A stretch of 64,000 nucleotides of DNA. It comes from Paracoccus methylovorus (GTDB lineage Bacteria; Pseudomonadota; Alphaproteobacteria; Rhodobacterales; Rhodobacteraceae). Under the pieces are notes generated by a model. That model was not told the DNA's origin and did not search any database. It saw only the letters and a list, made by a program, of their open reading frames with translations. Location of the stretch: contig NZ_CP070371.1 in assembly GCF_016919705.1 (NCBI RefSeq), forward strand, positions 959,501-1,023,500. The letters are read 5' to 3'. Each line of letters begins with the position of its first letter. Position 1 is the stretch's first letter. The position numbers and the translations under genes were made by a program. Positions 1-64,000 of the stretch are shown here, in pieces.

Positions 1-1
1 G

Positions 2-49
2 CGGCGCCCCGTCCACAACCCGCCACCCCCGCTGCGGGCCACGACCTGA
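2..49 (+). CDS. C-terminal end of an upstream gene (partial)
   Basis: The reading frame that ends in TGA at 47-49 is open to the window edge and encodes a proline-rich tail ending PPPPLRATT. The stop lies 11 bp before the yjbH start and a GAGGAG ribosome binding site sits between them. That is what one expects for the last codons of an upstream gene in the same exopolysaccharide operon. Only 15 codons are visible, so the product cannot be identified. Confidence 0.3.
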   Translation, partial: RRPVHNPPPPLRATT

Positions 50-60
50 GAGGAGCCGCG

Positions 61-2256
61 ATGCGCGCCCATACGATCCTTACCCGCCGCCTGCTGGCCT
101 CGACCGTGCCGGTGGCGTTGCTTCTGGGTCTCGGCATCAGCCCGGCCCATACCGACCCGATGATTGGCAATGTGCTCAACAGCTACGGCCTGCCGGGTGG
201 TGTCGAAACACCGACCGCAGAGATGCTGCCCGACGGAACCTTGGGCGGCACTTTGTCCTATAACGGTTTGGGACGGCGTCATAACATCATCTTCCAGCTT
301 CATCCCCGCATCACGACCGCCTTCCGTTATGCGCGGGTCGAGGGAATGGAAGACCATATTGATGCCCTCGATAACCATATCTGGGACCGCTCCTTCGACA
401 TCCGCTTCCAGGTTCTGGATGAATCGGGTTGGCGGCCCGCAGTCGCAGTCGGGCTTCAGGACTTTCTGGGCACCGGGGTCTATTCCGGCGAATACATCGT
501 CGCCAGCAAGACCATTACCCCGAAGATTCGTGCCAGTCTTGGCGTTGGCTGGGGTCGTCTGGCCGGCAAGCTTCGCGAATCGGATGACGATTTGGGGGGT
601 AAACCAAATGTCGACCAATGGTTTTCGGGCAGTCCCAAGCCTTTCGGCTCGGTCGCGTGGCAGGTCAACGAAAAGCTGAGCCTGGTCGCCGAATACTCCA
701 GCGACAAATACGCACCCGAGACGCGGAGGGGGACCGAAGAGGCACCCGGCAGCCATTTCAACCTTGGCGCGTATTACACCTTCAACCCCAGCTACCAGCT
801 TGGGCTTTATACACTGGGCGGGGACGTTTTTGGTGCTCAGTTCAGTTTTGCGCTGAATCCGCGCAATGCTCCCTTCCCTTCGGGGTTGGAAAAGGCGCCG
901 GCGCCGGTTCGGACGCGCCCCGCACCCTCGGCTGATCCCGAGGGTTGGGCGGGCGCATGGTCCGCAGATCCGACCGCACAGCCCGCGATCCAGACTGTCC
1001 TGGCCAATGCACTGGCTGATGAGGGGCAGGTGCTGGAATCGATGTCGCTGTCGGCAAACCGGGCCGAGGTGCGCATCCGCAACACCCGCTATATCCAGCA
1101 GGCCGAGGCCGTCGGCCGCACCGCACGACTGATGACGCGGGCTCTGCCCCCATCCGTCGAGACATTGGTCATCACCTCGAATTCCGAGGGGATGGCGACA
1201 TCGTCGGTCGTGCTGCGCCGTTCGGATGTCGAGCGGTTGGAAAATACCGAGGCCGGCAAGATTGCCGCGGCATCGCAACTGGTAGATGCGACGCCGCGTC
1301 CGGGCGATCTGGTGACCACACCGGACCTGTTCCCGCGCTTCCGCTGGAGCCTTGGCCCCTATCTCGACATCGGCTTGTTCGATCCCGAGGATCCCTTGCG
1401 TTACGAAGTCGGCGCCGAGGCAAGAGCCAGCTACGAGATCATGCCGGGCTTGATTGTAACGGGTAGCGTGCGTCAGCGCGCTTTCGGAAATATGGATCAA
1501 AGCGGGCCTGCCATCCCACCTGAGCTTAACGGTGGGAAAAGAGGCGATCACTACAGCGCGGACGAATATAAAGCCGATCCCAGTCTCGAGACATCTCCTG
1601 GCGGGATCCCGCGCGTCCGCTCTGACACCAGAATGTACACCGGTCGCACTTCGCCAACCATCCCCGAGCTTACGCTGGCTTGGTATGCTCAGCCCACATC
1701 GCAGATTTATACCCGGGTGACGGTAGGCCTGCTGGAGCGCGCCTATGGCGGCGTTTCGGGCGAAGTGCTGTGGAAACCCGCGACCTCGCCGCTGGCTTTC
1801 GGGGCAGAGATCAACCGCGTGCGCAAGCGTGATTTCGACGATGTTTTCGGCTTCCGCGATTACGAAGTTACGACCGGGCACCTGTCGGCTTACTATGAGT
1901 TTGCCAACGGTTTCACCGCACAGTTGGATGTCGGAAAATACCTGGCGGGTGACAAAGGTGCGACTTTCACTCTGACGCGGGAATTCGCCAACGGCTGGCG
2001 CGTTGGTGCTTATGCAACCAAAACCGATATGAGCGATGAAGATTTCGGAAACGGCTCGTTCGACAAGGGCATCTCTGTCTCGATACCCATTTCATGGGCA
2101 GCGGGCACGCCCTCTCGTGATCGCGCGGGCACGACCCTGCGGTCGCTGTCGCGCGATGGCGGGTCGCGGGTGGACGTCAACGGCCGACTTTTCGACAAGG
2201 TCCGCGACGCGCAATCCGTCAAACTTTATCAAGGCTGGGGGAGCTTCTGGCGATGA
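61..2256 (+). CDS. yjbH: YjbH-family exopolysaccharide outer-membrane protein
   Basis: This 731-residue protein starts with a signal peptide (positively charged start, then a hydrophobic stretch around residues 10-30). The mature part opens with the YjbH-family motif NSYGLPGGVETP, followed by many alternating beta-strand-like segments. In the known family (YjbH/GfcD, former DUF940) these are outer-membrane proteins encoded with YjbE/F/G and needed for secretion or assembly of an exopolysaccharide or group 4 capsule. The start is supported by GAGGAG 6 bp upstream. The next gene overlaps it by 4 bp (ATGA), so the two are translationally coupled. The family assignment is firm, but the polysaccharide is unknown because the rest of the cluster lies outside the window. 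Confidence 0.85.
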   Translation: MRAHTILTRRLLASTVPVALLLGLGISPAHTDPMIGNVLNSYGLPGGVETPTAEMLPDGTLGGTLSYNGLGRRHNIIFQLHPRITTAFRYARVEGMEDHIDALDNHIWDRSFDIRFQVLDESGWRPAVAVGLQDFLGTGVYSGEYIVASKTITPKIRASLGVGWGRLAGKLRESDDDLGGKPNVDQWFSGSPKPFGSVAWQVNEKLSLVAEYSSDKYAPETRRGTEEAPGSHFNLGAYYTFNPSYQLGLYTLGGDVFGAQFSFALNPRNAPFPSGLEKAPAPVRTRPAPSADPEGWAGAWSADPTAQPAIQTVLANALADEGQVLESMSLSANRAEVRIRNTRYIQQAEAVGRTARLMTRALPPSVETLVITSNSEGMATSSVVLRRSDVERLENTEAGKIAAASQLVDATPRPGDLVTTPDLFPRFRWSLGPYLDIGLFDPEDPLRYEVGAEARASYEIMPGLIVTGSVRQRAFGNMDQSGPAIPPELNGGKRGDHYSADEYKADPSLETSPGGIPRVRSDTRMYTGRTSPTIPELTLAWYAQPTSQIYTRVTVGLLERAYGGVSGEVLWKPATSPLAFGAEINRVRKRDFDDVFGFRDYEVTTGHLSAYYEFANGFTAQLDVGKYLAGDKGATFTLTREFANGWRVGAYATKTDMSDEDFGNGSFDKGISVSIPISWAAGTPSRDRAGTTLRSLSRDGGSRVDVNGRLFDKVRDAQSVKLYQGWGSFWR

Positions 2257-2921
2257 TCACGACCCGCATTCACAAGGCGGTGCTGCCGGTGCTGCTGATC
2301 GCGGGCCTCGCTGCCTGCGGCAATGACGACACCGGCAGGGACGCCAATCCCCTGCTGATCGCCGCCAAGACCGCAACGGGCGCCATGTCCGGGTTGCGCG
2401 GCGACAAGACGGAAAATGCCCCGGCAGCCCCGCGCACGCCCGAACAGATGGCAGCCGAGGCGCTGCGGGTGAATCCCGCGCCGCTGATCCTGGTGAATTT
2501 CGAATCTCTGGGTCGGTCGCAGGTTATGGCGATGACCGGGCAGAACGGCTCTATGCGCACCTATATGGCACCCTCGAAAGAGGCCCTGATAATGCGCGAC
2601 GGCATGCTGATCGGGACACGCGGATTTGGAAACGACCTGTCGGTGGTCGAGCCGGGCACAGAACCGCTGATCCGCGCCGACCGTTCGGGTTCGGCCCAGC
2701 GGGTCATGCGCTACTACAGCGGGGATGGGCTGGAGAGGCCGCTGAGCTTCAACTGCACCACCTCTCCAGGCCCCAAGCCGGGCGTGATCCTGGAAAGCTG
2801 TGAAGGTCATGGCGCGCGCTTCCAGAACAGCTTCATGCCGCAGAGCGGGCAACTGCCGGTCTCTCGGCAATGGGCCGGGCCCAAGCTGGGATATATGACC
2901 ATCCAGACGCTGCGGCCCTGA
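2253..2921 (+). CDS. yjbF: YjbF-family (GfcB-like) exopolysaccharide lipoprotein
   Basis: The 222-residue product has a lipoprotein signal peptide with a lipobox ending LAAC at about residue 21, so it is probably lipid-anchored. The remainder resembles the YjbF/GfcB group of lipoproteins, partners of YjbH in capsule or exopolysaccharide export. Its ATG overlaps the yjbH stop codon in an ATGA arrangement. A strong hairpin followed by T residues lies 30 bp beyond the stop, so this looks like the end of the operon. In Escherichia coli the order is yjbE-F-G-H, whereas here yjbF follows yjbH. The assignment rests on context plus general similarity. Confidence 0.75.
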   Translation: MITTRIHKAVLPVLLIAGLAACGNDDTGRDANPLLIAAKTATGAMSGLRGDKTENAPAAPRTPEQMAAEALRVNPAPLILVNFESLGRSQVMAMTGQNGSMRTYMAPSKEALIMRDGMLIGTRGFGNDLSVVEPGTEPLIRADRSGSAQRVMRYYSGDGLERPLSFNCTTSPGPKPGVILESCEGHGARFQNSFMPQSGQLPVSRQWAGPKLGYMTIQTLRP

Positions 2922-2942
2922 GGGCGCTGGTAAAGTGCAATG

Positions 2943-2977
2943 AAAAAAAAACCGGCCTTGTATGGCCGGTTTTTTTC
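2943..2977 (+). terminator. Rho-independent terminator after yjbF
   Basis: The stem ACCGGCC/GGCCGGT (2951-2957 with 2964-2970) has a 6-nt loop. It is flanked by A8 on the left and T7 on the right, so it can terminate transcription in both directions. It is placed to end the yjbH-yjbF transcript. Confidence 0.85.
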
Positions 2978-3027
2978 TGGGCCGCCTATGGGCAGCGACG
3001 AAAGCGTTACGGTCGAGAATGAACCAT

Positions 3028-3061
3028 CAAAAAGAAGAGGCTGACCAATGGTCAGCCTCTT
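3028..3061 (-). terminator. Rho-independent terminator of the small secreted protein gene
   Basis: A 12-bp perfect inverted repeat, AAGAGGCTGACC/GGTCAGCCTCTT (3035-3046 with 3050-3061), has a 3-nt spacer. On the minus strand it is followed by CTTTTT. It lies just downstream of the minus-strand gene ending at 3094. Confidence 0.75.
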
Positions 3062-3093
3062 TGAAACCTCAACGAATTGAAGTTCCGCTTAGC

Positions 3094-3297
3094 TTAGTGG
3101 TCGTCGTCATCCGAAGCCACGGCAGCGATAACGCCGAGCAGCAGCAGTGCGGGAACGACGAGGCCAGCGTTGGTGGAAGCGGGACGCTCGTCAACGACAA
3201 CCGGCTCGACTTCCACGATCGGGGCAACATAGCCACCGGCGAGAGCGGTCGAAGCCGACAGGCCCAGGGCCAGGGCGAAGGTAGCGAATTTGGTCAT
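3094..3297 (-). CDS. Small secreted or membrane protein with acidic tail
   Basis: The product is 67 residues. It has a clear signal peptide (MTKFATFALALG...ALA), then a valine/proline-rich stretch, one hydrophobic segment (about residues 45-60), and the acidic ending SDDDDH. The start at 3297 was chosen because ACGGAG lies 7 bp upstream of that ATG. An ATG two codons earlier is too close to it. A terminator follows directly. I recall similar tiny signal-peptide-plus-membrane-segment proteins in other Rhodobacteraceae, sometimes with misleading enzyme names, but no function can be read from the sequence. The compact, well-bounded transcription unit makes it likely to be a real gene. Confidence 0.6.
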   Translation of the reverse strand: MTKFATFALALGLSASTALAGGYVAPIVEVEPVVVDERPASTNAGLVVPALLLLGVIAAVASDDDDH

Positions 3298-3511
3298 GAT
3301 CATGCTCCGTTCAGTACTTTGACGGCTGCCGTCTCCGGCAACATCGATGAGACAGTCGCATAATCCCAAGGACTTGGAAAGCGGTCTTGATCGGGAAATC
3401 ACACGCGTCTGGGGCAACTGTTGCATAATAGCCAACACGCATAACGTTAGGCGGGATGCTGCCAGCGGATCGGCGGAAACCTGCGGGCCATTACCTGCCT
3501 GGATCAGCCGC

Positions 3512-4294
3512 TCATTTCCTGTAAAATACTAATGTTGCTACATAAATCAATGCCGAAATCGCCACGATCGAAGGCCCTGCCGGGGTATCGAACCACAGGC
3601 TGGCCCAAAGTCCGCCAAAGACCGCAATGGCCCCGATCAGAGTGGCGGAACCTGCCATCTGTTCGGGCGTTGAAGAGAATCCCCGCGCGGCGGCCGCGGG
3701 CACGATCAGCATGGCCGAAATCAGCAGCGCCCCCACGATGCGAATCGCAATGGCCACCACCAGTGCCAATGCCAGCGACAGGATCAGCCGCTCGCGCGCC
3801 GGATCGATCCCCGCTGCCATGGCCAGTTCCTCGTTCACCGAGGCCGTCACCAGCCGCTGCCAGCGCCAGATCAGCAGACCCAGAACCGCCGCCGCGCCGG
3901 CCCAGATCCAGGCAAGATCGGTGCGTGTGACCGCAAGAATATCCCCGAACAAAAATGCGTCCAGCCCCACCCGCAACGAAGGTACGAAACTGACGCCGAC
4001 CAGAGCAAAGGCCAGCGCGCTGTGCGCCAGCACCCCCAGCACCGTATCCATGGATTGTCCACGCCTTGTCAGATGGGTCACGGCCAGCGCCATGGCGACC
4101 GCCACGGCCAGAGTGCCGAGATAGATCGGCAGTGACAGCGCAAAGCTGAGCGCCACGCCCAGGATCGCCGCATGCGCGGTGGAATCGCCGAAATAGGCCA
4201 TGCGCCGCCAGACCACAAAAGACCCCAGCGATCCCGTCGCCAGCACAAGGCCCAGCCCCGCAAGAGCGGCTCGGGTCAGGAAATCGTCAAGCAT
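3512..4294 (-). CDS. znuB: Zinc ABC transporter permease ZnuB
   Basis: This is a 260-residue, very hydrophobic protein of the ABC-3 (metal-type) permease family, with about seven to eight membrane segments. The segment FGDSTAHAAILGVAL near the N terminus is characteristic of ZnuB/MntB-type permeases. It would form the inner-membrane channel that passes zinc delivered by ZnuA. It starts 6 bp after the znuC stop and is the last gene of the minus-strand order zur-znuC-znuB. The zinc assignment (rather than manganese) rests on the adjacent Zur regulator and the His-rich ZnuA. Confidence 0.92.
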   Translation of the reverse strand: MLDDFLTRAALAGLGLVLATGSLGSFVVWRRMAYFGDSTAHAAILGVALSFALSLPIYLGTLAVAVAMALAVTHLTRRGQSMDTVLGVLAHSALAFALVGVSFVPSLRVGLDAFLFGDILAVTRTDLAWIWAGAAAVLGLLIWRWQRLVTASVNEELAMAAGIDPARERLILSLALALVVAIAIRIVGALLISAMLIVPAAAARGFSSTPEQMAGSATLIGAIAVFGGLWASLWFDTPAGPSIVAISALIYVATLVFYRK

Positions 4295-4300
4295 GGGGCC

Positions 4301-5068
4301 TCAATGTGTATGGGCGCAGGCCGGGCCGTGCGAATGGCCCTCTGCGACATGGTCGTGATCATGGTCGTGGTGGTGCTGGTAAAGCGCCAGCGTGCCCTGC
4401 GATTCCGCGCCGAACATGGCACGATAGGCGGGCGCGGCACTGACCACCTGCGGCGTGCCTTCGCAGCACACATGGCCGTTGAGGCAAACCACCCGGTCCG
4501 AGGCGCGCATGACGACCAGCAGATCGTGGCTGACCATCAGCACGGCGACCCCGGTTTCGGCGCGCACCTCTTCGATAAGCTTGTAAAAGGCGACGATGCC
4601 GGGCTGGTCCAGGCCCTGCGTCGGCTCGTCCAGCACCAGAAGCTGCGGGTCGTTCAGCAAGGCGCGGGCCAGCAGCACCCGCTGGAATTGCCCGCCAGAC
4701 AGCGCGGTGATCTGCCGACCCTCCAACCCCGGAACGCCCGTACGCTCCAGCGCGGCGCTGGCCTGTGCGTCGCTGACCCGGCGTGGCAGCGACAGAAAAC
4801 GGCGCACCGTCATCGGCATGGCCCGCTCGATATGCACGCGCTGGGGAACATAGCCGATGCGCAAAGCCGGCGCCCGCTGGACGCGGCCGGTGGCAAGCGC
4901 GACATGGCCCAAAAGCGCCCGCACCAGCGTGGACTTGCCCGAACCGTTCGGACCAACCACGGTGACAATCTCGGCCGGGACGATATGGAAATCGACGTGG
5001 CTCAGCACCGGCAGATCGGCATCGGCGTGGCTGACCGAAACGTCGGTGGCGCAAATCAGCGACGTCAC
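4301..5068 (-). CDS. znuC: Zinc ABC transporter ATP-binding protein ZnuC
   Basis: The ATPase of the zinc importer has Walker A GPNGSGKST, the signature LSGGQ and Walker B LLVLDEPT in normal order. The C terminus is unusually histidine-rich (alternating His/Asp over roughly the last 25 residues, ending ACAHTH), a feature seen in several zinc transport proteins and possibly a metal-buffering tail. I chose the GTG at 5068, which overlaps the zur stop as GTGA and gives 255 residues. An ATG at 5095 inside zur would add nine residues that do not look like the family. The coupling implies co-expression with zur and znuB. Confidence 0.9.
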   Translation of the reverse strand: MTSLICATDVSVSHADADLPVLSHVDFHIVPAEIVTVVGPNGSGKSTLVRALLGHVALATGRVQRAPALRIGYVPQRVHIERAMPMTVRRFLSLPRRVSDAQASAALERTGVPGLEGRQITALSGGQFQRVLLARALLNDPQLLVLDEPTQGLDQPGIVAFYKLIEEVRAETGVAVLMVSHDLLVVMRASDRVVCLNGHVCCEGTPQVVSAAPAYRAMFGAESQGTLALYQHHHDHDHDHVAEGHSHGPACAHTH

Positions 5069-5559
5069 AGGCCGGCCTCGGTGCAGCGCGCGCAAAGGCC
5101 CAGCAACTCGACGGTGCTGCGCTCGATATGAAAGCCGGTCGCTTTGCCCAAATCGTCCACCGCCGCCCGCAGGTCCGGCGCGTCCGCCTCGGCCACCTGT
5201 TCGCAGCCGCGACAGATCAGGAAGACCGGGGAATGGTCGCGCTCGACCGAAAGACAGGCGGCATAGGCATTCAGACGCTGGACCCGGTGGGCCAACCCCT
5301 GCTCGACCAGAAAATCCAGCGCGCGGTAGGCAACGGGAGGCTGTTTGCCGAAACCCTCGGCTGACAGCCGCTCCAGCACGTCATAGGCCCCCATCGCGCG
5401 ATGCGATTCCAGCAGGATTTCCAGCGCACGGCGGCGCACCGGAGTCAGGCGCACGCCTTCGGTCCGGGCCTGCTCTTCGGCGCGCTGCAGCACCGCTGCT
5501 GCGCAATGGTCGTGGTCATGCTCGTGGAAAGGATCGGACGTGGGATCTGATGTTGCCAT
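5065..5559 (-). CDS. zur: Zinc uptake regulator Zur (Fur family)
   Basis: This 164-residue Fur-family repressor has a winged-helix N-terminal half (LTPVRRRALEIL, then AYDVLERL and PVAYRALDFL). Two CxxC pairs, CRGC and CARC, form the expected structural zinc site. The N terminus carries a His/Asp-rich stretch (HEHDHDHC). It should repress zinc uptake genes when zinc is sufficient. The gene begins the zur-znuC-znuB unit, divergent from znuA. Its ATG has no Shine-Dalgarno sequence, and a Zur-type box ends only a few bases upstream. This suggests a leaderless or very short-leader transcript and direct autoregulation. Confidence 0.92.
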   Translation of the reverse strand: MATSDPTSDPFHEHDHDHCAAAVLQRAEEQARTEGVRLTPVRRRALEILLESHRAMGAYDVLERLSAEGFGKQPPVAYRALDFLVEQGLAHRVQRLNAYAACLSVERDHSPVFLICRGCEQVAEADAPDLRAAVDDLGKATGFHIERSTVELLGLCARCTEAGL

Positions 5560-5560
5560 G

Positions 5561-5605
5561 ATGTTATATCGTTACATTTGCGCTTGACAGGTTACGATAT
5601 AACAT
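5561..5605. promoter_or_regulatory. Pair of inverted Zur-type operator boxes between zur and znuA
   Basis: Two copies of ATGTTATATCGTWAC lie in opposite orientation. One is GTTATATCGTTAC at 5563-5575 and the other is GTTACGATATAAC at 5591-5603. Each is an imperfect GTTA-N5-TAAC palindrome resembling the proteobacterial Zur motif. The first abuts the zur start codon. The second lies just after TTGACA (5584-5589), a plausible -35 for znuA. One box per divergent promoter gives simple zinc-dependent co-repression. Confidence 0.75.
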
Positions 5606-5639
5606 AAACAACGCTCGGGTTTCCGCAAGTGAGTATGCC

Positions 5640-6593
5640 ATGATCCGATATTCTTCGCTTATTCTTGCCACCGCGCTTGGTACAGCAGCCCTGCCCGCCC
5701 TTGCCGAGGCGCCCAAGGTGGTGACCGACATTCCCGTCGTCGGCGCCCTGGTCCAACAGGTCATGGGCGATCTGGGCCAGCCCGAGGTCCTGCTGCAAGC
5801 CGGCGGAGATCCGCACAGCTATCAACTACGCCCCAGTCAGGCGCGCAGCTTGCAGGATGCCGACCTGCTGATCTGGGTCGGTCCCGAACTGACCCCTTGG
5901 CTGGAGCGGGCCAAAGCGGGTCTCTCGGCGCAGGGTGAGATGCTGACCCTGCTGGATCTGCCGGGCACGCACCGCCGGACCTATGCCGAGGACGGGCACG
6001 GGCATGACCACGAACATGAGCATGAGCATGAGCATGACGATCATGCCGGGGATGAAGGGCACGACCACAGTGGCGCCGACCCTCACGCTTGGCTGGATCC
6101 TGCAAACGGACGGGCCTGGCTTGCTGCCATCGCCGATACCCTGTCCCTGCGCGACCCGGACAACGCCCCTGTCTATGCCGCCAATGCCGCCATCGCAATA
6201 AATGAAATCAGTGCATTGGACGATGAACTTAAGGAAAGTTTGAGGTCTGCCCAAGGCAAACGGTTTGTCGTCTTCCATGATGCCTATGGCTATTTCACCG
6301 AGCATTATGGGTTGGAGCCGGCGATTGCGGTCAGCCTTGGCGATGCCTCGACGCCTTCAGCCGCGCGGCTCAAGGCCATTCGCGATGAGATCGTCGAACA
6401 AAATGCGGTTTGCGCCTTTCCCGAGGCGAATCATGACCCGAAACTGATCGTCGCCGCAGTCGAGAGCTCCAGTGTTCGCCAAGGCGCTGCGCTTGATCCT
6501 GAGGGCGCGGGCTTGCCACTTGGCCCCGGGCTTTACGCAGAAATTCTGCGCGGCACGGGACAAGCTCTGGCCGATTGCCTTGGTGCCGAATAA
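5640..6593 (+). CDS. znuA: Zinc ABC transporter substrate-binding protein ZnuA
   Basis: This 317-residue periplasmic cluster A-I metal-binding protein has a signal peptide ending at about residue 23 (ALA). It carries the family's zinc-ligand contexts GDPHSYQL (His59), DPHAWLD (His149) and VVFHDAYGYF. Between the first two is a His/Asp/Glu loop (about residues 120-143) typical of zinc rather than manganese binders. It would capture periplasmic zinc and hand it to ZnuB. It is transcribed divergently from zur-znuC-znuB across the Zur boxes and ends at an intrinsic terminator at 6615-6648. Confidence 0.93.
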   Translation: MIRYSSLILATALGTAALPALAEAPKVVTDIPVVGALVQQVMGDLGQPEVLLQAGGDPHSYQLRPSQARSLQDADLLIWVGPELTPWLERAKAGLSAQGEMLTLLDLPGTHRRTYAEDGHGHDHEHEHEHEHDDHAGDEGHDHSGADPHAWLDPANGRAWLAAIADTLSLRDPDNAPVYAANAAIAINEISALDDELKESLRSAQGKRFVVFHDAYGYFTEHYGLEPAIAVSLGDASTPSAARLKAIRDEIVEQNAVCAFPEANHDPKLIVAAVESSSVRQGAALDPEGAGLPLGPGLYAEILRGTGQALADCLGAE

Positions 6594-6614
6594 ACGAGAC
6601 TTTTTCCGAATTAT

Positions 6615-6648
6615 AAAGGCGGACACCTGCGTGGTTCCCGCCTTTTTT
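6615..6648 (+). terminator. Rho-independent terminator of znuA
   Basis: The stem AAAGGCGG/CCGCCTTT (6615-6622 with 6638-6645) is followed by a T run up to 6648. It lies 22 bp after the znuA stop. Confidence 0.85.
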
Positions 6649-6698
6649 ATTTTAAATCAGTTTATTATGCGGAATCCATATTCCCGACTATTTTCCTT

Positions 6699-6722
6699 TG
6701 ACAACTCTTAGGAAATTTGTCA
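6699..6722. promoter_or_regulatory. Inverted repeat in the hemP promoter region
   Basis: TGACAA (6699-6704) and TTGTCA (6717-6722) form a 6-bp-arm inverted repeat. A second overlapping inverted repeat, ATTTTCC...GGAAAT, surrounds it. The position, about 40 bp before the hemP start, suits an iron- or haem-responsive operator. It does not clearly match a known Fur, Irr or RirA consensus, so the regulator is unassigned. Confidence 0.35.
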
Positions 6723-6758
6723 GGTTACAGTCACCGCGACAGAAACGAGGAACTGGAC

Positions 6759-6935
6759 ATGACCGCGACCCGCCCCGCCGAATTCACGCGTCCCGGCGTG
6801 ACCGCCCTGCAAAGACTTCCTGAATACGATGCCGAATTGCTGACCGCCGGTGGCAATCAGGCGCTGATCGTCCTGGGCGATCAGGTGTATAACCTGCGCA
6901 TCACCCGTGCAGGAAAGCTGATCCTGACGAAGTAA
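6759..6935 (+). CDS. hemP: Hemin uptake protein HemP
   Basis: The 58-residue protein ends with the HemP-family signature (YNLRITRAGKLILTK), which covers the conserved C-terminal half of the family. HemP proteins are small cytoplasmic proteins tied to haem or iron uptake; in some bacteria they activate haem receptor genes. The ATG at 6759 has GAGGA about 10 bp upstream and gives the usual family length; an ATG 14 codons earlier lacks this. It is a monocistronic gene between the zinc locus and the convergent pseudouridine synthase gene. No haem transporter lies nearby. Confidence 0.85.
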   Translation: MTATRPAEFTRPGVTALQRLPEYDAELLTAGGNQALIVLGDQVYNLRITRAGKLILTK

Positions 6936-6956
6936 ATTGCCCAAGGGCGGCGTGAA

Positions 6957-8462
6957 CTAGTCGCGCCGCGGCCCTTTTCCCTCTGGTCGCGCTCCCTTTC
7001 CGGGGGCGCGACTTGTTTTTCCAAAGCCCGGCTTCGGGCCCGGTTTGCCCGCCGGCTTTCCCGAAGCCTTTCCGGGTTTGAAATCACGGGCCGGCTTGCC
7101 GTCGCCACGGGGCTTGAAGCCGCCCTCCCCGCGCGGCTTGAAGCTGCGCTCACCCTCGGTCGCCCTGCTCTTGAAAGCCGGCTTGCCTGCGCGCACGGGA
7201 CGGTCGCCGTCACGGCGCGTCTCATCCCTCGGTCCTTTGTTGAACGGCTTGTGCGCACCGCCGTGTGCGGCGGACTTGCCATTGCCGTCTTCGCGCCGCG
7301 CATAAGGCTTGCGGTCGCCGTCCTCGCGCTTGGCAAAGGGTTTGCGGTCACCTTCGGGGCGCTTGCCAAAGGGTTTGCGCTCGCCATCTTCGCGCCGCGC
7401 ATAAGGCTTGCGATCGCCGTCCTCGCGTTTGGCGAAGGGTTTGCGGTCACCTTCGGGGCGCTTGCCAAAGGGTTTGCGCTCGCCATCTTCGCGCCGCGCA
7501 TAAGGCTTGCGATCGCCGTCCTCGCGTTTGGCGAAGGGTTTGCGGTCACCTTCGGGGCGCTTGCCAAACGGCTTGCGTTCGCCGTCTTCGCGCCGCGCAT
7601 AAGGCTTGCGGTCGCCTTCTGCGCGGGGCGGGCGCGTATCGTCCTCGGCCGGCCTGGCAGAGCCGCGTTCGCGGAAACTGCGGGGTTTTTCTTCGACATC
7701 ACCGGTCAACAACCCGCCCAACTGATCGCGCAGCATCTTGCGCTTGACCTCGCGCACCTCGTTCGCCTCTAGCCCGGTCAGCTTGAACGGGCCATAGCCG
7801 ATGCGGATCAGCCGGTTCACGATCAGCCCGACATGGGACATGGCACGGCGGATCTCGCGGTTCCTGCCCTCGCGGATGCCGACGGTCAGCCAGGCGTTCG
7901 CCCCCTGCTGGCTGTCCAGATTGATTTCCATCGGGGCGAATTCCTCACCGTCGATGGTGACGCCGCGGCGCAGCGATGCAAAGGTCAGGTCGTTGGGCTG
8001 GCCGTTCACCCGCACACGATAGCGGCGCAGCCAGCCGGTGGTCGGCAATTCCAGCCGGCGCTTGAGTTCGCCGTCATTGGTCAGCAGCAGCAACCCTTCC
8101 GAATTCAGGTCCAGCCGACCCACGGTCATCACCCGCGGCAGATCGCGCGGCAGGGCGTCGAACACCGTCTGCCGCCCCTTTTCGTCCGAGGCCGAGGTCA
8201 CAAGCCCGATCGGTTTGTAATAAAGCCAAAGCCGGGTTTCCTGCGGCTCGTCCAGCGGCTTGCCATCGACGCGAATCTTGTCCGAGGTCAGCACGTCCAG
8301 CGCCGGGCTGTCGATCTTGGTGCCGTTCACCGACACGCGCCCTTCCAGGATCATGCGTTCGGCATCACGGCGCGAGGCCACGCCGGCACGGGCCATCACC
8401 TTGGCGATGCGTTCGGCCTTGGCGGCAATGGGTTTCGGGTTGGATTGGGGGGTGTCGGTCAT
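6957..8462 (-). CDS. rluB: RluB/RsuA-family rRNA pseudouridine synthase with repeat tail
   Basis: The N-terminal part has an S4 RNA-binding domain (ARAGVASRRDAERMILEGRV) and then the RsuA/RluB catalytic domain with GRLDLNSEGLLLLTNDG, which contains the catalytic aspartate. By family it should isomerise uridine in 23S (or 16S) rRNA, and RluB (position 2605) is the usual match. The start at 8462 has AAGGAG 8 bp upstream. The protein is about 501 residues, roughly twice the enzyme core. The extra C-terminal half is strongly basic and low-complexity and contains ten tandem 11-residue repeats. Such tails are often seen in alphaproteobacterial homologues and probably bind RNA. Confidence 0.88.
   Translation of the reverse strand: MTDTPQSNPKPIAAKAERIAKVMARAGVASRRDAERMILEGRVSVNGTKIDSPALDVLTSDKIRVDGKPLDEPQETRLWLYYKPIGLVTSASDEKGRQTVFDALPRDLPRVMTVGRLDLNSEGLLLLTNDGELKRRLELPTTGWLRRYRVRVNGQPNDLTFASLRRGVTIDGEEFAPMEINLDSQQGANAWLTVGIREGRNREIRRAMSHVGLIVNRLIRIGYGPFKLTGLEANEVREVKRKMLRDQLGGLLTGDVEEKPRSFRERGSARPAEDDTRPPRAEGDRKPYARREDGERKPFGKRPEGDRKPFAKREDGDRKPYARREDGERKPFGKRPEGDRKPFAKREDGDRKPYARREDGERKPFGKRPEGDRKPFAKREDGDRKPYARREDGNGKSAAHGGAHKPFNKGPRDETRRDGDRPVRAGKPAFKSRATEGERSFKPRGEGGFKPRGDGKPARDFKPGKASGKPAGKPGPKPGFGKTSRAPGKGARPEGKGPRRD
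7284..7613 (-). repeat. Ten tandem 33-bp units inside the pseudouridine synthase gene
   Basis: 330 bp consist of ten in-frame 33-bp units encoding variants of [DE]RKPxxxRxxG. They are arranged as a three-unit higher-order repeat of 99 bp (DRKPYARREDG, ERKPFGKRPEG, DRKPFAKREDG) present three times, plus one extra first unit. Neighbouring 99-bp units are almost identical at the DNA level, which indicates recent expansion. The region encodes residues about 284-393 of the protein. Confidence 0.9.
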
Positions 8463-8569
8463 AGCGATCTCCTTCGCATCCCTGCGGTGGCAAACGCGCA
8501 ATCTACGCTTAATGCATGAGGATGGAAAGCAGTTCTTGCGCGCAAGGCAAGCCCGCGCGAAAAGCGCGC

Positions 8570-9019
8570 ATGGTTTTCGCCTCGCATATGCCTGCCGCTC
8601 TTGAAGAAGCCCGCGCCGCCGCGCAGCGCGGAGAGGTGCCGGTCGGTGCCGTGCTGATCGGTGCTGACGGACATGTGCTGGCCCGGGCGGGCAATCGCAC
8701 GCGCGAACTGGCCGATCCCACGGCCCATGCCGAGATCCTGGCGATCCGGCAGGCCTGCGCGGCGGTCGGGTCCGAGCGGCTGCCCGGCGCGCGGCTGTGG
8801 GTGACGCTGGAACCCTGCCCGATGTGCGCCGCCGCCATCTCGGCCGCGCGGATCGCGGTGCTGTATTACGGCGCCGAGGATGCACGCATGGGCGGCGTGC
8901 GTCACGGTGCGCGAGTCTTTGACCATCCGCAATGTCACCACAGGCCGGAAATCATCGACGGCATTTCGGCGGAAGAATCGCGTCACTTGCTGCTGGAATT
9001 CTTTCAAGAAAGGCGCTGA
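8570..9019 (+). CDS. tadA: tRNA(adenine34) deaminase TadA
   Basis: The cytidine/deoxycytidylate deaminase fold is shown by TAHAEIL (zinc-binding His and catalytic Glu) and PCPMCAAAI (two zinc-binding cysteines). GEVPVGAV near the N terminus is typical of TadA. The enzyme converts A34 of tRNA-Arg(ACG) to inosine and is essential. The start was placed at 8570 (MVFASHM..., 149 residues) to match the family length. Upstream in-frame starts such as 8516 would add an atypical leader, and no start has a strong ribosome binding site. The gene is divergent from the pseudouridine synthase gene. Confidence 0.9.
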   Translation: MVFASHMPAALEEARAAAQRGEVPVGAVLIGADGHVLARAGNRTRELADPTAHAEILAIRQACAAVGSERLPGARLWVTLEPCPMCAAAISAARIAVLYYGAEDARMGGVRHGARVFDHPQCHHRPEIIDGISAEESRHLLLEFFQERR

Positions 9020-9115
9020 AACAAGTAATTCAGTGTCCCAAAACCGTTACGAAGAATGCTTGCGCCGCACCGCAGCATAGGTAGGATGCCGACCGAGCGA
9101 ACATGGGGGGACTGA

Positions 9116-12100
9116 ATGTTCCGTAAGATATTGGTAGCGAATCGTGGCGAGATTGCGATCCGTGTGATGCGGGCAGCGAACGAGCTTGGGAAGAAGACGG
9201 TCGCGGTCTATGCCGAGGAAGACAAGCTTAGCCTGCACCGCTTCAAGGCCGACGAGGCTTACCGCATCGGCGGCGGACTGGGGCCGGTCGCAGCCTATCT
9301 GAGCATCCCCGAGATCATCCGGGTGGCCAGGGAATCGGGCGCCGACGCGATCCATCCCGGCTACGGGCTTTTGTCGGAAAACCCCGATTTCGTCGATGCC
9401 TGCAACGCGGCGGGGATCACCTTTATCGGGCCCTCCGCGGACACCATGCGCGCGCTTGGCGACAAGGCCAGCGCCCGGCGCGTCGCCATCGAGGCCGGCG
9501 TTCCCGTCATCCCCGCCACCGAGGTGCTGGGCGAGGACATGGAGGCGATCAAGCGCGAGGCTGCCGAAGTCGGCTATCCCCTGATGCTGAAGGCCAGTTG
9601 GGGCGGCGGCGGTCGCGGCATGCGGCCGATCATGGGTCCGGACGAATTGCCCGAAAAGGTGCGCGAGGGCCGGCGCGAGGCCGAGGCCGCCTTTGGCAAT
9701 GGCGAGGGCTATCTGGAAAAGATGATCCTGCGCGCGCGCCACGTCGAGGTGCAGCTTCTGGGCGACAGCCACGGCGGGCTTTATCACCTTTATGAACGCG
9801 ACTGCACCGTGCAGCGCCGCAACCAGAAGGTCGTCGAGCGCGCGCCCGCCCCCTATCTGACCGAGGCGCAGCGCGCCGAGGTCTGCGAACTGGCGCTGAG
9901 GATCGGCTGCGCGGTAGGCTATCAGAACGCCGGCACCGTCGAATTCCTGATGGATATGGACAGCCAGCAGTTCTATTTCATCGAGGTGAACCCGCGCGTC
10001 CAGGTCGAGCACACCGTGACCGAAGAGGTCACCGGCATCGACATCGTGCAAAGCCAGATCATGATCGCAGAGGGCGCGACTCTGGCCGAGGCCACCGGCG
10101 TCCCTGCCCAAGAGGGCGTGCACCTGAACGGCCACGCCCTGCAATGCCGGGTGACGACCGAGGACCCGCTGAACAACTTCATCCCCGATTACGGCCGCAT
10201 CACCGCCTATCGCTCGGCCACCGGCAACGGCATCCGGCTGGACGGCGGCACCGCCTATTCCGGCGGCGTCATCACCCGCTATTACGACAGCCTGCTGGTC
10301 AAGGTCACCGCCCACGCCCAGACCCCGGAAAAGGCCATCGCCCGAATGGACCGGGCCTTGCGCGAATTCCGGGTGCGCGGCGTGGCGACGAATATCGAAT
10401 TCGTCATCAACCTGCTGAAACACCCGACCTTCCTCGATGACAGCTATACGACCAAGTTCATCGACACGACGCCGGGCCTGTTCGCCTTCCGCAAGCGCCG
10501 GGACCGGGCGACGAAGCTGTTGGTCTATATCGCCGACATCACCGTGAACGGCCACCCCGAGACGGCGGGTCGCCCGCTGCCTCCGGCCGAATTGCGCAAC
10601 CTCGTGGCGCCCGCGGCAAAGGCCGATCCTGCCGCACAGGCACTGCGGGGCACAACGCAGCTTCTGGAGGAAAACGGTGCCAAGGCCGTCGCCGACTGGA
10701 TGCTAGAGCAAAAGCGGCTCTTGATCACCGACACCTCGATGCGGGACGGGCACCAGTCGCTTCTGGCCACCCGGATGCGCTCGATCGACATGGTGCGTGT
10801 CGCGCCGGCCTATGCCGCGAACCTGCCGGGACTGTTCAGCGTCGAATGTTGGGGCGGCGCGACTTTCGACGTCGCCTATCGCTTCTTGCAGGAATGTCCC
10901 TGGCAGCGGCTGCGCGACATCCGTGCGCGCATGCCGAACCTGATGACGCAGATGCTGCTGCGGGCCAGCAACGGTGTCGGCTATACCAACTATCCCGACA
11001 ATGTGGTGCAAGAGTTCGTCCGTCAGGCGGCCAAGACCGGGGTCGACGTGTTCCGGGTCTTTGACAGCCTGAACTGGGTCGAGAACATGCGCGTCGCCAT
11101 GGATGCGGTGATCGAGTCGGGCAAGATCTGCGAAGGCACCATCTGCTATACCGGCGACCTGCTGGACCCGGCACGCGCGAAATACGACCTGCAATACTAC
11201 CTGAAGATGGCGCGCGAACTGCGCGACGCAGGCGCGCATGTGCTGGGGCTCAAGGACATGGCGGGACTGCTGAAGCCTGCCTCGGCCAGCATTCTCGTGC
11301 GGGCGCTGAAAGAGGAAATCGGTCTGCCGGTGCATTTCCATACCCATGACACGGGCGGCATCGCCGGAGCCTCGATCCTTGCGGCCGCCGCGGCGGGCGT
11401 CGATGCGGTCGATTGCGCCATGGACGCGTTCTCGGGCAATACCTCGCAACCCTGCCTGGGTTCGGTGGTCGAGGCGCTGCGCCACACCGATCGCGACACC
11501 GGGCTGGATATCAAGGCGATCCGCGAGATCTCGAACTACTGGGAAGCCGTGCGCGAACATTACGCCGCCTTCGAGAGCGGGTTGCAGGCCCCGGCATCCG
11601 AGGTCTGGCTGCACGAGATGCCCGGAGGCCAGTTCACCAACCTGAAAGCGCAGGCGCGCAGCCTGGGCCTTGAGGATCGCTGGCACGAGGTCGCCCAGGC
11701 CTATGCCGAGGTGAACCGGATGTTCGGCGATATCGTCAAGGTCACGCCCTCGTCCAAGGTGGTAGGCGACATGGCGCTGATGATGGTGGCGCAGGGCCTG
11801 ACACGTGCGCAGGTCGAGGACCCGAATGTCGAGGTGGCCTTCCCCGACTCGGTCGTGGACATGCTGAAGGGCAACCTTGGCCAGCCCCCCGGCGGCTGGC
11901 CCGAGGCGCTGCAACGCAAGGTGCTCAAGGGAGAGGCTCCGCTGACCACCCGCCCCGGCGCGGCGATGGCGCCCGTGGATCTGGAGGCCACGCGCGCCGA
12001 TGTGATCCGCCAGTTGGAAGGCAAGGCGGTGGATGACGAGGACCTGAACGGTTATCTGATGTATCCCAAGGTCTTTCTGGACTACATGGGCCGGCACCGC

Positions 12101-12562
12101 CAATACGGCCCGGTGCGGGTGCTGCCGACGCGGACTTTCTTTTACGGCATGGAGCCGGGCGAAGAGATCGAGGCCGAGATCGACCCCGGCAAAACGCTGG
12201 AGGTACGGCTGCTGACCCTGGGCGAGACGGACGATGCCGGCGAGGTCAAGGTGTTCTTCGAGCTGAACGGCCAGCCGCGGGTGATCCGGGTGCCGAACCG
12301 TCTGGTCAAGTCGCAGACTGCCGCCCGACCCAAGGCCGACCCCGCGAACGACGGTCATCTGGGCGCGCCGATGCCCGGCGTCGTGGCCTCGGTCGCAGTG
12401 TCACAGGGCCAAAAGGTCAACCCCGGCGATCTGCTTCTGACCATCGAGGCGATGAAGATGGAAACCGGCATCCACGCCGACCGCGCCGGCACCGTCAAGG
12501 CCCTGCATGTCGTCCCAGGCCAGCAGATCGACGCAAAAGATCTCATGATCGAGGTGGAATAG
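9116..12562 (+). CDS. pyc: Pyruvate carboxylase
   Basis: The 1148-residue single-chain enzyme has all domains in order. The biotin carboxylase comes first (residues ~1-450, starting FRKILVANRGEIAIRVMRAA, with an ATP-grasp core). The carboxyltransferase follows (residues ~530-800, starting LITDTSMRDGHQS, with HTHDTGG). Then come the allosteric linker and the C-terminal biotinyl domain, with AMKM carrying the biotinylated lysine at about residue 1114. It makes oxaloacetate from pyruvate, bicarbonate and ATP to refill the TCA cycle. A GGGGGGA ribosome binding site precedes the ATG. The length is the norm for alpha4-type pyruvate carboxylases. Confidence 0.97.
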   Translation: MFRKILVANRGEIAIRVMRAANELGKKTVAVYAEEDKLSLHRFKADEAYRIGGGLGPVAAYLSIPEIIRVARESGADAIHPGYGLLSENPDFVDACNAAGITFIGPSADTMRALGDKASARRVAIEAGVPVIPATEVLGEDMEAIKREAAEVGYPLMLKASWGGGGRGMRPIMGPDELPEKVREGRREAEAAFGNGEGYLEKMILRARHVEVQLLGDSHGGLYHLYERDCTVQRRNQKVVERAPAPYLTEAQRAEVCELALRIGCAVGYQNAGTVEFLMDMDSQQFYFIEVNPRVQVEHTVTEEVTGIDIVQSQIMIAEGATLAEATGVPAQEGVHLNGHALQCRVTTEDPLNNFIPDYGRITAYRSATGNGIRLDGGTAYSGGVITRYYDSLLVKVTAHAQTPEKAIARMDRALREFRVRGVATNIEFVINLLKHPTFLDDSYTTKFIDTTPGLFAFRKRRDRATKLLVYIADITVNGHPETAGRPLPPAELRNLVAPAAKADPAAQALRGTTQLLEENGAKAVADWMLEQKRLLITDTSMRDGHQSLLATRMRSIDMVRVAPAYAANLPGLFSVECWGGATFDVAYRFLQECPWQRLRDIRARMPNLMTQMLLRASNGVGYTNYPDNVVQEFVRQAAKTGVDVFRVFDSLNWVENMRVAMDAVIESGKICEGTICYTGDLLDPARAKYDLQYYLKMARELRDAGAHVLGLKDMAGLLKPASASILVRALKEEIGLPVHFHTHDTGGIAGASILAAAAAGVDAVDCAMDAFSGNTSQPCLGSVVEALRHTDRDTGLDIKAIREISNYWEAVREHYAAFESGLQAPASEVWLHEMPGGQFTNLKAQARSLGLEDRWHEVAQAYAEVNRMFGDIVKVTPSSKVVGDMALMMVAQGLTRAQVEDPNVEVAFPDSVVDMLKGNLGQPPGGWPEALQRKVLKGEAPLTTRPGAAMAPVDLEATRADVIRQLEGKAVDDEDLNGYLMYPKVFLDYMGRHRQYGPVRVLPTRTFFYGMEPGEEIEAEIDPGKTLEVRLLTLGETDDAGEVKVFFELNGQPRVIRVPNRLVKSQTAARPKADPANDGHLGAPMPGVVASVAVSQGQKVNPGDLLLTIEAMKMETGIHADRAGTVKALHVVPGQQIDAKDLMIEVE

Positions 12563-12937
12563 CGCCCTATTCAAACAGGGCGGCCCTGCTGCAAAAAAGC
12601 GACCGGGCCGCCAGACAAATTAATCATATCCATGATATGACACCGTCCTGACGGCCCAGCGGATAAAGATACCCGCAAAGTTCTTTTATACAATTTGGAC
12701 ATTATTCTTTCTTCATCGCCGCTGGTACCAAGAATTTTATTCTCAATACATGTCTTGCTGAATTTTTTGATCGCAAAGCCACCACCTCGATTCCATTGAT
12801 CCGACCGAGAGATTTCCGAGACCGCATATGGGTTCATTATCCCCGCCCCGGAAAACTTAGCTCCTAAAGACAGCGGTGGATATATGGACATATCGCATTA
12901 TTCCGTTGACGGAACGCAACCATGGCGCGAATATATC
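12563..12937. other. AT-rich gene-free region with a palindrome, upstream half of the hns promoter area
   Basis: About 375 bp are much richer in A+T than the neighbours and have no convincing gene. A short GC hairpin (CGCCCT...AGGGCG, 12563-12582) follows the pyc stop and may be a weak terminator. A near-perfect palindrome, TCATATC-CAT-GATATGA, lies at 12624-12640. The IS element next to it appears to have split an AT-rich stretch that continues at 13793-13937 up to the H-NS gene. Confidence 0.5.
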
Positions 12938-12939
12938 TA

Positions 12940-13790
12940 GGGCGTGTTGACAAAAGGGATTCACCGGGCGCGGTGATCGTGATTCAAGCTGGTATCTGCA
13001 ATGGAGACCAGCGTGGCACGAAACCTGATGTCGAACGACGAGTGGGCGTTCTTTGAACGCTTCATCCTGGCTGTCCGTTCTCCGAACGGCCGCAAGCCCA
13101 CGAACCATCGGCTTGTTCTGGATGGGATTTTCTGGATCGCCCGAACGGGGTCGCCCTGGCGCGACCTGCCGGAAGAGTTCGGCAAATGGTCGTCTGTCTA
13201 TCGGCAGTTCCGGCGCTGGACGTTGGCGGGGCTGTGGGAACAGATCCTGGAGGCGCTGAACGAGAGCCGGATCGTGCCGGATGCGCTGCAGATGATCGAC
13301 AGCACCGTGGTTCGCGCTCATCATCAGGCAGCGGGCGCAAAAGGGGGACTCCGCGCCAAGGTTTCGGCCGCTCGCGAGGTGGCTTCACGACCAAGATCCA
13401 TCTGCGGGTCAATGCGGCAGGCCTGCCCATGAGAACCGAGATCACGGCCGGGCAGACATCGGACTACCTCGGCTTCGATCTGGTCATGGCTGACAACCTG
13501 CCCGAGCCAAGCGTTCTGCTCGCAGACCGCGGCTACGACTCCGACAACATCCGCAAGACCATGGAGGTGCGCGACGTGGTGCCGGTCATCCCCATGCGCA
13601 AAACCCGGAAGCTACGGGTCGCCGTTGACCGCAGGCTCTACCGCCTGCGCAATCTCGTTGAGCGGTGCTTCAACAAGCTCAAGAATGCCCGTCGCGTCGC
13701 CACCCGCTACGACAAGACCGCCGAAAGCTTCCTGGGCTTCATCGACATCACGTCGATCCGCCTCTGGCTCCGCCATTTGTCAACATGACC
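12940..13790 (+). mobile_element. IS5-family insertion sequence (IS427-like), about 851 bp
   Basis: The imperfect terminal inverted repeats pair GGGCGTGTTGACAAA at the left with GGTCATGTTGACAAA (reverse complement of the right end). Together with the flanking C-TA-G on both sides, 16 of 18 positions match. The duplicated TA at 12938-12939 and 13791-13792 fits the short target duplication of IS427-group elements. One transposase gene in two overlapping frames fills the element. Confidence 0.85.
13001..13788 (+). CDS. IS5-family transposase made by -1 frameshift
   Basis: The first frame (13001-13432) encodes the N-terminal DUF4096-like part (WFxxGSPWRDLP-type motif, here TGSPWRDLP) and reaches the first catalytic aspartate in IDSTVVRAH. 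The second frame, -1 relative to it, continues from about 13340 to 13788 with GRSRGGFTTKIHL, LLADRGYDSD and RNLVERCFNKLK, which carry the rest of the DDE catalytic core. The frames meet at an A4G5 tract (13339-13347), a typical slippage site. Joining them there gives one continuous IS5-type transposase. No other lesion is visible, so the element may be active. Confidence 0.85.
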
Positions 13791-13937
13791 TAGTAGGGAA
13801 CGCATTGCATTAGTCTGCTGCAGAACAGCCCATCTTGAAACCCGCCGTGATTAATGGCTATTTCAAACAATCTGAGCGCCACATCGACCGGAATCGATAA
13901 TATGCCGATGTTGGATCGCCATCTTGAAAGGGCAAAA

Positions 13938-14249
13938 ATGAACGATCTTGATCTGAATGCAATGTCGCTGACCGAATTGAAGCAGTTGTTCAAGGATGTC
14001 GAAAAGGCAATTGACGGTTTTGAATCGCGCCGCAAAGCCGAAGCCCGTGCAAAAGCCGAGGAAGCCGCGAAACAATACGGCTATTCTCTGTCGCAATTGA
14101 TCGAGGCGGCAGCGCAACGGCCCGCGACTGCGCCGAAATATGCCCATCCCGAGAATCCCGAACTGACCTGGAGCGGGCGGGGCCGCAAACCGTCATGGAT
14201 CATCGAAGGGCTGGATGCCGGTAAATCTCTGGAAGATTTCGCCATCTGA
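13938..14249 (+). CDS. H-NS-family nucleoid protein (HvrA/Spb-like)
   Basis: The 103-residue protein has an N-terminal coiled-coil oligomerisation region (LKQLFKDVEKAIDGFESRRKAEAR...). Its C-terminal H-NS DNA-binding motif is HPENPELTWSGRGRKPSWI (about residues 70-90). Rhodobacter HvrA and Spb are the nearest named relatives; they bind curved AT-rich DNA and modulate photosynthesis or nitrogen genes. The start at 13938 was chosen because GAAAGGG lies just upstream and the preceding in-frame residues do not look like the family. An IS sits 148 bp upstream, so its native promoter region has been displaced or replaced. Confidence 0.88.
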   Translation: MNDLDLNAMSLTELKQLFKDVEKAIDGFESRRKAEARAKAEEAAKQYGYSLSQLIEAAAQRPATAPKYAHPENPELTWSGRGRKPSWIIEGLDAGKSLEDFAI

Positions 14250-14287
14250 ACAAAGCTTTGAACGGGTGAGCGAAAAGGTAGATCCAT

Positions 14288-14656
14288 CTAGACCTTTTCG
14301 CCATTCGCCCGGTCGAAGCGCGTCTGGGACGTATGGATCACGTCGATATTTGCCATCGCCCATTCGGCCAAGGCACAAACAGGTTTGCGCAGCGATTGAC
14401 CAAGCTGCGTCAGTTCATAATCCACCCGAGGCGGGATGCTGGGCGTTACGGTGCGCGACACCAGACCGTCACGTTCCAGCCCCCGCAAGGTCAGCGTCAG
14501 CATGCGCTGGGATATGCTGGGAATTTCGCGCCTCAACTCGCTGAACCGTTTAGGTCCGTCAGCCAGCACCGAAACAATCAGCAGGCTCCACTTGTCACCG
14601 ATCCGCTGAAGAACGGCCGTGAAGGCTCTGCATCCAAAGCTGTCGGGGTCATGCAT
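14288..14656 (-). CDS. HxlR-family transcriptional regulator
   Basis: This 122-residue winged-helix protein has the family core [24 protein letters not shown] and [19 protein letters not shown]. One cysteine near the N terminus (FGCRAF) is at the position typical of redox- or quinone-sensing HxlR regulators. The start at 14656 has GGAG 8 bp upstream. It is transcribed divergently from an azoreductase gene, an arrangement usual for HxlR regulators that control their neighbour in response to quinones or electrophiles. A perfect palindrome lies between the two start codons. Confidence 0.85.
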
Positions 14657-14677
14657 GCGGTTTCTCCGGTTCCCTTG

Positions 14678-14694
14678 CTGTGACCAAGTCACAG
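14678..14694. promoter_or_regulatory. Perfect palindrome, candidate HxlR operator
   Basis: CTGTGAC-CAA-GTCACAG has 7-bp arms and a 3-bp centre. It lies 22 bp upstream of the HxlR start codon in the divergent promoter region. A second inverted repeat, GGCACA-N4-TGTGCC, follows at 14707-14722. A third element, TACT-N11-AGTA (14748-14766), of the kind bound by YodB/CatR-type HxlR regulators, lies just ahead of the azoreductase gene. Confidence 0.6.
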
Positions 14695-14791
14695 CCATGT
14701 AAGTGTGGCACAGGATTGTGCCTTCTTGCGGTCGGTTCCGCATTGGTTACTTAAGCATCCTCAGTATATATTCCATACCAAGGAGACAAGA

Positions 14792-15340
14792 GTGACCATC
14801 CTGCATATCGACAGCAGCATCACCGGCGATAACAGCGTAAGCCGCATCGTCAGCCAGGCAATCATCGACAGGCTCTCGGCCGCGCAACCCGGGGTCGGTG
14901 TCGTCCGTCGCGATCTGGCCAGCGAGCCTTTGCCGCATCTGACGCTGGATGCGCTTGCCGACACCTCGGTGCTGGATCAGTTTCTGGCCGCCGATACGGT
15001 CGTGATCGGTGCGCCGATGTATAATTTCACCCTGCCCAGCCAGCTCAAGGCATGGATCGACCGCGTTCTCGTGGCCGGAAAGACCTTTCGCTATACGGCT
15101 GAAGGTCCCGAGGGCCTTGCCAGCGGCAAGCGCGTGATCATCGCCTTGGCGCGCGGCGGTTTTTACAGCGAGAATCCCGCCGTCGCGCTGGAGCATCTGG
15201 AGACCTATCTGCGTTCGGTCTTTGGTTTTATCGGCATCACGCCAGAATTCGTGACGGCCGATGGATTGAGCATTGGGCCCGAGCAGCGGCAGGTGGCAAT
15301 CGATCAGGCACTTGGCCAGACGCAGCATCTTGCCGCGTAA
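14792..15340 (+). CDS. azoR: FMN-dependent NADH-azoreductase
   Basis: The 182-residue flavodoxin-like fold protein of the AzoR/AcpD family has the early motif ILHIDSS and the FMN-site segment [20 protein letters not shown], followed by LARGG. It should use NADH to reduce azo compounds and quinones, the latter being the likely physiological role. I chose the GTG at 14792, which has AAGGAG 6 bp upstream and begins exactly at the conserved beta-strand. An ATG further upstream would add 29 unlikely residues. The divergent HxlR gene and the palindromes between them suggest quinone-responsive control. Confidence 0.92.
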
Positions 15341-15356
15341 GATTGCCGCACCGACA

Positions 15357-15378
15357 GGTGCCGCCACCCGGCGGCACC
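15357..15378. terminator. Strong GC hairpin between azoR and nnrS
   Basis: GGTGCCGCC/GGCGGCACC is a 9-bp perfect stem with a 4-nt loop, placed between two convergent genes. It has no T run on either side, so it may act with Rho or only mark the operon ends. Confidence 0.45.
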
Positions 15379-15425
15379 CGTTATGCGACGGATAGCCGGG
15401 ACGATCCGCTCCGGCCTTCCCCAGT

Positions 15426-16595
15426 TCAGGACAGGCGTTTTATTGCGGGCCAGTAATCGATCAGCCACAGCAGAAACGCTGCTGCCCACAGGATGGCCGC
15501 GACCAGATGCAGGGGACCGGGTGGCCATGGCATCAAGCCCATCTCGGGCAGCGCGCGCAGTAAAACAGCCGCCGCAGCCAACACGAACGCCAACCGGGTC
15601 GCAAGGCTCAGGCCAAGCCCCTGTCCGGTATGGAACCGCCCGGCAATAGCCAGTACCGCCAGCACGCCCAGCCCCAGCCCGCCCATCAGCGCCAGATGCA
15701 GCGGCCCGGCCTCGGCCCACGGGGCACCTAGCGCCGAGGCCCCCAGCGTCAGCAATCCGACCCCCGGAAAACCCGCCGCCGCCATCAGCACCATGATCTC
15801 GGCGCGGAACGCCTCGGGACCGACGAACCCTTCGGCCATGCGGTCCATATAGGCGGCCCCGGCAGCGATCCAAAGAAATCCCCCGACCGAGGGCGACAGG
15901 CCGGCCACTTGTCCCATCAAGGCCAGCGCCACCAGACCGGCCGACAGATGCAACCGGCCCGGATGCGGCCGAAAGGGCGAGGTTCTTTCACTGGGGTCCA
16001 GCACGATATTGGTCACCGGCACGGTGATGCGCGCCAGAACAAGACCCAGCAGGCCCAGAAACAGCAGACCCGAGATCCGCAGCCACTCTGTCGCCGTCTC
16101 GACCTGTCCCGCCAGCATTGCCATGCGCGCCATCAGGCAGGCCAGCGTCAGGGCGAAAAGCCATCCCACAAAACTAAGCACCCGGGTCGTGCGCTGCTCG
16201 ATCGACAGTTTCAGCAGATAGGTGACCAGCAGGACCAACCACGCCAGATCGGCCAGCATCGCCAGCAGGATCAGCCCGTCGGCCCCCAGAAGCCCCGCAA
16301 CCCGCGCCAGCGCCCAAAGCGCGGCCAGCCCCCAAAGCGCCCCTCCACGCAGGCGGGGCGAGTCGGTCCATTCCGGCGCGGCTGTTGTCAGGAACCCCAA
16401 AAGGGCCGCACCCCACGCCCCGAAAATCATCTCGTTGGCGTGCCAGATCCCCGGGGGAATCCGCTGTGCCAAAGGCAGGTCAAAAGACCACAACGCCACC
16501 CAGACCAGCGGCCACAACGCGGCATGAAGCGCGGTCAGCGGAAAGAACAGGCGAAAGCCTTCGTCGGAAAGCACGCGATGCAAAGGGGGCTTCAT
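15426..16595 (-). CDS. nnrS: NnrS family membrane protein
   Basis: This 389-residue, roughly 12-segment inner-membrane protein has the NnrS-type start FRLFFPLTALHAALWPLVW and the segment WHANEMIFGAWGAALLGFLTTAAPEWTDSP, with conserved histidine. NnrS proteins are haem- and copper-containing membrane proteins made during denitrification that help cells tolerate nitric oxide; their exact chemistry is not settled. It overlaps the preceding ATPase gene by 4 bp and is the last gene of a same-strand series from the Rrf2 regulator. That ties the ABC transporter ahead of it to NO or nitrogen-oxide metabolism. Confidence 0.9.
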   Translation of the reverse strand: MKPPLHRVLSDEGFRLFFPLTALHAALWPLVWVALWSFDLPLAQRIPPGIWHANEMIFGAWGAALLGFLTTAAPEWTDSPRLRGGALWGLAALWALARVAGLLGADGLILLAMLADLAWLVLLVTYLLKLSIEQRTTRVLSFVGWLFALTLACLMARMAMLAGQVETATEWLRISGLLFLGLLGLVLARITVPVTNIVLDPSERTSPFRPHPGRLHLSAGLVALALMGQVAGLSPSVGGFLWIAAGAAYMDRMAEGFVGPEAFRAEIMVLMAAAGFPGVGLLTLGASALGAPWAEAGPLHLALMGGLGLGVLAVLAIAGRFHTGQGLGLSLATRLAFVLAAAAVLLRALPEMGLMPWPPGPLHLVAAILWAAAFLLWLIDYWPAIKRLS

Positions 16596-17341
16596 GGGCG
16601 CAGCCGTTCGTCGATGTCGTGGATATGCGCAAACAGCGGATCGGCGGTCAGGTAATGCTGGCGCAAGGCGAAGATCGCATTCTCGTCTCGGGAGCCCGGA
16701 CTGCCGGGGGGTATCTGCTCGCCCGCAACGCCGCGTCCGTTGGGATCCAGCACAAGGATCCGATGGCTGATGCGGATTGCCTCCAGCAAGTCATGGGTGA
16801 TGAACAGCGCCGCGAAACTGGCCGTCGCGGCTGCCTCGATCACCAGATCCTGCATCCGGCGTTTCAGCGCGACGTCCAGCGCCGTAAACGGCTCGTCGAA
16901 ATAGATGAAGTCCGGGTTCGTCACCAGCGCGCGGGCGATGGCGGCCCGCTGACGCATGCCGCCGGATAATTCCGAGGGGTATTTCTCCATATCCTCGGGC
17001 AACAGCCCGGCGCGCAGCGCGGCATCGGTGATCATTTGGCCCCGCATCCGGCGCGGCGCACGCGACAGGCGCAGCGGAAAGCCGATATTGCCGGCGGCAG
17101 TGGCCCAAGGCATCAGGCGCGGGTCCTGAAAGATCATCGCGTGGCGATGATAGCGGCGTAATATCCGCCCCTCTCGCGGCTCGACCAGCCCGGCAGCGAT
17201 ATGGGCCAGCGTCGATTTACCCGAACCTGACGGCCCGACCAGCGCCACGATCTCCTGACGCGCGACGCTGAGCGTGATCCCCTCCAGCACGGTGCGGCCA
17301 AAGAACGAATGACCGATCCGGTTCAGTTCCAGCAGGCTCAT
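16592..17341 (-). CDS. NitT/TauT-type ABC transporter ATP-binding protein
   Basis: The 249-residue ATPase has Walker A GPSGSGKST (about residues 36-44), signature LSGGMRQR and Walker B FIYFDEPF, matching the SsuB/TauB/NrtD group. It would power the importer formed with the permease encoded directly upstream; the two genes overlap by 4 bp. The start also overlaps, and the stop overlaps the start of nnrS, so the whole series is tightly coupled. The substrate cannot be read from the ATPase. Confidence 0.9.
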   Translation of the reverse strand: MSLLELNRIGHSFFGRTVLEGITLSVARQEIVALVGPSGSGKSTLAHIAAGLVEPREGRILRRYHRHAMIFQDPRLMPWATAAGNIGFPLRLSRAPRRMRGQMITDAALRAGLLPEDMEKYPSELSGGMRQRAAIARALVTNPDFIYFDEPFTALDVALKRRMQDLVIEAAATASFAALFITHDLLEAIRISHRILVLDPNGRGVAGEQIPPGSPGSRDENAIFALRQHYLTADPLFAHIHDIDERLRP

Positions 17342-18156
17342 CGCTTGACGCCCCAGGGTGCGGCGGCCTCGCGCCAGCGTTCCAGTTCGGCCCTGACCGG
17401 GCGGATCAGGATATATTCGACTACGATCAATGCAGCCACGGCCAGGCTGACCCAGGCCAGCGCCTCGGCGATGTCCAGCATGGCGCGCGCCCGCGCCAGC
17501 GCCCCGCCGATTCCCCCGGCATTGGCCAGAAGCTCGGCCATGATCGCCACCTTGAAGGCCGAGCCAAGCGCAAGGATCAGCGCCGGGAACAGTTGCGCCG
17601 AGATTTGCCGCGCCGAGACATACAGGAACCGCCGCAGCGGCCCGGCGCCGAAAACCTGCGCCATGTCATCAAGGCCGCGGTCGCGCGTCGTCACGCCCTC
17701 GACCGCGCCGACAAAGACCACCGGCGTCGATGAGATCAGGATCGTCACAGCCACGGTCATGTCCGACGCGCCGAACCAGATCATCGCCAGCACGATCCAG
17801 GCGATGGGCGGCACGCCCAAAAGCAGGGTCAGGATCGGACGCGACAGCCGCAGCACGGCCGGAGAGTAGCCCGCCACCACGCCGGCCAGCGTGCCGATCA
17901 CCGCGCAAAGCGCAAAGCCGGTCAGTGCCCGCGCAGTCGTGAGTGCCAGCAACTCTTGTGCCTGTCCTTCGCGCAAAAGCCGTGTCGCCGCTTTCATGGT
18001 GTCCAGCGGCGCGGTCAGGATGAAATCGCCATAAGCTTCGTGCCCGGCCTGCCAGACGGCCGCGATCAGGGCCAAACCCGCCAGCCCGGCCCAGGCCGAC
18101 CACAGAAACCGGCCCAGCCGGGCCAAGCGGTCAAGACATGCCGCAAGCCAATTCAC
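17338..18156 (-). CDS. NitT/TauT-type ABC transporter permease
   Basis: The 272-residue inner-membrane protein has about six membrane segments. A BPD_transp_1 (SsuC/TauC-like) region with an EAA-type loop lies around residues 180-220 (DMAQVFGAGPLRRFLYVSARQISAQLFPAL). It overlaps both neighbours by 4 bp. Its partners are the ATPase at 16592-17341 and the binding protein at 18153-19148, so the importer is complete. Substrates known for this permease family include sulfonates, nitrate, thiamine precursors and pyrimidines, so the actual ligand remains open. Confidence 0.88.
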   Translation of the reverse strand: MNWLAACLDRLARLGRFLWSAWAGLAGLALIAAVWQAGHEAYGDFILTAPLDTMKAATRLLREGQAQELLALTTARALTGFALCAVIGTLAGVVAGYSPAVLRLSRPILTLLLGVPPIAWIVLAMIWFGASDMTVAVTILISSTPVVFVGAVEGVTTRDRGLDDMAQVFGAGPLRRFLYVSARQISAQLFPALILALGSAFKVAIMAELLANAGGIGGALARARAMLDIAEALAWVSLAVAALIVVEYILIRPVRAELERWREAAAPWGVKR

Positions 18157-19148
18157 AGCAGATAGAACCCATCGTCAGGCAATTTGCCGCCGATGATCGC
18201 CACATCTGTTTCGGCCATCAGGGAAAGGATCGCCTCGACCGCGGGTCGTGCCTCGGATGCGGGACGGACGGCCAGCCGGGAATGTGGCACCGACAGCGCC
18301 AGAACCGGCGCAGGCATGTCCAAAGGTCCGGCGGCTGCGGTCGCGGCTTGCACCGGATCGGCCAGAACCTCTTCGTTGGCGCGCGCAAGCGCGGCCTGCA
18401 AAGGGGCCAGCAGTTCGGCGCCATTGGTCATGAAGGCCTTGGTCGCCGCCAGCCCGGCCTGCGGCAGCACCGGCCCGACTGTGCCATGCCTGCCCCATTC
18501 CTCTTGCAGGTCGATCACCCGGGCAAAGCTTTTGCCCGCCATCCCGCCCCGCATGATGGCGACGCTGGAGGCCGGCTCGCTGAGCAGCGCCGCGTCGATC
18601 TGGCCGGCAAGCAGCATCTGCGCAGCCTCGATGGGGCTGCCGACCGGAAGCAGTTGGACCTTATCCGCGATGCCATGCCGCGCCAGCAGCGCGCGCAGCA
18701 CGAAATCGGGGGTGTCGTTGACAAAAGGCAGCGCCACGCGCCGACCTTCCAGCGCGGGGAAATCCGCGGCCGTACCGGTCTCGGCCACGATGAACAAAAG
18801 CCCGTCGGTCATGGTGTTGACCAGCCCCAGCCCCATGCCGCGATTGTAGAGGTTCGCGGCGACCTGAACCGGCACGACCGACAGGTCTATCGTGCCCGAG
18901 GTCAGCCCGGCACGCAGCTCATCCGGGGTGCGCCAGACGGTCAGCGACACATCGTCCGACAGCTCCTTCAGCGCGCCGCTGGCAACGGCATGGGCCAAGG
19001 TGATGCTGGGGCCGGCGGGTGGTCCAAACAGCGCCAACCGCGCAAGCGGTGCTGCGCGCAGGGTGCGGGGCGCTGCCAGCGTGACGGCCAAGGCGCCCGC
19101 CCCGGCAAGCAAGGCGCGGCGCGAGGGATGGCAAAGGGAATGGGACAT
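18153..19148 (-). CDS. ABC transporter substrate-binding protein (NitT/TauT-like, Tat signal)
   Basis: This 331-residue periplasmic binding protein begins with a twin-arginine signal (HPSRRALLAGAGALAV, then ALA-type cleavage near residue 30). The fold is the NMT1/TauA type, recognisable from LFGPPAGPSITLAHAVASGAL, a middle GTIDLSVVP and IDAALLSEP. The Tat signal is unusual for a simple binding protein and hints at folding, or cofactor loading, before export. The start at 19148 has AGGAGGG 6 bp upstream. A near-consensus FNR/NNR box lies about 95 bp upstream, so this gene may begin its own transcript. The ligand is unknown. Confidence 0.85.
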   Translation of the reverse strand: MSHSLCHPSRRALLAGAGALAVTLAAPRTLRAAPLARLALFGPPAGPSITLAHAVASGALKELSDDVSLTVWRTPDELRAGLTSGTIDLSVVPVQVAANLYNRGMGLGLVNTMTDGLLFIVAETGTAADFPALEGRRVALPFVNDTPDFVLRALLARHGIADKVQLLPVGSPIEAAQMLLAGQIDAALLSEPASSVAIMRGGMAGKSFARVIDLQEEWGRHGTVGPVLPQAGLAATKAFMTNGAELLAPLQAALARANEEVLADPVQAATAAAGPLDMPAPVLALSVPHSRLAVRPASEARPAVEAILSLMAETDVAIIGGKLPDDGFYLL

Positions 19149-19207
19149 GGCTGCCCTCCTGACGATCAAAAGGTAGGACGGGATGGCTGGCACAAGGCTG
19201 GCTTAGT

Positions 19208-19256
19208 TGACAAAGTCTTATGGCGTGAGAAAGCGCTCTTCTTTGATTTTGATCAG
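19208..19256 (-). promoter_or_regulatory. FNR/NNR-type promoter upstream of the ABC-nnrS genes
   Basis: On the minus strand, CTGAT-CAAA-ATCAA (19256-19243) matches the FNR/NNR consensus TTGAT-N4-ATCAA at 9 of 10 positions. A TATAAT-like CATAAG follows at 19222-19217. The 20-bp gap puts the box within 2 bp of the standard class II activator position. The binding protein gene starts at 19148. The box overlaps the stop codon of the preceding DUF1971 gene. Confidence 0.6.
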
Positions 19257-19558
19257 GTCCTTGGCGGTGAATCGCCCGGCCGGACGCAAAACTCGACAAA
19301 AAAGCGCACCGAGCCAAGGATTGCAACCTCGTGCAACCGCTGCGGATGGATCAGCGGATGAATCCCCGGCTCCAGCACCAGTTCGGCCCCATCGATCAGA
19401 TCGCGAAAGATCAGCCGCCCGTCCAGCACATGCAGCCGCGCCCAGGTTTTGTCCCGCGTGGAATGGGCGCGTAGCAGGCCTTTGGGCACGGTGGTCTCGT
19501 CGAATTCCGGCGTGCGCCGATAAGGGACGGCATCAACGGGCCAGTCCGGGCGTTTCAT
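19253..19558 (-). CDS. DUF1971 (YeaR/TehB-N-like) protein
   Basis: The 101-residue protein matches the DUF1971 pattern (VPYRRTPEFDETTVPKGLL, then a cupin-like core ending in HPLIHPQRLHEVAILG...FFVEF). It has the usual length for a stand-alone YeaR-like protein. In enterobacteria yeaR is induced by nitrate and nitric oxide, and its molecular function is not established. The gene overlaps the preceding CGHSCP-motif gene by 4 bp, so it is coupled to the regulator side of the block. It is separated by 104 bp and an FNR-type box from the ABC genes. Confidence 0.8.
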   Translation of the reverse strand: MKRPDWPVDAVPYRRTPEFDETTVPKGLLRAHSTRDKTWARLHVLDGRLIFRDLIDGAELVLEPGIHPLIHPQRLHEVAILGSVRFFVEFCVRPGDSPPRT

Positions 19559-20175
19559 GCCACCGGCCAGTCGTAAAGATGGATCAGCTTGGGATCATCC
19601 GCCGCCGCGAACATCCGTCGGACACGATCCTGAAACAGCTCTGAAAAACGGGCCTGCTGGGCCTTGTCGGCAAGCCCTTGCACGGCCCGCGACATCAAAT
19701 CGGCCATGGCAGGATCATGCGGAACGTAGCCGGTGTCGATATCGACGACCACGCCTGCGCCGCTGTCGCGCCGGCGCAAGCCCATGATACCATCGACGGG
19801 CGCCTCGAACCGCAATAGCCCGCGACGCGAGAACAGATGCCTCGCGCCAATGCCGTGAAAGCCGCCCTCGGCCGCCGCACCCGTCACCAACCCCGCGACC
19901 GAGGCAGTCACGCCGGTTGTGCCCTGTGTCGCCCCATCGCGCATGTGAACCTCGATACCGCCACGTTCGGGCAGATCGCCGCCATAAAGCCATTCAAGGC
20001 CGGCCAGAACCATCAGCCATGCGCCGGCGACCACGGGACAGGAGTGACCGCAAAGCCGCACGGCATCCTGATAGCGATAGGTCAGCGCCCCGTCCTCGAC
20101 CGAGCCGAGAAAGCCCGCCAGCGGATCGTGGACCCGGACCTGTGGCGCATCGTCAAAGAACGCGGGGAAATTCAT
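19555..20175 (-). CDS. Conserved protein with CGHSCP motif, possibly FmdE-like
   Basis: I do not recognise this 206-residue protein with certainty. It has a CGHSCP motif at about residues 42-47 followed by a glycine/alanine-rich helix. This resembles the GHxCPG signature of the FmdE family, which is found next to molybdenum formylmethanofuran dehydrogenase and in various metal-related proteins. No signal peptide is present, so it is probably cytoplasmic. It begins 3 bp after the Rrf2 stop and overlaps the DUF1971 gene. The two cysteines and histidine could bind a metal or sense NO. The FmdE link is an inference from one motif. Confidence 0.55.
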   Translation of the reverse strand: MNFPAFFDDAPQVRVHDPLAGFLGSVEDGALTYRYQDAVRLCGHSCPVVAGAWLMVLAGLEWLYGGDLPERGGIEVHMRDGATQGTTGVTASVAGLVTGAAAEGGFHGIGARHLFSRRGLLRFEAPVDGIMGLRRRDSGAGVVVDIDTGYVPHDPAMADLMSRAVQGLADKAQQARFSELFQDRVRRMFAAADDPKLIHLYDWPVA

Positions 20176-20178
20176 CGC

Positions 20179-20586
20179 CTACTCCTGTCCATCTGCCAGC
20201 AGGTCGGCCAGCGTGCGGTGGTCCATCACTTGCAAAAACGCGCCAAGCGCGTCCCTGATCGCCGCGTCCAGCGCGCCGGGGCGGTTGGGATCGCGGATTT
20301 CCTCGGGGCCGAAACATTCGGCCGCGGCCATGTCCGGCTCGGTCACGCGCAGCACTTCGCCCAAGGGCAACGAAACCGGGTCGCGCCCCAGTTCCAGCCC
20401 GCCCGAGCGCCCGCGAACCGAATTCAGAAACCCCGCCCGCGTCAGCACGTTGGCCACCTTGGTCAGATGGCTGCGCGAGATATCATAGGCCGCCGCCGCC
20501 TCTTCGATGGTCACCAGCCGGTCGGGATGCCGCGCCGCATAGATCAGCAGGCGCAGGGCATAGTCTGAAAAGCTGGTCAGTCGCAT
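20179..20586 (-). CDS. Rrf2-family regulator, NsrR-like but with only one cysteine
   Basis: The 135-residue Rrf2 winged-helix protein starts MRLTSFSDYALRLLIYAA and has the recognition region ISRSHLTKVANVLTRAGFL. This is closest in pattern to NsrR, the [2Fe-2S]/[4Fe-4S] NO sensor. NsrR uses three cysteines near residues 90-103. Here only the first is present (AAAECFG); the second and third positions read Glu and Arg, and the protein contains no other cysteine. The start at 20586 has AAGGAAG upstream. It heads the tight gene series 20586-19253. Either it binds no cluster, uses a different ligand set, or has lost NO sensing. Confidence 0.85.
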   Translation of the reverse strand: MRLTSFSDYALRLLIYAARHPDRLVTIEEAAAAYDISRSHLTKVANVLTRAGFLNSVRGRSGGLELGRDPVSLPLGEVLRVTEPDMAAAECFGPEEIRDPNRPGALDAAIRDALGAFLQVMDHRTLADLLADGQE

Positions 20587-20612
20587 GAACACGGCTTCCT
20601 TGATCCGCCCGC

Positions 20613-20654
20613 AAAAAAAGCATGGCGCGCGCCAGATGGTCAATGGCGCACGCC
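20613..20654 (-). terminator. Intrinsic-terminator-like hairpin 27 bp before the Rrf2 gene
   Basis: On the minus strand an 11-bp stem GGCGTGCGCCA/TGGCGCGCGCC (one G-U pair, 9-nt loop) is followed 4 nt later by T7. It lies 79 bp after the TonB receptor stop and 27 bp before the Rrf2 ATG. It may simply end the receptor transcript, or it may act as an attenuator for read-through into the regulator genes, since little room is left for a separate promoter. Confidence 0.7.
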
Positions 20655-20732
20655 GGGATAGTGACCGCCCGGCCCGCCGTCACGGCAAATGACAAGCCAG
20701 ACGGCACGGTTCGGGCAAGTGCGGCCCCGTCA

Positions 20733-22952
20733 TCAGAACCGCAGCCGGGTGCCCAGATAGAAGGCCCGCCCCTCTCCCGGGATAAAGGCCGCCTGCCCGG
20801 CCGAAGCCTGATCCACGACCAGCGTCGAGGCTGCATAGCGTTCATCCGTCAGGTTGGTGACCTGAACATGGACCGAGGCGTTCGGGGTCAGCGCATATTC
20901 GGCCCCCAGATCGACCAGTGCATAAGACTCGTTGAAGACCGTGTTCATGTTGTCCACCGGCGTCTCTCCCGGCACCCAATGCAGCTTGCCGCTGATGGTC
21001 AGGCGCTCGACCGGGCGCCAGTCCAGCGCAAGCGAGATCACGTTGCGGGGGGCGCCGGCGATGCGGTTGTCGCCACGCACCGGGTCGTTGTCAAAGCGGA
21101 AATCCTGCCATGTCCATGCCAGCCGCCCCGACAGCGTCTCAGTCAACTCGCCCGACAGGCCAAGCTCGACCCCGGTATGGAGCGTGCGCCCGGCGTTGAC
21201 CGAGGCCAGCGTGGCGCCGGTCACATCGCGCAGGGACAGGAGTTCGTTGTTCAGCCGCGAATGATAGGCGGTCGCGTCCCATGACAGTGGCTGCCATGTC
21301 CCGCGCCAGCCCAGTTCCAGCGTGGTCGAGGTCTGCGCCTTCAGATCGGGTGTAGCGAACATGGCCGCCGGGACGGTCGGATCGGCGGGGTTCGGCCGGC
21401 CCGGCCCACTGTTCGGCGTGCCGCCCACCGTGCCCAGCAGGTCGTCATGGGTCGGCGGCTCGAACCCGCGCGACAGCGAGACCCAGGCGAATTGCCCCTC
21501 GGCCGGGGCCCAGGACAGCGCCAGCGCGGGCGTGAAGCCGCTATAGCTGCGATCGTAGCTGGTCGAGCCCGCCGGCACCGCGCCGTCAGGCAGGCGCATA
21601 TCGGGGAACATCGGGTGATAGGCCACCGTGGGCCGGGTCGCCGCGCCCCAGCGGTCCTCGCTTTCCCGATTGGCATGGTTGAACGCGATCGAGGGCGACA
21701 GGGTAAAACCGCCCACCGGCAGATTTGCCCCGGCAAAGATCGACAGGGTATCGGCCTTCAGCCGGTTCCTGCCAAAGGCCGGACCGCGCTCTCCGCCCAG
21801 ATTGTGGAAATAGTCGCGGTCAGCCTCGCCAAAGGACCACGTCAGACCGGTCTCGAACAAAGGCAGATCGCCCTCGCCCATACGGCTGTAGCGGGCGGTG
21901 ACCGTCGCGTCGGTGCTGTCGGTGTCACGGAAGCCCGCAGAGATCGGGAAGGCGAATGTGTCCTTGGTATGCGACAGGCTTACGCCAAGGTCATAGATGT
22001 CCGCGCCGCGCTCCAGCGTCGTGCGGGCGCCGGCCAGCGTCTGGCGCGTGTCGCGTCGCGGCTGGTCGCGCCATACGTTCGGTCCCGGCCCGACCGGCAC
22101 GCCCCCGACGATCACAGGGCCCGAGTGGTTGCTTTCGGGGTTGTTCTGGATCGCATCCCAGGTCAGCGGCCCGGCCACGTCGAATTCCAGATCGGTGTGG
22201 CTTAGAAACAGCCGCGTTACCGCCTCGCCCGTCTGCAGCGTGACATTGCCGCCGATCGCCGTCCGGCGCGAGCTGTTGTAATCGCGATAGCCGTCCTTTT
22301 GCGTATGCTCAAAGCGCAGCAGGACATCGGCATTCTCGGTGTCGATGCCATAGCTGCCCGCAACCTCGCCCCGCCCGAAACTGCCGCCACCGAACGAGAG
22401 CCGCGTGCCCGGCGCCGACGCCCCCGAGGGCGACGCAAAGTTGATCGCTCCGCCCAACACGTTCGCGCCGATGCGGTTGGCGGAGGCACCCCGGAACACC
22501 TCGATACTTTCCGCCTGTCCGGGCGCAGCAAGGCCAACCACATAAGACCCGTCGGCGCGATTCACCGGCATCCCGTCCTGCAACACGAGAAGGCCGCGTT
22601 CCGCCGGGTTCTGTTGCAGGCCCGAGCCACGGATCTGGATGCGCGGCTGGTCGTTGCCGCCAAAGAATTCCTGCACCACGACGCCGGGCACCTGCGACAG
22701 CGTATCGGCCAGCGTCGGCGCGGCCTGTCCCTGCGCCTCGCTGCGGTCGATCAGTGTCGCCGCGCCGGGCGTCACCTCAAAGCGTCTTGCGGTGGTATCG
22801 GCGCGGACCTCGATCTCATCCAGGATAATGACCGCGCCGGGGGCCGCCGATTGCGCCAGGGCGACGCCTGCTTGCAGGGACAGGCCCGCGGCCAGCCCGG
22901 TCAGGACGGGGGCCATCCGGGGAAAGGGTTTGATCTTGTTGTCAGCGTCCAT
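20733..22952 (-). CDS. TonB-dependent outer-membrane receptor
   Basis: This 739-residue outer-membrane receptor has a signal peptide ending near ALAQS. Its plug domain is recognisable from LADTLSQVPGVVVQEF, IQIRGSGLQQ and VFRGASANRIGANVLGGAINF. The long beta-barrel ends in an aromatic-containing strand (FYLGTRLRF). It is FecA/ferric-siderophore-receptor-like in pattern, but such receptors also carry vitamin B12, haem, copper chelates and other ligands. The start at 22952 has AAGGA about 10 bp upstream. It lies on the same strand and directly upstream of the Rrf2-ABC-nnrS genes, which suggests it could feed the ABC importer. Confidence 0.88.
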   Translation of the reverse strand: MDADNKIKPFPRMAPVLTGLAAGLSLQAGVALAQSAAPGAVIILDEIEVRADTTARRFEVTPGAATLIDRSEAQGQAAPTLADTLSQVPGVVVQEFFGGNDQPRIQIRGSGLQQNPAERGLLVLQDGMPVNRADGSYVVGLAAPGQAESIEVFRGASANRIGANVLGGAINFASPSGASAPGTRLSFGGGSFGRGEVAGSYGIDTENADVLLRFEHTQKDGYRDYNSSRRTAIGGNVTLQTGEAVTRLFLSHTDLEFDVAGPLTWDAIQNNPESNHSGPVIVGGVPVGPGPNVWRDQPRRDTRQTLAGARTTLERGADIYDLGVSLSHTKDTFAFPISAGFRDTDSTDATVTARYSRMGEGDLPLFETGLTWSFGEADRDYFHNLGGERGPAFGRNRLKADTLSIFAGANLPVGGFTLSPSIAFNHANRESEDRWGAATRPTVAYHPMFPDMRLPDGAVPAGSTSYDRSYSGFTPALALSWAPAEGQFAWVSLSRGFEPPTHDDLLGTVGGTPNSGPGRPNPADPTVPAAMFATPDLKAQTSTTLELGWRGTWQPLSWDATAYHSRLNNELLSLRDVTGATLASVNAGRTLHTGVELGLSGELTETLSGRLAWTWQDFRFDNDPVRGDNRIAGAPRNVISLALDWRPVERLTISGKLHWVPGETPVDNMNTVFNESYALVDLGAEYALTPNASVHVQVTNLTDERYAASTLVVDQASAGQAAFIPGEGRAFYLGTRLRF

Positions 22953-23289
22953 GTAGGCACATCCTTCAGTTTCCCCGACGGGAAAGTGCGACCGGCGATG
23001 CGGCGCGCGGGTGTCAATGAGGAGGCTGGCGACATGGCTTGCTACGGCATATCGGCGGCTGGAACGCCCAAGCCGACATGACAGCGCCTGCATAGGCGAA
23101 TCAAACATGAATACGAAGGTCACATTTTAGACTGCGCGCTTTTGACGCAGTCACATACAGCCGGCAGACCGTTCGCACTAGCGGCGTCGATGCCCAACCC
23201 GGTGCTGGACAGCAGGATTGCCGGCAAGCTAGACACGGGAGGCAAGCACAGCGATCAGTTCAAGCGCGAAAGACGGAAAGCCACATCCC
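22953..23289. promoter_or_regulatory. Divergent promoter region with GACTGCG-N9-CGCAGTC inverted repeat
   Basis: This 337-bp gap separates the TonB receptor gene from the SorC-type regulator gene. A perfect 7-bp-arm inverted repeat, GACTGCG at 23130-23136 and CGCAGTC at 23146-23152, lies about 180 bp upstream of the receptor start. No known Fur, Irr or cobalamin riboswitch pattern was found here, and there is no gene. Confidence 0.35.
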
Positions 23290-24222
23290 ATGTCGAACCA
23301 GGGCCGAAAACTGGAACAGGCGGCCAAGGCAGCGTGGCTTTCCCATGTCGCGGGCAAGACCCAGGACGAAATCGCGGGGATCATGGGTATCTCGCGCCAG
23401 ACCGCGCAGCGTCTTGTCGCGCAGGCCATGGCCGAAGGCATCGTCAAGATCCGCATCGATCACCCCTTTGCGCATTGCATGGACCTTGCGGCCGGCCTGC
23501 AGCGGAAATGGCGGCTGGATTTCTGCCAGATCGCCCCTTCGGATGCCCCCGAGGCCGGCGTGGCGTTGATGCTGGCCGATGTGATCGAGCAGTGGCTGCG
23601 CCGGCCCGATCCGATGACCCTGGCCATCGGGACTGGCCGCACCTTGCGCAGCGCCGTCGCGCAATTGCCGCATGTCGACTGCCCGCAGCACCGCATCGTG
23701 TCACTGACCGGCAATATCGCGCCGGACGGGTCGACAGCCTATTACAACGTGTTGTTCACACTGTCCGATCTGGTCAGCGCGCGCAGCTTTCCCCTGCCCC
23801 TGCCGGTCATCGCGCCCAGCGTCCGCGAGCGGCAGGCCTTCAACAGCCAGCCCAGCATCGAGCGGCTGATCCGTATGTCCACCGAGGCTGCCGTGGCCTT
23901 TGTCGGCATCGGCACGGTGGGCGAGCGCGCACCGCTGATGCTTGACGGATTTCTGTCGCAACCGGATGTCGAGGCACTGGTCGCGGCCGGCGCGGTGGGC
24001 GAGATCACCGGCTGGGCCTATGACGTAGAGGGCACATTGGTATCCGGGCTAAGCAATGACCGTGTGGCCTCGGCCCCGATCCCTCCGCGCGAAACCACGC
24101 TTGTCATCGGTGCCGCCCATGGCATCGAGAAGGTGCCGGCGATCCGCGGTGCGCTACGGGGCGGGCTGATCAGCGGCCTGATCACCGATGCCGCGACGGG
24201 GGCCGCGCTGCTGGCGGATTGA
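23290..24222 (+). CDS. SorC/DeoR-family sugar-responsive regulator
   Basis: The 310-residue protein has an N-terminal helix-turn-helix (KTQDEIAGIMGISRQTAQRLVAQAM). It is followed by a SorC-type sugar-phosphate-binding domain with GTGRTLRSAVAQLP, VSLTGNIAPDGS and ATGAALL at the C terminus. It is convergent with the polyol operon and ends 3 bp from the kinase gene, so it is the obvious candidate to control that operon. The likely target is the large palindrome upstream of smoE. Effectors of such regulators are usually phosphorylated sugars or polyols. The start at 23290 has only a weak ribosome binding site. Confidence 0.85.
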   Translation: MSNQGRKLEQAAKAAWLSHVAGKTQDEIAGIMGISRQTAQRLVAQAMAEGIVKIRIDHPFAHCMDLAAGLQRKWRLDFCQIAPSDAPEAGVALMLADVIEQWLRRPDPMTLAIGTGRTLRSAVAQLPHVDCPQHRIVSLTGNIAPDGSTAYYNVLFTLSDLVSARSFPLPLPVIAPSVRERQAFNSQPSIERLIRMSTEAAVAFVGIGTVGERAPLMLDGFLSQPDVEALVAAGAVGEITGWAYDVEGTLVSGLSNDRVASAPIPPRETTLVIGAAHGIEKVPAIRGALRGGLISGLITDAATGAALLAD

Positions 24223-24225
24223 CCC

Positions 24226-25668
24226 TTACATGGCGGCGATCTCGGCCCGCTGCTGTTGCATGCGCAGATAGATGCGCCAGTCCCGCTCGCGTCGCGTGCC
24301 TGCGGCCGGATCGGGGCGGGTGATCTGGATCGGTCTGGCGAAACGCGCGCGTGCCTCGCCGATCCCGCCGACCAAAGGCGAGGCCGCCGCGATGGCGGTG
24401 CCGCGCAACACTGCGTCCTCGGGCTGCCAGTGAATTTCGATACCGGTCGCATCGGCATAAAGCTGGCGCAGCAGGACCGAGCGCGCCTGCCCCCCGGCCA
24501 TGGCAAGCGCGGCGGGCACCAGCCCCATATGCGCCACGACCTGCCGCGTTCCCAGCGCAATCCCCACCGCCGCGCGCCAATAAAGCGCATCCAGCGCATC
24601 GGGGCTGCGCTCCAGCGACAGGCCATGAACCGCACCGCGCAACAACGGATCGGCAAAGGGTGTACGACTGCCCTTGATATCGGGCAGGACATGCAGGTCC
24701 GGGGCCGGTTCGGGGTTGGCGGCGATTCGCGCGAGGATTTCATCATGCGTGGCCGGGTTCGGGTAAAGCCCGCGCACCTGCTCAAGCAATGCGCCCGTCG
24801 CGGACTGGCCGCCCTCGCTGACGCTTTCGCCGGGCAGGATCGCACCGGGATAGGGTCCCCACAGGGCCGCGCGCGGGGCCAGCCCGCCCGCCATGACGCA
24901 GTTCGAGGTCCCGGCGATCAGCGCCGGTATACCGGGTGCCGCACCAAGCGCGCCGGCAAAGGCGTCGATCAGACCCGCGGCAACCAGCGTCTCGCGCTCA
25001 AGCCCCAGTTCGGCTGCTCCCTGCTGCGAAAGCCGGCCGATCTGCGTGCCGGGCGGCAGCACCGGCTCCGGGCGGGGGAAATCCGCGATACCGGCCTGCA
25101 CCAGCAAATCATCCTGCCAGCCGCCCCGGTCGGGCAGATAGGCCCATTTTGCCGCCGCCGCGCAAAGCGAACGCGCCTCGATCCCGGTGGCGCGAAAGGC
25201 CAGATGATCGCAAAGATCGCGCACCCCTGCCAGAACCGCCCAGATCTCGGGGCGATGGCGGCGAAGCCACATCAGTTTCGGCGTCTGCATCTCGGGGGAA
25301 ACCGAGCCCCCTGCCCGCGCCACGACCTCATGCGGGATGCGGCTTAGCTCGGCGGCCTCGGCAATGGCACGATGATCATGCCAAGCGATCACGTCGGGCG
25401 TAAAACCCGGCGCATCGACCACCAGCGAACAGGTGGCGTCAAAGGACAGGGCGCGAAGTTGTGCGGGGCTGGCGCCGGCCTGACGCCGCGCCTCGGCCAA
25501 AGCCTCGGCCACCGCCTGCCAGATCTCAGCGAATTCGTGCATGGACTGCCGGTCAGGCCCGGAAATGGTGGCGAAACCGCGACTGGCACGGGCGATCAGC
25601 CGGCCATCAAGGGTAAACAGCCCTGCCCGAGCACGGGCCGAGCCCACATCCACGGCCCCGATCAGCAC
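24226..25668 (-). CDS. FGGY-family pentulose kinase (xylulokinase or D-ribulokinase type)
   Basis: The 480-residue sugar kinase of the FGGY family starts IGAVDVGSARARAGLF (ATP-phosphate site). It has WHDHRAIAEA, SPEMQTPKLMWLRRH and, near the C terminus, an ALAMAGGQARS-type segment. The PKLMWL pattern is found in ribulokinase-like members, while its position after mtlK suggests D-xylulose made from D-arabitol. Either pentulose fits. It is the last gene of the polyol operon and lies 15 bp downstream of the HAD phosphatase gene. In Rhodobacter the equivalent gene is called xylB. Confidence 0.82.
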   Translation of the reverse strand: MLIGAVDVGSARARAGLFTLDGRLIARASRGFATISGPDRQSMHEFAEIWQAVAEALAEARRQAGASPAQLRALSFDATCSLVVDAPGFTPDVIAWHDHRAIAEAAELSRIPHEVVARAGGSVSPEMQTPKLMWLRRHRPEIWAVLAGVRDLCDHLAFRATGIEARSLCAAAAKWAYLPDRGGWQDDLLVQAGIADFPRPEPVLPPGTQIGRLSQQGAAELGLERETLVAAGLIDAFAGALGAAPGIPALIAGTSNCVMAGGLAPRAALWGPYPGAILPGESVSEGGQSATGALLEQVRGLYPNPATHDEILARIAANPEPAPDLHVLPDIKGSRTPFADPLLRGAVHGLSLERSPDALDALYWRAAVGIALGTRQVVAHMGLVPAALAMAGGQARSVLLRQLYADATGIEIHWQPEDAVLRGTAIAAASPLVGGIGEARARFARPIQITRPDPAAGTRRERDWRIYLRMQQQRAEIAAM

Positions 25669-25683
25669 GCCGATTCCCCTTAC

Positions 25684-26340
25684 CTAGCCCAGTCCGGCCA
25701 GAGTCTTGGGCAAATCCCGCGCGTGGTCAATCAGCGCGTCGGGGGACAGCGCCGCCAACTTCTGGGCCAGATGCGCGGGCGCGGCATGGCTGCCGCCCAG
25801 AAAACCGATCACGCGCATCCCCGCTGCGCGCGCGGCACGCAGACCGGCAGGGCTGTCCTCGATCACCACGCAGTCGGCGGGGGCGATGCCCAGATGCCGG
25901 GCGGCGAACAGGAACAGGTCTGGTTCGGGCTTTCCGCGCGCAACCTGCGTCGCGGAATAGACATGCGGCCCGAAAAGCGGCGCGAGCCCGGTCAGCGACA
26001 AGGACAGGCGCAGCCGATCCGGTGCGCTGGAGGACGCCACCGCGCGCGGCCCCGACAGTTCCGCCAAAGCCTCGACCATACCGGGCACCGGGCGCAATTC
26101 GCGGCGCAGACGCAGCGCCAGAGCTTCGGCATAGCTTGGCAGGGCCGGTTGCAGGTCGACGCCATGGCGCTGTGCGGCGTCGATGATGGTCGTGAACGAG
26201 CGGCCCAGAAACTCGTCGTAAATGCGGTCGCGGGTGATCGGTGCGCCCAGCCTTTGCATCAGCGCTTCGATCTCGACCGCGGCCAGGGGCTCGGAATCGA
26301 CCAGCACCCCGTCGCAATCAAAGATCAGCCCCCGCGCCAC
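25684..26340 (-). CDS. HAD-superfamily subfamily IA phosphatase
   Basis: The 218-residue hydrolase has motif [13 protein letters not shown] (nucleophile Asp), motif II around VASSSAP, and motifs III/IV in [14 protein letters not shown] and [13 protein letters not shown]. It belongs to the beta-phosphoglucomutase/GPP-like phosphatases and probably dephosphorylates a small sugar or polyol phosphate. It lies between mtlK (2-bp gap) and the kinase gene, so it is part of the polyol operon. A role in removing stalled sugar phosphates would fit, but the substrate is not evident from sequence. Confidence 0.85.
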
Positions 26341-26342
26341 CC

Positions 26343-27806
26343 CTAGCCCTTCAGATAGGCGTCAAGCGTGGCGCGTGTGCCCTTGTCCCACAGCATCGCC
26401 AGCCAGCGGGCGAACGGCTGGGCCAGACGCGGATCGGTGCCTGTCGCGCCATAGATCTCGGCCATGCCCAGCCAGGCGGAGGGATCAGTTTTCGCAGCCT
26501 GCGCCCGGCCGGTCAGCAGATCCCAGTTCGGGTCGTTGGGCGCAATCACCGTGCCACTGTCGCTGTGGCCTTCGCAGTAACGGCACCACAGCGCCGATTC
26601 CAGCGCCAGCCCCTCGACCGACAGGCCACGTTCCAATCGGTGCGCGATGGTCGGCACGATGAATTTCGGCTGCCGGTTCGAGCCGTCAAGGCAAAGCCGG
26701 CGCACGGTGTCGCCGATCTTGGGATTGGCGCAACGCTCGGCCACCTTGGCAAAATAGGCGTGCAGGTCGGTGCCGGGCACCGGGGGCACGGCAGGGATGA
26801 TCTCATCCGCCTCGATCTTTTCCAGAAAGGCGCGGACCTGCGCATCCTGCATCGCCTCATGCACGAAATGGATATCGAGCAACCCCGCAGGATAGGCGAT
26901 TACCGCATGTCCGCCGTTCAGGATGCGGATCTTCATCAGCTCCCATGGGGTCACATCCTCGACGAATTCGACTCCGGCCCGCTCCAATGGCGGGCGGCCG
27001 GCAGGAAAATTGTCCTCAAGCACCCATTGGATGAAATCCTCGCAAAAGACCGGAGCCTCGTCGTTGATGCCGAAATCCTCGCGCACCATCTGCCGCTCGC
27101 GATCCGAGGTGGCGGGCGTGATCCGGTCCACCATGGCATTCGGAAAGGCGACATGGGCGGCAATCCAGTCAGCAAGCCCGGGATTGCTGAGCCGCGCAGT
27201 CCCGACCACCGCCTCGCGGGTGACGTTGCCGTTATGCGGGATATTGTCGCAACACATGACGGTAAAGGGCGCGTGCCCTGCCGCCCGGCGCGCAGCAAGC
27301 CCGGCAACGATCAGGCCAAAGACGGTTTGCGGCACGGCTGGGTTTTGCGCATCGGCTGCGATGGCGGGATGGGTCGGATCGAAATGCCCCGTGGCGGCAT
27401 CGATGAAATAGCCGCCTTCGGTAATGGTCAGCGCCACGATGCGGATCGCGGGATCGGCAAGCGTGGCGATGATGCGCAGATGATCGCCCGGTGCGATATA
27501 ATCCACAATGGGACCCAGCACGCGGGCATCCGAACTTTCGGCCGATTGCTCGACCAGCGTGTAAAGATAATCCTGCGCGGCCAATGTCTCGCGCATGCGC
27601 GCATCCCCGGACATCACGCCGGCGCCGATGATGGCGAAATCATCCGCCAGCCCCATGTTCATCAGCCGGTCCAGATAGGCCGCCTGATGGGCGCGAAAGA
27701 AGTTGCCGACGCCGAAATGCACGATACCGGCGCGCAAACCGTGCCGGTCATAACCCGGCACCGGCTGGGCGATGCGGTCAAGGGTCTGATTGGAAAGCCT
27801 GTCCAT
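26343..27806 (-). CDS. mtlK: Mannitol 2-dehydrogenase (polyol-specific long-chain dehydrogenase)
   Basis: The 487-residue NAD-dependent enzyme has the N-terminal nucleotide-binding start [21 protein letters not shown]. The catalytic motif K-x-R-x-L-N-G-G-H ([17 protein letters not shown], about residue 290) is diagnostic of the mannitol/fructuronate/altronate dehydrogenase family. By similarity to Rhodobacter MtlK it should oxidise D-mannitol to fructose and D-arabitol to D-xylulose. It follows the transporter genes with a 41-bp gap and precedes a HAD phosphatase. The smoS sorbitol dehydrogenase of Rhodobacter is not present in this window. Confidence 0.92.
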
Positions 27807-27847
27807 CCGAAGTCATCCCGGTTCTGAAATGCGAAAAGCGCGGTGCT

Positions 27848-28846
27848 CTAAAGCGCCAGCCCTTGTTGGTCAAAGCGATATACCCGGCCCTCCTGCGGGG
27901 TCAGATAGATGCGATCACCGTGATGGACCGGGAACTCGCCCGCCCCGCGCGCAACGATATGGGGCCCCCCATCCAGATCGACATGCAGGAAGGTGTCCGA
28001 GCCCAGATGCTCGGCCACGCCCACCGTGCCGGCGAACTGGCCCTCGGTCGTGGACATGGCGAAATGTTCGGGGCGCACGCCGATAGCATGGGCGCCCAAC
28101 CGGGCTGCGGCCTCGCCCTCGATGAAGTTCATGTTCGGACTGCCGATGAAACCCGCGACAAAACGGTTCTGCGGTGTGCGGTAAAGCTCCAGCGGGCTGC
28201 CCACCTGCTCGACCCGGCCGGCGCGCAGAACGACGATCTTGTCAGCCATGGTCATCGCCTCGACCTGATCATGTGTCACATAGACCATGGTGGTCGTCAG
28301 TTTCTTGTGCAGTTCGGAAATCTCGACCCGCATGTTCACCCGCAGCGCCGCGTCGAGGTTCGACAGCGGCTCATCGAACAGAAACGCAGAAGGCTCGCGC
28401 ACGATGGCCCGCCCGATGGCGACCCGCTGGCGCTGGCCGCCCGACAACTGGCCCGGGCGGCGATCCAGATAATCCGTCAGGTTCAGGATCCCGGCCGCAT
28501 GCTTGACGCGCCGGTCTTGCTCATCCGCCGCCATCCCCGCCATCTTCAACGGAAAGGCGATGTTCTTTCTGACGGACATATGCGGGTAAAGCGCATAGGA
28601 CTGGAACACCATGGCCAGCTTACGCTTTGCCGGTGCGGCCTGCGTCACGTCCTGACCGTCGATCAGGATCCGGCCCGAGGTCACGTCCTCAAGCCCCGCA
28701 ATCAGGCGCAAAAGCGTGGATTTTCCGCAGCCCGAGGGGCCGACGAAGACGACGAATTCCCCGTCCTTGATCTCCAGATCGACGCCCGGGATGACCTCGA
28801 TGTCGCCGAAGCTTTTGCGGACCTGTTGAAGCGTGATGCTACCCAT
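27848..28846 (-). CDS. smoK: Polyol ABC transporter ATP-binding protein SmoK
   Basis: The 332-residue MalK/UgpC-type ATPase has Walker [10 protein letters not shown], signature [14 protein letters not shown] and Walker [15 protein letters not shown]-terminal TOBE-type regulatory domain (VGVRPEHF...) follows. It energises the sorbitol/mannitol importer whose permeases are encoded immediately upstream (10-bp gap). The gene order smoE-F-G-K-mtlK equals the Rhodobacter sphaeroides polyol operon, which supports the substrate assignment. Confidence 0.92.
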
Positions 28847-28856
28847 CGTTCCCCCC

Positions 28857-29687
28857 TTATTTCACCGCGCCAAAGGTCAGGCCGCGCACGAGTTGCTTTT
28901 GGCTGAACCAGCCAAGGATCAGGATCGGGGCGATGGCCATGGTGCTCGCCGCCGAAAGTTTTGCGTAGAAAAGCCCTTCGGGACTGGAAAAGCTGGCAAT
29001 GAACGTCGTCAGCGGCGCCGCCTTCGAGGTGGTCAGGTTCAGCGTCCAGAACGCTTCGTTCCAGGCCAGGATGACGTTCAGCAGCAAGGTCGATGCGATG
29101 CCGGGCACCGCCATCGGCGTCAGCACATGGATGATTTCGCTGCTCAGCGTTGCCCCGTCCATCCGCGCGGCCTCAAGTATTTCCGAAGGGATCTCGCGGA
29201 AATAGGTATAAAGCATCCAGGTGATGATCGGCAGGTTGATGAACATCAGCACCACGGTGATGCCGATCCGCGTGTCCAGCAGGCCCCAGTCGCGAAACAG
29301 CAGATACATCGGGATCAGCACGCCCGCTGCCGGCATCATCTTGGTGGACAGCATCCACATCAGCAGGTCCTTGGTCCGCCTGGCCGGCTGGAAGGCCATC
29401 GACCATGCGGCCGGAATGGCGATCAGCAGACCCAAAAGCGTCGAGCCGACCGAGATGATGACCGAGTTCATGAAATGCCGGAAATAGGGCGAGCGCGCCC
29501 GCACCTCGGTATAATTCTCGGTCGTCCAGTCGAAGAACAGGAACTTCGGCGGGCTGGCGATGGCGTCGGCCTCGGATTTGAAGCTGGTCAGGATCGTCCA
29601 CAGGATCGGGAAAAAGATCAGCAGCGCCACGCCCCAGGCCAGGATCGTAAAGCCCCAGCGGCGGGCATTGGAAGTTTTGCGGGCCAT
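28857..29687 (-). CDS. smoG: Polyol ABC transporter permease SmoG
   Basis: This 276-residue permease is of the MalG type (CUT1) with six membrane segments. The EAA loop reads [25 protein letters not shown]. With SmoF it forms the inner-membrane channel for sorbitol, mannitol or arabitol. It begins 5 bp after the smoF stop. Confidence 0.92.
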
Positions 29688-29692
29688 GGTTC

Positions 29693-30562
29693 TTACTCCA
29701 GCGTCTTGCCGATCATCCGCATCAGGAAGATCGCGACGATATTGGCAAGGATGACGGCAATGATGCCCCCGGCGGATGCGCCCCCCACATCGAACTGCAA
29801 AAGCGCCTGGCTATAGACCAGAAAGGTCAGGTTGGTAGACTGATAGCCGGGGCCTCCGTTGGTGGTGACGAGGATCTCGGCAAAGACCGAAAGCAGGAAG
29901 ATCGTCTCGATCAGGATCACCACGGTAATGGCGCGCGACATGTGCGGCAGGATCAGGTGGGTGAACTTGGCCCACGCCCCCGCGCCGTCCATCTCGGCCG
30001 CCTCCATCTGCTCGCTGTCCAGCGATTGCAGGGCGGTCAGCAGGATCAGCGTGGCAAAGGGCAGCCATTGCCATGCGACGATCACGATGATCGACATCAG
30101 CGGATATTGCGCAAGAAAGTCGATGGGCTGCGCCCCCACTGACTTGGCGAGCCAGGCGAAAAGCCCGTTCACCGGGTTCATGAACATGTTCTTCCACACC
30201 AGTGCCGAAACTGTCGGCATGATGAAGAAGGGCGCAATCATCAGGATGCGCACCAGACCCTGCCCGAACATCGGCTGATCCAGCAGCAGCGCCAGCAGGA
30301 CGCCGCCGCCTACGGTGATGACCAGCACCCCGCCGACCAGCAGCAGCGTATTCTGCATCGCGGTCCAGAAAGCGGGATCGGACAGGAAATACTTATAGTT
30401 GGTCCAGCCGATGAATTGCTCCATGCCCGGCGAAAGCAGGTTGAAGCTTTGGAAGCTGAACCACAGGGTCATGGCCAGCGGCACGACCATCCAGCCCAGC
30501 AGCAGCAGGACCGAGGGCGCGACCATCAGGCGCGCCAGTGTTTTCTGATGTCGGGTAGCCAT
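29693..30562 (-). CDS. smoF: Polyol ABC transporter permease SmoF
   Basis: This 289-residue permease is of the MalF/UgpA type (CUT1) with about six membrane segments. Its EAA loop is EAAEMDGAGAWAKFTHLILPHM. The first transmembrane segment lies around residues 15-35. It is separated from the binding-protein gene by about 100 bp, a common spacing that allows more binding protein to be made than membrane components. It pairs with SmoG. Confidence 0.92.
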   Translation of the reverse strand: MATRHQKTLARLMVAPSVLLLLGWMVVPLAMTLWFSFQSFNLLSPGMEQFIGWTNYKYFLSDPAFWTAMQNTLLLVGGVLVITVGGGVLLALLLDQPMFGQGLVRILMIAPFFIMPTVSALVWKNMFMNPVNGLFAWLAKSVGAQPIDFLAQYPLMSIIVIVAWQWLPFATLILLTALQSLDSEQMEAAEMDGAGAWAKFTHLILPHMSRAITVVILIETIFLLSVFAEILVTTNGGPGYQSTNLTFLVYSQALLQFDVGGASAGGIIAVILANIVAIFLMRMIGKTLE

Positions 30563-30664
30563 CGGCGCGCCTCCCCACGCGAGCGATAAGGGGTCGGATT
30601 TCGGCAGGGGCCGGGCGGGCCGCCCCCTGCCCGGTTCAGGACCGGGTTACAGGCAAACCGCCCG

Positions 30665-31972
30665 TTATTTCGGATAGCCCGCCTTGGTCATCTCGCGCTC
30701 GGCGATCTGCTGGGCCATCTGCAACGCCTGATCGACGCTCGCCTGCCCGGCCAGCGCGGCCGAGAACTGCTGGCCGACGGTGGTGCCAAGCGCCTGGAAC
30801 TCGGGGATGCCCACCCATTGCGTGCCGATATAGGGCACTTCCACACTGGTCGGGTTCTTGAGGTCCGCCGCCATGATGCTGTCCAGCGTCGGCTTGGCGA
30901 AGGGCGCCGCATCCAGATATTCCTGGTTCTCGTAAAGCGAGGTGCGGGTGCCCGGAGGAACGTTCGCCCAGCCCTCGGCGGCCGCTACCTGCTCGGTATA
31001 GGCTTTCGAGGTCGCCCAAGCGACGAACTTCTTGGCAGCCTCCGGCGCGTCGGTCGAAGACGGGACGGCCAGCGTCCAGGCCCACAACCACATTTGCGGC
31101 TTCTCGCCCTCGGGGGCCAAAGCATAGCCGACCTTGTCGGCCACGGTGGAATCCTTGGGATTGGATACAAAGCTTGCCGCCACGGTGGCGTCGATCCACA
31201 TGCCGCATTTGCCGGTCTGGAACAGGGCGAGGTTCTCGTTGAAACCATTGGACGAGGCACCGGGCGGGCCGGCTTCGTTCATGATGGTGACGTAATCGGT
31301 CAGCGCCTTTTTCCACTGCTCGCTCGCAAACTGCGGCTTCCATTCGGTGTCGAACCAAGGCGCGCCATAACTGTGACCCATCGAGGTCAGGAAGGCCATG
31401 TTTTCGCCCCAGCCAGCTTTGCCGCGCAGGCAGATTCCATACACCTCGGCCGATTTGTCGGTCATCTTGCGCGCCGCATCGAAGACAAAGTCCCAGGTCG
31501 GGCGCTCGGGCATTTCCAGACCGGCTTTTTCCATCAGATCCGTGCGATACATGATCATCGCGGATTCGCCATAGAAGGGCGCGGCGTAAAGCTTGCCGTC
31601 CAGCGACAGCCCGTCCGCGATCGGAGGCAGGATGTCGTCGGCGTCGTAATCCTCGCCCATGTCCTCAAGCGCCAGCAGCCAGCCCTGTTTCGCCCAGATT
31701 GGCACCTCGTAGTTGCCGACCGTCACAATGTCATATTGGCCGCCTTTAGTGGCGATATCGGTGGTAACACGCTGGCGCAGCACGTTTTCTTCCAGAGTGA
31801 CCCATTCCAGCACGATGTCCGGGTTCGCGTCGGTGAACGGCTTGGTCATCTTTTGCATGCGGATCATGTCGCCGTTGTTCACGGTGGCGATGGTCAGCGT
31901 CTCGGCCATTGCGGGCGCGGCCAGCGCCGTTATGGCGCAGGCCCCCATCAGGCCGCGCAGCATCATGGTCAT
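30665..31972 (-). CDS. smoE: Polyol ABC transporter substrate-binding protein SmoE
   Basis: The 435-residue extracellular solute-binding protein (family 1) has a signal peptide ending AMAETLT. The pattern TIATVNNGDMIRMQKMTKPF and YDIVTVGNYEVPIWAKQGWL matches the sorbitol/mannitol-binding group. It delivers polyols to SmoFG. The start at 31972 was chosen because GGGAGGA lies 7 bp upstream. It is the first gene of a seven-gene operon ending with the FGGY kinase. A 25-bp palindrome starts about 25 bp upstream of the ATG. Confidence 0.93.
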   Translation of the reverse strand: MTMMLRGLMGACAITALAAPAMAETLTIATVNNGDMIRMQKMTKPFTDANPDIVLEWVTLEENVLRQRVTTDIATKGGQYDIVTVGNYEVPIWAKQGWLLALEDMGEDYDADDILPPIADGLSLDGKLYAAPFYGESAMIMYRTDLMEKAGLEMPERPTWDFVFDAARKMTDKSAEVYGICLRGKAGWGENMAFLTSMGHSYGAPWFDTEWKPQFASEQWKKALTDYVTIMNEAGPPGASSNGFNENLALFQTGKCGMWIDATVAASFVSNPKDSTVADKVGYALAPEGEKPQMWLWAWTLAVPSSTDAPEAAKKFVAWATSKAYTEQVAAAEGWANVPPGTRTSLYENQEYLDAAPFAKPTLDSIMAADLKNPTSVEVPYIGTQWVGIPEFQALGTTVGQQFSAALAGQASVDQALQMAQQIAEREMTKAGYPK

Positions 31973-31996
31973 TCGATTTCCTCCCCTGCATATCAT

Positions 31997-32021
31997 CATT
32001 TGCCAATGCGATGGGCAAATG
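31997..32021. promoter_or_regulatory. 25-bp palindromic operator upstream of smoE
   Basis: CATTTGCC (31997-32004) and GGCAAATG (32014-32021) form perfect 8-bp arms around a 9-bp centre. A TTGACA-like -35 (minus strand, 32048-32043) lies just upstream, so a repressor bound here would overlap the smo promoter. The SorC-type protein encoded at 23290-24222 is the natural candidate to bind. Confidence 0.65.
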
Positions 32022-32049
32022 CTCACATATCTGTCACAGAACTGTCAAG

Positions 32050-32808
32050 TTAAATCCGCGCCATCCGATACTGGATGTCGTTCACGTCGATGATTTCTTG
32101 CGCTGGATGCTGCGAAATCTACCGTGCCGCAGGACAAGATAAGCCTGTCGTTTGGGTGCCTTCCGACCCCGTGCAGCGCTATGGGCAAGAGCGATATTGA
32201 GGGGTCAGATCACGGAGCCGCACCGAAATTCCTATGACGTGCTTTGGTTTGCAGGCAGGGCAGAGTTTTACCGGATCGCACTATGCCAAGGACCAATCAG
32301 CTTGGCTAAACGCTTGGGATAAATATGCGGAGATCTGCGGCCCAATGCATCGCGTGATGGCCACGCATTCATTTCCCATCGGCCTGACATGTTGAGGTTC
32401 TAGGATCAGCAGATACCGCATAGCGAGACCAAACCCGCGATAGCCTTCCCATCCGGCTATGCAATCAACGCCTGCATGGCGTCCGCGTTCCTGCCGAATG
32501 GATCGAGAAGCGAGATAGCCTTAACATGCTGTCGTGCTACGTAGAGGAGAATCACTCTCAGTTTAAGGACAATGGCGGTTGTGGAATTTTTGTTTGCGTC
32601 ATTCCGAAAAATTCTCCGAATAGGGCGCATGACCTCAAGAAATTCAAAGCCCCGCATGCGTGCGGAACATCCGTGCAGCTCTGGCTGACCCTGAAAATGT
32701 CCACGACCTGCCGCATTGGTGATGCGATAAAGTTTGATCGTGATTGCGAGGCTCACAAGTGTTCTCTGGTGAAGCGACGCAGGCTTAGGTGAATCTGGAT
32801 TGGTAAAG
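32050..32808. other. Gene-free stretch of lower GC beside tRNA-Leu
   Basis: About 760 bp contain only short open frames on both strands, none with a convincing ribosome binding site, codon use or recognisable protein. Base composition is lower in GC than the flanks. It lies on the 3' side of the tRNA-Leu gene, a usual place for integrated elements, and may be a decayed remnant. I saw no integrase and no repeat of the tRNA 3' end. Confidence 0.45.
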
Positions 32809-32859
32809 GTGCCCCGCACTCCAATTTTACGGGGCACTGCACCTAGCAGCATCTAGGTG
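32809..32859 (-). terminator. Two tandem hairpins downstream of tRNA-Leu
   Basis: CACCTAG/CTAGGTG (32840-32846 with 32853-32859) and GTGCCCCG/CGGGGCAC (32809-32816 with 32830-32837) are perfect stems. They directly follow the tRNA on the minus strand. Neither has a strong T run. They probably mark the end of the tRNA transcript. Confidence 0.45.
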
Positions 32860-32871
32860 AGGGAAAGGCCA

Positions 32872-32955
32872 TGGTACCCGAGGTCGGACTCGAACCGACA
32901 TGCCTTGCGGCGGCGGATTTTGAATCCGCTGCGTCTACCATTCCGCCACTCGGGC
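32872..32955 (-). tRNA. tRNA-Leu (anticodon CAA)
   Basis: The 84-nt class II tRNA has acceptor stem GCCCGAG paired to CTCGGGT and an encoded CCA. The anticodon stem is GCGGA/TCCGC with loop TTCAAAA (anticodon CAA). A variable arm is present, and the T arm contains GGTTCGAGTCC. It reads UUG leucine codons. It lies 49 bp downstream of lipA on the same strand. Confidence 0.95.
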
Positions 32956-33004
32956 CTTTCTGCGTTCCGCCTAATTCGCTGCGCAGGTTTTTGCAACCCC
33001 CGAC

Positions 33005-33952
33005 TTAAGCCCGGCCCAGCTTCTCCAGACGTGCCTCGCGCAGACGGGCGAAATCGTCACCCGCGTGATAGGACGAACGCGTCAGGGGCGTGGCCGAAAC
33101 CATCAGGAAACCCTTGCCGAAAGCTGCCTTCTCATAGCTCTTGAACTCTTCGGGCGTCACAAAGCGATCCACGCGGTGGTGCTTGGGCGTGGGCTGCAAA
33201 TATTGACCGATGGTCATGAAATCAACATCGGCGGCCCGCATGTCGTCCATCACCTGCAAGACGCCCTGCCGATCCTCGCCCAGGCCAACCATGATGCCGG
33301 ATTTGGTGAACATGGTGGGGTCAAGTTCCTTTACCCGCTGCAGCAGGCGCAGGCTGTGGAAATAACGCGCGCCGGGGCGGACGGTGGGATAAAGGCCGGG
33401 GACGGTTTCAAGGTTGTGGTTGAACACATCGGGCCGCGCCTCGACCACGGTTTCAAGCGTGCCGGGCTTGGACTTGAGAAAGTCCGGCGTCAGCACTTCG
33501 ATGGTGGATGCGGGCGCGCGGTGGCGGATGGCGCGGATGGTCTGGGCGAAATGCTCGGCCCCGCCATCGTCCAGATCGTCGCGGTCCACCGAGGTGATGA
33601 CGACATGCTTCAGCCCCAGCTTTTGCACGGCATGGGCGACGCGGCCCGGCTCGAACACGTCCAGCGCATTCGGCTTGCCGGTCATCACGTTGCAAAAGGA
33701 ACAGCCGCGCGTGCAGATCTCGCCCATGATCATCATGGTGGCGTGACCCTGGCTCCAGCATTCGCCGACGTTGGGACAGCCGGCTTCTTCGCAGACAGTG
33801 GACAGGCGGTTGTTGCGCAGGATGTCGCGGGTGTCCTTGTAGCCCTGGCTCGTCGGCGCCTTGACACGAATCCACTCGGGTTTCTTCGGTTGGGGCTGGT
33901 CGGGACGATGGGCTTTTTCTGGGTGGCGCAGAACCGGGGGCATATCCGCCAT
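33005..33952 (-). CDS. lipA: Lipoyl synthase LipA
   Basis: The 315-residue radical SAM enzyme has both iron-sulfur motifs. The auxiliary cluster is [12 protein letters not shown] (CX4CX5C), and the radical SAM cluster is CTRGCSFC (CX3CX2C). The C-terminal Arg-Ser-Ser-Tyr (RSSYHAG) of the family is also present. It inserts two sulfur atoms into octanoyl groups on lipoyl domains of pyruvate and 2-oxoglutarate dehydrogenases and the glycine cleavage system. The length is normal. Confidence 0.97.
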
Positions 33953-34077
33953 GTCGGCATCCTTTGCTGGGAGTCGGGCGAAACTTACGGGTTTTTCAAG
34001 GCTTGATCAACGCCAATACAAGGTGCATCTAACGCCCTCGATGCTGCGATGCGGCATCGGAAAGGGAGGAGCAGGTG

Positions 34078-34641
34078 ATGAAAGGACGAATAATGAAACA
34101 AGGCGATCTGCTTCCGCTGGTGACTTTCCAGACTCGTGTGCGCGACGAATCGGTAGAGGGACCCAATCCCTATCGCTGGCAGCCGATGACCACCCAGGAC
34201 TATTTCAAGGGCAAGCGCGTGGTGTTGTTCTCGCTGCCCGGTGCATTCACCCCGACCTGCTCGACCTATCAACTGCCCGGCTTTGAAAAGGCGGCGGATG
34301 AAATGGCTGAACTGGGGGTCGATGCGATATATTGCCTGTCGGTCAACGACAGCTTCGTGATGAACCAATGGGCCAAGGCGCAGAATCTTAGCCATGTTCA
34401 GGTGATTCCAGACGGTTCGGGCGAGTTCACCGAAAAGGTCGGCATGTTGGTGCGCAAGGACAACCTGGGTTTTGGCGCCCGCAGCTGGCGTTATGCCGCC
34501 ATCGTCAATGACGGCCGCATCGAGGCTTGGTTCGAAGAGCCCGGACGGACGGACGACTGCCCCGAGGACCCCTATGGCGCCAGCTCTCCGGAAACGGTGC
34601 TGGATTGGCTGCGGGCCAATCCGGTCAAGGCCGCGGCCTGA
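34078..34641 (+). CDS. Peroxiredoxin of the Prx5 type
   Basis: The 187-residue thioredoxin-fold peroxidase has the Prx5 active site PGAFTPTCS, holding the peroxidatic cysteine and the threonine at the -3 position. Typical Prx5 segments follow (VDAIYCLSVNDSFVMNQWAKA and LGFGARSWRYAAIV). It reduces hydrogen peroxide and organic hydroperoxides using glutathione/glutaredoxin or thioredoxin. The ATG at 34078 has AGGAG with ideal spacing. A second ATG at 34093, also preceded by AAGGA, is possible and would drop five residues. It is a single-gene unit with a strong terminator. Confidence 0.92.
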   Translation: MKGRIMKQGDLLPLVTFQTRVRDESVEGPNPYRWQPMTTQDYFKGKRVVLFSLPGAFTPTCSTYQLPGFEKAADEMAELGVDAIYCLSVNDSFVMNQWAKAQNLSHVQVIPDGSGEFTEKVGMLVRKDNLGFGARSWRYAAIVNDGRIEAWFEEPGRTDDCPEDPYGASSPETVLDWLRANPVKAAA

Positions 34642-34668
34642 TCGGCCAACCCAAAGACCACCAACAGG

Positions 34669-34695
34669 AAAGGGCACCGCTTGGGTGCCCTTTTT
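34669..34695 (+). terminator. Rho-independent terminator of the peroxiredoxin gene
   Basis: AAAGGGCACC/GGTGCCCTTT (34669-34678 with 34684-34693) has a 5-nt loop and is followed by T residues to 34695. Confidence 0.9.
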
Positions 34696-34715
34696 CATGC
34701 TTGTGTCCGAGGCAT

Positions 34716-35894
34716 CTAGCCGATCAACGGCGCGCCTGAACCATAGGTTTCGCCGTAGTGCCGCTCCAGCCGCATCAGACCCAGCCGCAACACGATCTTG
34801 CCCGAGCGCGCAGACCAACCCAAGCGCCGCTCCGTCATCTCGATCCCTTCCAGAAAGCAGCAGATCCGCAGGCACACATCCCCCATCCCCGGACCAAGCT
34901 CGCGCAATGCGGCGGCAACCCGGTTCCGCGCCCCTTCCGAGCCGCCGCCATAACTGGTCGAGATGCCCAAGACGTCTATGCCTGCGGTCAGGAAACGGTC
35001 CCAGTTCTGCGTGATGCGAGGTCCCATCTGCGCCAGTTCGAAATCCTCGCGCAGGCGCTCACCGGCAGCGACCAGTTCGGGCGCAAGAAAGGGCCGCCCA
35101 TTGGGTTCGCGCCGCCGCGCCAGCATCATGAGGGGGCTTTCGGCGATATTGACCCGGGCGCGGCGGCGGCAACCGTCTTCGGGGTCGGTGATTTCACGCT
35201 CTTCCCATTGCCGGTGCCGGTCGGCATGACCGGAGGCCGGCTTTTCGGAATGATCGCTGCTTCGGGCCATGACCGGGGTGGCGGGAACAAAATCCTCGCC
35301 CCGCGGCAAGGGGCCGCCGCGCCGGGCTGCCAGAATCGTCCGCAATACCTCGCGCCCCTGGGCCGAGATTGCATAGCGGCTGACCCTGCCCTGTCCCATA
35401 AGCCGGACCCAGGCGCGGATCGCCATATGCTCGGCCAATTCACGGTCGAGGATCGCGGTGCGGATGTCGTCGCGCACGACGATGGCCTTGTCCATGCCCT
35501 CTGCCACGACCAATTGGGCGCCCGGCTCGGCCAGACGGCGCAGGATGCGGGCGATCTGCTTCATCCCTGTCTGACCGGGCGAGACCGCGCCCGTTCCCCT
35601 GCCCCTATCCCCAGCACGTTCGATTCCGCGGTCGACCAGCGGATCGTCCCGGCGGGCCTCGAAGCGGCGAATGCGGCGCAGGATGGTGGATGCGTGGCAC
35701 CCCACCTCACGGGCCAGCGAGCGGATCGTTTCCCCGCCTTCGACATGGCGCAGGTAAAGCTTAAGATCACTGTCCTGAGCTTGGCCTACATGCGGGGGTT
35801 CGGGCGGATTGCCGTCCGTGGACCCGACACCGGCTGGCAGGGCGGCAATCAGGGCGTCCGGGCCGAAATCTCCCGTTAAAATCGTCATGGTCAT
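34716..35894 (-). CDS. DUF6456 helix-turn-helix protein
   Basis: The 392-residue protein has a helix-turn-helix near residues 60-85 (TIRSLAREVGCHASTILRRIRRFE). Its conserved C-terminal domain ends with YGGGSEGARNRVAAALRELGPGMGDVCLRICCFLEGIE and matches the DUF6456 family of alphaproteobacteria. No function is established. The middle is basic and poorly conserved in appearance. The start at 35894 has AGGAAG upstream. It is divergent from a DUF6477 gene, a pairing I recognise as common in Rhodobacteraceae. Confidence 0.75.
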   Translation of the reverse strand: MTMTILTGDFGPDALIAALPAGVGSTDGNPPEPPHVGQAQDSDLKLYLRHVEGGETIRSLAREVGCHASTILRRIRRFEARRDDPLVDRGIERAGDRGRGTGAVSPGQTGMKQIARILRRLAEPGAQLVVAEGMDKAIVVRDDIRTAILDRELAEHMAIRAWVRLMGQGRVSRYAISAQGREVLRTILAARRGGPLPRGEDFVPATPVMARSSDHSEKPASGHADRHRQWEEREITDPEDGCRRRARVNIAESPLMMLARRREPNGRPFLAPELVAAGERLREDFELAQMGPRITQNWDRFLTAGIDVLGISTSYGGGSEGARNRVAAALRELGPGMGDVCLRICCFLEGIEMTERRLGWSARSGKIVLRLGLMRLERHYGETYGSGAPLIG

Positions 35895-36102
35895 TCCTTC
35901 GCTTCCTGCAGACGAGCGGGCACAACTCGCCATGGGTTGTTCTCGTCCCTGTCCACCGAAACAGGATCAAGTCGAGATGCGGCAATATTTGCTAAGAATT
36001 CCTAAAGATTTCTTGCCGAAGCGCGCGCAGCTTCGGGCGACGCCGCAACACACCCTTGGGTTGAGGTTAATTCCCCGGATACGACCGACAGAGGGAAGCG
36101 CC

Positions 36103-36441
36103 ATGATCGTGACAAGCAATGTGATCGCCTTTCAGCCACGCCCGGAACAGCCACAGCTTCGCCGCCCGCGCCTGTTGGTACAGGCGGCCAGAGCCGGCCT
36201 GACAAGCTGGAACCGCGCGCGCGATCTGCGCCGGGTGCTGAAATGCGATCCTCTGCCACCTGCCGGCAAGACACTGGCTAGATTGCTTGCCGAGGAAGAA
36301 CGGCTCGACCTGATCCGACGCGCGGGTCAGGCCGGTTACAACATCCACCGCCACATCATGCTGCTGATCGCGATTATGGCTGAGACCGCCGAAGCTGCGC
36401 CCTGCTCCGCGCCCGGTGCGACCCTGCTTACCGTCCCCTGA
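36103..36441 (+). CDS. DUF6477 family protein
   Basis: The 112-residue protein begins MIVTSNVIAFQPRPEQP and has a helical core (LTSWNRARDLRRVLKC...LARLLAEEERLDLIRRAG). It resembles the DUF6477 family found next to DUF6456 genes in Rhodobacteraceae. Function is unknown, and no membrane segment or signal peptide is seen. The start at 36103 follows GAGGGA. Its last 14 bp overlap the end of the convergent ATPase gene. The roughly 210-bp divergent gap to the DUF6456 gene is AT-richer than its flanks and probably holds both promoters. Confidence 0.7.
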   Translation: MIVTSNVIAFQPRPEQPQLRRPRLLVQAARAGLTSWNRARDLRRVLKCDPLPPAGKTLARLLAEEERLDLIRRAGQAGYNIHRHIMLLIAIMAETAEAAPCSAPGATLLTVP

Positions 36442-38002
36442 ACAGAGAGCCCAGAACGCCGCGCACCAGCGCCTGACCGGTCTTGGTGCCCAGTTGTCGC
36501 GCCAGACTCTTGCCAAAGGTGGTGGCAATCGAATCGCTGCCTGAACTCCGCGCAGAGCGGGGCTTGGGATCGGCGGGGATCTGGAGGCCCGGATCATAGC
36601 GGCGCCCGCGGTTATGCTCGCGGTCCATCTTCCACAGGTCTTCGTCCGAACCGTTGCCGGTGACCGCCCCACCGGTCGCCGCTGCCTCGGCCCGTTTCGC
36701 CAGGATCTCGGCGGCAGACTCGCGATCCAGCGTCTGGCCATATTTCAGCGCCATGGGCGAAGCCGCGACCAGCGCCGCACGTTCAGCATCGGAAATCGGG
36801 CCAAGCTGCGACAGCGGCGGGCGTATTACCGTGCGCTGCACGATCCCGGGCACGCCCTTGACCTCAAGCAGCGATGTCACCGCCTCGCCTGTCCCGACTG
36901 ACTGGATCGCCTCGGCGGTGTCGAAATCCGGGTTCGGGCGATAATTCTGCGCCGCAAGCCGCAGCGCCTTTTGATCCTTGGCGGTAAAGGCGCGCAGTGC
37001 GTGCTGCACCCGGTTGCCCAACTGACCCAGCACCGATTCCGGCAGGTCCGCCGGGTTCTGGCTGATGAACCACAGGCTGACCCCCTTGGAGCGGATCAGC
37101 CGCGCCACCTGCTCGATCTTGGCCACCAGCGCCGGGGGCGCATCGTCAAACAACAGATGGGCCTCGTCGAAGAAAAAGACGATGCGCGGCTTGTCGGGGT
37201 CGCCCACCTCGGGCAACTGCTCGAATAGGTCCGACATCAGCCAAAGCAAAAAGGTCGCATAAAGTCGCGGCGAGTTCATCAGCCTCTCGGCCGAAAGGAT
37301 GTTCACCATCCCCTTGCCCGAGGCATCCAGCCGCATCATATCGGCAAGCTCCAATGCCGGCTCGCCGAACAGCAGGTTGCCGCCCTCGTTCTCCAGCACC
37401 ATCAGCGCGCGCTGGATCGCGCCGACCGAGGCGGTCGAGACATTGCCGTATTTCAGGCTAAGCTCCTTGGCATTCTGCCCGACCCAGACCAGCATGGCCT
37501 GCAAGTCCTTCATGTCCAGAAGCGCCAGCCCCTGCTCGTCAGCGACGCGGAAGGCGATGTTCATCACTCCCTCCTGCGCGTCGGTCAGTCCCATCAGGCG
37601 CGACAACAGCAACGGCCCCATCTCGGCCGGAGTGGTGCGGACAGGGTGGCCGCGCTCGCCCCAGATATCCCAGAAGGTGACGGGAAAGTCCTGATAGTCC
37701 AGCACCATGCCGATATCCTCGGCCCGTTTCTGGAAGGCGTCATGCATCTTGCCGGCGGGATCGCCTGATTTGGCCATCCCGGCCAGATCGCCCTTAACAT
37801 CGGCCATAAAGACCGGCACGCCGGCACGCGAAAACGATTCGGCCAGCGTTTGCAGTGTCACCGTCTTGCCGGTTCCGGTCGCCCCCGCAATCAATCCGTG
37901 GCGATTGGCATATTTCAACAGCAGCATCTGCGGCAGCGCGTGATCCGCCCCTGCGCCGCCTACAAACACCGTTCCGGCCTCCAGATCGACGATAGCTGTC
38001 AT
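36428..38002 (-). CDS. HerA-like ATPase (DUF853 family)
   Basis: The 524-residue ATPase has Walker A GATGTGKTVTLQTL near residue 40 and Walker B IVFFFDEAHLLFDDAP around residue 270. A downstream WFISQNPADLPESVL segment and an arginine-rich C terminus (VLGSLFRGR) follow. This pattern defines the DUF853/helicase HerA-like proteins, hexameric motor ATPases of unknown cellular role. The start at 38002 has GGAGGAAAT just upstream. It ends tail-to-tail with the DUF6477 gene. Confidence 0.85.
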   Translation of the reverse strand: MTAIVDLEAGTVFVGGAGADHALPQMLLLKYANRHGLIAGATGTGKTVTLQTLAESFSRAGVPVFMADVKGDLAGMAKSGDPAGKMHDAFQKRAEDIGMVLDYQDFPVTFWDIWGERGHPVRTTPAEMGPLLLSRLMGLTDAQEGVMNIAFRVADEQGLALLDMKDLQAMLVWVGQNAKELSLKYGNVSTASVGAIQRALMVLENEGGNLLFGEPALELADMMRLDASGKGMVNILSAERLMNSPRLYATFLLWLMSDLFEQLPEVGDPDKPRIVFFFDEAHLLFDDAPPALVAKIEQVARLIRSKGVSLWFISQNPADLPESVLGQLGNRVQHALRAFTAKDQKALRLAAQNYRPNPDFDTAEAIQSVGTGEAVTSLLEVKGVPGIVQRTVIRPPLSQLGPISDAERAALVAASPMALKYGQTLDRESAAEILAKRAEAAATGGAVTGNGSDEDLWKMDREHNRGRRYDPGLQIPADPKPRSARSSGSDSIATTFGKSLARQLGTKTGQALVRGVLGSLFRGR

Positions 38003-38054
38003 ATTTCCTCCACGGATCGGCAAAAAAGCGCAAATCTCTGACGAAAGGACAATA

Positions 38055-38162
38055 CAACCGTAAGGATTTTGTGCCAGTCTGTTCCTTACCGGTCCCCGCA
38101 TCGGCGGATGGCCGGCTTCCTCCCTGTTGGACTGCCGCGCCTTCGGGCGCGGCGCTTTTTTT
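38055..38162 (+). ncRNA. Candidate small RNA with orphan terminator
   Basis: A very strong intrinsic terminator (GCCGCGCC-TTCG-GGCGCGGC at 38134-38153, then T7 at 38156-38162) sits on the plus strand. No plus-strand gene precedes it; the nearest upstream gene is on the other strand. Just ahead are a hairpin GTAAGGA/TCCTTAC (38060-38066 with 38083-38089) and an exposed CTTCCTCCC (38116-38124) able to pair with ribosome binding sites. Together these suggest a roughly 110-nt small RNA. The 5' end and promoter are not resolved. Confidence 0.4.
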
Positions 38163-38306
38163 GCGCGAACTGCCTGCTGTCTGGACAGATCGCGAACGTA
38201 TCGCACCAATCCCAGAGTTGACCTTTAGGATAGTTGACGGCTCGTTTTGGGACATTTAGCCTTTCGCTCAATGATGACCGGCCAGTCCGGCAGGGAAGGT
38301 AAACTG

Positions 38307-38341
38307 AGGATCCGGGGCAGCCGAAATGCGCCCCGGATCCT
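38307..38341. other. Strong 12-bp hairpin upstream of ialB
   Basis: AGGATCCGGGGC and GCCCCGGATCCT (38307-38318 with 38330-38341) form a perfect stem with an 11-nt loop. No T run follows in either direction. It lies in the 310-bp gap between the candidate small RNA and ialB. It could be an RNA stability element, part of the ialB leader or a protein-binding palindrome. Confidence 0.5.
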
Positions 38342-38475
38342 TGCATTTCCGGCCCGCCCCTCCTGAATCGCCCATTCGCCAACGCAAAGGTGACGGCCTG
38401 CGGCGCGATGCGCCCTGACAAGGCCCGACGCGCGTGTTAGGACCGGAACCGATGCATGGACCAAAGGAAGAGAAC

Positions 38476-39243
38476 ATGGTCAACAGGACGTCCGCGGCAC
38501 TGATTGCCGCCCTCTTCACCCTGGCGGGCACCTCCACCAGCGTGATGGCGCAAGACGCCAGCACCGAGACGCCGGCCCCGCCCGCCGCGGAAGCACCGGC
38601 GGCCGAATCGCCAGCCACCGAGGCGCCCGCAACGGATGCGCCTGCGGCCGAGGCACCCGCGGGTGATCCCGCCCCCCAAGCTGAAGCCGCCGGCAATGGC
38701 GAGCCTCAGATCGGCCAACCCTATGCCCGCGCGACCCATGGCGACTGGACGCTGCGCTGCATGAAAACGGAGGACGGAAACGATCCCTGCGAGCTTTACC
38801 AGCTTCTGCGGGACACGAACAATTCTCCGGTGGCCGAGGCTTCGGTCATCCCGATGACCGGCAACGTCCAGGCCGTCATCACCTTCATCGCGCCGCTTGA
38901 AACCGATCTTCAGGCCGGAGTGGGCCTGCAGGTCGATACCAGCAAGGAATCGCGCTATCCGTTCCTGCTTTGCGCGCCGGTCGGTTGCATCTCGCGCGTG
39001 GGCCTGACCGATGCCGAAATTGGTCCGCTGAAACGCGGCAAGGTCGCCAACCTTTCGCTTTTGCCCTTCGGTGCCCCCGAGGATCAGATGGTCAAGCTGC
39101 CGCTGTCGTTGACCGGCTTTACTGCCGGCATGAACGCGCTGATCGAAGCGAACAAGGACTTGGCCACCACACCCGCGCCGGCAGGCACACCCGCGCCGGC
39201 ACCTGCTGCGGCCGAAACCCCGGCCGAAGCGCCCCAGCAATAA
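38476..39243 (+). CDS. Invasion-associated locus B (IalB) family protein
   Basis: The 255-residue protein has a signal peptide ending VMAQD, a Pro/Ala/Glu low-complexity linker (about residues 25-75) and an IalB domain. The domain runs from HGDWTLRCMKTEDGNDPCELYQ through LLCAPVGCISRVGLTDAEI, with four cysteines that could form two disulfides. A second Pro/Ala tail ends the protein. It is probably periplasmic or attached to the envelope; IalB was named from Bartonella invasion, but family members are widespread in non-pathogens. The start at 38476 has AAGGAAGAG upstream. A terminator follows at 39286-39312. Confidence 0.85.
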   Translation: MVNRTSAALIAALFTLAGTSTSVMAQDASTETPAPPAAEAPAAESPATEAPATDAPAAEAPAGDPAPQAEAAGNGEPQIGQPYARATHGDWTLRCMKTEDGNDPCELYQLLRDTNNSPVAEASVIPMTGNVQAVITFIAPLETDLQAGVGLQVDTSKESRYPFLLCAPVGCISRVGLTDAEIGPLKRGKVANLSLLPFGAPEDQMVKLPLSLTGFTAGMNALIEANKDLATTPAPAGTPAPAPAAAETPAEAPQQ

Positions 39244-39249
39244 GCCACG

Positions 39250-39276
39250 AAAAAGGGGCGCCCAAGAGGGCGCCCC
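39250..39276 (-). terminator. Rho-independent terminator of degP
   Basis: GGGGCGCCC/GGGCGCCCC (39255-39263 with 39268-39276) is a 9-bp stem with a 4-nt loop. It is followed on the minus strand by T5. It lies 44 bp after the degP stop. Confidence 0.8.
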
Positions 39277-39285
39277 ATACCTATC

Positions 39286-39312
39286 GGGCCGGGTCATCCC
39301 CCGGCCCTTTTT
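39286..39312 (+). terminator. Rho-independent terminator of ialB
   Basis: GGGCCGGG/CCCGGCCC (39286-39293 with 39300-39307) is followed by T5 at 39308-39312. It ends the plus-strand ialB transcript, next to the opposite-strand degP terminator. Confidence 0.8.
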
Positions 39313-39319
39313 CATGCGT

Positions 39320-40855
39320 TCATTCCACGGGCAGGGCGACAAAGCGCGGCTCGCCCGCACGACGCACCATGACCAGGATGGACTTGCGCCCGGCTTCGCG
39401 CGCTTCGTCGATCCGCGCCTCCAGATCAGCCAGCGAGGCGACCGGTTGCTGTCCCGCCTCGGTGATGACATCACCTGCGGCAAGCCCCCTGTCGGCGGCA
39501 GCACTGGTCGGCTCCACCGATTGCACCACCAGCCCCTGCATGTCACGCGAGACACCCAGTTCAGCGGCGATTTCCGGCGTCAGCGGCGCCAGCGTCATGC
39601 CGATCAGATCGCTTGCCGTCTCTTCTGCGCTGTCAACCTTGCCGCTGCCGGTGCCCTCGGCCAGTTCGCGCCGGCCCAGCGTTACCTTCAATTCGACCGG
39701 CTCGCCGTCGCGCTGAACCGTGACATCAACGGCCTCGCCCACGGGCGCATCCGCCACGCGGCGCACCAGATCGCGCGGGTCCTTGACCTCACCACCGTCG
39801 AAACCGGTAATCACGTCGCCCGCCTTCATCCCCGCATCGGCTGCGGGACCGGCTGGCACGTCGGTGACCATGGCCCCCTTGGCATCGGCCAACCCCAGCG
39901 ATTCGGCGATATCCTGCGTCACCGGCTGGATCTTGACGCCCAACCAACCACGGCGGGTTTCGCCAAATTCCTCAAGCTGGTCCACGACCTTGCTGACCAC
40001 GTTCGAGGCCATCGAGAAGCCGATACCGATCGAGCCGCCGTTGGGCGACAGAATCGCCGTGTTCACCCCGATCACTTCGCCATCCAGATTGAACAACGGC
40101 CCGCCCGAGTTGCCCCGGTTGATCGCCGCATCCGTCTGGATGAAGTCGTCGTAGGTGCCCGAAAGCGCCCGGTTGCGGGCCGAGACGATACCGGTCGAGG
40201 CAGAGAAGCCCTGCCCCAGCGGGTTGCCAAGTGCCAGCACCCAATCGCCCACGCGCGCCTTGTCGCTGTCGCCGAACTGGACGAAGGGCAAGGGCGTATC
40301 GCTTTCGACGCGAAGAATGGCAACGTCGGTCTTATCATCCTTGCCGATCACTTTCGCCGGCAGGCGCTGGCCCGAATAGAACTCGACCTCGATCGCGTCG
40401 GCGCCGTCGATGACGTGGTTGTTGGTCACGATCAGCCCGTCGGACGAAACGACAAAGCCCGACCCCAGCGCGTTCGAGCGTTGCTCGCGTTGCGGGCCGC
40501 GCTCAAACGGGTTGCCCTCGCTCTGAGGGAAGCCCGGAAAACCGAAGTCGCGGAACAGGTCGCTGAACGGGCTGCCCTCGGGCAGTTGCGGCCCCCGCGC
40601 CAGCGGCGACGAAACGGTCGAGGTGGTGGTGATATTGACGACTGCCGGGCTGACCTTTTCGACCAGATCGGCAAAGCTTTCGGGCATGACCTGTTGCTGG
40701 CGGGCGTGGCTGTCAGGCGCGACCAGCGGCTGGTTGTTGTTGGCGGCATCCTGCGCGTCCGGCGTCGCCGGCTCTTGCGCGAAAACCGGCGTGAGCGCCA
40801 CGAGCAATGCAAGCCCCGAGGCGGTCAGTAAATGTCGGGAAGCGGGTCTGTTCAT
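39320..40855 (-). CDS. degP: Do-family periplasmic serine protease DegP/MucD
   Basis: The 511-residue protease has a signal peptide ending PVFAQEP and a trypsin-like domain. The catalytic triad is seen as TNNHVIDGAD (His), KTDVAILRV (Asp) and GNSGGPL (Ser). Two PDZ domains follow, at about residues 290-370 and 400-510. It degrades or refolds misfolded envelope proteins. The start at 40855 has AAGGAG about 10 bp upstream and begins a normal signal peptide, whereas further upstream codons do not. It is monocistronic with its own terminator. Confidence 0.93.
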   Translation of the reverse strand: MNRPASRHLLTASGLALLVALTPVFAQEPATPDAQDAANNNQPLVAPDSHARQQQVMPESFADLVEKVSPAVVNITTTSTVSSPLARGPQLPEGSPFSDLFRDFGFPGFPQSEGNPFERGPQREQRSNALGSGFVVSSDGLIVTNNHVIDGADAIEVEFYSGQRLPAKVIGKDDKTDVAILRVESDTPLPFVQFGDSDKARVGDWVLALGNPLGQGFSASTGIVSARNRALSGTYDDFIQTDAAINRGNSGGPLFNLDGEVIGVNTAILSPNGGSIGIGFSMASNVVSKVVDQLEEFGETRRGWLGVKIQPVTQDIAESLGLADAKGAMVTDVPAGPAADAGMKAGDVITGFDGGEVKDPRDLVRRVADAPVGEAVDVTVQRDGEPVELKVTLGRRELAEGTGSGKVDSAEETASDLIGMTLAPLTPEIAAELGVSRDMQGLVVQSVEPTSAAADRGLAAGDVITEAGQQPVASLADLEARIDEAREAGRKSILVMVRRAGEPRFVALPVE

Positions 40856-41013
40856 CTGGATTGTCTCCTTCCATACCGGGGCATGGGCTACCCGGCGTCT
40901 GGCAATAGGCTCATGTTCAAGGGTATTTTCGCGCCCGTTGCAAATGAACCACGCTCGCAAAGAATGAACTGATCGTGACTTGCGCGCAATAAAAGGCGCA
41001 AGTGCCGGAACAT

Positions 41014-41048
41014 GAAAAAAAGTTCCGCCACCCATAAGGTCGCGGAAC
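41014..41048 (-). terminator. Rho-independent terminator of the nrdJ unit
   Basis: On the minus strand GTTCCGC/GCGGAAC (41048-41042 with 41028-41022) is followed immediately by T7. A third GTTCCG copy at 41011-41006 and a further perfect stem ACTTGCGC/GCGCAAGT (40978-41003) lie just beyond. The GCGGAAC arm could therefore pair with either flanking copy. Confidence 0.75.
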
Positions 41049-41072
41049 AGGTTTCATCGCAGCGATGATCTT

Positions 41073-41324
41073 TCAGTGCAGTTGTGCCGCTGTTCCTGCG
41101 CAAAGCAGCGTGACCAGGGTCGATGCGCCACGCATCTCGATGCCGGCCACATCCATGGGCCGGCGATCCATGTCGCCCCCCAGCACCTCGACCCGGCCCG
41201 TGCCCCGGAAGGTTTCGTCCAAAAGCGACAGGACGGCCTCGCCGCGCAATTCCGCCTCGATCCCGCCGGGAATCGCGTGAACGGCGGTTGGGGTAATGCG
41301 CCGGATGCCGACAATCAGTTCCAT
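41073..41324 (-). CDS. Small conserved-looking protein downstream of nrdJ
   Basis: The 83-residue protein begins MELIVGIRRITPTAVHAIPGG and appears soluble, with alternating beta-strand-like hydrophobics and no signal peptide or cysteine cluster. AGGGGAT lies 8 bp upstream of the ATG. It starts 69 bp after the nrdJ stop on the same strand, and the nrdJ-unit terminator follows 25 bp after its stop. This supports a real gene co-transcribed with nrdJ. I do not recognise the family. Confidence 0.55.
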   Translation of the reverse strand: MELIVGIRRITPTAVHAIPGGIEAELRGEAVLSLLDETFRGTGRVEVLGGDMDRRPMDVAGIEMRGASTLVTLLCAGTAAQLH

Positions 41325-41393
41325 GTGATATCCCCTAGGGAAGCCGTCGTTTCGAAAGGTCCGGACGCGACATGCGCCGGGACCGGGATATTG

Positions 41394-44300
41394 TCAGCTG
41401 CAACCGCTGGTCCCGCCGCAGGTATTGCATTTCATGCAGGTGCCGTTCCGCACCAGCGTGTAGTTGCCGCATTCACCGCATGGGTCGCCCTCGTAGCCCT
41501 GCATCCGGGCCTGGGCGCGGGCGTCAAGGGTGACGACCCCCACCGCCGCCGTGCCCTCGGCAGTCGAAACCGCCGCGACCGACACACCGCCCTGAAGCGC
41601 GATCAGGTCCTGCGGCAAGCGCTTTCTCAGATAGCCGGTCGAGCTGATTTGCTTGAGCATCTCCAGCGAACGCGAGGCGCCTTCGCTGACCGGGGCGACA
41701 TTGGGCTGGGTTTCGGCCTCACCGCCGCCAAGGTCGTCGAACCGCGCGCCCTGCGGCTGCACATGCGCCAGATCCGTGCGGTCCAGATAGCTGACCGCCA
41801 GCTCACGGAACACATAGTCAAGGATCGAGGTCGCGTTCTTGATGCTGTCATTACCCTGCACCATTCCCGCCGGCTCGAAGCGGGTAAAGGTGAATGCATC
41901 GACGAATTCCTCAAGCGGCACGCCATATTGCAGGCCCACCGACACCGCGATGGCAAAGTTGTTCATCATCGCGCGGAAGCCTGCGCCTTCCTTATGCATG
42001 TCGATGAAGATCTCGCCCAACTGGCCATCGTCATATTCGCCGGTGCGCAGATAGACCTTGTGGCCGCCGATGATCGCCTTCTGGGTATAGCCCTTGCGGC
42101 GCTGCGGCAGCTTCTCGCGATGGCTGCGCACGGCCTCTTTGACGATGATCTTCTCGATGATCTTTTCTGCGACGACGACGGCCTTTTCCTGTGCGCTGCC
42201 GGTCAGCAGGACCTCTTCGGCATCCTCGTCATCCTCGACCAGCGCCGAGGCCAGCGGCTGCGACAGTTTCGATCCGTCGCGATACAGCGCATTCGCCTTG
42301 ATACCCAGCGACCACGACAGCTCATAGGCGGCCAGCGCATCGGCGATGGTGGCATTGTTGGGCATGTTGATGGTCTTGGAAATCGCGCCCGAGATAAAGC
42401 TTTGCGCCGCCGCCATCATGCGGATGTGGCTGTCGACGGACAGATAGCGCGTGCCCCTCTTGCCGCAAGCGTTGGCACAGTCGAAAACCGGGTAATGCTC
42501 GGCCTTCAGATGCGGCGCCCCTTCCAGCGTCATCGAGCCGCAGACATGATCGTTGGCGGCGTCGATCTGCGGCTTGGTAAATCCCAGATGCCGTAGCAGG
42601 TCAAAGGTCGGATCGGCCAGCTTCTCGGCCGGAATGCCCAGCGTTTCGCGGCAAAAGCTCTCGCCCAGAGTCCATTGGTTGAAGACGAAGCGGATATCGA
42701 AAGCCGAAGCCAGCGCCGAATCGACCTTTTCCAGCTCGCGCGGGCCGAAGCCGTGACCGATCAGGCTGGCATGGTTGATGCCGGGGCAATTGCCCAGGCT
42801 CGCATGACCCACGGCATGGGCGATGATCTCTTCGATCTGCGCCGAGCCATAGCCCAAAGCCTCCAGCGCCGCCGGAACCGAACGGTTGATGATCTTGAAA
42901 TAGCCGCCGCCCGCCAGTTTCTTGAACTTCACCAGCGCAAAATCGGGCTCGATGCCGGTGGTGTCGCAATCCATGACCAGACCGATGGTGCCAGTGGGCG
43001 CGATGACCGTGGACTGGGCATTGCGATAGCCATGTTCCTTGCCCAACGTCAGCGCCTCGTCCCAGGCACCCCGGGCCAGGGCCACCAGCCGCTGATCGGG
43101 GCAATTGGCGGCATCAAGCTCGACCGGACGCACGTTCACGGCGTCGTAAGCGCCCGTACCATAGGCGGCCGAACGGTGGTTGCGGATCACCCGCAGCATA
43201 TGCTGCGCGTTCTTGCGATACCCCGGGAACGGCCCGAGTTCCGCCGCCATCTCGGCCGAGGTGGCATAGGCCACGCCGGTCATGATCGCGGTCAGCGCGC
43301 CGCAAAGCGCCCGGCCCTGCTCGCTGTCATAGCCCAGCCCCATGGTCATCAGCAGGCCGCCGATATTGGCGTAGCCAAGGCCAAGGGTACGGAAATCATA
43401 ACTGCGCTGTGCGATTTCCTTGCTGGGAAACTGCGCCATCATCACCGAGATTTCCAGCGTCACGGTCCACAGCCGACAGGCATGGACATAGCCCTCGGCA
43501 TCGAATTCCCCGCCATTCCAGAAGGTCAGCAGGTTCATCGAGGCCAGGTTGCAGGCGGTGTCGTCCAGGAACATGTATTCGCTGCACGGGTTCGAGCCGC
43601 GGATCGCCCCGTCCTCGGGACAGGTATGCCAGGCGTTGACCGTATCGTGGAACTGAATGCCCGGATCGGCGCAGGCCCATGCGGCATGGCCGACCTGATC
43701 CCACAATTCGCGCGCCGAGACGGTCTTGGCCGACTTGCCATCGGTGCGCCGGATCAACTCCCAGGGCAGATCTTCGCGCACCGCACGCAGAAAGGCATCC
43801 GTCACCCGCACCGAGTTATTCGAATTCTGCCCCGAAACCGAGACATAAGCTTCCGAATCCCAATCCGTATCGTAAACCGGAAACTCAATGGAATCGAAGC
43901 CTTGCCGAGCATATTGAAGAATTCGGTTGATATAGGTTTCTGGAATCATCACCCGCTTGGCATCGCGCAGGCTGCGCTTGAGCGCATTGTTCTTGGCGGG
44001 ATCGGTGGCATCCTCGATGCTGCCATCCCACGAACCGATGGCGGCAAAGATGGCATTCAGCTTTTGCTCATGCATCTTCGAACCCGCCACCAGCGAGGCG
44101 ACCTTCTGTTCTTCGATCACCTTCCAGTTGATGAACTGCTCGATGTCGGGGTGATCCATGTCGCAGATCACCATCTTTGCCGCGCGCCGGGTCGTTCCGC
44201 CCGATTTGATCGCTCCGGCTGCGCGGTCTCCGATCTTCAGAAAGCCCATGAGCCCCGAAGATTTCCCGCCGCCCGACAGTTTCTCGCCCTCCCCTCGAAG

Positions 44301-45032
44301 GGACGAAAAATTGGTGCCCGTTCCCGAGCCGTATTTGAACAGCCGCGCTTCCCGGACCCACAGGTCCATGATGCCGCCCTCGTTCACCAGATCGTCGGCG
44401 ACGGACTGGATGAAGCAGGCATGAGGCTGGGGATGTTCATAGGCGCTGGCCGACCGGACCAGCTTGCCCGTCTTGTAATCGACATAGAAATGGCCCTGGC
44501 CGGGGCCGTCGATACCATAGGCCCAATGCAAGCCGGTATTGAACCATTGCGGACTGTTGGGCGCCCCCATCTGGGCCGCCAGCATATGGCGCATCTCGTC
44601 GTAATAGGCGCGTGCGTCTTCTTCGTTGGAAAAATACCCGCCCTTCCAGCCCCAATAGGCCCAGGCCCCGGCCATCCGGTCGAAAACCTGGCGGGCGCTG
44701 GTCTCGCCGCCAAAGCGCGCGTCCTCGGGCAGCTGCGCCAGCGCCTCCTCGTCGGGGACGGAGCGCCACAGGAATTCCGGCACGCCCTTTTCCTTGACGC
44801 GCTTGAGCCGCATGGGCACCCCGGCCTTGCGGAAATATTTCTGGGCAATGACGTCCGAGGCGACCTGGCTCCACCCCTGCGGCACCTCGACCGACTCGTT
44901 GCGGAAGACGATCTTGCCGTCGGGATTACGAATCTCGCTGGTGGTGGTGGTAAAGGAAAGCGCGCCGTAAGCCCCGCTCTCGGCCGTGGTGAAGCGCCGT
45001 TCGATCCGCATACCCTGACTGTCCCCCGTCAT
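41394..45032 (-). CDS. nrdJ: Adenosylcobalamin-dependent ribonucleotide reductase (class II)
   Basis: The 1212-residue enzyme is of the NrdJ type, with the ten-stranded barrel sequence including [24 protein letters not shown] (active-site cysteine and radical-site context) and [28 protein letters not shown]. The zinc-ribbon-like C-terminal tail [10 protein letters not shown]...CMKCNTCGG carries redox cysteines that recharge the active site. It makes deoxyribonucleotides using vitamin B12 and does not need oxygen, which suits a facultative anaerobe. The upstream gap has a pair of NrdR-type boxes. No B12 riboswitch was found. Confidence 0.96.
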
Positions 45033-45406
45033 CCGCCCGGGCGCGCATCATTCAACCAACCCCCCGCGCCACACAGGCCGGGCCAGGCGGCCGCATGGTT
45101 CGGCACCCGAAAGCTTTTCCTGATCTATGCCGCTTGCCGCCTGACCAGATCACATGCCGGAATGACACAATATCTGGTGGCTTTGCGAGCTTGGGACACA
45201 AATTGACCCGAGATAGGGAACATTTCAATCAAATTTTTTACTGGACTCTGGCGCTTGCGCCGTCCTTCGCCTCACCCCGAGATTCGCTGCAACTGCACTG
45301 TTAATAATCGGTAAATACGGTGGCGAGGCAAAAAGCCAAACGATCTGGCAGGGTTCCTCTGCGCCATTCACCTGTTTTCCACAGACTTACCCCCAACGAA
45401 CCACCG
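45033..45406. promoter_or_regulatory. nrdJ promoter region with two NrdR-type boxes
   Basis: ACACAATATCTGGTGG at 45165-45180 fits the NrdR box (ACACWATATNTNGTGT-like). A weaker copy, ACACAAATTGACCCGA, begins at 45196. The start-to-start distance of 31 bp is the three-turn spacing typical of paired NrdR boxes. The rest of this 374-bp gap, up to the folate enzyme gene on the same strand, holds a DnaA-box-like TTTTCCACA and no gene. Confidence 0.55.
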
Positions 45407-45991
45407 TTAAGGTTGCGTATTTGTTCCAGTGCTCGCGTCTAAGGATTTTTTCCGCAACGGCTGGATGACACCCGTGTCAGTAACGATCAGATCCAGCGGC
45501 TGGTCGGTTTCCTCGGCGGGAATGGTGCGAATCTCTTGCACGGCATAGGCTAGTCCGATCGCCGTAACCGGCCCCATACTGCGCAGGGCATCCAAGGTCC
45601 GGTCATAGAAACCACCGCCATATCCCAGCCTGTGGCCAGCAAGATCGAAACCGGCCAGCGGCACGATCAGGACCTCAGGCCGCAGCACCGGCGAATCGGC
45701 CAGCGGATGGCTGGTGCCAAAGCGTCCGGGCTCCAGCCGGCCATCATGAAGGCGGAACTCAAGCGGTCGGGCCGGGCCTGTCACCACAGGCAGGCAGACC
45801 GGCCCGTCATGCGCCGCCATGGCGGGGCGCGGGTCGGCCTCGTCCCGCATCGGCCAATAGCCTGCCAGCACCTTGCCGCGATGGGGCGCCAGCGCCGCGA
45901 TCAGATGACGCGTCAGCGCGGCATCGTCGCCGCCCCGCCCGCGTGCCGCCAGCGCCTGCCGCCGCAATGCGGATTTCAGATCAGGATCCAC
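45407..45991 (-). CDS. 5-formyltetrahydrofolate cyclo-ligase
   Basis: The 194-residue enzyme has the family C-terminal ATP-binding signature LIVPLAGFDLAGHRLGYGGGFYDRTL and an N-terminal basic helix (LRRQALAAR). It converts 5-formyl-THF to 5,10-methenyl-THF using ATP. It overlaps the end of mgtE by 16 bp, so it is translated from the same transcript. In many proteobacteria this gene follows 6S RNA, but here it follows mgtE instead. Confidence 0.9.
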   Translation of the reverse strand: MDPDLKSALRRQALAARGRGGDDAALTRHLIAALAPHRGKVLAGYWPMRDEADPRPAMAAHDGPVCLPVVTGPARPLEFRLHDGRLEPGRFGTSHPLADSPVLRPEVLIVPLAGFDLAGHRLGYGGGFYDRTLDALRSMGPVTAIGLAYAVQEIRTIPAEETDQPLDLIVTDTGVIQPLRKKSLDASTGTNTQP

Positions 45992-47361
45992 GATGCCAGA
46001 CCCAGAAATGCAAAAAATCCCATCATGTCCGTCATTGTGGTCACGAAGGTCCCCGAGGCCAGCGCCGGGTCAAGCCCCAGCTTGCTCAGCGTCAGCGGCA
46101 CCAGAACCCCCCCCATCGCCGCCACCACCTGATTGGCGATCATCGCCATGCCCAGCACCAGACCGATATTCAGGTTGCCCAGGATGACGGCTCCGGCCAG
46201 CGTCAGGATCACCGCAAGCCCAAGGCCGTTGAGCAAGCCCGCCACCAGCTCACGCAGGATCACCCGTCGGGCGTTGGTGCTGGTCAGTTCGCGGGTGGCC
46301 AGCGCCCGAACCGCCACGGCCAGCGATTGCGTCCCGGCGATCCCGCCGGTCGAGGCCACGATGGGCATCAGCGCCGCAAGAATGACAAGCTGCGCCAGCG
46401 TCGATTCGAATTGCGAGATCACCAGCGCCGAAAGCGAGGCGGTGCACAGGTTGATCACCAGCCACGGCAGGCGTTGGCGCGCGGTTTGGAAAGGCCCGTC
46501 CGAGACGTGGCTGTCGTCCGAGACGCGCGCCATGCGCAGAAAGTCCTCTTCGTGCTCTTCGTCCAGCACCGACATGGCGTCGTCGATGGTGATGACCCCC
46601 ACGAGCCGGTCATGGTCATCGACCACCGGGGCCGAGATCAGGTGATACTTGTTAAAGGCGTAAGCCACATCCCCCTCGTCCTGCCGGGCAGAGATGGTGC
46701 GGAAACTGTCCTCGGTTATATCGCGAAGCAGCATGTCACGGCGCGAGGCCAGCAGCTTGCCCAGCGTGACATAACCGGTCGGATGACGGCGCGGATCGAC
46801 CAGCACGACATGATAGAACTGGTCGGGCAGCCGTTCGTCCGAACGCAGGAAGTCGATGGCCTCGCCCACGCTCCAGTGTTCGGGGGCAGTCACCACCTCG
46901 GACTGCATCAGGCGGCCTGCCGAATATTCCGGCCAGTTCAGCGAGCGTTCGACGGCGGCCCGGTCGGTTTCGTCCAGCGCCGCCAGAATGGCCTGCTGCT
47001 CGGGCGCCTCCATATCCTCGATCAGGTCCACGACGTCGTCGCTGTCCATCTCGCGGACGGCTTCGGTCAGCACCTCGTGCGGCAACTGCTCGATGACCTC
47101 ATCGCGGATGGATTCGTCGATCTCGGACAGGATCTCGCCGTCGATCTCGCCGGAATAGAGTTGCAGGAACTCGCGCCGGCGCGCGGGCGGCAACTGCTCG
47201 ATCAGGTCCGCGATATCGGCGGCATGCATCGGCTCCAGCAGCGCATCCAATGCCGGGCCGTCGCCATCGTCCAGGGCTTTGCCAATCATGCCGATATCCT
47301 GGCGCGAAAGCTGGAAATCGGTTTCGGGGGTATCCGTCTCGGCTTCGCGCGGCTCGGTCAT
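45976..47361 (-). CDS. mgtE: Magnesium transporter MgtE
   Basis: The 461-residue protein has the standard MgtE layout. An acidic N-terminal helical domain comes first (residues ~30-140, ALLEPMHAADIADLIEQLPPA...). A CBS pair follows (~145-270, including DRLVGVITIDDAMSVL). Five membrane segments then include the pore motif around STGGIAGTQSLAVAVRALA. It is a magnesium channel gated by the cytosolic Mg-binding domains. Length and domain order are normal. Confidence 0.94.
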   Translation of the reverse strand: MTEPREAETDTPETDFQLSRQDIGMIGKALDDGDGPALDALLEPMHAADIADLIEQLPPARRREFLQLYSGEIDGEILSEIDESIRDEVIEQLPHEVLTEAVREMDSDDVVDLIEDMEAPEQQAILAALDETDRAAVERSLNWPEYSAGRLMQSEVVTAPEHWSVGEAIDFLRSDERLPDQFYHVVLVDPRRHPTGYVTLGKLLASRRDMLLRDITEDSFRTISARQDEGDVAYAFNKYHLISAPVVDDHDRLVGVITIDDAMSVLDEEHEEDFLRMARVSDDSHVSDGPFQTARQRLPWLVINLCTASLSALVISQFESTLAQLVILAALMPIVASTGGIAGTQSLAVAVRALATRELTSTNARRVILRELVAGLLNGLGLAVILTLAGAVILGNLNIGLVLGMAMIANQVVAAMGGVLVPLTLSKLGLDPALASGTFVTTMTDMMGFFAFLGLASWILI

Positions 47362-47450
47362 CGGCTGGCTCCTCGGAGTTCGGGTCTTGCGACGAGGATT
47401 GCGGTCAGGGCAAGTCGGTCAGGGCACCATAGGTGTCTTGCCACCGGGTC

Positions 47451-48266
47451 TCAATCGCCCATCAGCAGGGCTAAGGCCTCGGCATGTAATTCGTGTGACC
47501 CGGCGGCAAGAATGGTGCCGCCGCCATGCGCGGGCCTTCCCTGCCAATCCGTCACCACACCACCTGCGGCCTGCACCACGGCAATGGGCGCGACCACGTC
47601 ATAGGGCTGCAAGCCCGCCTCGATCACCAGATCGACATGGCCCGCAGCCAAAAGCGCGTAGGCATAGCAATCCAGCCCGTAACGGACCAGCCGCACCTGC
47701 GCCGAAACACGGGAAAAGGCTGCGTGTTCCGCGGAGCTGCCGACCTCGGGATAGGTGGTCATCAGCGTCGCCTCGGCCAGAGAGACGCCCTGCCGGGCCT
47801 TCAGCCGGTGGGTTCCTTCACGCGAGATCAGCCGGGCATGACCCAATCCGCCCTCGAAACGCTCATGCAGATGCGGTTGGTCCACGATGCCATAGATAGG
47901 CCCTTGCGCGTCGTTGAGCCCGATCAGCACGCCCCAACTCGGCGCCCCGGCCATGAAGGCGCGGGTGCCGTCGATCGGATCAAGAACCCATGTGAGTCCG
48001 CTTCGCCCCTGCTGGACGCCGTATTCTTCGCCCACGATACCATCCTCGGGGCGTTCGGCAGCCAGAATGGCACGCATCGCACGCTCACTGGCCCGGTCGG
48101 CCTCGGTCACAGGGTCGAAGCCGGTTGTAGCCTTGTTGTCGGGACGCAACGCCGGGCTGCGAAACAGCTTCAGTGTCTCGGTGCGCGCGGCATCAGCAAG
48201 ACGATGCGCCACGGCGATGATCTGCTCGGCCCCTTCGACAGGATTGGTCTTGTTCTTGCTTGTCAT
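47451..48266 (-). CDS. hisN: Inositol monophosphatase family protein, likely histidinol-phosphatase
   Basis: The 271-residue phosphatase has metal-binding motifs GEEYG (Glu), WVLDPIDGTRAF (DPIDGT) and GLQPYDVVAPIAVVQAAGG near the C terminus. The detailed pattern (VTEADRASERAMR, FxSGxPxWG-type GAPSWGVLIGL) is that of HisN-type histidinol-phosphate phosphatases rather than SuhB. It would act in histidine synthesis. The start at 48266 has GGGGGCAGG upstream. The distinction from other inositol phosphatases is based on motifs only. Confidence 0.78.
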   Translation of the reverse strand: MTSKNKTNPVEGAEQIIAVAHRLADAARTETLKLFRSPALRPDNKATTGFDPVTEADRASERAMRAILAAERPEDGIVGEEYGVQQGRSGLTWVLDPIDGTRAFMAGAPSWGVLIGLNDAQGPIYGIVDQPHLHERFEGGLGHARLISREGTHRLKARQGVSLAEATLMTTYPEVGSSAEHAAFSRVSAQVRLVRYGLDCYAYALLAAGHVDLVIEAGLQPYDVVAPIAVVQAAGGVVTDWQGRPAHGGGTILAAGSHELHAEALALLMGD

Positions 48267-48349
48267 GACCTGCCCCCATGCATCTGCTTTGGGCGCAGGT
48301 TTAGCCGCAGTGTCCCGCAAGCGAAAGCCCCGGAACGGCGGCCTGTCCG

Positions 48350-48709
48350 TCAGGCCGCGTCCGAGAGCACCCGCGCAAGCTCGAATATCTGGCGCCGCTG
48401 CGCCTCGGGCATGGCGTAATAGGCGCGCACCAGTTGCAGCGCTTCCTTGTCGGCCAGGATGTCGCCTTCGACCGTATTCTGCACATGGCCGTCCTCAAGC
48501 CCTTCGAAGAAGAAGCTGACCGGCACATCCACCGCCCGCGCGATGTCCCAAAGCCGCGAAGCCGAGACGCGATTCATCCCCGTCTCGTATTTCTGGATTT
48601 GCTGGAACTTGATTCCGACTTTCTCGGCCAGCTGCTGTTGCGTCATTCCGATCATCCATCGGCGATGACGAATACGCTTTCCGACATGGACATCCACGTT
48701 ATGTTTCAT
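48350..48709 (-). CDS. XRE-family transcriptional regulator
   Basis: The 119-residue protein has a Cro/C1 helix-turn-helix at about residues 12-66 (RIRHRRWMIGMTQQQLAEKVGIKFQQIQKYETGMNRVSASRLWDIA). A short helical C-terminal region follows. This is a conserved stand-alone regulator in Rhodobacteraceae, not obviously phage-derived. The target is unknown. It is divergent from the quinone oxidoreductase gene across a 178-bp AT-richer gap. Confidence 0.85.
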   Translation of the reverse strand: MKHNVDVHVGKRIRHRRWMIGMTQQQLAEKVGIKFQQIQKYETGMNRVSASRLWDIARAVDVPVSFFFEGLEDGHVQNTVEGDILADKEALQLVRAYYAMPEAQRRQIFELARVLSDAA

Positions 48710-48887
48710 GGTAACACCTCACTCAATCTAAAGGCGCGCTACACCAGATTGACGCAATTTTCGAGGTCGATAATGGCCACTTGTCCAAAAAGACAATCGG
48801 CCGCAAGCACCGGATTTCTCTGGCCGAACCCTTGGGAAAAACGGAAAAAAGCGGCGCAGACGGGGCGCGCAGAGGAACGAGGGAAAC

Positions 48888-49856
48888 ATGCAGACGACTT
48901 GGAAAATGATGCAAATCAACGCCGTTTCCGATTCCCCAATCGCGGGTGAGCTGGCACTGCCGGCTCCCGGCCCGGGCGAGGTGCTGGTGGGGATGCGGGC
49001 GGCGGCGCTGAACTTCGCCGATCTGCTGATGATGCAAGGCCGCTATCAAGAAACCCCGCCCCTGCCGTTCATCCCGGGACTTGAGGGCGCGGGCAAGGTG
49101 CTTGCCTCAGGCGAGGGCGTGACGCTGGCGCCCGGAACCCGCATAGCCGTGCAAAGCCAAGGCACCCTGACGCAAGCCAACCTGTTTCCCGCGAACAGGT
49201 GCTACCCGATCCCCGACGCGATGAATTATGAGGAAGCGGCGGGCTTTCTGATCGCCTATGGCACCAGTCATTTCGCGCTGACCCTGCGCGCTGGTCTGCG
49301 TCCGGGCGAAACCCTGGTAGTGCTGGGCGCCGCCGGCGGCGTCGGCCTGACGGCCGTCGAGATCGGCGCGGCGCTTGGCGCGCGCGTGGTCGCAGTTGCT
49401 CGCGGTGCCGAAAAGCTTGCGGTGGCGCGCGCGGCAGGTGCGACGGATTGCATCGACAGTCAGGGCTGTCCCGACCTGCGTGCCGCATTGCGGGATCTGG
49501 GCGGCGTGGACGTGGTCTATGATCCGGTGGGTGATGCGCCCGGCGAGGCAGCCTTTGGCGCGTTGCGTCCCGGCGGCCGCTTTCTGGTCATCGGCTTTGC
49601 CGGCGGCAAGCCCCCGGCCCTGCCGCTGAATCACGCCTTGGTCAAGAATATCGCCGTCCACGGGTTTTACTGGGGCGGCTATCACAAGCTGGACCCCGAA
49701 TTGCTGCAGCAGGATATCGCCGCTCTTTTCGGGCTTTACGATCAGGGCCTTTTGCACCCGCACGCCGGGGTCACCCTGCCGCTGGACCGGCTGGCCGAGG
49801 GTTATGAGTTGCTCAGAAGCCGACGCTCGACCGGCAAGGTGATCATTAGCATATGA
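48888..49856 (+). CDS. NADPH:quinone oxidoreductase family protein (MDR superfamily)
   Basis: The 322-residue medium-chain dehydrogenase/reductase has the GroES-like N-terminal half (VGMRAAALNFADLLMMQGRY). Its Rossmann half carries VLGAAGGVGLTAVEIGAALGARVVAVA. No zinc-ligand cysteines are seen, as in quinone reductases and enoyl reductases of this family. GAGGGAAAC precedes the ATG. The electron acceptor cannot be specified. Confidence 0.85.
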   Translation: MQTTWKMMQINAVSDSPIAGELALPAPGPGEVLVGMRAAALNFADLLMMQGRYQETPPLPFIPGLEGAGKVLASGEGVTLAPGTRIAVQSQGTLTQANLFPANRCYPIPDAMNYEEAAGFLIAYGTSHFALTLRAGLRPGETLVVLGAAGGVGLTAVEIGAALGARVVAVARGAEKLAVARAAGATDCIDSQGCPDLRAALRDLGGVDVVYDPVGDAPGEAAFGALRPGGRFLVIGFAGGKPPALPLNHALVKNIAVHGFYWGGYHKLDPELLQQDIAALFGLYDQGLLHPHAGVTLPLDRLAEGYELLRSRRSTGKVIISI

Positions 49857-49978
49857 AATTTTCGTTAAATGCCGCAGAATCTGGCGTCTGCGCATTGAAA
49901 TATCGACACCCTTCGCCGATATTTGCGTGGATGGTGGGCCGTCCGGGCCGCACCGCGATTTTCGACCGGGGAGAACCT

Positions 49979-50749
49979 ATGCAAGACTATAATTCGATCC
50001 GCACGGCCGGGACCGCGACGCGCTCGGCTGCAGTGGACGAGGGCCTGCGCGCCTATATGAATAAAGTCTATGGCCTGATGGCCGTGGGCATGCTGGTCAC
50101 CGCCGGCACCGCTTGGGGCATGGCCGGCCTGGCCCTGTCCGACACGCCCACGCAATGGGCGCTTGGCAACGGCCATTACCTGACCGAGTTCGGCAGGACC
50201 CTCTATCTGTCGCCGTTGAAATGGCTGGTGATGTTCGCGCCGCTGCTCATGGTCTTTGCCTTCGGCGCCGCGCTGAACCGGCTGTCGGTGCAGGGTGCGA
50301 CGACGCTGTTTTACGCTTTCGCCGCCGTGATGGGCGTGTCGATCAGCTGGATCTTCGCGGCCTATACGACGTTTTCGATCGTGCAGACCTTCCTGATCAC
50401 CGCGATCGCCTTTGCCGGGTTGTCGCTTTACGGCTACACGACCAAGCGTAGTCTGTCAGGCATGGGCACGTTCCTGATGATGGGTCTGATCGGCCTGATC
50501 ATCGCGTCTATCGTGAACATCTTCCTGCAATCGGGCGCGATGCAGTTCGCCATCTCGGCAATCGGTGTCCTGATCTTTGCCGGCCTGACCGCCTATGACA
50601 CGCAGAAAATCAAGAACACCTACCTGCAACTGGCGAATTCCGATCAGGACTTCCTGGGCAAGGCCGCGATCATGGGTGCGTTGCAGTTGTATCTGGACTT
50701 CCTGAACCTGTTCATGTTCCTGCTGCAGTTCCTTGGCAATCGCGAATAA
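49979..50749 (+). CDS. Bax inhibitor-1/YccA family membrane protein
   Basis: The 256-residue protein has about seven membrane segments and family motifs MNKVYGLMAVGMLVTAG near the start and GLTAYDTQKIKNTY plus LYLDFLNLFMFLL at the end. Members are pH-sensitive calcium-leak channels or modulators of the FtsH protease; the role here is unknown. The start at 49979 has GGGGAGAA upstream. It ends at a strong terminator. Confidence 0.9.
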   Translation: MQDYNSIRTAGTATRSAAVDEGLRAYMNKVYGLMAVGMLVTAGTAWGMAGLALSDTPTQWALGNGHYLTEFGRTLYLSPLKWLVMFAPLLMVFAFGAALNRLSVQGATTLFYAFAAVMGVSISWIFAAYTTFSIVQTFLITAIAFAGLSLYGYTTKRSLSGMGTFLMMGLIGLIIASIVNIFLQSGAMQFAISAIGVLIFAGLTAYDTQKIKNTYLQLANSDQDFLGKAAIMGALQLYLDFLNLFMFLLQFLGNRE

Positions 50750-50772
50750 TCGCTAAGAACCAGAAAAGCACC

Positions 50773-50799
50773 AAGGCCGGGCATTTGCCCGGCCTTTTT
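50773..50799 (+). terminator. Rho-independent terminator of the BI-1 gene
   Basis: AAGGCCGGGC/GCCCGGCCTT (50773-50782 with 50787-50796) has a 4-nt loop and is followed by T residues to 50799. Confidence 0.9.
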
Positions 50800-51142
50800 G
50801 TTTTCTGCACCTTCCGCGACAATATGTCACTCAATAAGTAAAATACGGGATCAAATTGTTATTAACCCTGCAAAACATACCTTAAAACACATTGCCGCGC
50901 CTGCTGATTATCTTAACAATTAATTAACCAATACAATAGGAACAGAACGGTTCGGTTTTTGAACTTGTCATGATCTGCGCAAATTTTAATTAAACCCGCG
51001 TCGGCGCCATATGACCCGATATTGAGCGTAGAAACTCCCCGCAGGTTTATTCCGGCCCGCTGGATTTGATGATTTTCCATGCCTGTCCGGGATTCAGGCA
51101 CACAAAGGCAATTGATACACACAGTTGATGGTGAGTGGTAAA
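50800..51142 (+). promoter_or_regulatory. AT-rich region with two CtrA-like boxes upstream of the Hint gene
   Basis: This 343-bp gene-free, AT-rich gap contains TTAA-N7-TTAAC (50913-50928), an exact match to the CtrA recognition pattern. A near match, TCAA-N7-TTAAC, lies at 50851-50866. Both precede the interrupted Hint-domain gene and are candidate CtrA sites. Confidence 0.5.
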
Positions 51143-51353
51143 ATGGCTTCCAATCATTCCGGCCAAGATAACGGCATCGCTTCTACCGATTGCAGCTGCG
51201 GACCTGTCGGACCGAACTGCGAAAATATGATCTTCCTTGGGAAACTGCCCGATATGGATCCCATGGAACTTGTTCCCGGCGCAGAAAAGGCGGCTGCCGT
51301 CCTGGGCGGCACAAGCTTTGGCTCATCCACGGACCCGTTGGGGCAGAAACTGG
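51143..51353 (+). pseudogene. 5' fragment of a Hint-domain protein gene, interrupted by an IS
   Basis: The frame encodes about 70 residues of the original protein (from MASNHSG through SSTDPLGQKL) before the IS begins. Its frame then runs a short way into the IS and stops at 51388. The sequence resembles the N-terminal leader region of Rhodobacteraceae Hint-domain proteins (FLGKLPDMDPMELVPGAEKAAAVLG). Removing the 851-bp IS and one CTGG copy joins this fragment in frame to the 52205-53212 part, giving a continuous protein of about 404 residues. The start at 51143 is the best of several weak candidates. Confidence 0.7.
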
Positions 51354-52204
51354 GGTCAGGACCCATTGATTTCAGCCGCGCGGCATGATTCAGGCTCCGC
51401 AAGGAGACTGGATCATGAGCAACCTTTTCTGGCTGACGGATGCGCAGATGGCCCGCCTTCAGCCGTTTTTCCCGAAGAGCCACGGCAAGCCGCGCGTCGA
51501 TGACCGGCGTGTTCTCAGCGGCATTATCTTCATCAATCGCAATGGCTTGCGGTGGTGCGATGCGCCCAAGGAGTATGGTCCACCGAAGACCCTCTATAAT
51601 CGTTGGAAGCGCTGGGGCGAGAAAGGCGTCTTCGCCCGGATGATGGAAGGCCTGGCCTCCGAGGCGGCCGTTCCGAAGACGGTGATGATAGACGCGACCT
51701 ATCTGAAGGCGCATCGCACGGCCTCCAGCCTGCGGGCGAAAAAAGGGGGCCCGGCGACCAGAGGGGCCGCCTGATCGGCCGCACCAAAGGCGGCATGAAC
51801 ACCAAACTGCACGCCGTCACCGACGCTGATGGGCGGCCGATCCGGTTCTTCATGACTGCAGGTCAGGTGAGCGACTACAGCGGTGCTGCGGCCCTGTTGG
51901 GCAGCTTGCCGGCGGCAGAATGGCTGCTGGGCGACCGTGGCTATGATGCCGATTGGTTCAGAGATGCGTTGAAAGACAAGGGGATTAAGCCCTGCATACC
52001 GGGACGGAAGTCCCGTGGAAAACCCGTCAAGTATGACAAGCGCCGCTACAAACGCCGCAACCGGATCGAGATCATGTTCGGGCGGCTGAAGGACTGGCGA
52101 CGGGTCGCAACCCGTTACGACAGATGCCCGAAGGTCTTCCTCTCAGCCATCGCCCTCGCCGCAACCGTCATGTTCTGGCTATGAATCGAGAACGAGTCCT
52201 GACC
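51354..52204 (+). mobile_element. IS5-family insertion sequence inside a Hint-domain gene
   Basis: The ends GGTCAGGACCC (left) and GAGTCCTGACC (right) are imperfect inverted repeats. CTGG is present directly outside both ends (51350-51353 and 52205-52208) as a 4-bp target duplication. The element is 851 bp with one frameshifted transposase gene. It differs in ends and transposase from the IS at 12940-13790, so these are two different elements. Confidence 0.88.
51415..52184 (+). CDS. IS5-family transposase made by -1 frameshift
   Basis: The first frame (51415-51774) encodes the N-terminal part FWLTDAQMARLQPFFPKSHGKPRVDDRRVLSGI and reaches TVMIDATYLKAHRTA. The second frame, -1 relative, continues from about 51741 to 52184. 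It has RLIGRTKGGMNTKLHAV, LLGDRGYDAD and RNRIEIMFGRLKDWRRVATRYD, completing the DDE core. The two meet at an A6G5 tract (51739-51749), a classic slippage site. AAGGAG precedes the ATG. The stop TGA overlaps an ATG for the downstream Hint fragment (ATGA). Confidence 0.87.
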
Positions 52205-53212
52205 CTGGTCAAGGTCAGCGGCATCGACACCAACCTCGACGGCACCATCGGGGTTAATGACGGGCTGCTTGGCCTGTTGTCGGAACCTATCCGCCACGAT
52301 GCAGACGGCAACGGAAGCTCTGAAACCTATAAGGTCGATTCCACATTTATCGTCCACAACACCGCAGTAACCTTTCGCAACCCGGACGGCAGCCTTGAGA
52401 CCCTGCACCTGCCGGTCCGAATCATGCAGGACACGGTCGGCAATACGTTTCTCATGCCCCCACCCAAGGACGCATCGGCAGCCGAGGTCGAGGCGATCAC
52501 CGGCCGGCCCATCGTCACGGTCGAATTCCCGACCAACTGGCTGAATTACGATCTTTGTCACGACCGCATCTTTACCGACAGGCACTGCTTCAATTGCTTT
52601 GCGCGCGGAACCCTGATCGAAACCGGGCATGGCGCGGTTCCAATCGAGGAACTGGCACCCGGCATGTTGGTCATGACGCGCGACCACGGATTGCAGCCGG
52701 TCCGCTGGATCGGCTCGCGCTTCGTGGATGCCGAGGTGCTTGAGGCCAACCCGAACCTGCGGCCAATCCGGATTGCCGCCAGCGCGCTTGGCAAGGACTG
52801 TCCCCGGCGCGACCTGATCGTCTCGCCACAGCACCGTATCCTGGTACGTTCGAAAATCGCGCAAAAGATGTTCGGCGCGTCCGAGGTTCTGGTCGCGGCC
52901 AAGCAGCTTTTACAGATCACCGGTATCGATATTGCCGAGGATTTGCCGGAGGTTGAGTATTTCCACATTCTTTTCGACCAGCATGAAATCGTGCTTTCCG
53001 AAGGCGCCGAAACGGAATCGCTTTATACAGGTCCAGAGGCGCTCAAATCCGTGGGTCGTCCCGCCTTGGTGGAAATATTCGCGCTTTTCCCGGAACTGCG
53101 CGAACGACCGCAATACGAATTGCCGCCGGGTGCGCGACTGTTGGCCTCGGGCCGGATGGGCCGCAAACTGGCGGTGCGCCACGCCCAGCATCGAAAAGCT
53201 CTGGTGCAGTAA
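52181..53212 (+). pseudogene. 3' part of the interrupted Hint-domain protein gene
   Basis: This fragment encodes the Hedgehog/intein (Hint) domain. It starts at CFARGTLIETGHGAVPIEELAPGMLVMTRDHG (the catalytic cysteine of the family) and includes the later block DLIVSPQHRILV. Upstream is a calcium-loop-like DTNLDGTIGVND segment. The true host sequence begins at 52205. The IS end supplies an in-frame ATG at 52181 that overlaps the transposase stop, so a 343-residue product starting MNRERVLT could still be made. Such Hint proteins in Rhodobacteraceae are often linked to secreted proteins; whether this fragment works without its N terminus is unknown. Confidence 0.75.
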
Positions 53213-53400
53213 GCGCCTGCCCCCGGCAGGCATTCAGGGTCGGCCTTTGGCCGGCCCTTACTTGCAGGGACCACCATATAGTATCGCATATGGCCTATTG
53301 GGCCCGACAGAAATTCATTCAGGGGAAATTCGCGGGCGCCATCGCGTCTAATGCCGCGTCGCGCAGGCGCCGAAACCGCTTCTTGGCTCCGCCCGCCCGA

Positions 53401-53435
53401 AGGTGAAAATGTCCAGCCATGAAAATCCGGCTGGA
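53401..53435 (-). terminator. Weak terminator downstream of gapR
   Basis: TCCAGCC/GGCTGGA (53412-53418 with 53429-53435) lies 11 bp beyond the gapR stop and is followed on the minus strand by CATTTTC. The stem is short and the T run is interrupted. Confidence 0.45.
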
Positions 53436-53445
53436 CCGTTTCCTT

Positions 53446-53709
53446 TCAGGCCATGCCCAAGGCGGCCTTGTACATATCCAGAATGGCCTCGTGCTCGGCC
53501 ACCTCGTCACGATCCTTTTTCCTAAGGCTGACGATCGCCCTCAGGGCCTTCTGATCGTAGCCGCGCCCCTTGCTTTCGGCATAGACCTCTTTGATCTGCT
53601 CCGAGATGTCTTTCTTTTCCTGTTCCAGGCGTTCGATACGCTCCACGAACTGCCGAAGCTCGCCTGCGGCGACGCTATAGTCAGAACCGGTATTTTCATC
53701 AGTGCTCAT
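53446..53709 (-). CDS. gapR: GapR-like nucleoid protein (DUF2312)
   Basis: The 87-residue, mostly helical protein has the DUF2312 pattern LRQFVERIERLEQEKKDISEQIKEVYAESKGRGYD followed by ALRAIVSLRKKDR and a C-terminal helix. In Caulobacter, GapR is a DNA clamp that binds overtwisted AT-rich DNA ahead of replication and transcription. The start at 53709 has GGGGGAAAG upstream and fits the family length. Confidence 0.88.
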   Translation of the reverse strand: MSTDENTGSDYSVAAGELRQFVERIERLEQEKKDISEQIKEVYAESKGRGYDQKALRAIVSLRKKDRDEVAEHEAILDMYKAALGMA

Positions 53710-53945
53710 GATCTTTCCCCCAAGAAGGCAAAAGTGTTTTCCAATACTCACGCCTCGGAACGACTGTTCTTGGCCAAGCCCCTGTTCGATCGCCCAGACA
53801 GCAGGTTGCGCGGCCCTGAGACCGCGCCCGAAACGGCGCGTGAACCTCGCCCGCCGGCCATGCCTGTGCATCGGCGGCGGGTCTAGGCGGTCTTGCGGCC
53901 GGGTGCAATCGCCGCTAGGCCGTCGCGGGCAAACGGAGACGGGGC

Positions 53946-54173
53946 ATGACGATCTGGGATGGGCTGATCTGGGGCGGCGCGGCGTTGACGGCGCTGGGGC
54001 TTGTGGGGCTGGTATGGTGCATCGTGACCGCGGCGCGGGCCAAGGCGCGGATCACCGACGACGCCCAGATGCGCGAGGCGATGCGCAAGGTCGTGGCGGT
54101 GAACATGGCGGCGTTGGCCGCCTCGATGCTGGGGCTGATGCTGGTGGTCCTGGGCATCATGCTGGGCAAGTGA
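53946..54173 (+). CDS. Small membrane protein upstream of dtd
   Basis: The 75-residue protein has two hydrophobic helices (about residues 5-28 and 50-73) joined by a charged loop ([18 protein letters not shown]). GGAGAC lies about 8 bp upstream. Its stop is 1 bp before the dtd start, so the two are probably co-translated. I do not recognise a family; it has no enzymatic motif. Confidence 0.6.
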
Positions 54174-54174
54174 C

Positions 54175-54624
54175 ATGCGGGCGCTGATCCAACGGGTCTC
54201 GACGGCCGAGGTCACGGTCGAAGGCCGCAGCATCGGCAGCATCGGACCGGGGCTGTTGGTGCTGGTCTGCGCCATGCGCGGCGATCCCGACGATGCGGCC
54301 GAAAAACTGGCCGCCCGGATCGCGAAACTGCGCATTTTTCGCGACGAAGCGGATAAAATGAACCGCTCGGTCCAGGATATCGGTGGCGCAGTGCTGGTGG
54401 TCAGCCAGTTCACGCTCGCCGCCGATACCCGCACCGGAAACCGGCCCGGCTTTTCGACCGCCGAGGCGCCCGAACGCGGCGAGGCCCTGTATCTGCGCTT
54501 TGCTGAATCGCTGCGCGAATTGGGCCTTCCGGTCGAGACAGGGGCATTCGGGGCCGATATGAAAGTGTCTCTGGTCAACGACGGGCCGGTAACGATCTGG
54601 ATGGATTCCGCCGATCGCGCTTGA
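54175..54624 (+). CDS. dtd: D-aminoacyl-tRNA deacylase
   Basis: The 149-residue DTD-fold protein has the start [15 protein letters not shown], the SQFTLAADT motif and the GPVT motif ([11 protein letters not shown]) that together form the active site across the dimer. It removes D-amino acids wrongly attached to tRNA. Its start is 1 bp after the preceding small-protein stop. Confidence 0.93.
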
Positions 54625-54843
54625 CTTTCGTCGGCCCAGCCCTCATTTGCGACAAGTTGCCGCCCGCTGCCGCGTGAGTAGCCGGCGCGTTTCGCGTCAG
54701 GTCGACAACGATTTTCCAGTTTCCCATTCACGCGGGGAGGCTGCGGGCATTACCGTATCACGCCCGCCCCTCGCAACTGCCGCGCGATCTGCGCGGCCCC
54801 TGCCATGCACGCCGATACGCGGGCGACCTGGCCGAAAGACGAC

Positions 54844-56253
54844 ATGACGAACGAGACCACCCGCCCGAGCCGTTCGGGAAATTTCCGCACCCAACAAGGC
54901 GGCAAGCCGCGCTTTCACAGCGACAAGCCCAAGCCCAACACCAGTCACCGCCGGATGCGCGCCGAGCCGGAAGAAAAATTCATCCGCCGTGCGATCCCGG
55001 ATATCGACACCCCTTTTACCCGCATGGGGATCGACCCGCGCGTGGCGATCAACCTGGAGGGGTTGGGCATCGAGACCCCCTCGCCCATCCAGGAAAAATC
55101 CATCCCGGCCATCGTTGCCGGTCGCGATCTTCTGGGCCTTGCCCAGACCGGCACCGGCAAGACGGCGGCCTTCGGCCTGCCCATGCTGACCCGGCTGCTG
55201 AACATCGGCCGCAAGCCCGAGCCCAAAACCTGCCGCGCGTTGATTCTGGCGCCGACGCGTGAGCTTGCGACCCAGATCGCCGAGAACATCGACAATTACG
55301 CCGTCGGCACGCCGATCCGGCAATTCCGCGTCGTGGGCGGCGCCTCGATCAACGTGCAGGTCATGCGGATGGAACGCGGCGTGGATGTGCTGATCGCCAC
55401 TCCGGGCCGGCTGATGGACCTGATCGAACGCGGCGCGATCGACCTGTCGCAAACGAAATATCTGGTGCTGGACGAGGCTGACCAGATGCTGGACATCGGT
55501 TTCATCCATACCCTGCGCCGTATCGCCAAGATGCTGCCGCGCGAACGGCAGACGCTGCTGTTCTCGGCCACCATGCCGAAGCTGATGGCGGAGCTGGCGG
55601 ACAGCTATCTGAACGACCCGCTGCGCGTGGCGGTAAACCCGCCCGGTCAGGCCGCGGAAAAGATCGATCAAGGCGTGCATTTCGTTAATCAGGGTGACAA
55701 GGCAACGCTGCTGGCCGAGTATCTGTCCAAACATACGGACGAGCTTGCCATCGTCTTCGGCCGCACCAAGCACGGCTCGGAAAAGCTGTCGAAGCTGTTG
55801 GAGAAATGGGGCTTCAAGGTCGCCGCGATCCACGGCAACAAAAGCCAGGGCCAGCGCGAGCGGGCACTGAGCAGCTTCCGCGCCGGGGATACCAAGGTGC
55901 TAGTTGCCACGGACGTGGCGGCGCGGGGCCTCGACATCCCGCAGGTCGCGCATATCTATAACTACGATTTGCCGAACGTTGCGGAAAACTATGTCCACCG
56001 TATCGGTCGCACCGCGCGCGCCGGACGTGATGGCCGGGCCATCGCCTTCTGTTCGCCCACAGAAATCGGCGAGTTGCGCGCAATCGAAAAGGCGATGAAG
56101 GCCAAGATCCCGGTTGTCGGCGGCGAGGAGCCCTTCGAGGTGGCCAAGATCCGCGAGCGCGGCGGCCCAGCCGGTCGCGGCGCTGCCCAGCCCGCGCGCA
56201 AGCGCCCGGCACGACGGCCCTCGCGTGCGCCGAAAACCGCGCAGCCGGCCTGA
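54844..56253 (+). CDS. rhlE: DEAD-box RNA helicase (RhlE-like)
   Basis: The helicase core has all motifs in order: AQTGTGKTAAF (I), APTRELATQ (Ia), TPGRLMD (Ib), LDEADQML (II), SATMP (III), ATDVAARGLDIP (V) and HRIGRTARAG (VI). A basic, alanine/proline-rich C-terminal tail follows. It unwinds RNA duplexes in ribosome assembly or RNA decay. The start at 54844 (MTNETT, 469 residues) is preferred, although its ribosome binding site is weak. An in-frame ATG at 54805 would add 13 residues. Confidence 0.88.
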   Translation: MTNETTRPSRSGNFRTQQGGKPRFHSDKPKPNTSHRRMRAEPEEKFIRRAIPDIDTPFTRMGIDPRVAINLEGLGIETPSPIQEKSIPAIVAGRDLLGLAQTGTGKTAAFGLPMLTRLLNIGRKPEPKTCRALILAPTRELATQIAENIDNYAVGTPIRQFRVVGGASINVQVMRMERGVDVLIATPGRLMDLIERGAIDLSQTKYLVLDEADQMLDIGFIHTLRRIAKMLPRERQTLLFSATMPKLMAELADSYLNDPLRVAVNPPGQAAEKIDQGVHFVNQGDKATLLAEYLSKHTDELAIVFGRTKHGSEKLSKLLEKWGFKVAAIHGNKSQGQRERALSSFRAGDTKVLVATDVAARGLDIPQVAHIYNYDLPNVAENYVHRIGRTARAGRDGRAIAFCSPTEIGELRAIEKAMKAKIPVVGGEEPFEVAKIRERGGPAGRGAAQPARKRPARRPSRAPKTAQPA

Positions 56254-56500
56254 TACCGACGCAAACGTGAGCCGCCGCCCCTTCGCGGCGGCTTGCCACC
56301 TTTCGGACCGCGTGGCTATTTGCCCGCATGACCAAATTTTACTTTCATTCCCCAAAGATAAGCGCCGGCAAGAGCGGGCTTTTGTGGCAAACACCCGTTG
56401 AAGGTGGTGAACGTGGCATTGCCGCGCCGGCTTCGGTTCAGATCGCCAGTCATATTCCTCTGCGCCGGTGCGATGGGTGCGTAGCGACGCGAGAAAACCT

Positions 56501-57709
56501 ATGAAGGCGGTGAATACCCCCCGCGCCTATGGTTGGGTCGCGCGCTTTTTCCACTGGACCGTCGCCGTCCTGATCCTTGCCGCCATCGCCATCGGGCTTT
56601 ACGCAGGCGGCCTGCCGCAAGGTGGGCAATCCCAGATGGAGGCGATTTTCGCCGCTTATTCGGTGCATAAGACCTTGGGCATGGTGGCGCTGATTCTTGT
56701 CGCGTTGCGGCTGCTTTGGACGCTGACCCAGACAAAACCGCGCCCCCTGCATCCCCAGCGCCGGCTGGAGAATCTTGCCGCCGAGGTCATGCATGGGGCG
56801 CTGTGGATCGGCATGATCGTGATGCCATTAAGCGGCTGGCTGCTGCATTCGGCGGCGCCCGGCGGTTTTGCCCGCATCCTCTGGCCGTTTGGCCAGCGCC
56901 TGCCTTTTATCCCCGAGGATGCCGCTTTGTCCGGGCGTTTCGCGGATTTTCACGAGGCCGGCTGGTGGCTGTTGGCCGGGCTGGTCGTCCTGCATGTCGC
57001 CGGAGCGCTGAAACATGCGATCATCGACCGCGATGGCGCGATGAGCCGCATGGCCGGCAATCCCGACCGCGCGCCCGAACCACCTTCGGCTATGACCGGC
57101 ATCATGTCGCATGTGTTGGCCGCGGTCGCAGCCTGCACAATCTGGGTGGGAGCGGCGTTCCTGCCAGGCGGGTCACCGGTGCAGGAAAACGCGCCCACAA
57201 TCGCCGTATTGCCTCAAGATCCCGGCACCTCGGGTTGGATAGTGGAACAAGGGGTGCTGAATATCGAGGTCACGCAGGCCGGCAATGCGGTCACGGGGCA
57301 GTTCGACCAATGGCAGGCGGACATCGCCTATGATCCTGAAAACCGCTCGGGCCGGGTGACGGTGATCGTCGATATCGCCTCGCTTACGCTGGGCGCGGTT
57401 GGCGACGCGGCCAAGGGGCCGGATTTCCTGAACGCCGCCACCCATCCGACCGCGCGTTTCGAGGCCGATATCCTGCCCCCCGCGGCGCAAGGCGAACCCC
57501 ATGTCGCCCATGGTCTTCTGACCATCGCCGGGCAGACCGTCGAAGCGGACCTGCCCTTTGAGTTGACCCTTGAAGGCAATCTGGCGCGCGCCACCGGCCG
57601 GATGGGGGTGGACCGTCGCGACTTTGCGATCGGAGCGAATTATACCGATGAAAGCACGGTGGGCTTTTCCGTCGTAATCGGTTTCGATCTCACCGCCAAT
57701 CGTCAGTAA
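56501..57709 (+). CDS. Cytochrome b561-YceI fusion protein
   Basis: The 402-residue protein joins two domains. Residues ~1-180 form a four-helix cytochrome b561-type domain with haem-ligand histidines in FFHWTVAVL, VHKTLGMVAL, VMHGALW and VLHVAGALKH. After a linker and another hydrophobic segment, residues ~225-400 form a periplasmic YceI lipocalin-like domain (ending GFSVVIGFDL). YceI proteins bind isoprenoid or quinone-like lipids, so the fusion suggests a lipid-bound redox partner for the b-type haems at the membrane. The start at 56501 follows GAGAAA. A terminator follows. Confidence 0.85.
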   Translation: MKAVNTPRAYGWVARFFHWTVAVLILAAIAIGLYAGGLPQGGQSQMEAIFAAYSVHKTLGMVALILVALRLLWTLTQTKPRPLHPQRRLENLAAEVMHGALWIGMIVMPLSGWLLHSAAPGGFARILWPFGQRLPFIPEDAALSGRFADFHEAGWWLLAGLVVLHVAGALKHAIIDRDGAMSRMAGNPDRAPEPPSAMTGIMSHVLAAVAACTIWVGAAFLPGGSPVQENAPTIAVLPQDPGTSGWIVEQGVLNIEVTQAGNAVTGQFDQWQADIAYDPENRSGRVTVIVDIASLTLGAVGDAAKGPDFLNAATHPTARFEADILPPAAQGEPHVAHGLLTIAGQTVEADLPFELTLEGNLARATGRMGVDRRDFAIGANYTDESTVGFSVVIGFDLTANRQ

Positions 57710-57712
57710 GGC

Positions 57713-57745
57713 AAAAGGGCCGCCTTGACAGGCGGTCCTTTTTCT
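57713..57745 (+). terminator. Rho-independent terminator of the b561-YceI gene
   Basis: AAAGGGCCGCC/GGCGGTCCTTT has one G-U pair and a 6-nt loop and is followed by T residues. It lies between convergent genes; the A-rich left side may let it also serve ndk. Confidence 0.8.
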
Positions 57746-57775
57746 TTGGGTATTTTGGCAACGAAGAAATCGAAC

Positions 57776-58198
57776 TCAGCCGACCAGTTCAAGGCCCGAG
57801 AAGTAGAAGGCGATTTCTTCCTTGGCGGTTTCCGGCGCGTCCGAGCCATGGACCGAGTTCTCACCCACGGAAAGCGCGAATTCCTTGCGGATGGTGCCCT
57901 CATCGGCCTGGGCGGGGTTGGTGGCGCCCATGACTTCGCGGTTCTTGGCAATGGCGTTTTCGCCTTCGAGCACCTGCACGACGACCGGGCCCGAGGCCAT
58001 GAAATCGACCAGTTCGCCGTAGAAGGGGCGATCTTTGTGGACGATGTAGAACTGGCCAGCCTGGGCGGGCGACAGCCAGATGCGCTTTTGCGCGACGATG
58101 CGCAGGCCGGCATCCTCGAACTTGGCATTGATCTTGCCGGTCAGGTTGCGCTTGGTGGCGTCGGGTTTGATGATCGAAAGGGTGCGTTCGATGGCCAT
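57776..58198 (-). CDS. ndk: Nucleoside-diphosphate kinase
   Basis: The 140-residue enzyme starts [18 protein letters not shown] and carries the active-site region around the phosphorylated histidine ([12 protein letters not shown], about residue 117). It balances nucleoside triphosphate pools. The start at 58198 has AAAGGACG upstream and gives the exact family length. Confidence 0.96.
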
Positions 58199-58325
58199 GT
58201 GGTCGTCCTTTTTCATGTTCCGGCCGCAATGGCCAGGAAATCCGCGCCCGGTTAGCACGGGCGCGGGCGCTTGAAAAGCGGCGGCGGCATTGACGCCCGC
58301 CCCGGCTTGCGCCATGCGGGGCGGC

Positions 58326-60173
58326 ATGCTGCGCATTGATGACATATCCTATTCCATCGCCGGTCGGCCGCTGTTCGAACATGCCTCGGCCACCATTCCC
58401 GCCGGACACAAGGTCGGGCTGGTCGGCCCGAACGGTGCCGGCAAGACGACGCTGTTCAGGCTGATCCGGGGCGAGCTTTCGCTGGACGGAGGCGCCATCA
58501 GCGTGCCCTCGCGCACCCGCATCGGCGGGGTGGCGCAAGAGGCGCCGGGCACGGCGACCTCGGTGCTGGACACGGTGCTTGCCGCCGATACCGAGCGCGC
58601 CTGCCTGATGGCCGAGGCCGAAAGCGCCGCCGATCCGGCACGCATCGCCGATATCCAGACCCGTCTGGCCGATATCGACGCCTGGTCGGCCGAGGCACGG
58701 GCCGCCACCATTCTGAAGGGGCTTGGCTTTTCGACCGAGGATCAGGCACGGCCGACCAGCGATTATTCCGGCGGCTGGCGCATGCGCGTTGCTTTGGCGG
58801 GTGTATTGTTTTCCCAGCCCGACCTGCTGCTGCTGGACGAGCCGACGAACTATCTGGATCTTGAGGGCGCGCTATGGCTGGAAAGCTATCTGGCGAAATA
58901 TCCCCATACCGTCATCGTCATCAGCCATGACCGCGATCTGCTGAACCGCGCCGTCGGCCATATCCTGCATCTGGAGGATCGCAGGCTGGTGCTGTATTCC
59001 GGCGGCTATGACATCTTTGCCCGGACCCGTGCCGAGAAGCGCGCCTTGCAGGCCGCCGAGGCCAAGAAGCAGGAAACCCGTCGGGCACATCTGCAAAGTT
59101 TTGTCGATCGGTTCCGGGCCAAGGCGACCAAGGCCCGGCAGGCGCAGGCCCGTGTCAAGATGCTGGAACGCATGGAACCGATCACCGCCCCCGAAGAGGC
59201 AAAGTTCCATCGGTTCAGCTTTCCTCAGCCGGACCAGTTGTCGCCGCCCATCGTTTCGCTGGACGGGGTCTCGGTCGGCTACGACGGGCGCGCGGTCCTG
59301 CACCGGCTGAACCTGCGCATCGATCAGGACGACCGCATCGCGCTGTTGGGCCGCAACGGACAGGGCAAGTCGACACTTTCCAAACTGCTTGCCGAGCGGC
59401 TGGAGCCGATGGAGGGGCGCACCAACCGCTCGGGCAAGCTGCGCATCGGCTATTTCGCCCAGCATCAGGTCGATGAGTTGGAACTGGGCGACACGCCGCT
59501 GGATCACGTCCGCAGGCTGCGCCCGGACGAGCCGCCCGCCAGGCTGCGCGCCAGGCTGGCCGGTTTCGGATTGATGGAGGGGCAGGCCGAAACCAGGGTC
59601 GGCCAGCTTTCCGGCGGGCAGAAGGCGCGGCTCTCGCTGCTGCTTGCCACCATAGACGCGCCGCATCTGCTGATTCTGGACGAACCGACAAACCATCTGG
59701 ACATCGAATCCCGCGAGGCGCTGACCCTGGCGCTGAACGACTATACCGGGGCCGTGGTTCTGGTCAGCCATGACATGCATCTGCTGAACCTGGTGGCCGA
59801 CCGGTTGTGGCTGGTCGATCAGGGTGGGGTCAGCCCATGGCAGGGTGATCTGGACGACTATCGCCGGATGCTTCTGACCGGCGAGGACAAGCCCGAGCCG
59901 AAAACCGAGCCAAAGCCGGCCCCGAAACGCGCCCCCCGCGAAAAGGTTCTGGAGTTGCGCGCCGAGGCCCGGCGGGCCGAGGAACGGGTCGAAAAGCTGA
60001 CCGCCATGCTGGGCAAGCTTGATACGATCATGGCCGATCCCTCGACCTATGACGATGCGCTGAAAGCCGAGCAATTGGGGCGCAAGCACGCCGAGGCCAG
60101 CGAGGCCATGCTGCGGGCCGAAACGCTGTGGATGGAGGCGCTGGACCGGCTGGAAAAGGCCGAGCGGTCGTGA
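58326..60173 (+). CDS. ABC-F family ATPase
   Basis: The 615-residue soluble protein has two ABC cassettes. The first has [19 protein letters not shown] and [13 protein letters not shown]; the second has [19 protein letters not shown] and [12 protein letters not shown]. They are joined by a charged linker (residues ~230-290), and a Lys/Glu-rich coiled-coil tail follows. The pattern matches the YheS-like group of ABC-F translation factors that act at the ribosome, not membrane transporters. The start at 58326 ([10 protein letters not shown]) begins directly at the first cassette. Confidence 0.9.
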
Positions 60174-60185
60174 GCGCAACAGCCG

Positions 60186-60207
60186 CGGATTATTGTTTAA
60201 TAATCCG
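60186..60207. promoter_or_regulatory. Perfect AT-rich palindrome between the ABC-F gene and the MipA gene
   Basis: CGGATTATT-GTTT-AATAATCCG has 9-bp perfect arms. It lies 13 bp after the ABC-F stop and about 70 bp before the MipA start, and no T run follows. The AT-rich core suggests a protein-binding operator for mipA at least as much as a terminator. Confidence 0.5.
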
Positions 60208-60274
60208 GCAGACTCCGCTTGCCCTGCGCAAGCGTTCTGACGCAGGGTCCCGACCAAATCGATAAGGATTCGCC

Positions 60275-61012
60275 ATGACCCGGATTGCCGCGCTTGCGCT
60301 TCTCGCCGCCACCGCCCTGAGCTCGCCCGCAATGGCGCAGTCGCTGGAGCTGGGCCGCGGGCTGTCGTTCGATGCCGGGCTGGGCGTGAAATACAGCCCG
60401 GAATTCATGGGCTCGGACAATCTGGATGCCTCGCCCTGGTTCATCCTGCGCAGTGCCAATGCCGATCGTGGCAAGCCCGACGGGCTCTCGATCCTGCCCT
60501 CGCTGGACTATGTCGGCAAGCGAGATGCCAGTGACTATGACGATCTACGCGGCATGGATGACATCGACCGTGCTGGCGAGATCGGCATGAAACTGTCCTG
60601 GCGCATGGGCGAATTGACCAGCTATGGCGCCATTCGCAAGGGTTTTGGCGGGCATCACGGCGTGGTCGGCGAACTGGGCGCGAAATACCGCTTCGAGGCG
60701 ACCGACAAGTTGACGCTCTGGACCGGGGCCGAACTGGGTCTGGGCAATCAGGATTTCACCGGCACCTACTTTGGGGTCACATCTGGCGAATCCACTGCCA
60801 GCGGCAAACCTGTCCATGACCCGGACGGCGGCGCCTATATCGCCCGTATCAGCGTCGAGGCGCGCTATGAATTCATGCCCGATACGGCATTGATGGGGCG
60901 GCTGACCTATGGCCGGCTGCTTGGAGATTCGGGAGATTCGCCCTTGGTCGAGACGCGTAGCCAGCCCTCGATCAGCATCGGGGTGGCGCGGCGGCTGAAC
61001 TTCCGCTTCTAA
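60275..61012 (+). CDS. MipA/OmpV family outer-membrane protein
   Basis: The 245-residue protein has a signal peptide ending AMAQS. The family features are a start of the mature barrel GLGVKYSPEFMGSDN and a C-terminal strand ending in aromatic RRLNFRF. MipA of E. coli is a scaffold for peptidoglycan enzymes, and OmpV-like members are porin-like barrels. The exact role here is open. It has its own upstream palindrome and probably its own promoter. Confidence 0.87.
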   Translation: MTRIAALALLAATALSSPAMAQSLELGRGLSFDAGLGVKYSPEFMGSDNLDASPWFILRSANADRGKPDGLSILPSLDYVGKRDASDYDDLRGMDDIDRAGEIGMKLSWRMGELTSYGAIRKGFGGHHGVVGELGAKYRFEATDKLTLWTGAELGLGNQDFTGTYFGVTSGESTASGKPVHDPDGGAYIARISVEARYEFMPDTALMGRLTYGRLLGDSGDSPLVETRSQPSISIGVARRLNFRF

Positions 61013-61076
61013 GCGGCTCTGGACCCCGGATGGCATAAGTCCTATATCTTTGCCAAGATTTTACAGGACACGCCGT

Positions 61077-61436
61077 ATGAGCACCGAAAACCTCACGGAA
61101 GGCGATCCGCTGATCGCCCCCTCGACAACCGATCATCCCCTTTACGAAAGCGTGGTCGAAGCCTGCAAAACGGTCTACGACCCCGAAATTCCGGTCAACA
61201 TCTTTGATCTGGGCCTGATCTATACCATTGATATCAGCGATGAAAACTCCGTGCGCATCATCATGACCCTGACCGCGCCGGGATGCCCGGTCGCAGGCGA
61301 GATGCCCGGCTGGGTCGCCGATGCGGTCGAGCCGCTGCCCGGGATCAAGCAGGTCGATGTCGAGATGACCTTCCAGCCGCAATGGGGCATGGATATGATG
61401 TCCGAAGAGGCCCGCTTGGAGCTTGGCTTCATTTGA
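61077..61436 (+). CDS. SufT-like iron-sulfur assembly protein (DUF59/MIP18 family)
   Basis: The 119-residue protein has the MIP18 signature DPEIPVNIFDLGLIY and the conserved cysteine in TLTAPGCPVAGEMP. SufT and related DUF59 proteins help deliver iron-sulfur clusters to target enzymes. The start at 61077 has AGGA upstream. The stop overlaps the TTG start of the acetyltransferase gene. No other suf gene is nearby. Confidence 0.9.
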   Translation: MSTENLTEGDPLIAPSTTDHPLYESVVEACKTVYDPEIPVNIFDLGLIYTIDISDENSVRIIMTLTAPGCPVAGEMPGWVADAVEPLPGIKQVDVEMTFQPQWGMDMMSEEARLELGFI

Positions 61437-61981
61437 CGGCGCGCGAGGACATGCTGGCCGGCCGGCCCTATAACCCCGGCGATGGCGAGTTGGTGGCGAT
61501 GCGCAAGGCCGCACAGGGGTTGATGCGCGACTACAACGCCACGATCATCGGCGACAAGACCCGCGCCCGCGCCCTGACCCAGTTGCTGGGCACATGGAAC
61601 GGCGCCGTGGTCCGCACCCCCTTTCATGTCGATTACGGCAAGCACATCCATTTCGGTCCGGGGTGCTTCGTGAATTACGGCTGTTTCTTCATGGATATCT
61701 GTGAAATCCGCATTGGCGCGCGCTGCCAGTTCGGCACCGCCGTGCAATTGCTGACCGAGGATCGGCCGCGCGACCGCAAAACCCGCGCCAAAGGTGTCGA
61801 ATGGGGCAAACCCATTACCATTGGCGACGATGTCTGGGTCGGCGGCGGTGCCGTCATCCTGCCCGGCGTGACCGTGGGCGACGGGGCCATCATCGGCGCC
61901 GGTTCGGTGGTGACGCGCGACGTGGCTCCGGGTGCGACGGTCGTGGGCAACCCCGCACGCCCTCTGCCGCGCAAATCCTGA
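61433..61981 (+). CDS. Sugar O-acetyltransferase (Maa/NodL type)
   Basis: The 182-residue left-handed beta-helix acetyltransferase has the maltose-acetyltransferase N-terminal domain (MLAGRPYNPGDGELVAMRKAAQGLMRDYN). Hexapeptide repeats follow, with FHVDYGKHIHFGPGCFVNYGC and ITIGDDVWVGGGAVILPGVTVGDGAIIGAGSVVTRD. It transfers acetyl from acetyl-CoA to a sugar or related acceptor. The TTG at 61433 overlaps the previous stop (TTGA) and aligns with the family start. The ATG at 61451 is the alternative. Confidence 0.87.
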   Translation: MTAREDMLAGRPYNPGDGELVAMRKAAQGLMRDYNATIIGDKTRARALTQLLGTWNGAVVRTPFHVDYGKHIHFGPGCFVNYGCFFMDICEIRIGARCQFGTAVQLLTEDRPRDRKTRAKGVEWGKPITIGDDVWVGGGAVILPGVTVGDGAIIGAGSVVTRDVAPGATVVGNPARPLPRKS

Positions 61982-61985
61982 TCGC

Positions 61986-62546
61986 CTAGAAGAACATCCG
62001 ATGCCGCCCGCGGCTGACCAGATGCAGCCCGCCTTGGGTCACCGGCATCTCGGCCAGACGTTCCAGCGGCAGCCCCATCGCCACCAGCCGCAGCATGCGC
62101 AGGGTTATGCCATGGGTAACGATCAACGCCGGACCGGCCAGATCGTCCAGAAACGAACGCACTCTGACCTCAAGCCCGGAAAAATGCTCGCCACCCGGTG
62201 CGCGGTCATACCAGTACAAACCGGTATCGCGGAATATCGCGGGATGGGCCGCACGCAGTTCTTCCCAAAGTTGACCACTGAAACTGCCGATATCGATCTC
62301 GTGCAGGCGGTCATCAAAGGTGACGCCCTGTCCGGCAAAGACGATCTGCGCGGTTTGCCGGGCCCGGCCTGCAGTGCTGGCATAGTACGACATGCCTGTC
62401 AGGTCGCGCACCAACCAAGCCTGCCGTCGGGCCTGTGCTACGCCAAGCGGGGTCAGCGGCGAATCCAGCCGGCCCTGCATCCGCCCTTCGGCGTTCCAGA
62501 CTGTCTGACCGTGCCGCATCAGATAAAGATCCGGCCAATCCGCCAT
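61986..62546 (-). CDS. Histidine phosphatase family protein
   Basis: The 186-residue phosphoglycerate-mutase-like protein has the catalytic LMRHGQTVWN near the start and the second-histidine motif LIVTHGITLRML. The conserved EIDIGSFSGQLWEEL lies between them. It is a phosphatase of unknown small-molecule substrate. Its ATG overlaps the hemF stop (TGATG), so it is coupled to hemF. It faces the acetyltransferase gene tail-to-tail with a 4-bp gap. Confidence 0.85.
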   Translation of the reverse strand: MADWPDLYLMRHGQTVWNAEGRMQGRLDSPLTPLGVAQARRQAWLVRDLTGMSYYASTAGRARQTAQIVFAGQGVTFDDRLHEIDIGSFSGQLWEELRAAHPAIFRDTGLYWYDRAPGGEHFSGLEVRVRSFLDDLAGPALIVTHGITLRMLRLVAMGLPLERLAEMPVTQGGLHLVSRGRHRMFF

Positions 62547-63406
62547 CAGACCCATTTCGCCAGCGGCGGAAGACTCATCAGCACGGCCTCGGGATCATGG
62601 CCGGTGGCTAGACCGAATTTGGTCCCACGGTCATAGACCAGATTGTATTCGGCATAGAGACCGCGATGGATAAGCTGGGCATCCTTTTCGACCTCTCCCC
62701 ACGGTTGACCCATGTGTTTTTCGGTAAGCGGCAAGAAGGCGGGCAGGAAAGCTTCACCCACCGCCTTGGTAAAGGCGAAATCGGCGCGCCAATCGCCGCT
62801 GTTCAGGTCGTCAAAAAAGATGCCGCCCACGCCACGCGCCCGGCCCCGATGCGGGACAAAGAAATACTCATCCGCCCAAGCCTTGAAACGGTCATAGTAA
62901 TCCGCGCCATGCAGCCCGCAGGCCGTGCGGAGCGTTTCATGAAAATGCGCGGTGTCCTCGGCATATTCCAGGCAAGGGTTCAGGTCCGCGCCACCCCCGA
63001 ACCACCACGCGCCGGGGGTCCAGAACATGCGCGTGTTCATATGCACGGCAGGCGCATGCGGATTCTGCATATGCGCGACCAGGCTGATGCCGCTGGCCCA
63101 GAAACGCGGGTCGGCCTCGATCCCGGGCACGCCGCGCGCCGCCATGGATTGCCGGGCGGCGGCGGATAGTTCGCCGTGCACCGCCGACCAGTTCACGCCG
63201 ACTTTCTCAAAAACCCGCCCGCCGCGCATGACCGACATCAAACCGCCGCCGCCATCCTCGCCCCGCTTCGTTTCGCGGATATCAAACCGGCCGGGTGCAG
63301 CGCCGCCCGGGCCGCGATCCTCAAGCGCCTCGAAGGCGGTCACGATCCGATCACGCAATTCCCGAAACCAGACTGCGGCTTCTTGTCGCTCATCCTGCAT
63401 TTCCAT
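62546..63406 (-). CDS. hemF: Aerobic coproporphyrinogen III oxidase
   Basis: The 286-residue enzyme has the HemF hallmarks SLVAHMQNPHAPAVHMNTRMF, WWFGGGADLNPCLEY and RGRARGVGGIFFDDLN. The C-terminal AEYNLVYDRGTKFGLATG is also present. It uses oxygen to convert coproporphyrinogen III to protoporphyrinogen IX in haem synthesis. AAAGGC precedes the ATG at 63406. It is translationally coupled to the phosphatase gene. Confidence 0.96.
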   Translation of the reverse strand: MEMQDERQEAAVWFRELRDRIVTAFEALEDRGPGGAAPGRFDIRETKRGEDGGGGLMSVMRGGRVFEKVGVNWSAVHGELSAAARQSMAARGVPGIEADPRFWASGISLVAHMQNPHAPAVHMNTRMFWTPGAWWFGGGADLNPCLEYAEDTAHFHETLRTACGLHGADYYDRFKAWADEYFFVPHRGRARGVGGIFFDDLNSGDWRADFAFTKAVGEAFLPAFLPLTEKHMGQPWGEVEKDAQLIHRGLYAEYNLVYDRGTKFGLATGHDPEAVLMSLPPLAKWV

Positions 63407-63487
63407 GGGTTTGCCTTTGCATTCGTGAATTGCCCCGCCCTTGGGACGGGCTTATGCTTTCAGCTGGAACAACTAGAGATACCGGTC

Positions 63488-63895
63488 ATGACCCGCAACA
63501 TCCTGCTTGCCCTGATGCCTGTTCTGGTTGTCGCCGCCTGCGGCACCCCGCAAGAACAATGTATCAGTCGCAATACCCGCGAATATCGCACCGTCTCGAA
63601 CCTGCTGACCGAGGTCGAGGCCAATCTGGCGCGGGGTTATGCCTGGGAAGAGCGCATGGTGATGCGCACGCAATGGGAAGATTGCCGCTTTGCCTGGGTG
63701 GACAAGGACGGCAATCGCCGGCTGGGTTATCGCCCTTGCCTGCGTGATGTTGCCGATACCGAAAGGTTCCGCGTGCCGATCGACCCCGCGGCCGAAACGC
63801 GCAAGCGCGACAACCTTTTGGCCCGCAAACAGGCGCTGGCCCCGGCCGCCCGATCTGCGGTCGAAGCCTGCAAGGCGGCGCATCCCGAGGATTAA
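63488..63895 (+). CDS. Small lipoprotein of unknown function
   Basis: The 135-residue product has a lipoprotein signal peptide with lipobox VAAC (cysteine at about residue 18). The mature part has four further cysteines (EQCISR, EDCRFAW, RPCLRD and VEACKA) that could form two disulfides, plus a basic helical C terminus. I do not recognise a named family. It is divergent from hemF across an 81-bp gap and appears monocistronic. Confidence 0.7.
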   Translation: MTRNILLALMPVLVVAACGTPQEQCISRNTREYRTVSNLLTEVEANLARGYAWEERMVMRTQWEDCRFAWVDKDGNRRLGYRPCLRDVADTERFRVPIDPAAETRKRDNLLARKQALAPAARSAVEACKAAHPED

Positions 63896-63904
63896 GGCTG
63901 GCTT

Positions 63905-64000
63905 TCAGTAAACACCCGGCGCCCGCGGGTCGCCCAGGCTGCGGCCCCCATCGACCCGCAGGATCTGCCCCGTGACAAAGCTTGACGCCTCGCTGGCCAA
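63905..64000 (-). CDS. C-terminal end of an SDR-family oxidoreductase (partial)
   Basis: The minus-strand frame from the window edge to TGA at 63907-63905 reads ...LASEASSFVTGQILRVDGGRSLGDPRAPGVY. FVTGQxLxVDGG is the classical C-terminal motif of short-chain dehydrogenases/reductases. Only 31 codons lie in the window, so the substrate and start are not visible. Confidence 0.8.
   Translation of the reverse strand: MASEASSFVTGQILRVDGGRSLGDPRAPGVY

Follow-up and report, generated by a model that had tools for sequence, protein, structure and literature searches.

We identified a block of eight genes, all on the reverse strand, in the window (the whole stretch of 64,000 nucleotides analysed here). 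Gene coordinates and Pfam matches confirmed the positions and spacing given for them in the original prediction:

15426-16595, reverse strand: nnrS, assigned to an importer-linked subfamily (Pfam, alignment)
16592-17341, reverse strand: ABC ATPase of the NitT/TauT type (Pfam and curated profiles)
17338-18156, reverse strand: ABC permease, GTG start (Pfam)
18153-19148, reverse strand: substrate-binding protein (SBP), ATG at 19148 (Pfam and fold)
19253-19558, reverse strand: DUF1971 protein (Pfam)
19555-20175, reverse strand: FmdE-like protein with the motif CGHSCP (FmdE fold)
20179-20586, reverse strand: Rrf2 regulator (Pfam)
20733-22952, reverse strand: TonB-dependent receptor of a distant PqqU/siderophore type, ATG at 22952 (Pfam Plug and barrel)
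23108-23122, reverse strand: TGACCTTCGTATTCA, a TGA-N9-TCA element upstream of the receptor gene (conserved block)

Four junctions overlap by 4 bp (FmdE-like/DUF1971, SBP/permease, permease/ATPase, and ATPase/nnrS) and the Rrf2 and FmdE-like genes lie 3 bp apart; the remaining gaps are 104 bp (DUF1971 to SBP) and 146 bp (receptor to Rrf2). Pfam matches were confirmed for the importer proteins (ABC_tran for the ATPase, BPD_transp_1 for the permease, and NMT1-like for the SBP), for NnrS (PF05940, 246.7 bits; cut-off 28), for the DUF1971 protein (PF09313, 71 bits; cut-off 23.1), for the Rrf2 protein (95.8 bits; cut-off 30), and for the plug and barrel of the receptor (56.9 and 156.9 bits, both above the Pfam cut-offs).

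The case that the arrangement exceeds chance is based on its conservation across genomes. In Paracoccus (121 genomes searched), nnrS lies beside orthologous SBP, permease, and ATPase genes in all 11 SBP-positive genomes, and NnrS is beside the SBP in 11 of 12 loci. nnrS also adjoins the importer genes in 8 of 11 loci from a phylum sample of 398 genomes, and in 16 of the 24 regions viewed in a plasmid collection, Campylobacterota included; among 81 FmdE-anchored loci, 13 hold the SBP, and 12 of these have NnrS within 6 kb. Of 14 intact loci with annotation, 13 have ATPase and nnrS genes that overlap or are at most 5 bp apart; L173, with 50 bp between them, is the sole exception (our custom gene calling was crude and dropped some overlapping genes, so annotation tables were used as a check). 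There are SBP relatives without NnrS alongside (L166, L171, L180, L113, L117, L118, and the second G767 locus), and more distant relatives without an adjoining NnrS in the plasmid-collection regions. The unit is patchy, with the SBP in 11 of 121 Paracoccus and 10 of 398 phylum genomes, and the linkage is one-way: NnrS is found in 169 of 299 phylum genomes, the SBP in only those 10 of 398. The coupling of importer and nnrS is thus supported; the neighbourhood search did not find the importer genes rarely neighbouring nnrS, one of the outcomes that the original prediction had named as fatal to it. Its proposal that all eight genes form one system did not survive: the constant unit is SBP-permease-ATPase-NnrS only, and the other four genes (for the receptor, Rrf2, FmdE-like, and DUF1971 proteins) are optional, present in some loci and absent in others. 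The FmdE-like protein was matched in 3 of 295 sampled genomes of the window's family (its own genome and two marginal cases), so the full block is rare there. Among the literature matches listed, we found no description of an importer-NnrS unit in titles or the beginnings of abstracts; there was likewise no record pairing FmdE with NnrS, or DUF1971 with NnrS.

The NnrS of this unit differs from other NnrS proteins. Comparison of 25 linked NnrS with 40 others (the 30 best-scoring of the phylum search, two paralogues from the window's genome, seven FmdE-anchored proteins, and L110_3821) revealed five positions with near-invariant histidine in the others, at alignment columns 188, 190, 426, 456, and 478 (40, 40, 39, 40, and 38 of 40); this standard comes from our own alignment and is not a published definition. 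The linked proteins have histidine at these columns in 25, 12, 0, 25, and 25 of 25, so that three histidines are retained in all of them. The window's NnrS keeps H52, H300, and H322, and has N54 and M271 in place of the other two. In the NnrS tree, from which the near-duplicate loci L119, L120, L127, and L128 were excluded, 23 of 25 rows carrying the linked label share one side of a branch, a side free of canonical rows; the NnrS of L114, although linked, is at the group boundary. One other row, L052, falls on the linked side; it was first labelled "other" in the tree but counted as linked in the histidine comparison, and there too an importer ATPase lies upstream. Conversely, L110_3821, a second NnrS downstream of a linked one, is "linked" in the tree and "other" in the histidine count. 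Judged by alignment and tree, the linked NnrS is a distinct subfamily and not a typical NnrS, because it lacks histidines kept by the others; the original hypothesis of a ligand for building or repairing NO-handling NnrS thus gains no support from it. What is shown is a conserved, closely packed unit of SBP, permease, and ATPase genes with a distinct NnrS subfamily, frequently at loci or in genomes that also have denitrification genes.

Canonical NnrS, a membrane protein with heme and copper, belongs to NO and denitrification regulons. NnrS has been associated with NO for a long time (PMC1274295, PMC9409073). We know of no settled molecular function for it. A tie of the block to nitrogen-oxide respiration is supported by neighbour genes, genome content, and upstream boxes. 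NirS was found in 11 of 11 SBP-positive but 33 of 110 SBP-negative Paracoccus genomes (p = 6e-6, kinship ignored), and NosZ in 11 of 11 and 46 of 110, respectively (p = 1.4e-4, kinship ignored). Plasmids or chromids carry several of the loci, with nor, nap, or ubi genes around them. These locations, together with the patchy distribution, would fit a bystander linkage, in which the joint occurrence of importer and nnrS merely follows from the clustering of denitrification genes on islands and plasmids; we consider this very improbable, given the tight ATPase-nnrS packing in 13 of 14 loci and linked NnrS that form a single subfamily with shared histidine loss, unlike a random draw.

Upstream of the unit, boxes of the FNR/NnrR type were found in four other genomes (4 of 40 regions, against a mean of 0.16 after shuffling), in a post hoc test for which the pattern was tightened and eight regions were added after an earlier scan; two of the four matches are in the added regions, and the box in L111 was known beforehand. 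Looser boxes occur upstream in L163 and L173 (TTGCTCTACGTCAA) and in L009 (TTGAGCAGGATCAA), and were not counted as of this type. No convincing NnrR box was found in the window's own block: the candidate CTGATCAAAATCAA at 19243-19256 carries a single mismatch (3 sites of this kind in the 64 kb, 1 expected), is not conserved in P. denitrificans or P. versutus, and was dropped. The element TGACCTTCGTATTCA may be an IRO/RirA-like dyad; it is part of a stretch that five Paracoccus sequences conserve upstream of the receptor gene, and TGA-N9-TCA occurs in 7 of 32 upstream regions (against 1.3 expected), of which Paracoccus contributes four and near-identical rhizobia two. NsrR has three cluster cysteines. 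The window's Rrf2 protein is not a standard NsrR, because only one of the three is present; it scored 94.3 bits against NsrR (NF008240; cut-off 182) and 104.4 bits against RirA (NF008886; cut-off 193).

The CGHSCP protein has the FmdE core fold, but scored 20.1 bits against FmdE (PF02663), under the curated cut-off of 22.9. Two of the three residues of the metal-ligand motif His-x-His-x-Cys are kept (C43-G-H44-S-C46, matched by eye); this motif, FHGHxC, is described as carrying the metal ligands of FmdE (PMC2954224). Its profile gave a weak match in the PDB to the alpha subunit of acetyl-CoA synthase (E = 0.037), which is absent among the fold matches listed for the protein (the best 50 of 94, and another 50).

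The SBP is a NitT/TauT binding protein by its NMT1/NMT1_2 Pfam scores and fold, with a start resembling a twin-arginine signal (SRRALLAG, read by eye). NitT/TauT importers often import nitrate, nitrite, or small nitrogen/sulfur anions, and uptake of such an anion might be expected here as well. These anions pass porins, however, whereas many loci pair the unit with TonB receptors; the block has no assimilation or sulfonatase enzyme; and the SBP scored far below the cut-offs for SsuA (46 against 163.5) and the taurine SBP (22 against 304). We consider anion uptake very improbable. No Cys, His, or Met occurs at the invariant or nearly invariant positions of the SBP alignments.

The receptor type varies from locus to locus: in some loci the barrels match TonB-copper best and in others the receptors match TonB-hemin best, all below cut-off. 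No curated ligand-specific cut-off was reached by the receptors at the loci, except by one Neisseria receptor beside a different importer type. Import of PQQ or a PQQ-like quinone cofactor was raised by likeness to solved structures. It is weakened by the ligand residues of PqqU, Y99, R304, and R365 (PMC12124388), only one of which is kept in the window's receptor (Y99 and R304 are lost in the alignment); the score against PqqU (NF041535) was 109 with a cut-off of 1200, and we regard this import as improbable.

Genes near the unit suggest metals or heme. In Cereibacter, hutW, hutX, a ChuX-like gene, FeoA, and two TonB receptors lie beside it; elsewhere, by annotation, single loci have a transcriptional repressor with ferritin and imelysin, ChaN and PepSY, an iron ABC permease, or pseudoazurin nearby. 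In each species the metal or heme neighbour is a different gene, seen in a single case. From these varied iron, heme, and copper neighbours, we favour a metal chelate or tetrapyrrole as the ligand. A narrower form of that option, overlapping with it in probability, is that heme or another tetrapyrrole is imported for heme-rich denitrification enzymes and accepted by the linked NnrS. The hut genes, ChuX-like gene, and two receptors in Cereibacter fit this, as do the TonB-hemin best matches (below cut-off) of receptors in L111, L114, L168, and one of L159, the matches to UPF0093 (below cut-off) of small proteins in two Arcobacteraceae loci, the three histidines retained in 25 of 25 linked NnrS, and the Diaphorobacter HDW4A locus, which has cobN and a pair of TonB genes next to the SBP but no annotated permease, ATPase, or NnrS. 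Yet the window's receptor is not of the hemin type (116 bits, against 173.5 for TonB-siderophor), the named fold neighbours of the SBP are known, judging by titles, to bind small organic or inorganic molecules, and the window's block has no heme gene; we judge the heme form unlikely, though less so than PQQ.

On balance, our preferred reading, that the block serves to take up a cofactor during nitrogen-oxide respiration, is slightly more likely than not. The receptor would carry a scarce ligand across the outer membrane, and the SBP would pass this ligand on to the ABC importer; a metal chelate, of iron or copper, or a metallated tetrapyrrole is the likeliest candidate. Produced jointly with the ATPase, the linked NnrS would receive or process the ligand at the inner membrane and would not act as an ordinary NO-linked NnrS; the FmdE-like, DUF1971, and Rrf2 proteins may be accessory parts for ligand handling or sensing. 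During NO formation, supply of the ligand would be limiting for enzymes that contain heme and copper. More tentatively, and on our estimate rather doubtful, the linked NnrS may belong to the transport system as a dedicated membrane component, one that is produced in step with the ATPase and accepts or processes the imported metal cofactor, no longer serving NO protection, in an uptake complex deployed for nitrogen-oxide respiration in Alphaproteobacteria, Betaproteobacteria, and Campylobacterota. If so, canonical NnrS would share an ancestral cofactor-handling role. An NnrS subfamily tied to one importer offers a direct handle, since the role of this NnrS becomes testable once the importer's ligand is known; it would also expose a need of denitrifiers for some nutrient or metal, one that may limit their heme and copper reductases and hence N2O release.

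The block resembles several known systems, each in part. Its importer is like the NitT/TauT importers (SsuA, TauA, NrtA, CmpA) in the binding-protein fold and the permease and ATPase families, but the linked SBP has conserved positions of its own (GP.A..S, W..PD, EP, PQAG, IGG..P..F) and the unit is partnered with a TonB receptor and NnrS. Of the proteins for PQQ uptake, PqqU (YncD) is the closest solved receptor and the periplasmic PqqT is among the closest solved binding proteins, whereas the window's receptor lacks Y99 and R304 and misses the equivalog cut-off, and the unit has an NnrS partner. NsrR and RirA are the best curated matches of the Rrf2 protein, which is below both cut-offs and misses two of the three cysteines. 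The FmdE-like protein differs from FmdE in that, by our own reading, Cys replaces the first His of FHGHxC in the window and Ala does so in most relatives, in having no cysteines left for a zinc-finger domain, and in its gene company. Finally, the linked NnrS belongs to the same Pfam family as canonical NnrS (PF05940), well above the cut-off, and the positions H52, H300, R189, and R347 are common to all 65 rows (H322 to 63); however, the column-426 histidine is gone from all 25 linked proteins and the column-190 histidine from 13 of them, and they form a separate subfamily, the partner of an ABC importer.

The eight genes that the original prediction placed at 15426–22952 are all present on the minus strand, with coordinates and spacing as it first described. 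The best-fitting starts, and further features beside the block, are listed by window position.

22952, minus strand: ATG, best-fitting start of the TonB receptor gene
20586, minus strand: ATG, best-fitting start of the Rrf2 gene
19148, minus strand: ATG, best-fitting start of the binding protein (SBP) gene; twin-arginine motif (read by eye)
14288–15340: HxlR-type regulator gene divergent from its neighbour, the pair directly adjoining nnrS
13854–14249: small protein resembling H-NS-type proteins
12857–13788: ORFs that look transposase-like by eye, lying in two frames that overlap, immediately downstream of the block; surrounding GC lower (0.57–0.59)

The block lies on contig C4 of a 4.38-Mb genome with two nnrS genes besides the window's; the third nnrS (L003, G000:C2:58425-59501) has a divergence of its own, its last conserved histidine being arginine. 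The FmdE-like (CGHSCP) protein has its nearest named relatives in Paracoccus (82–86%), and all eight genes occur in unchanged order on the 1.46-Mb replicon of P. ferrooxidans, whose counterpart of the gene divergent from the HxlR regulator is annotated as an FMN-dependent NADH-azoreductase.

Linkage of the importer (SBP, permease, and ATPase) to nnrS was examined in three ways: from the FmdE-like gene, from the SBP in phylum and genus genomes, and from the SBP in a plasmid collection. Within 6 kb of the FmdE-like gene, in the best 80 named loci of at least 497 confirmed plus the window (81 loci), we found a TonB receptor in 20/81, NnrS in 16/81, the permease in 15/81, Rrf2 in 14/81, the SBP in 13/81, and DUF1971 in 12/81; NnrS was also present in 12 of the 13 loci holding the SBP, and only L027, whose SBP match is the weakest, lacks it. 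The SBP search of the phylum sample was positive in 10 of 398 genomes (11 loci); NnrS adjoins the importer in eight of these loci, and the other three (L113, L117, and L118) have no NnrS next to it. Among 121 Paracoccus genomes 11 were positive (12 loci), and NnrS adjoins the best SBP locus in all 11 (judged from coordinates in G767, whose second SBP locus has no NnrS beside the SBP). Plasmid-collection records matching the window SBP number 58, and those matching the SBP of L057 (a Pseudomonadota MAG) 68, many being strains of one species; among the 24 regions inspected, NnrS belongs to the same gene group in 16 and is missing from it in eight.

NnrS in the gene group: Paracoccus, Cereibacter, Martelella, Azospirillum, Chelatococcus, Allorhizobium, Rhizobium, Shinella, two Agrobacterium, Sulfurimonas, Aliarcobacter, Nitratiruptor, Arcobacter, Bartonella, Neisseria
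NnrS missing: two Diaphorobacter, Pseudomonas nitroreducens, five distant regions (<28% identity)

In Sulfurimonas the other three genes of the unit are divergent from the SBP gene. Some NnrS occurs in 169 of 299 phylum genomes; since NnrS is far more widespread than the SBP, the link is one-way.

The constant members are the SBP, permease, ATPase, and NnrS. The ATPase and nnrS genes overlap or are at most 5 bp apart in 13 of the 14 intact annotated loci holding both (L172, with a broken-up ATPase, and L176, without annotation, were left out); the exception, L173, has a gap of 50 bp. The order and company of the other four genes vary: in Bosea, Rrf2-FmdE-DUF1971 face away from the importer and receptor; in Comamonas, nnrS is followed by the FmdE-like gene; and in Paracoccus, one locus (L121) keeps Rrf2 and FmdE-like as a remnant, and another (L122) shows none of the four. 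The alphaproteobacterial receptors are often of one family: 10 of 11 aligned to the window receptor share 48–75% identity with it (Bosea, Enterovirga, Paracoccus, Cereibacter, Azospirillum, Shinella, Agrobacterium, and Bartonella); the remaining one, from a locus without NnrS, shares 35%.

Outer-membrane barrels lie beside linked-type SBP genes in three loci.

L109, 8255–10213: barrel
L113, 6017–7903: barrel
L116, 8462–10381: barrel

Their best model is the TonB copper receptor (178–195 bits, below the cut-off of 472), with matches starting at model position 126–140, and Pfam matched no plug domain in the two scanned (L113 and L116); they are possibly plugless receptors. Directly 3′ of the L113 SBP gene, an FmdE-like protein (8902–9720) with a signal-like N-terminus and a GHVCP motif is possibly an exported FmdE. 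In five Neisseria loci (L037, L039, L045, L048, and L052) FecCD-type permeases, Pfam-checked for L045 only, accompany the FmdE-like gene; four of the five have a TonB receptor of one cluster, the L037 receptor exceeds the TonB-siderophore cut-off (430 vs. 223.5), and L052 combines the FecCD-type set with the tail of the NnrS-linked importer. A DUF2249 gene adjoins the FmdE-like gene or lies one gene off in L021, L064, L079, and L081, where this importer is absent within 6 kb. Against the PDB, the FmdE-like family profile weakly matched the acetyl-CoA synthase alpha C-domain (E 0.037), over the stretch LPE..GI..RD...G..ASVATL.TGA..GF.GIG.

The linked NnrS proteins form a group of their own. In a 65-row NnrS tree, the 25 rows labelled as linked require 3 changes, compared with 20.2 in shuffles, and a branch (SH-aLRT 93, a quick method) separates 23 of them from every canonical row. 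L052 groups with these 23, and inspection found the importer ATPase upstream; the two labelled rows outside are L114, which sits at the boundary, and L110_3821, a tandem second copy of NnrS. With labels corrected (25 linked vs. 40 other NnrS), histidine occupies columns 188, 456, and 478 in all 25 linked proteins, column 190 in 12/25 vs. 40/40, and column 426 in 0/25 vs. 39/40, although 30 of the 40 others are top scorers of the phylum search, possibly exaggerating their uniformity; the window NnrS has H52, N54, M271, H300, and H322. Linked NnrS has thus probably lost one metal site, be it for heme or for copper.

Genes near NnrS-linked units include nap and those for NO reductase, the latter accompanied by hemerythrin and NnrU. 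In L110, NnrU is joined by genes of COX3 and cytochrome c type (norEF-/norC-like in appearance); Bosea has a Cu-oxidase (NirK-like in appearance), DUF2249, and a Crp/Fnr protein; and Crp/Fnr genes lie near further units. Neighbors of importer loci without NnrS include Crp/Fnr genes and a COX1 or ccoN gene. All 11 SBP-positive Paracoccus genomes encode NirS vs. 33 of 110 SBP-negative ones (p 6e-6), and NosZ vs. 46 of 110 (p 1.4e-4), both p-values ignoring shared ancestry; NirS was called by PF02239 (best E <1e-130) in 44/121 genomes (tally from table). The surroundings of a distant importer relative in Paraclostridium (L177, 189–10675) hold hcp, hemerythrin, a Crp/Fnr gene, ferredoxin, and two cupins, and no NnrS; a nitrogen-oxide role is possible for the importer in Gram-positives as well.

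Upstream of the window receptor gene, five Paracoccus sequences share a conserved block that holds TGACCTTCGTATTCA, a RirA/IRO-like dyad; the window itself has no conserved FNR/NnrR-type box. Of the 14 Rrf2 proteins encoded no more than 6 kb from an FmdE-like gene, six have at least three cysteines at the NsrR-like place and eight, including the window's, a single cysteine, so NO sensing by an NsrR-type cluster is improbable for the window Rrf2. Strict FNR/NnrR-type boxes, after the NnrR consensus of PMC1274295, occur in 4 of 40 upstream regions (shuffled mean 0.16; 0/500 shuffles reach 4), with pattern and region set fixed only after a first look.

Shinella: −75
Agrobacterium: −76, same letters as a B. 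diazoefficiens nosR box in PMC6710368
L111: −21
Aliarcobacter: −72

No earlier description of the importer-NnrS unit appears among the literature matches listed, mostly of non-subscription papers, so an earlier account is possible. The conserved gene packing and the sequence change particular to linked NnrS suggest that this protein works with the importer, and our guess is that it handles the ligand. Judging from what is known of these families, the ligand would pass from the receptor to the binding protein and through the ABC importer into the cytoplasm.
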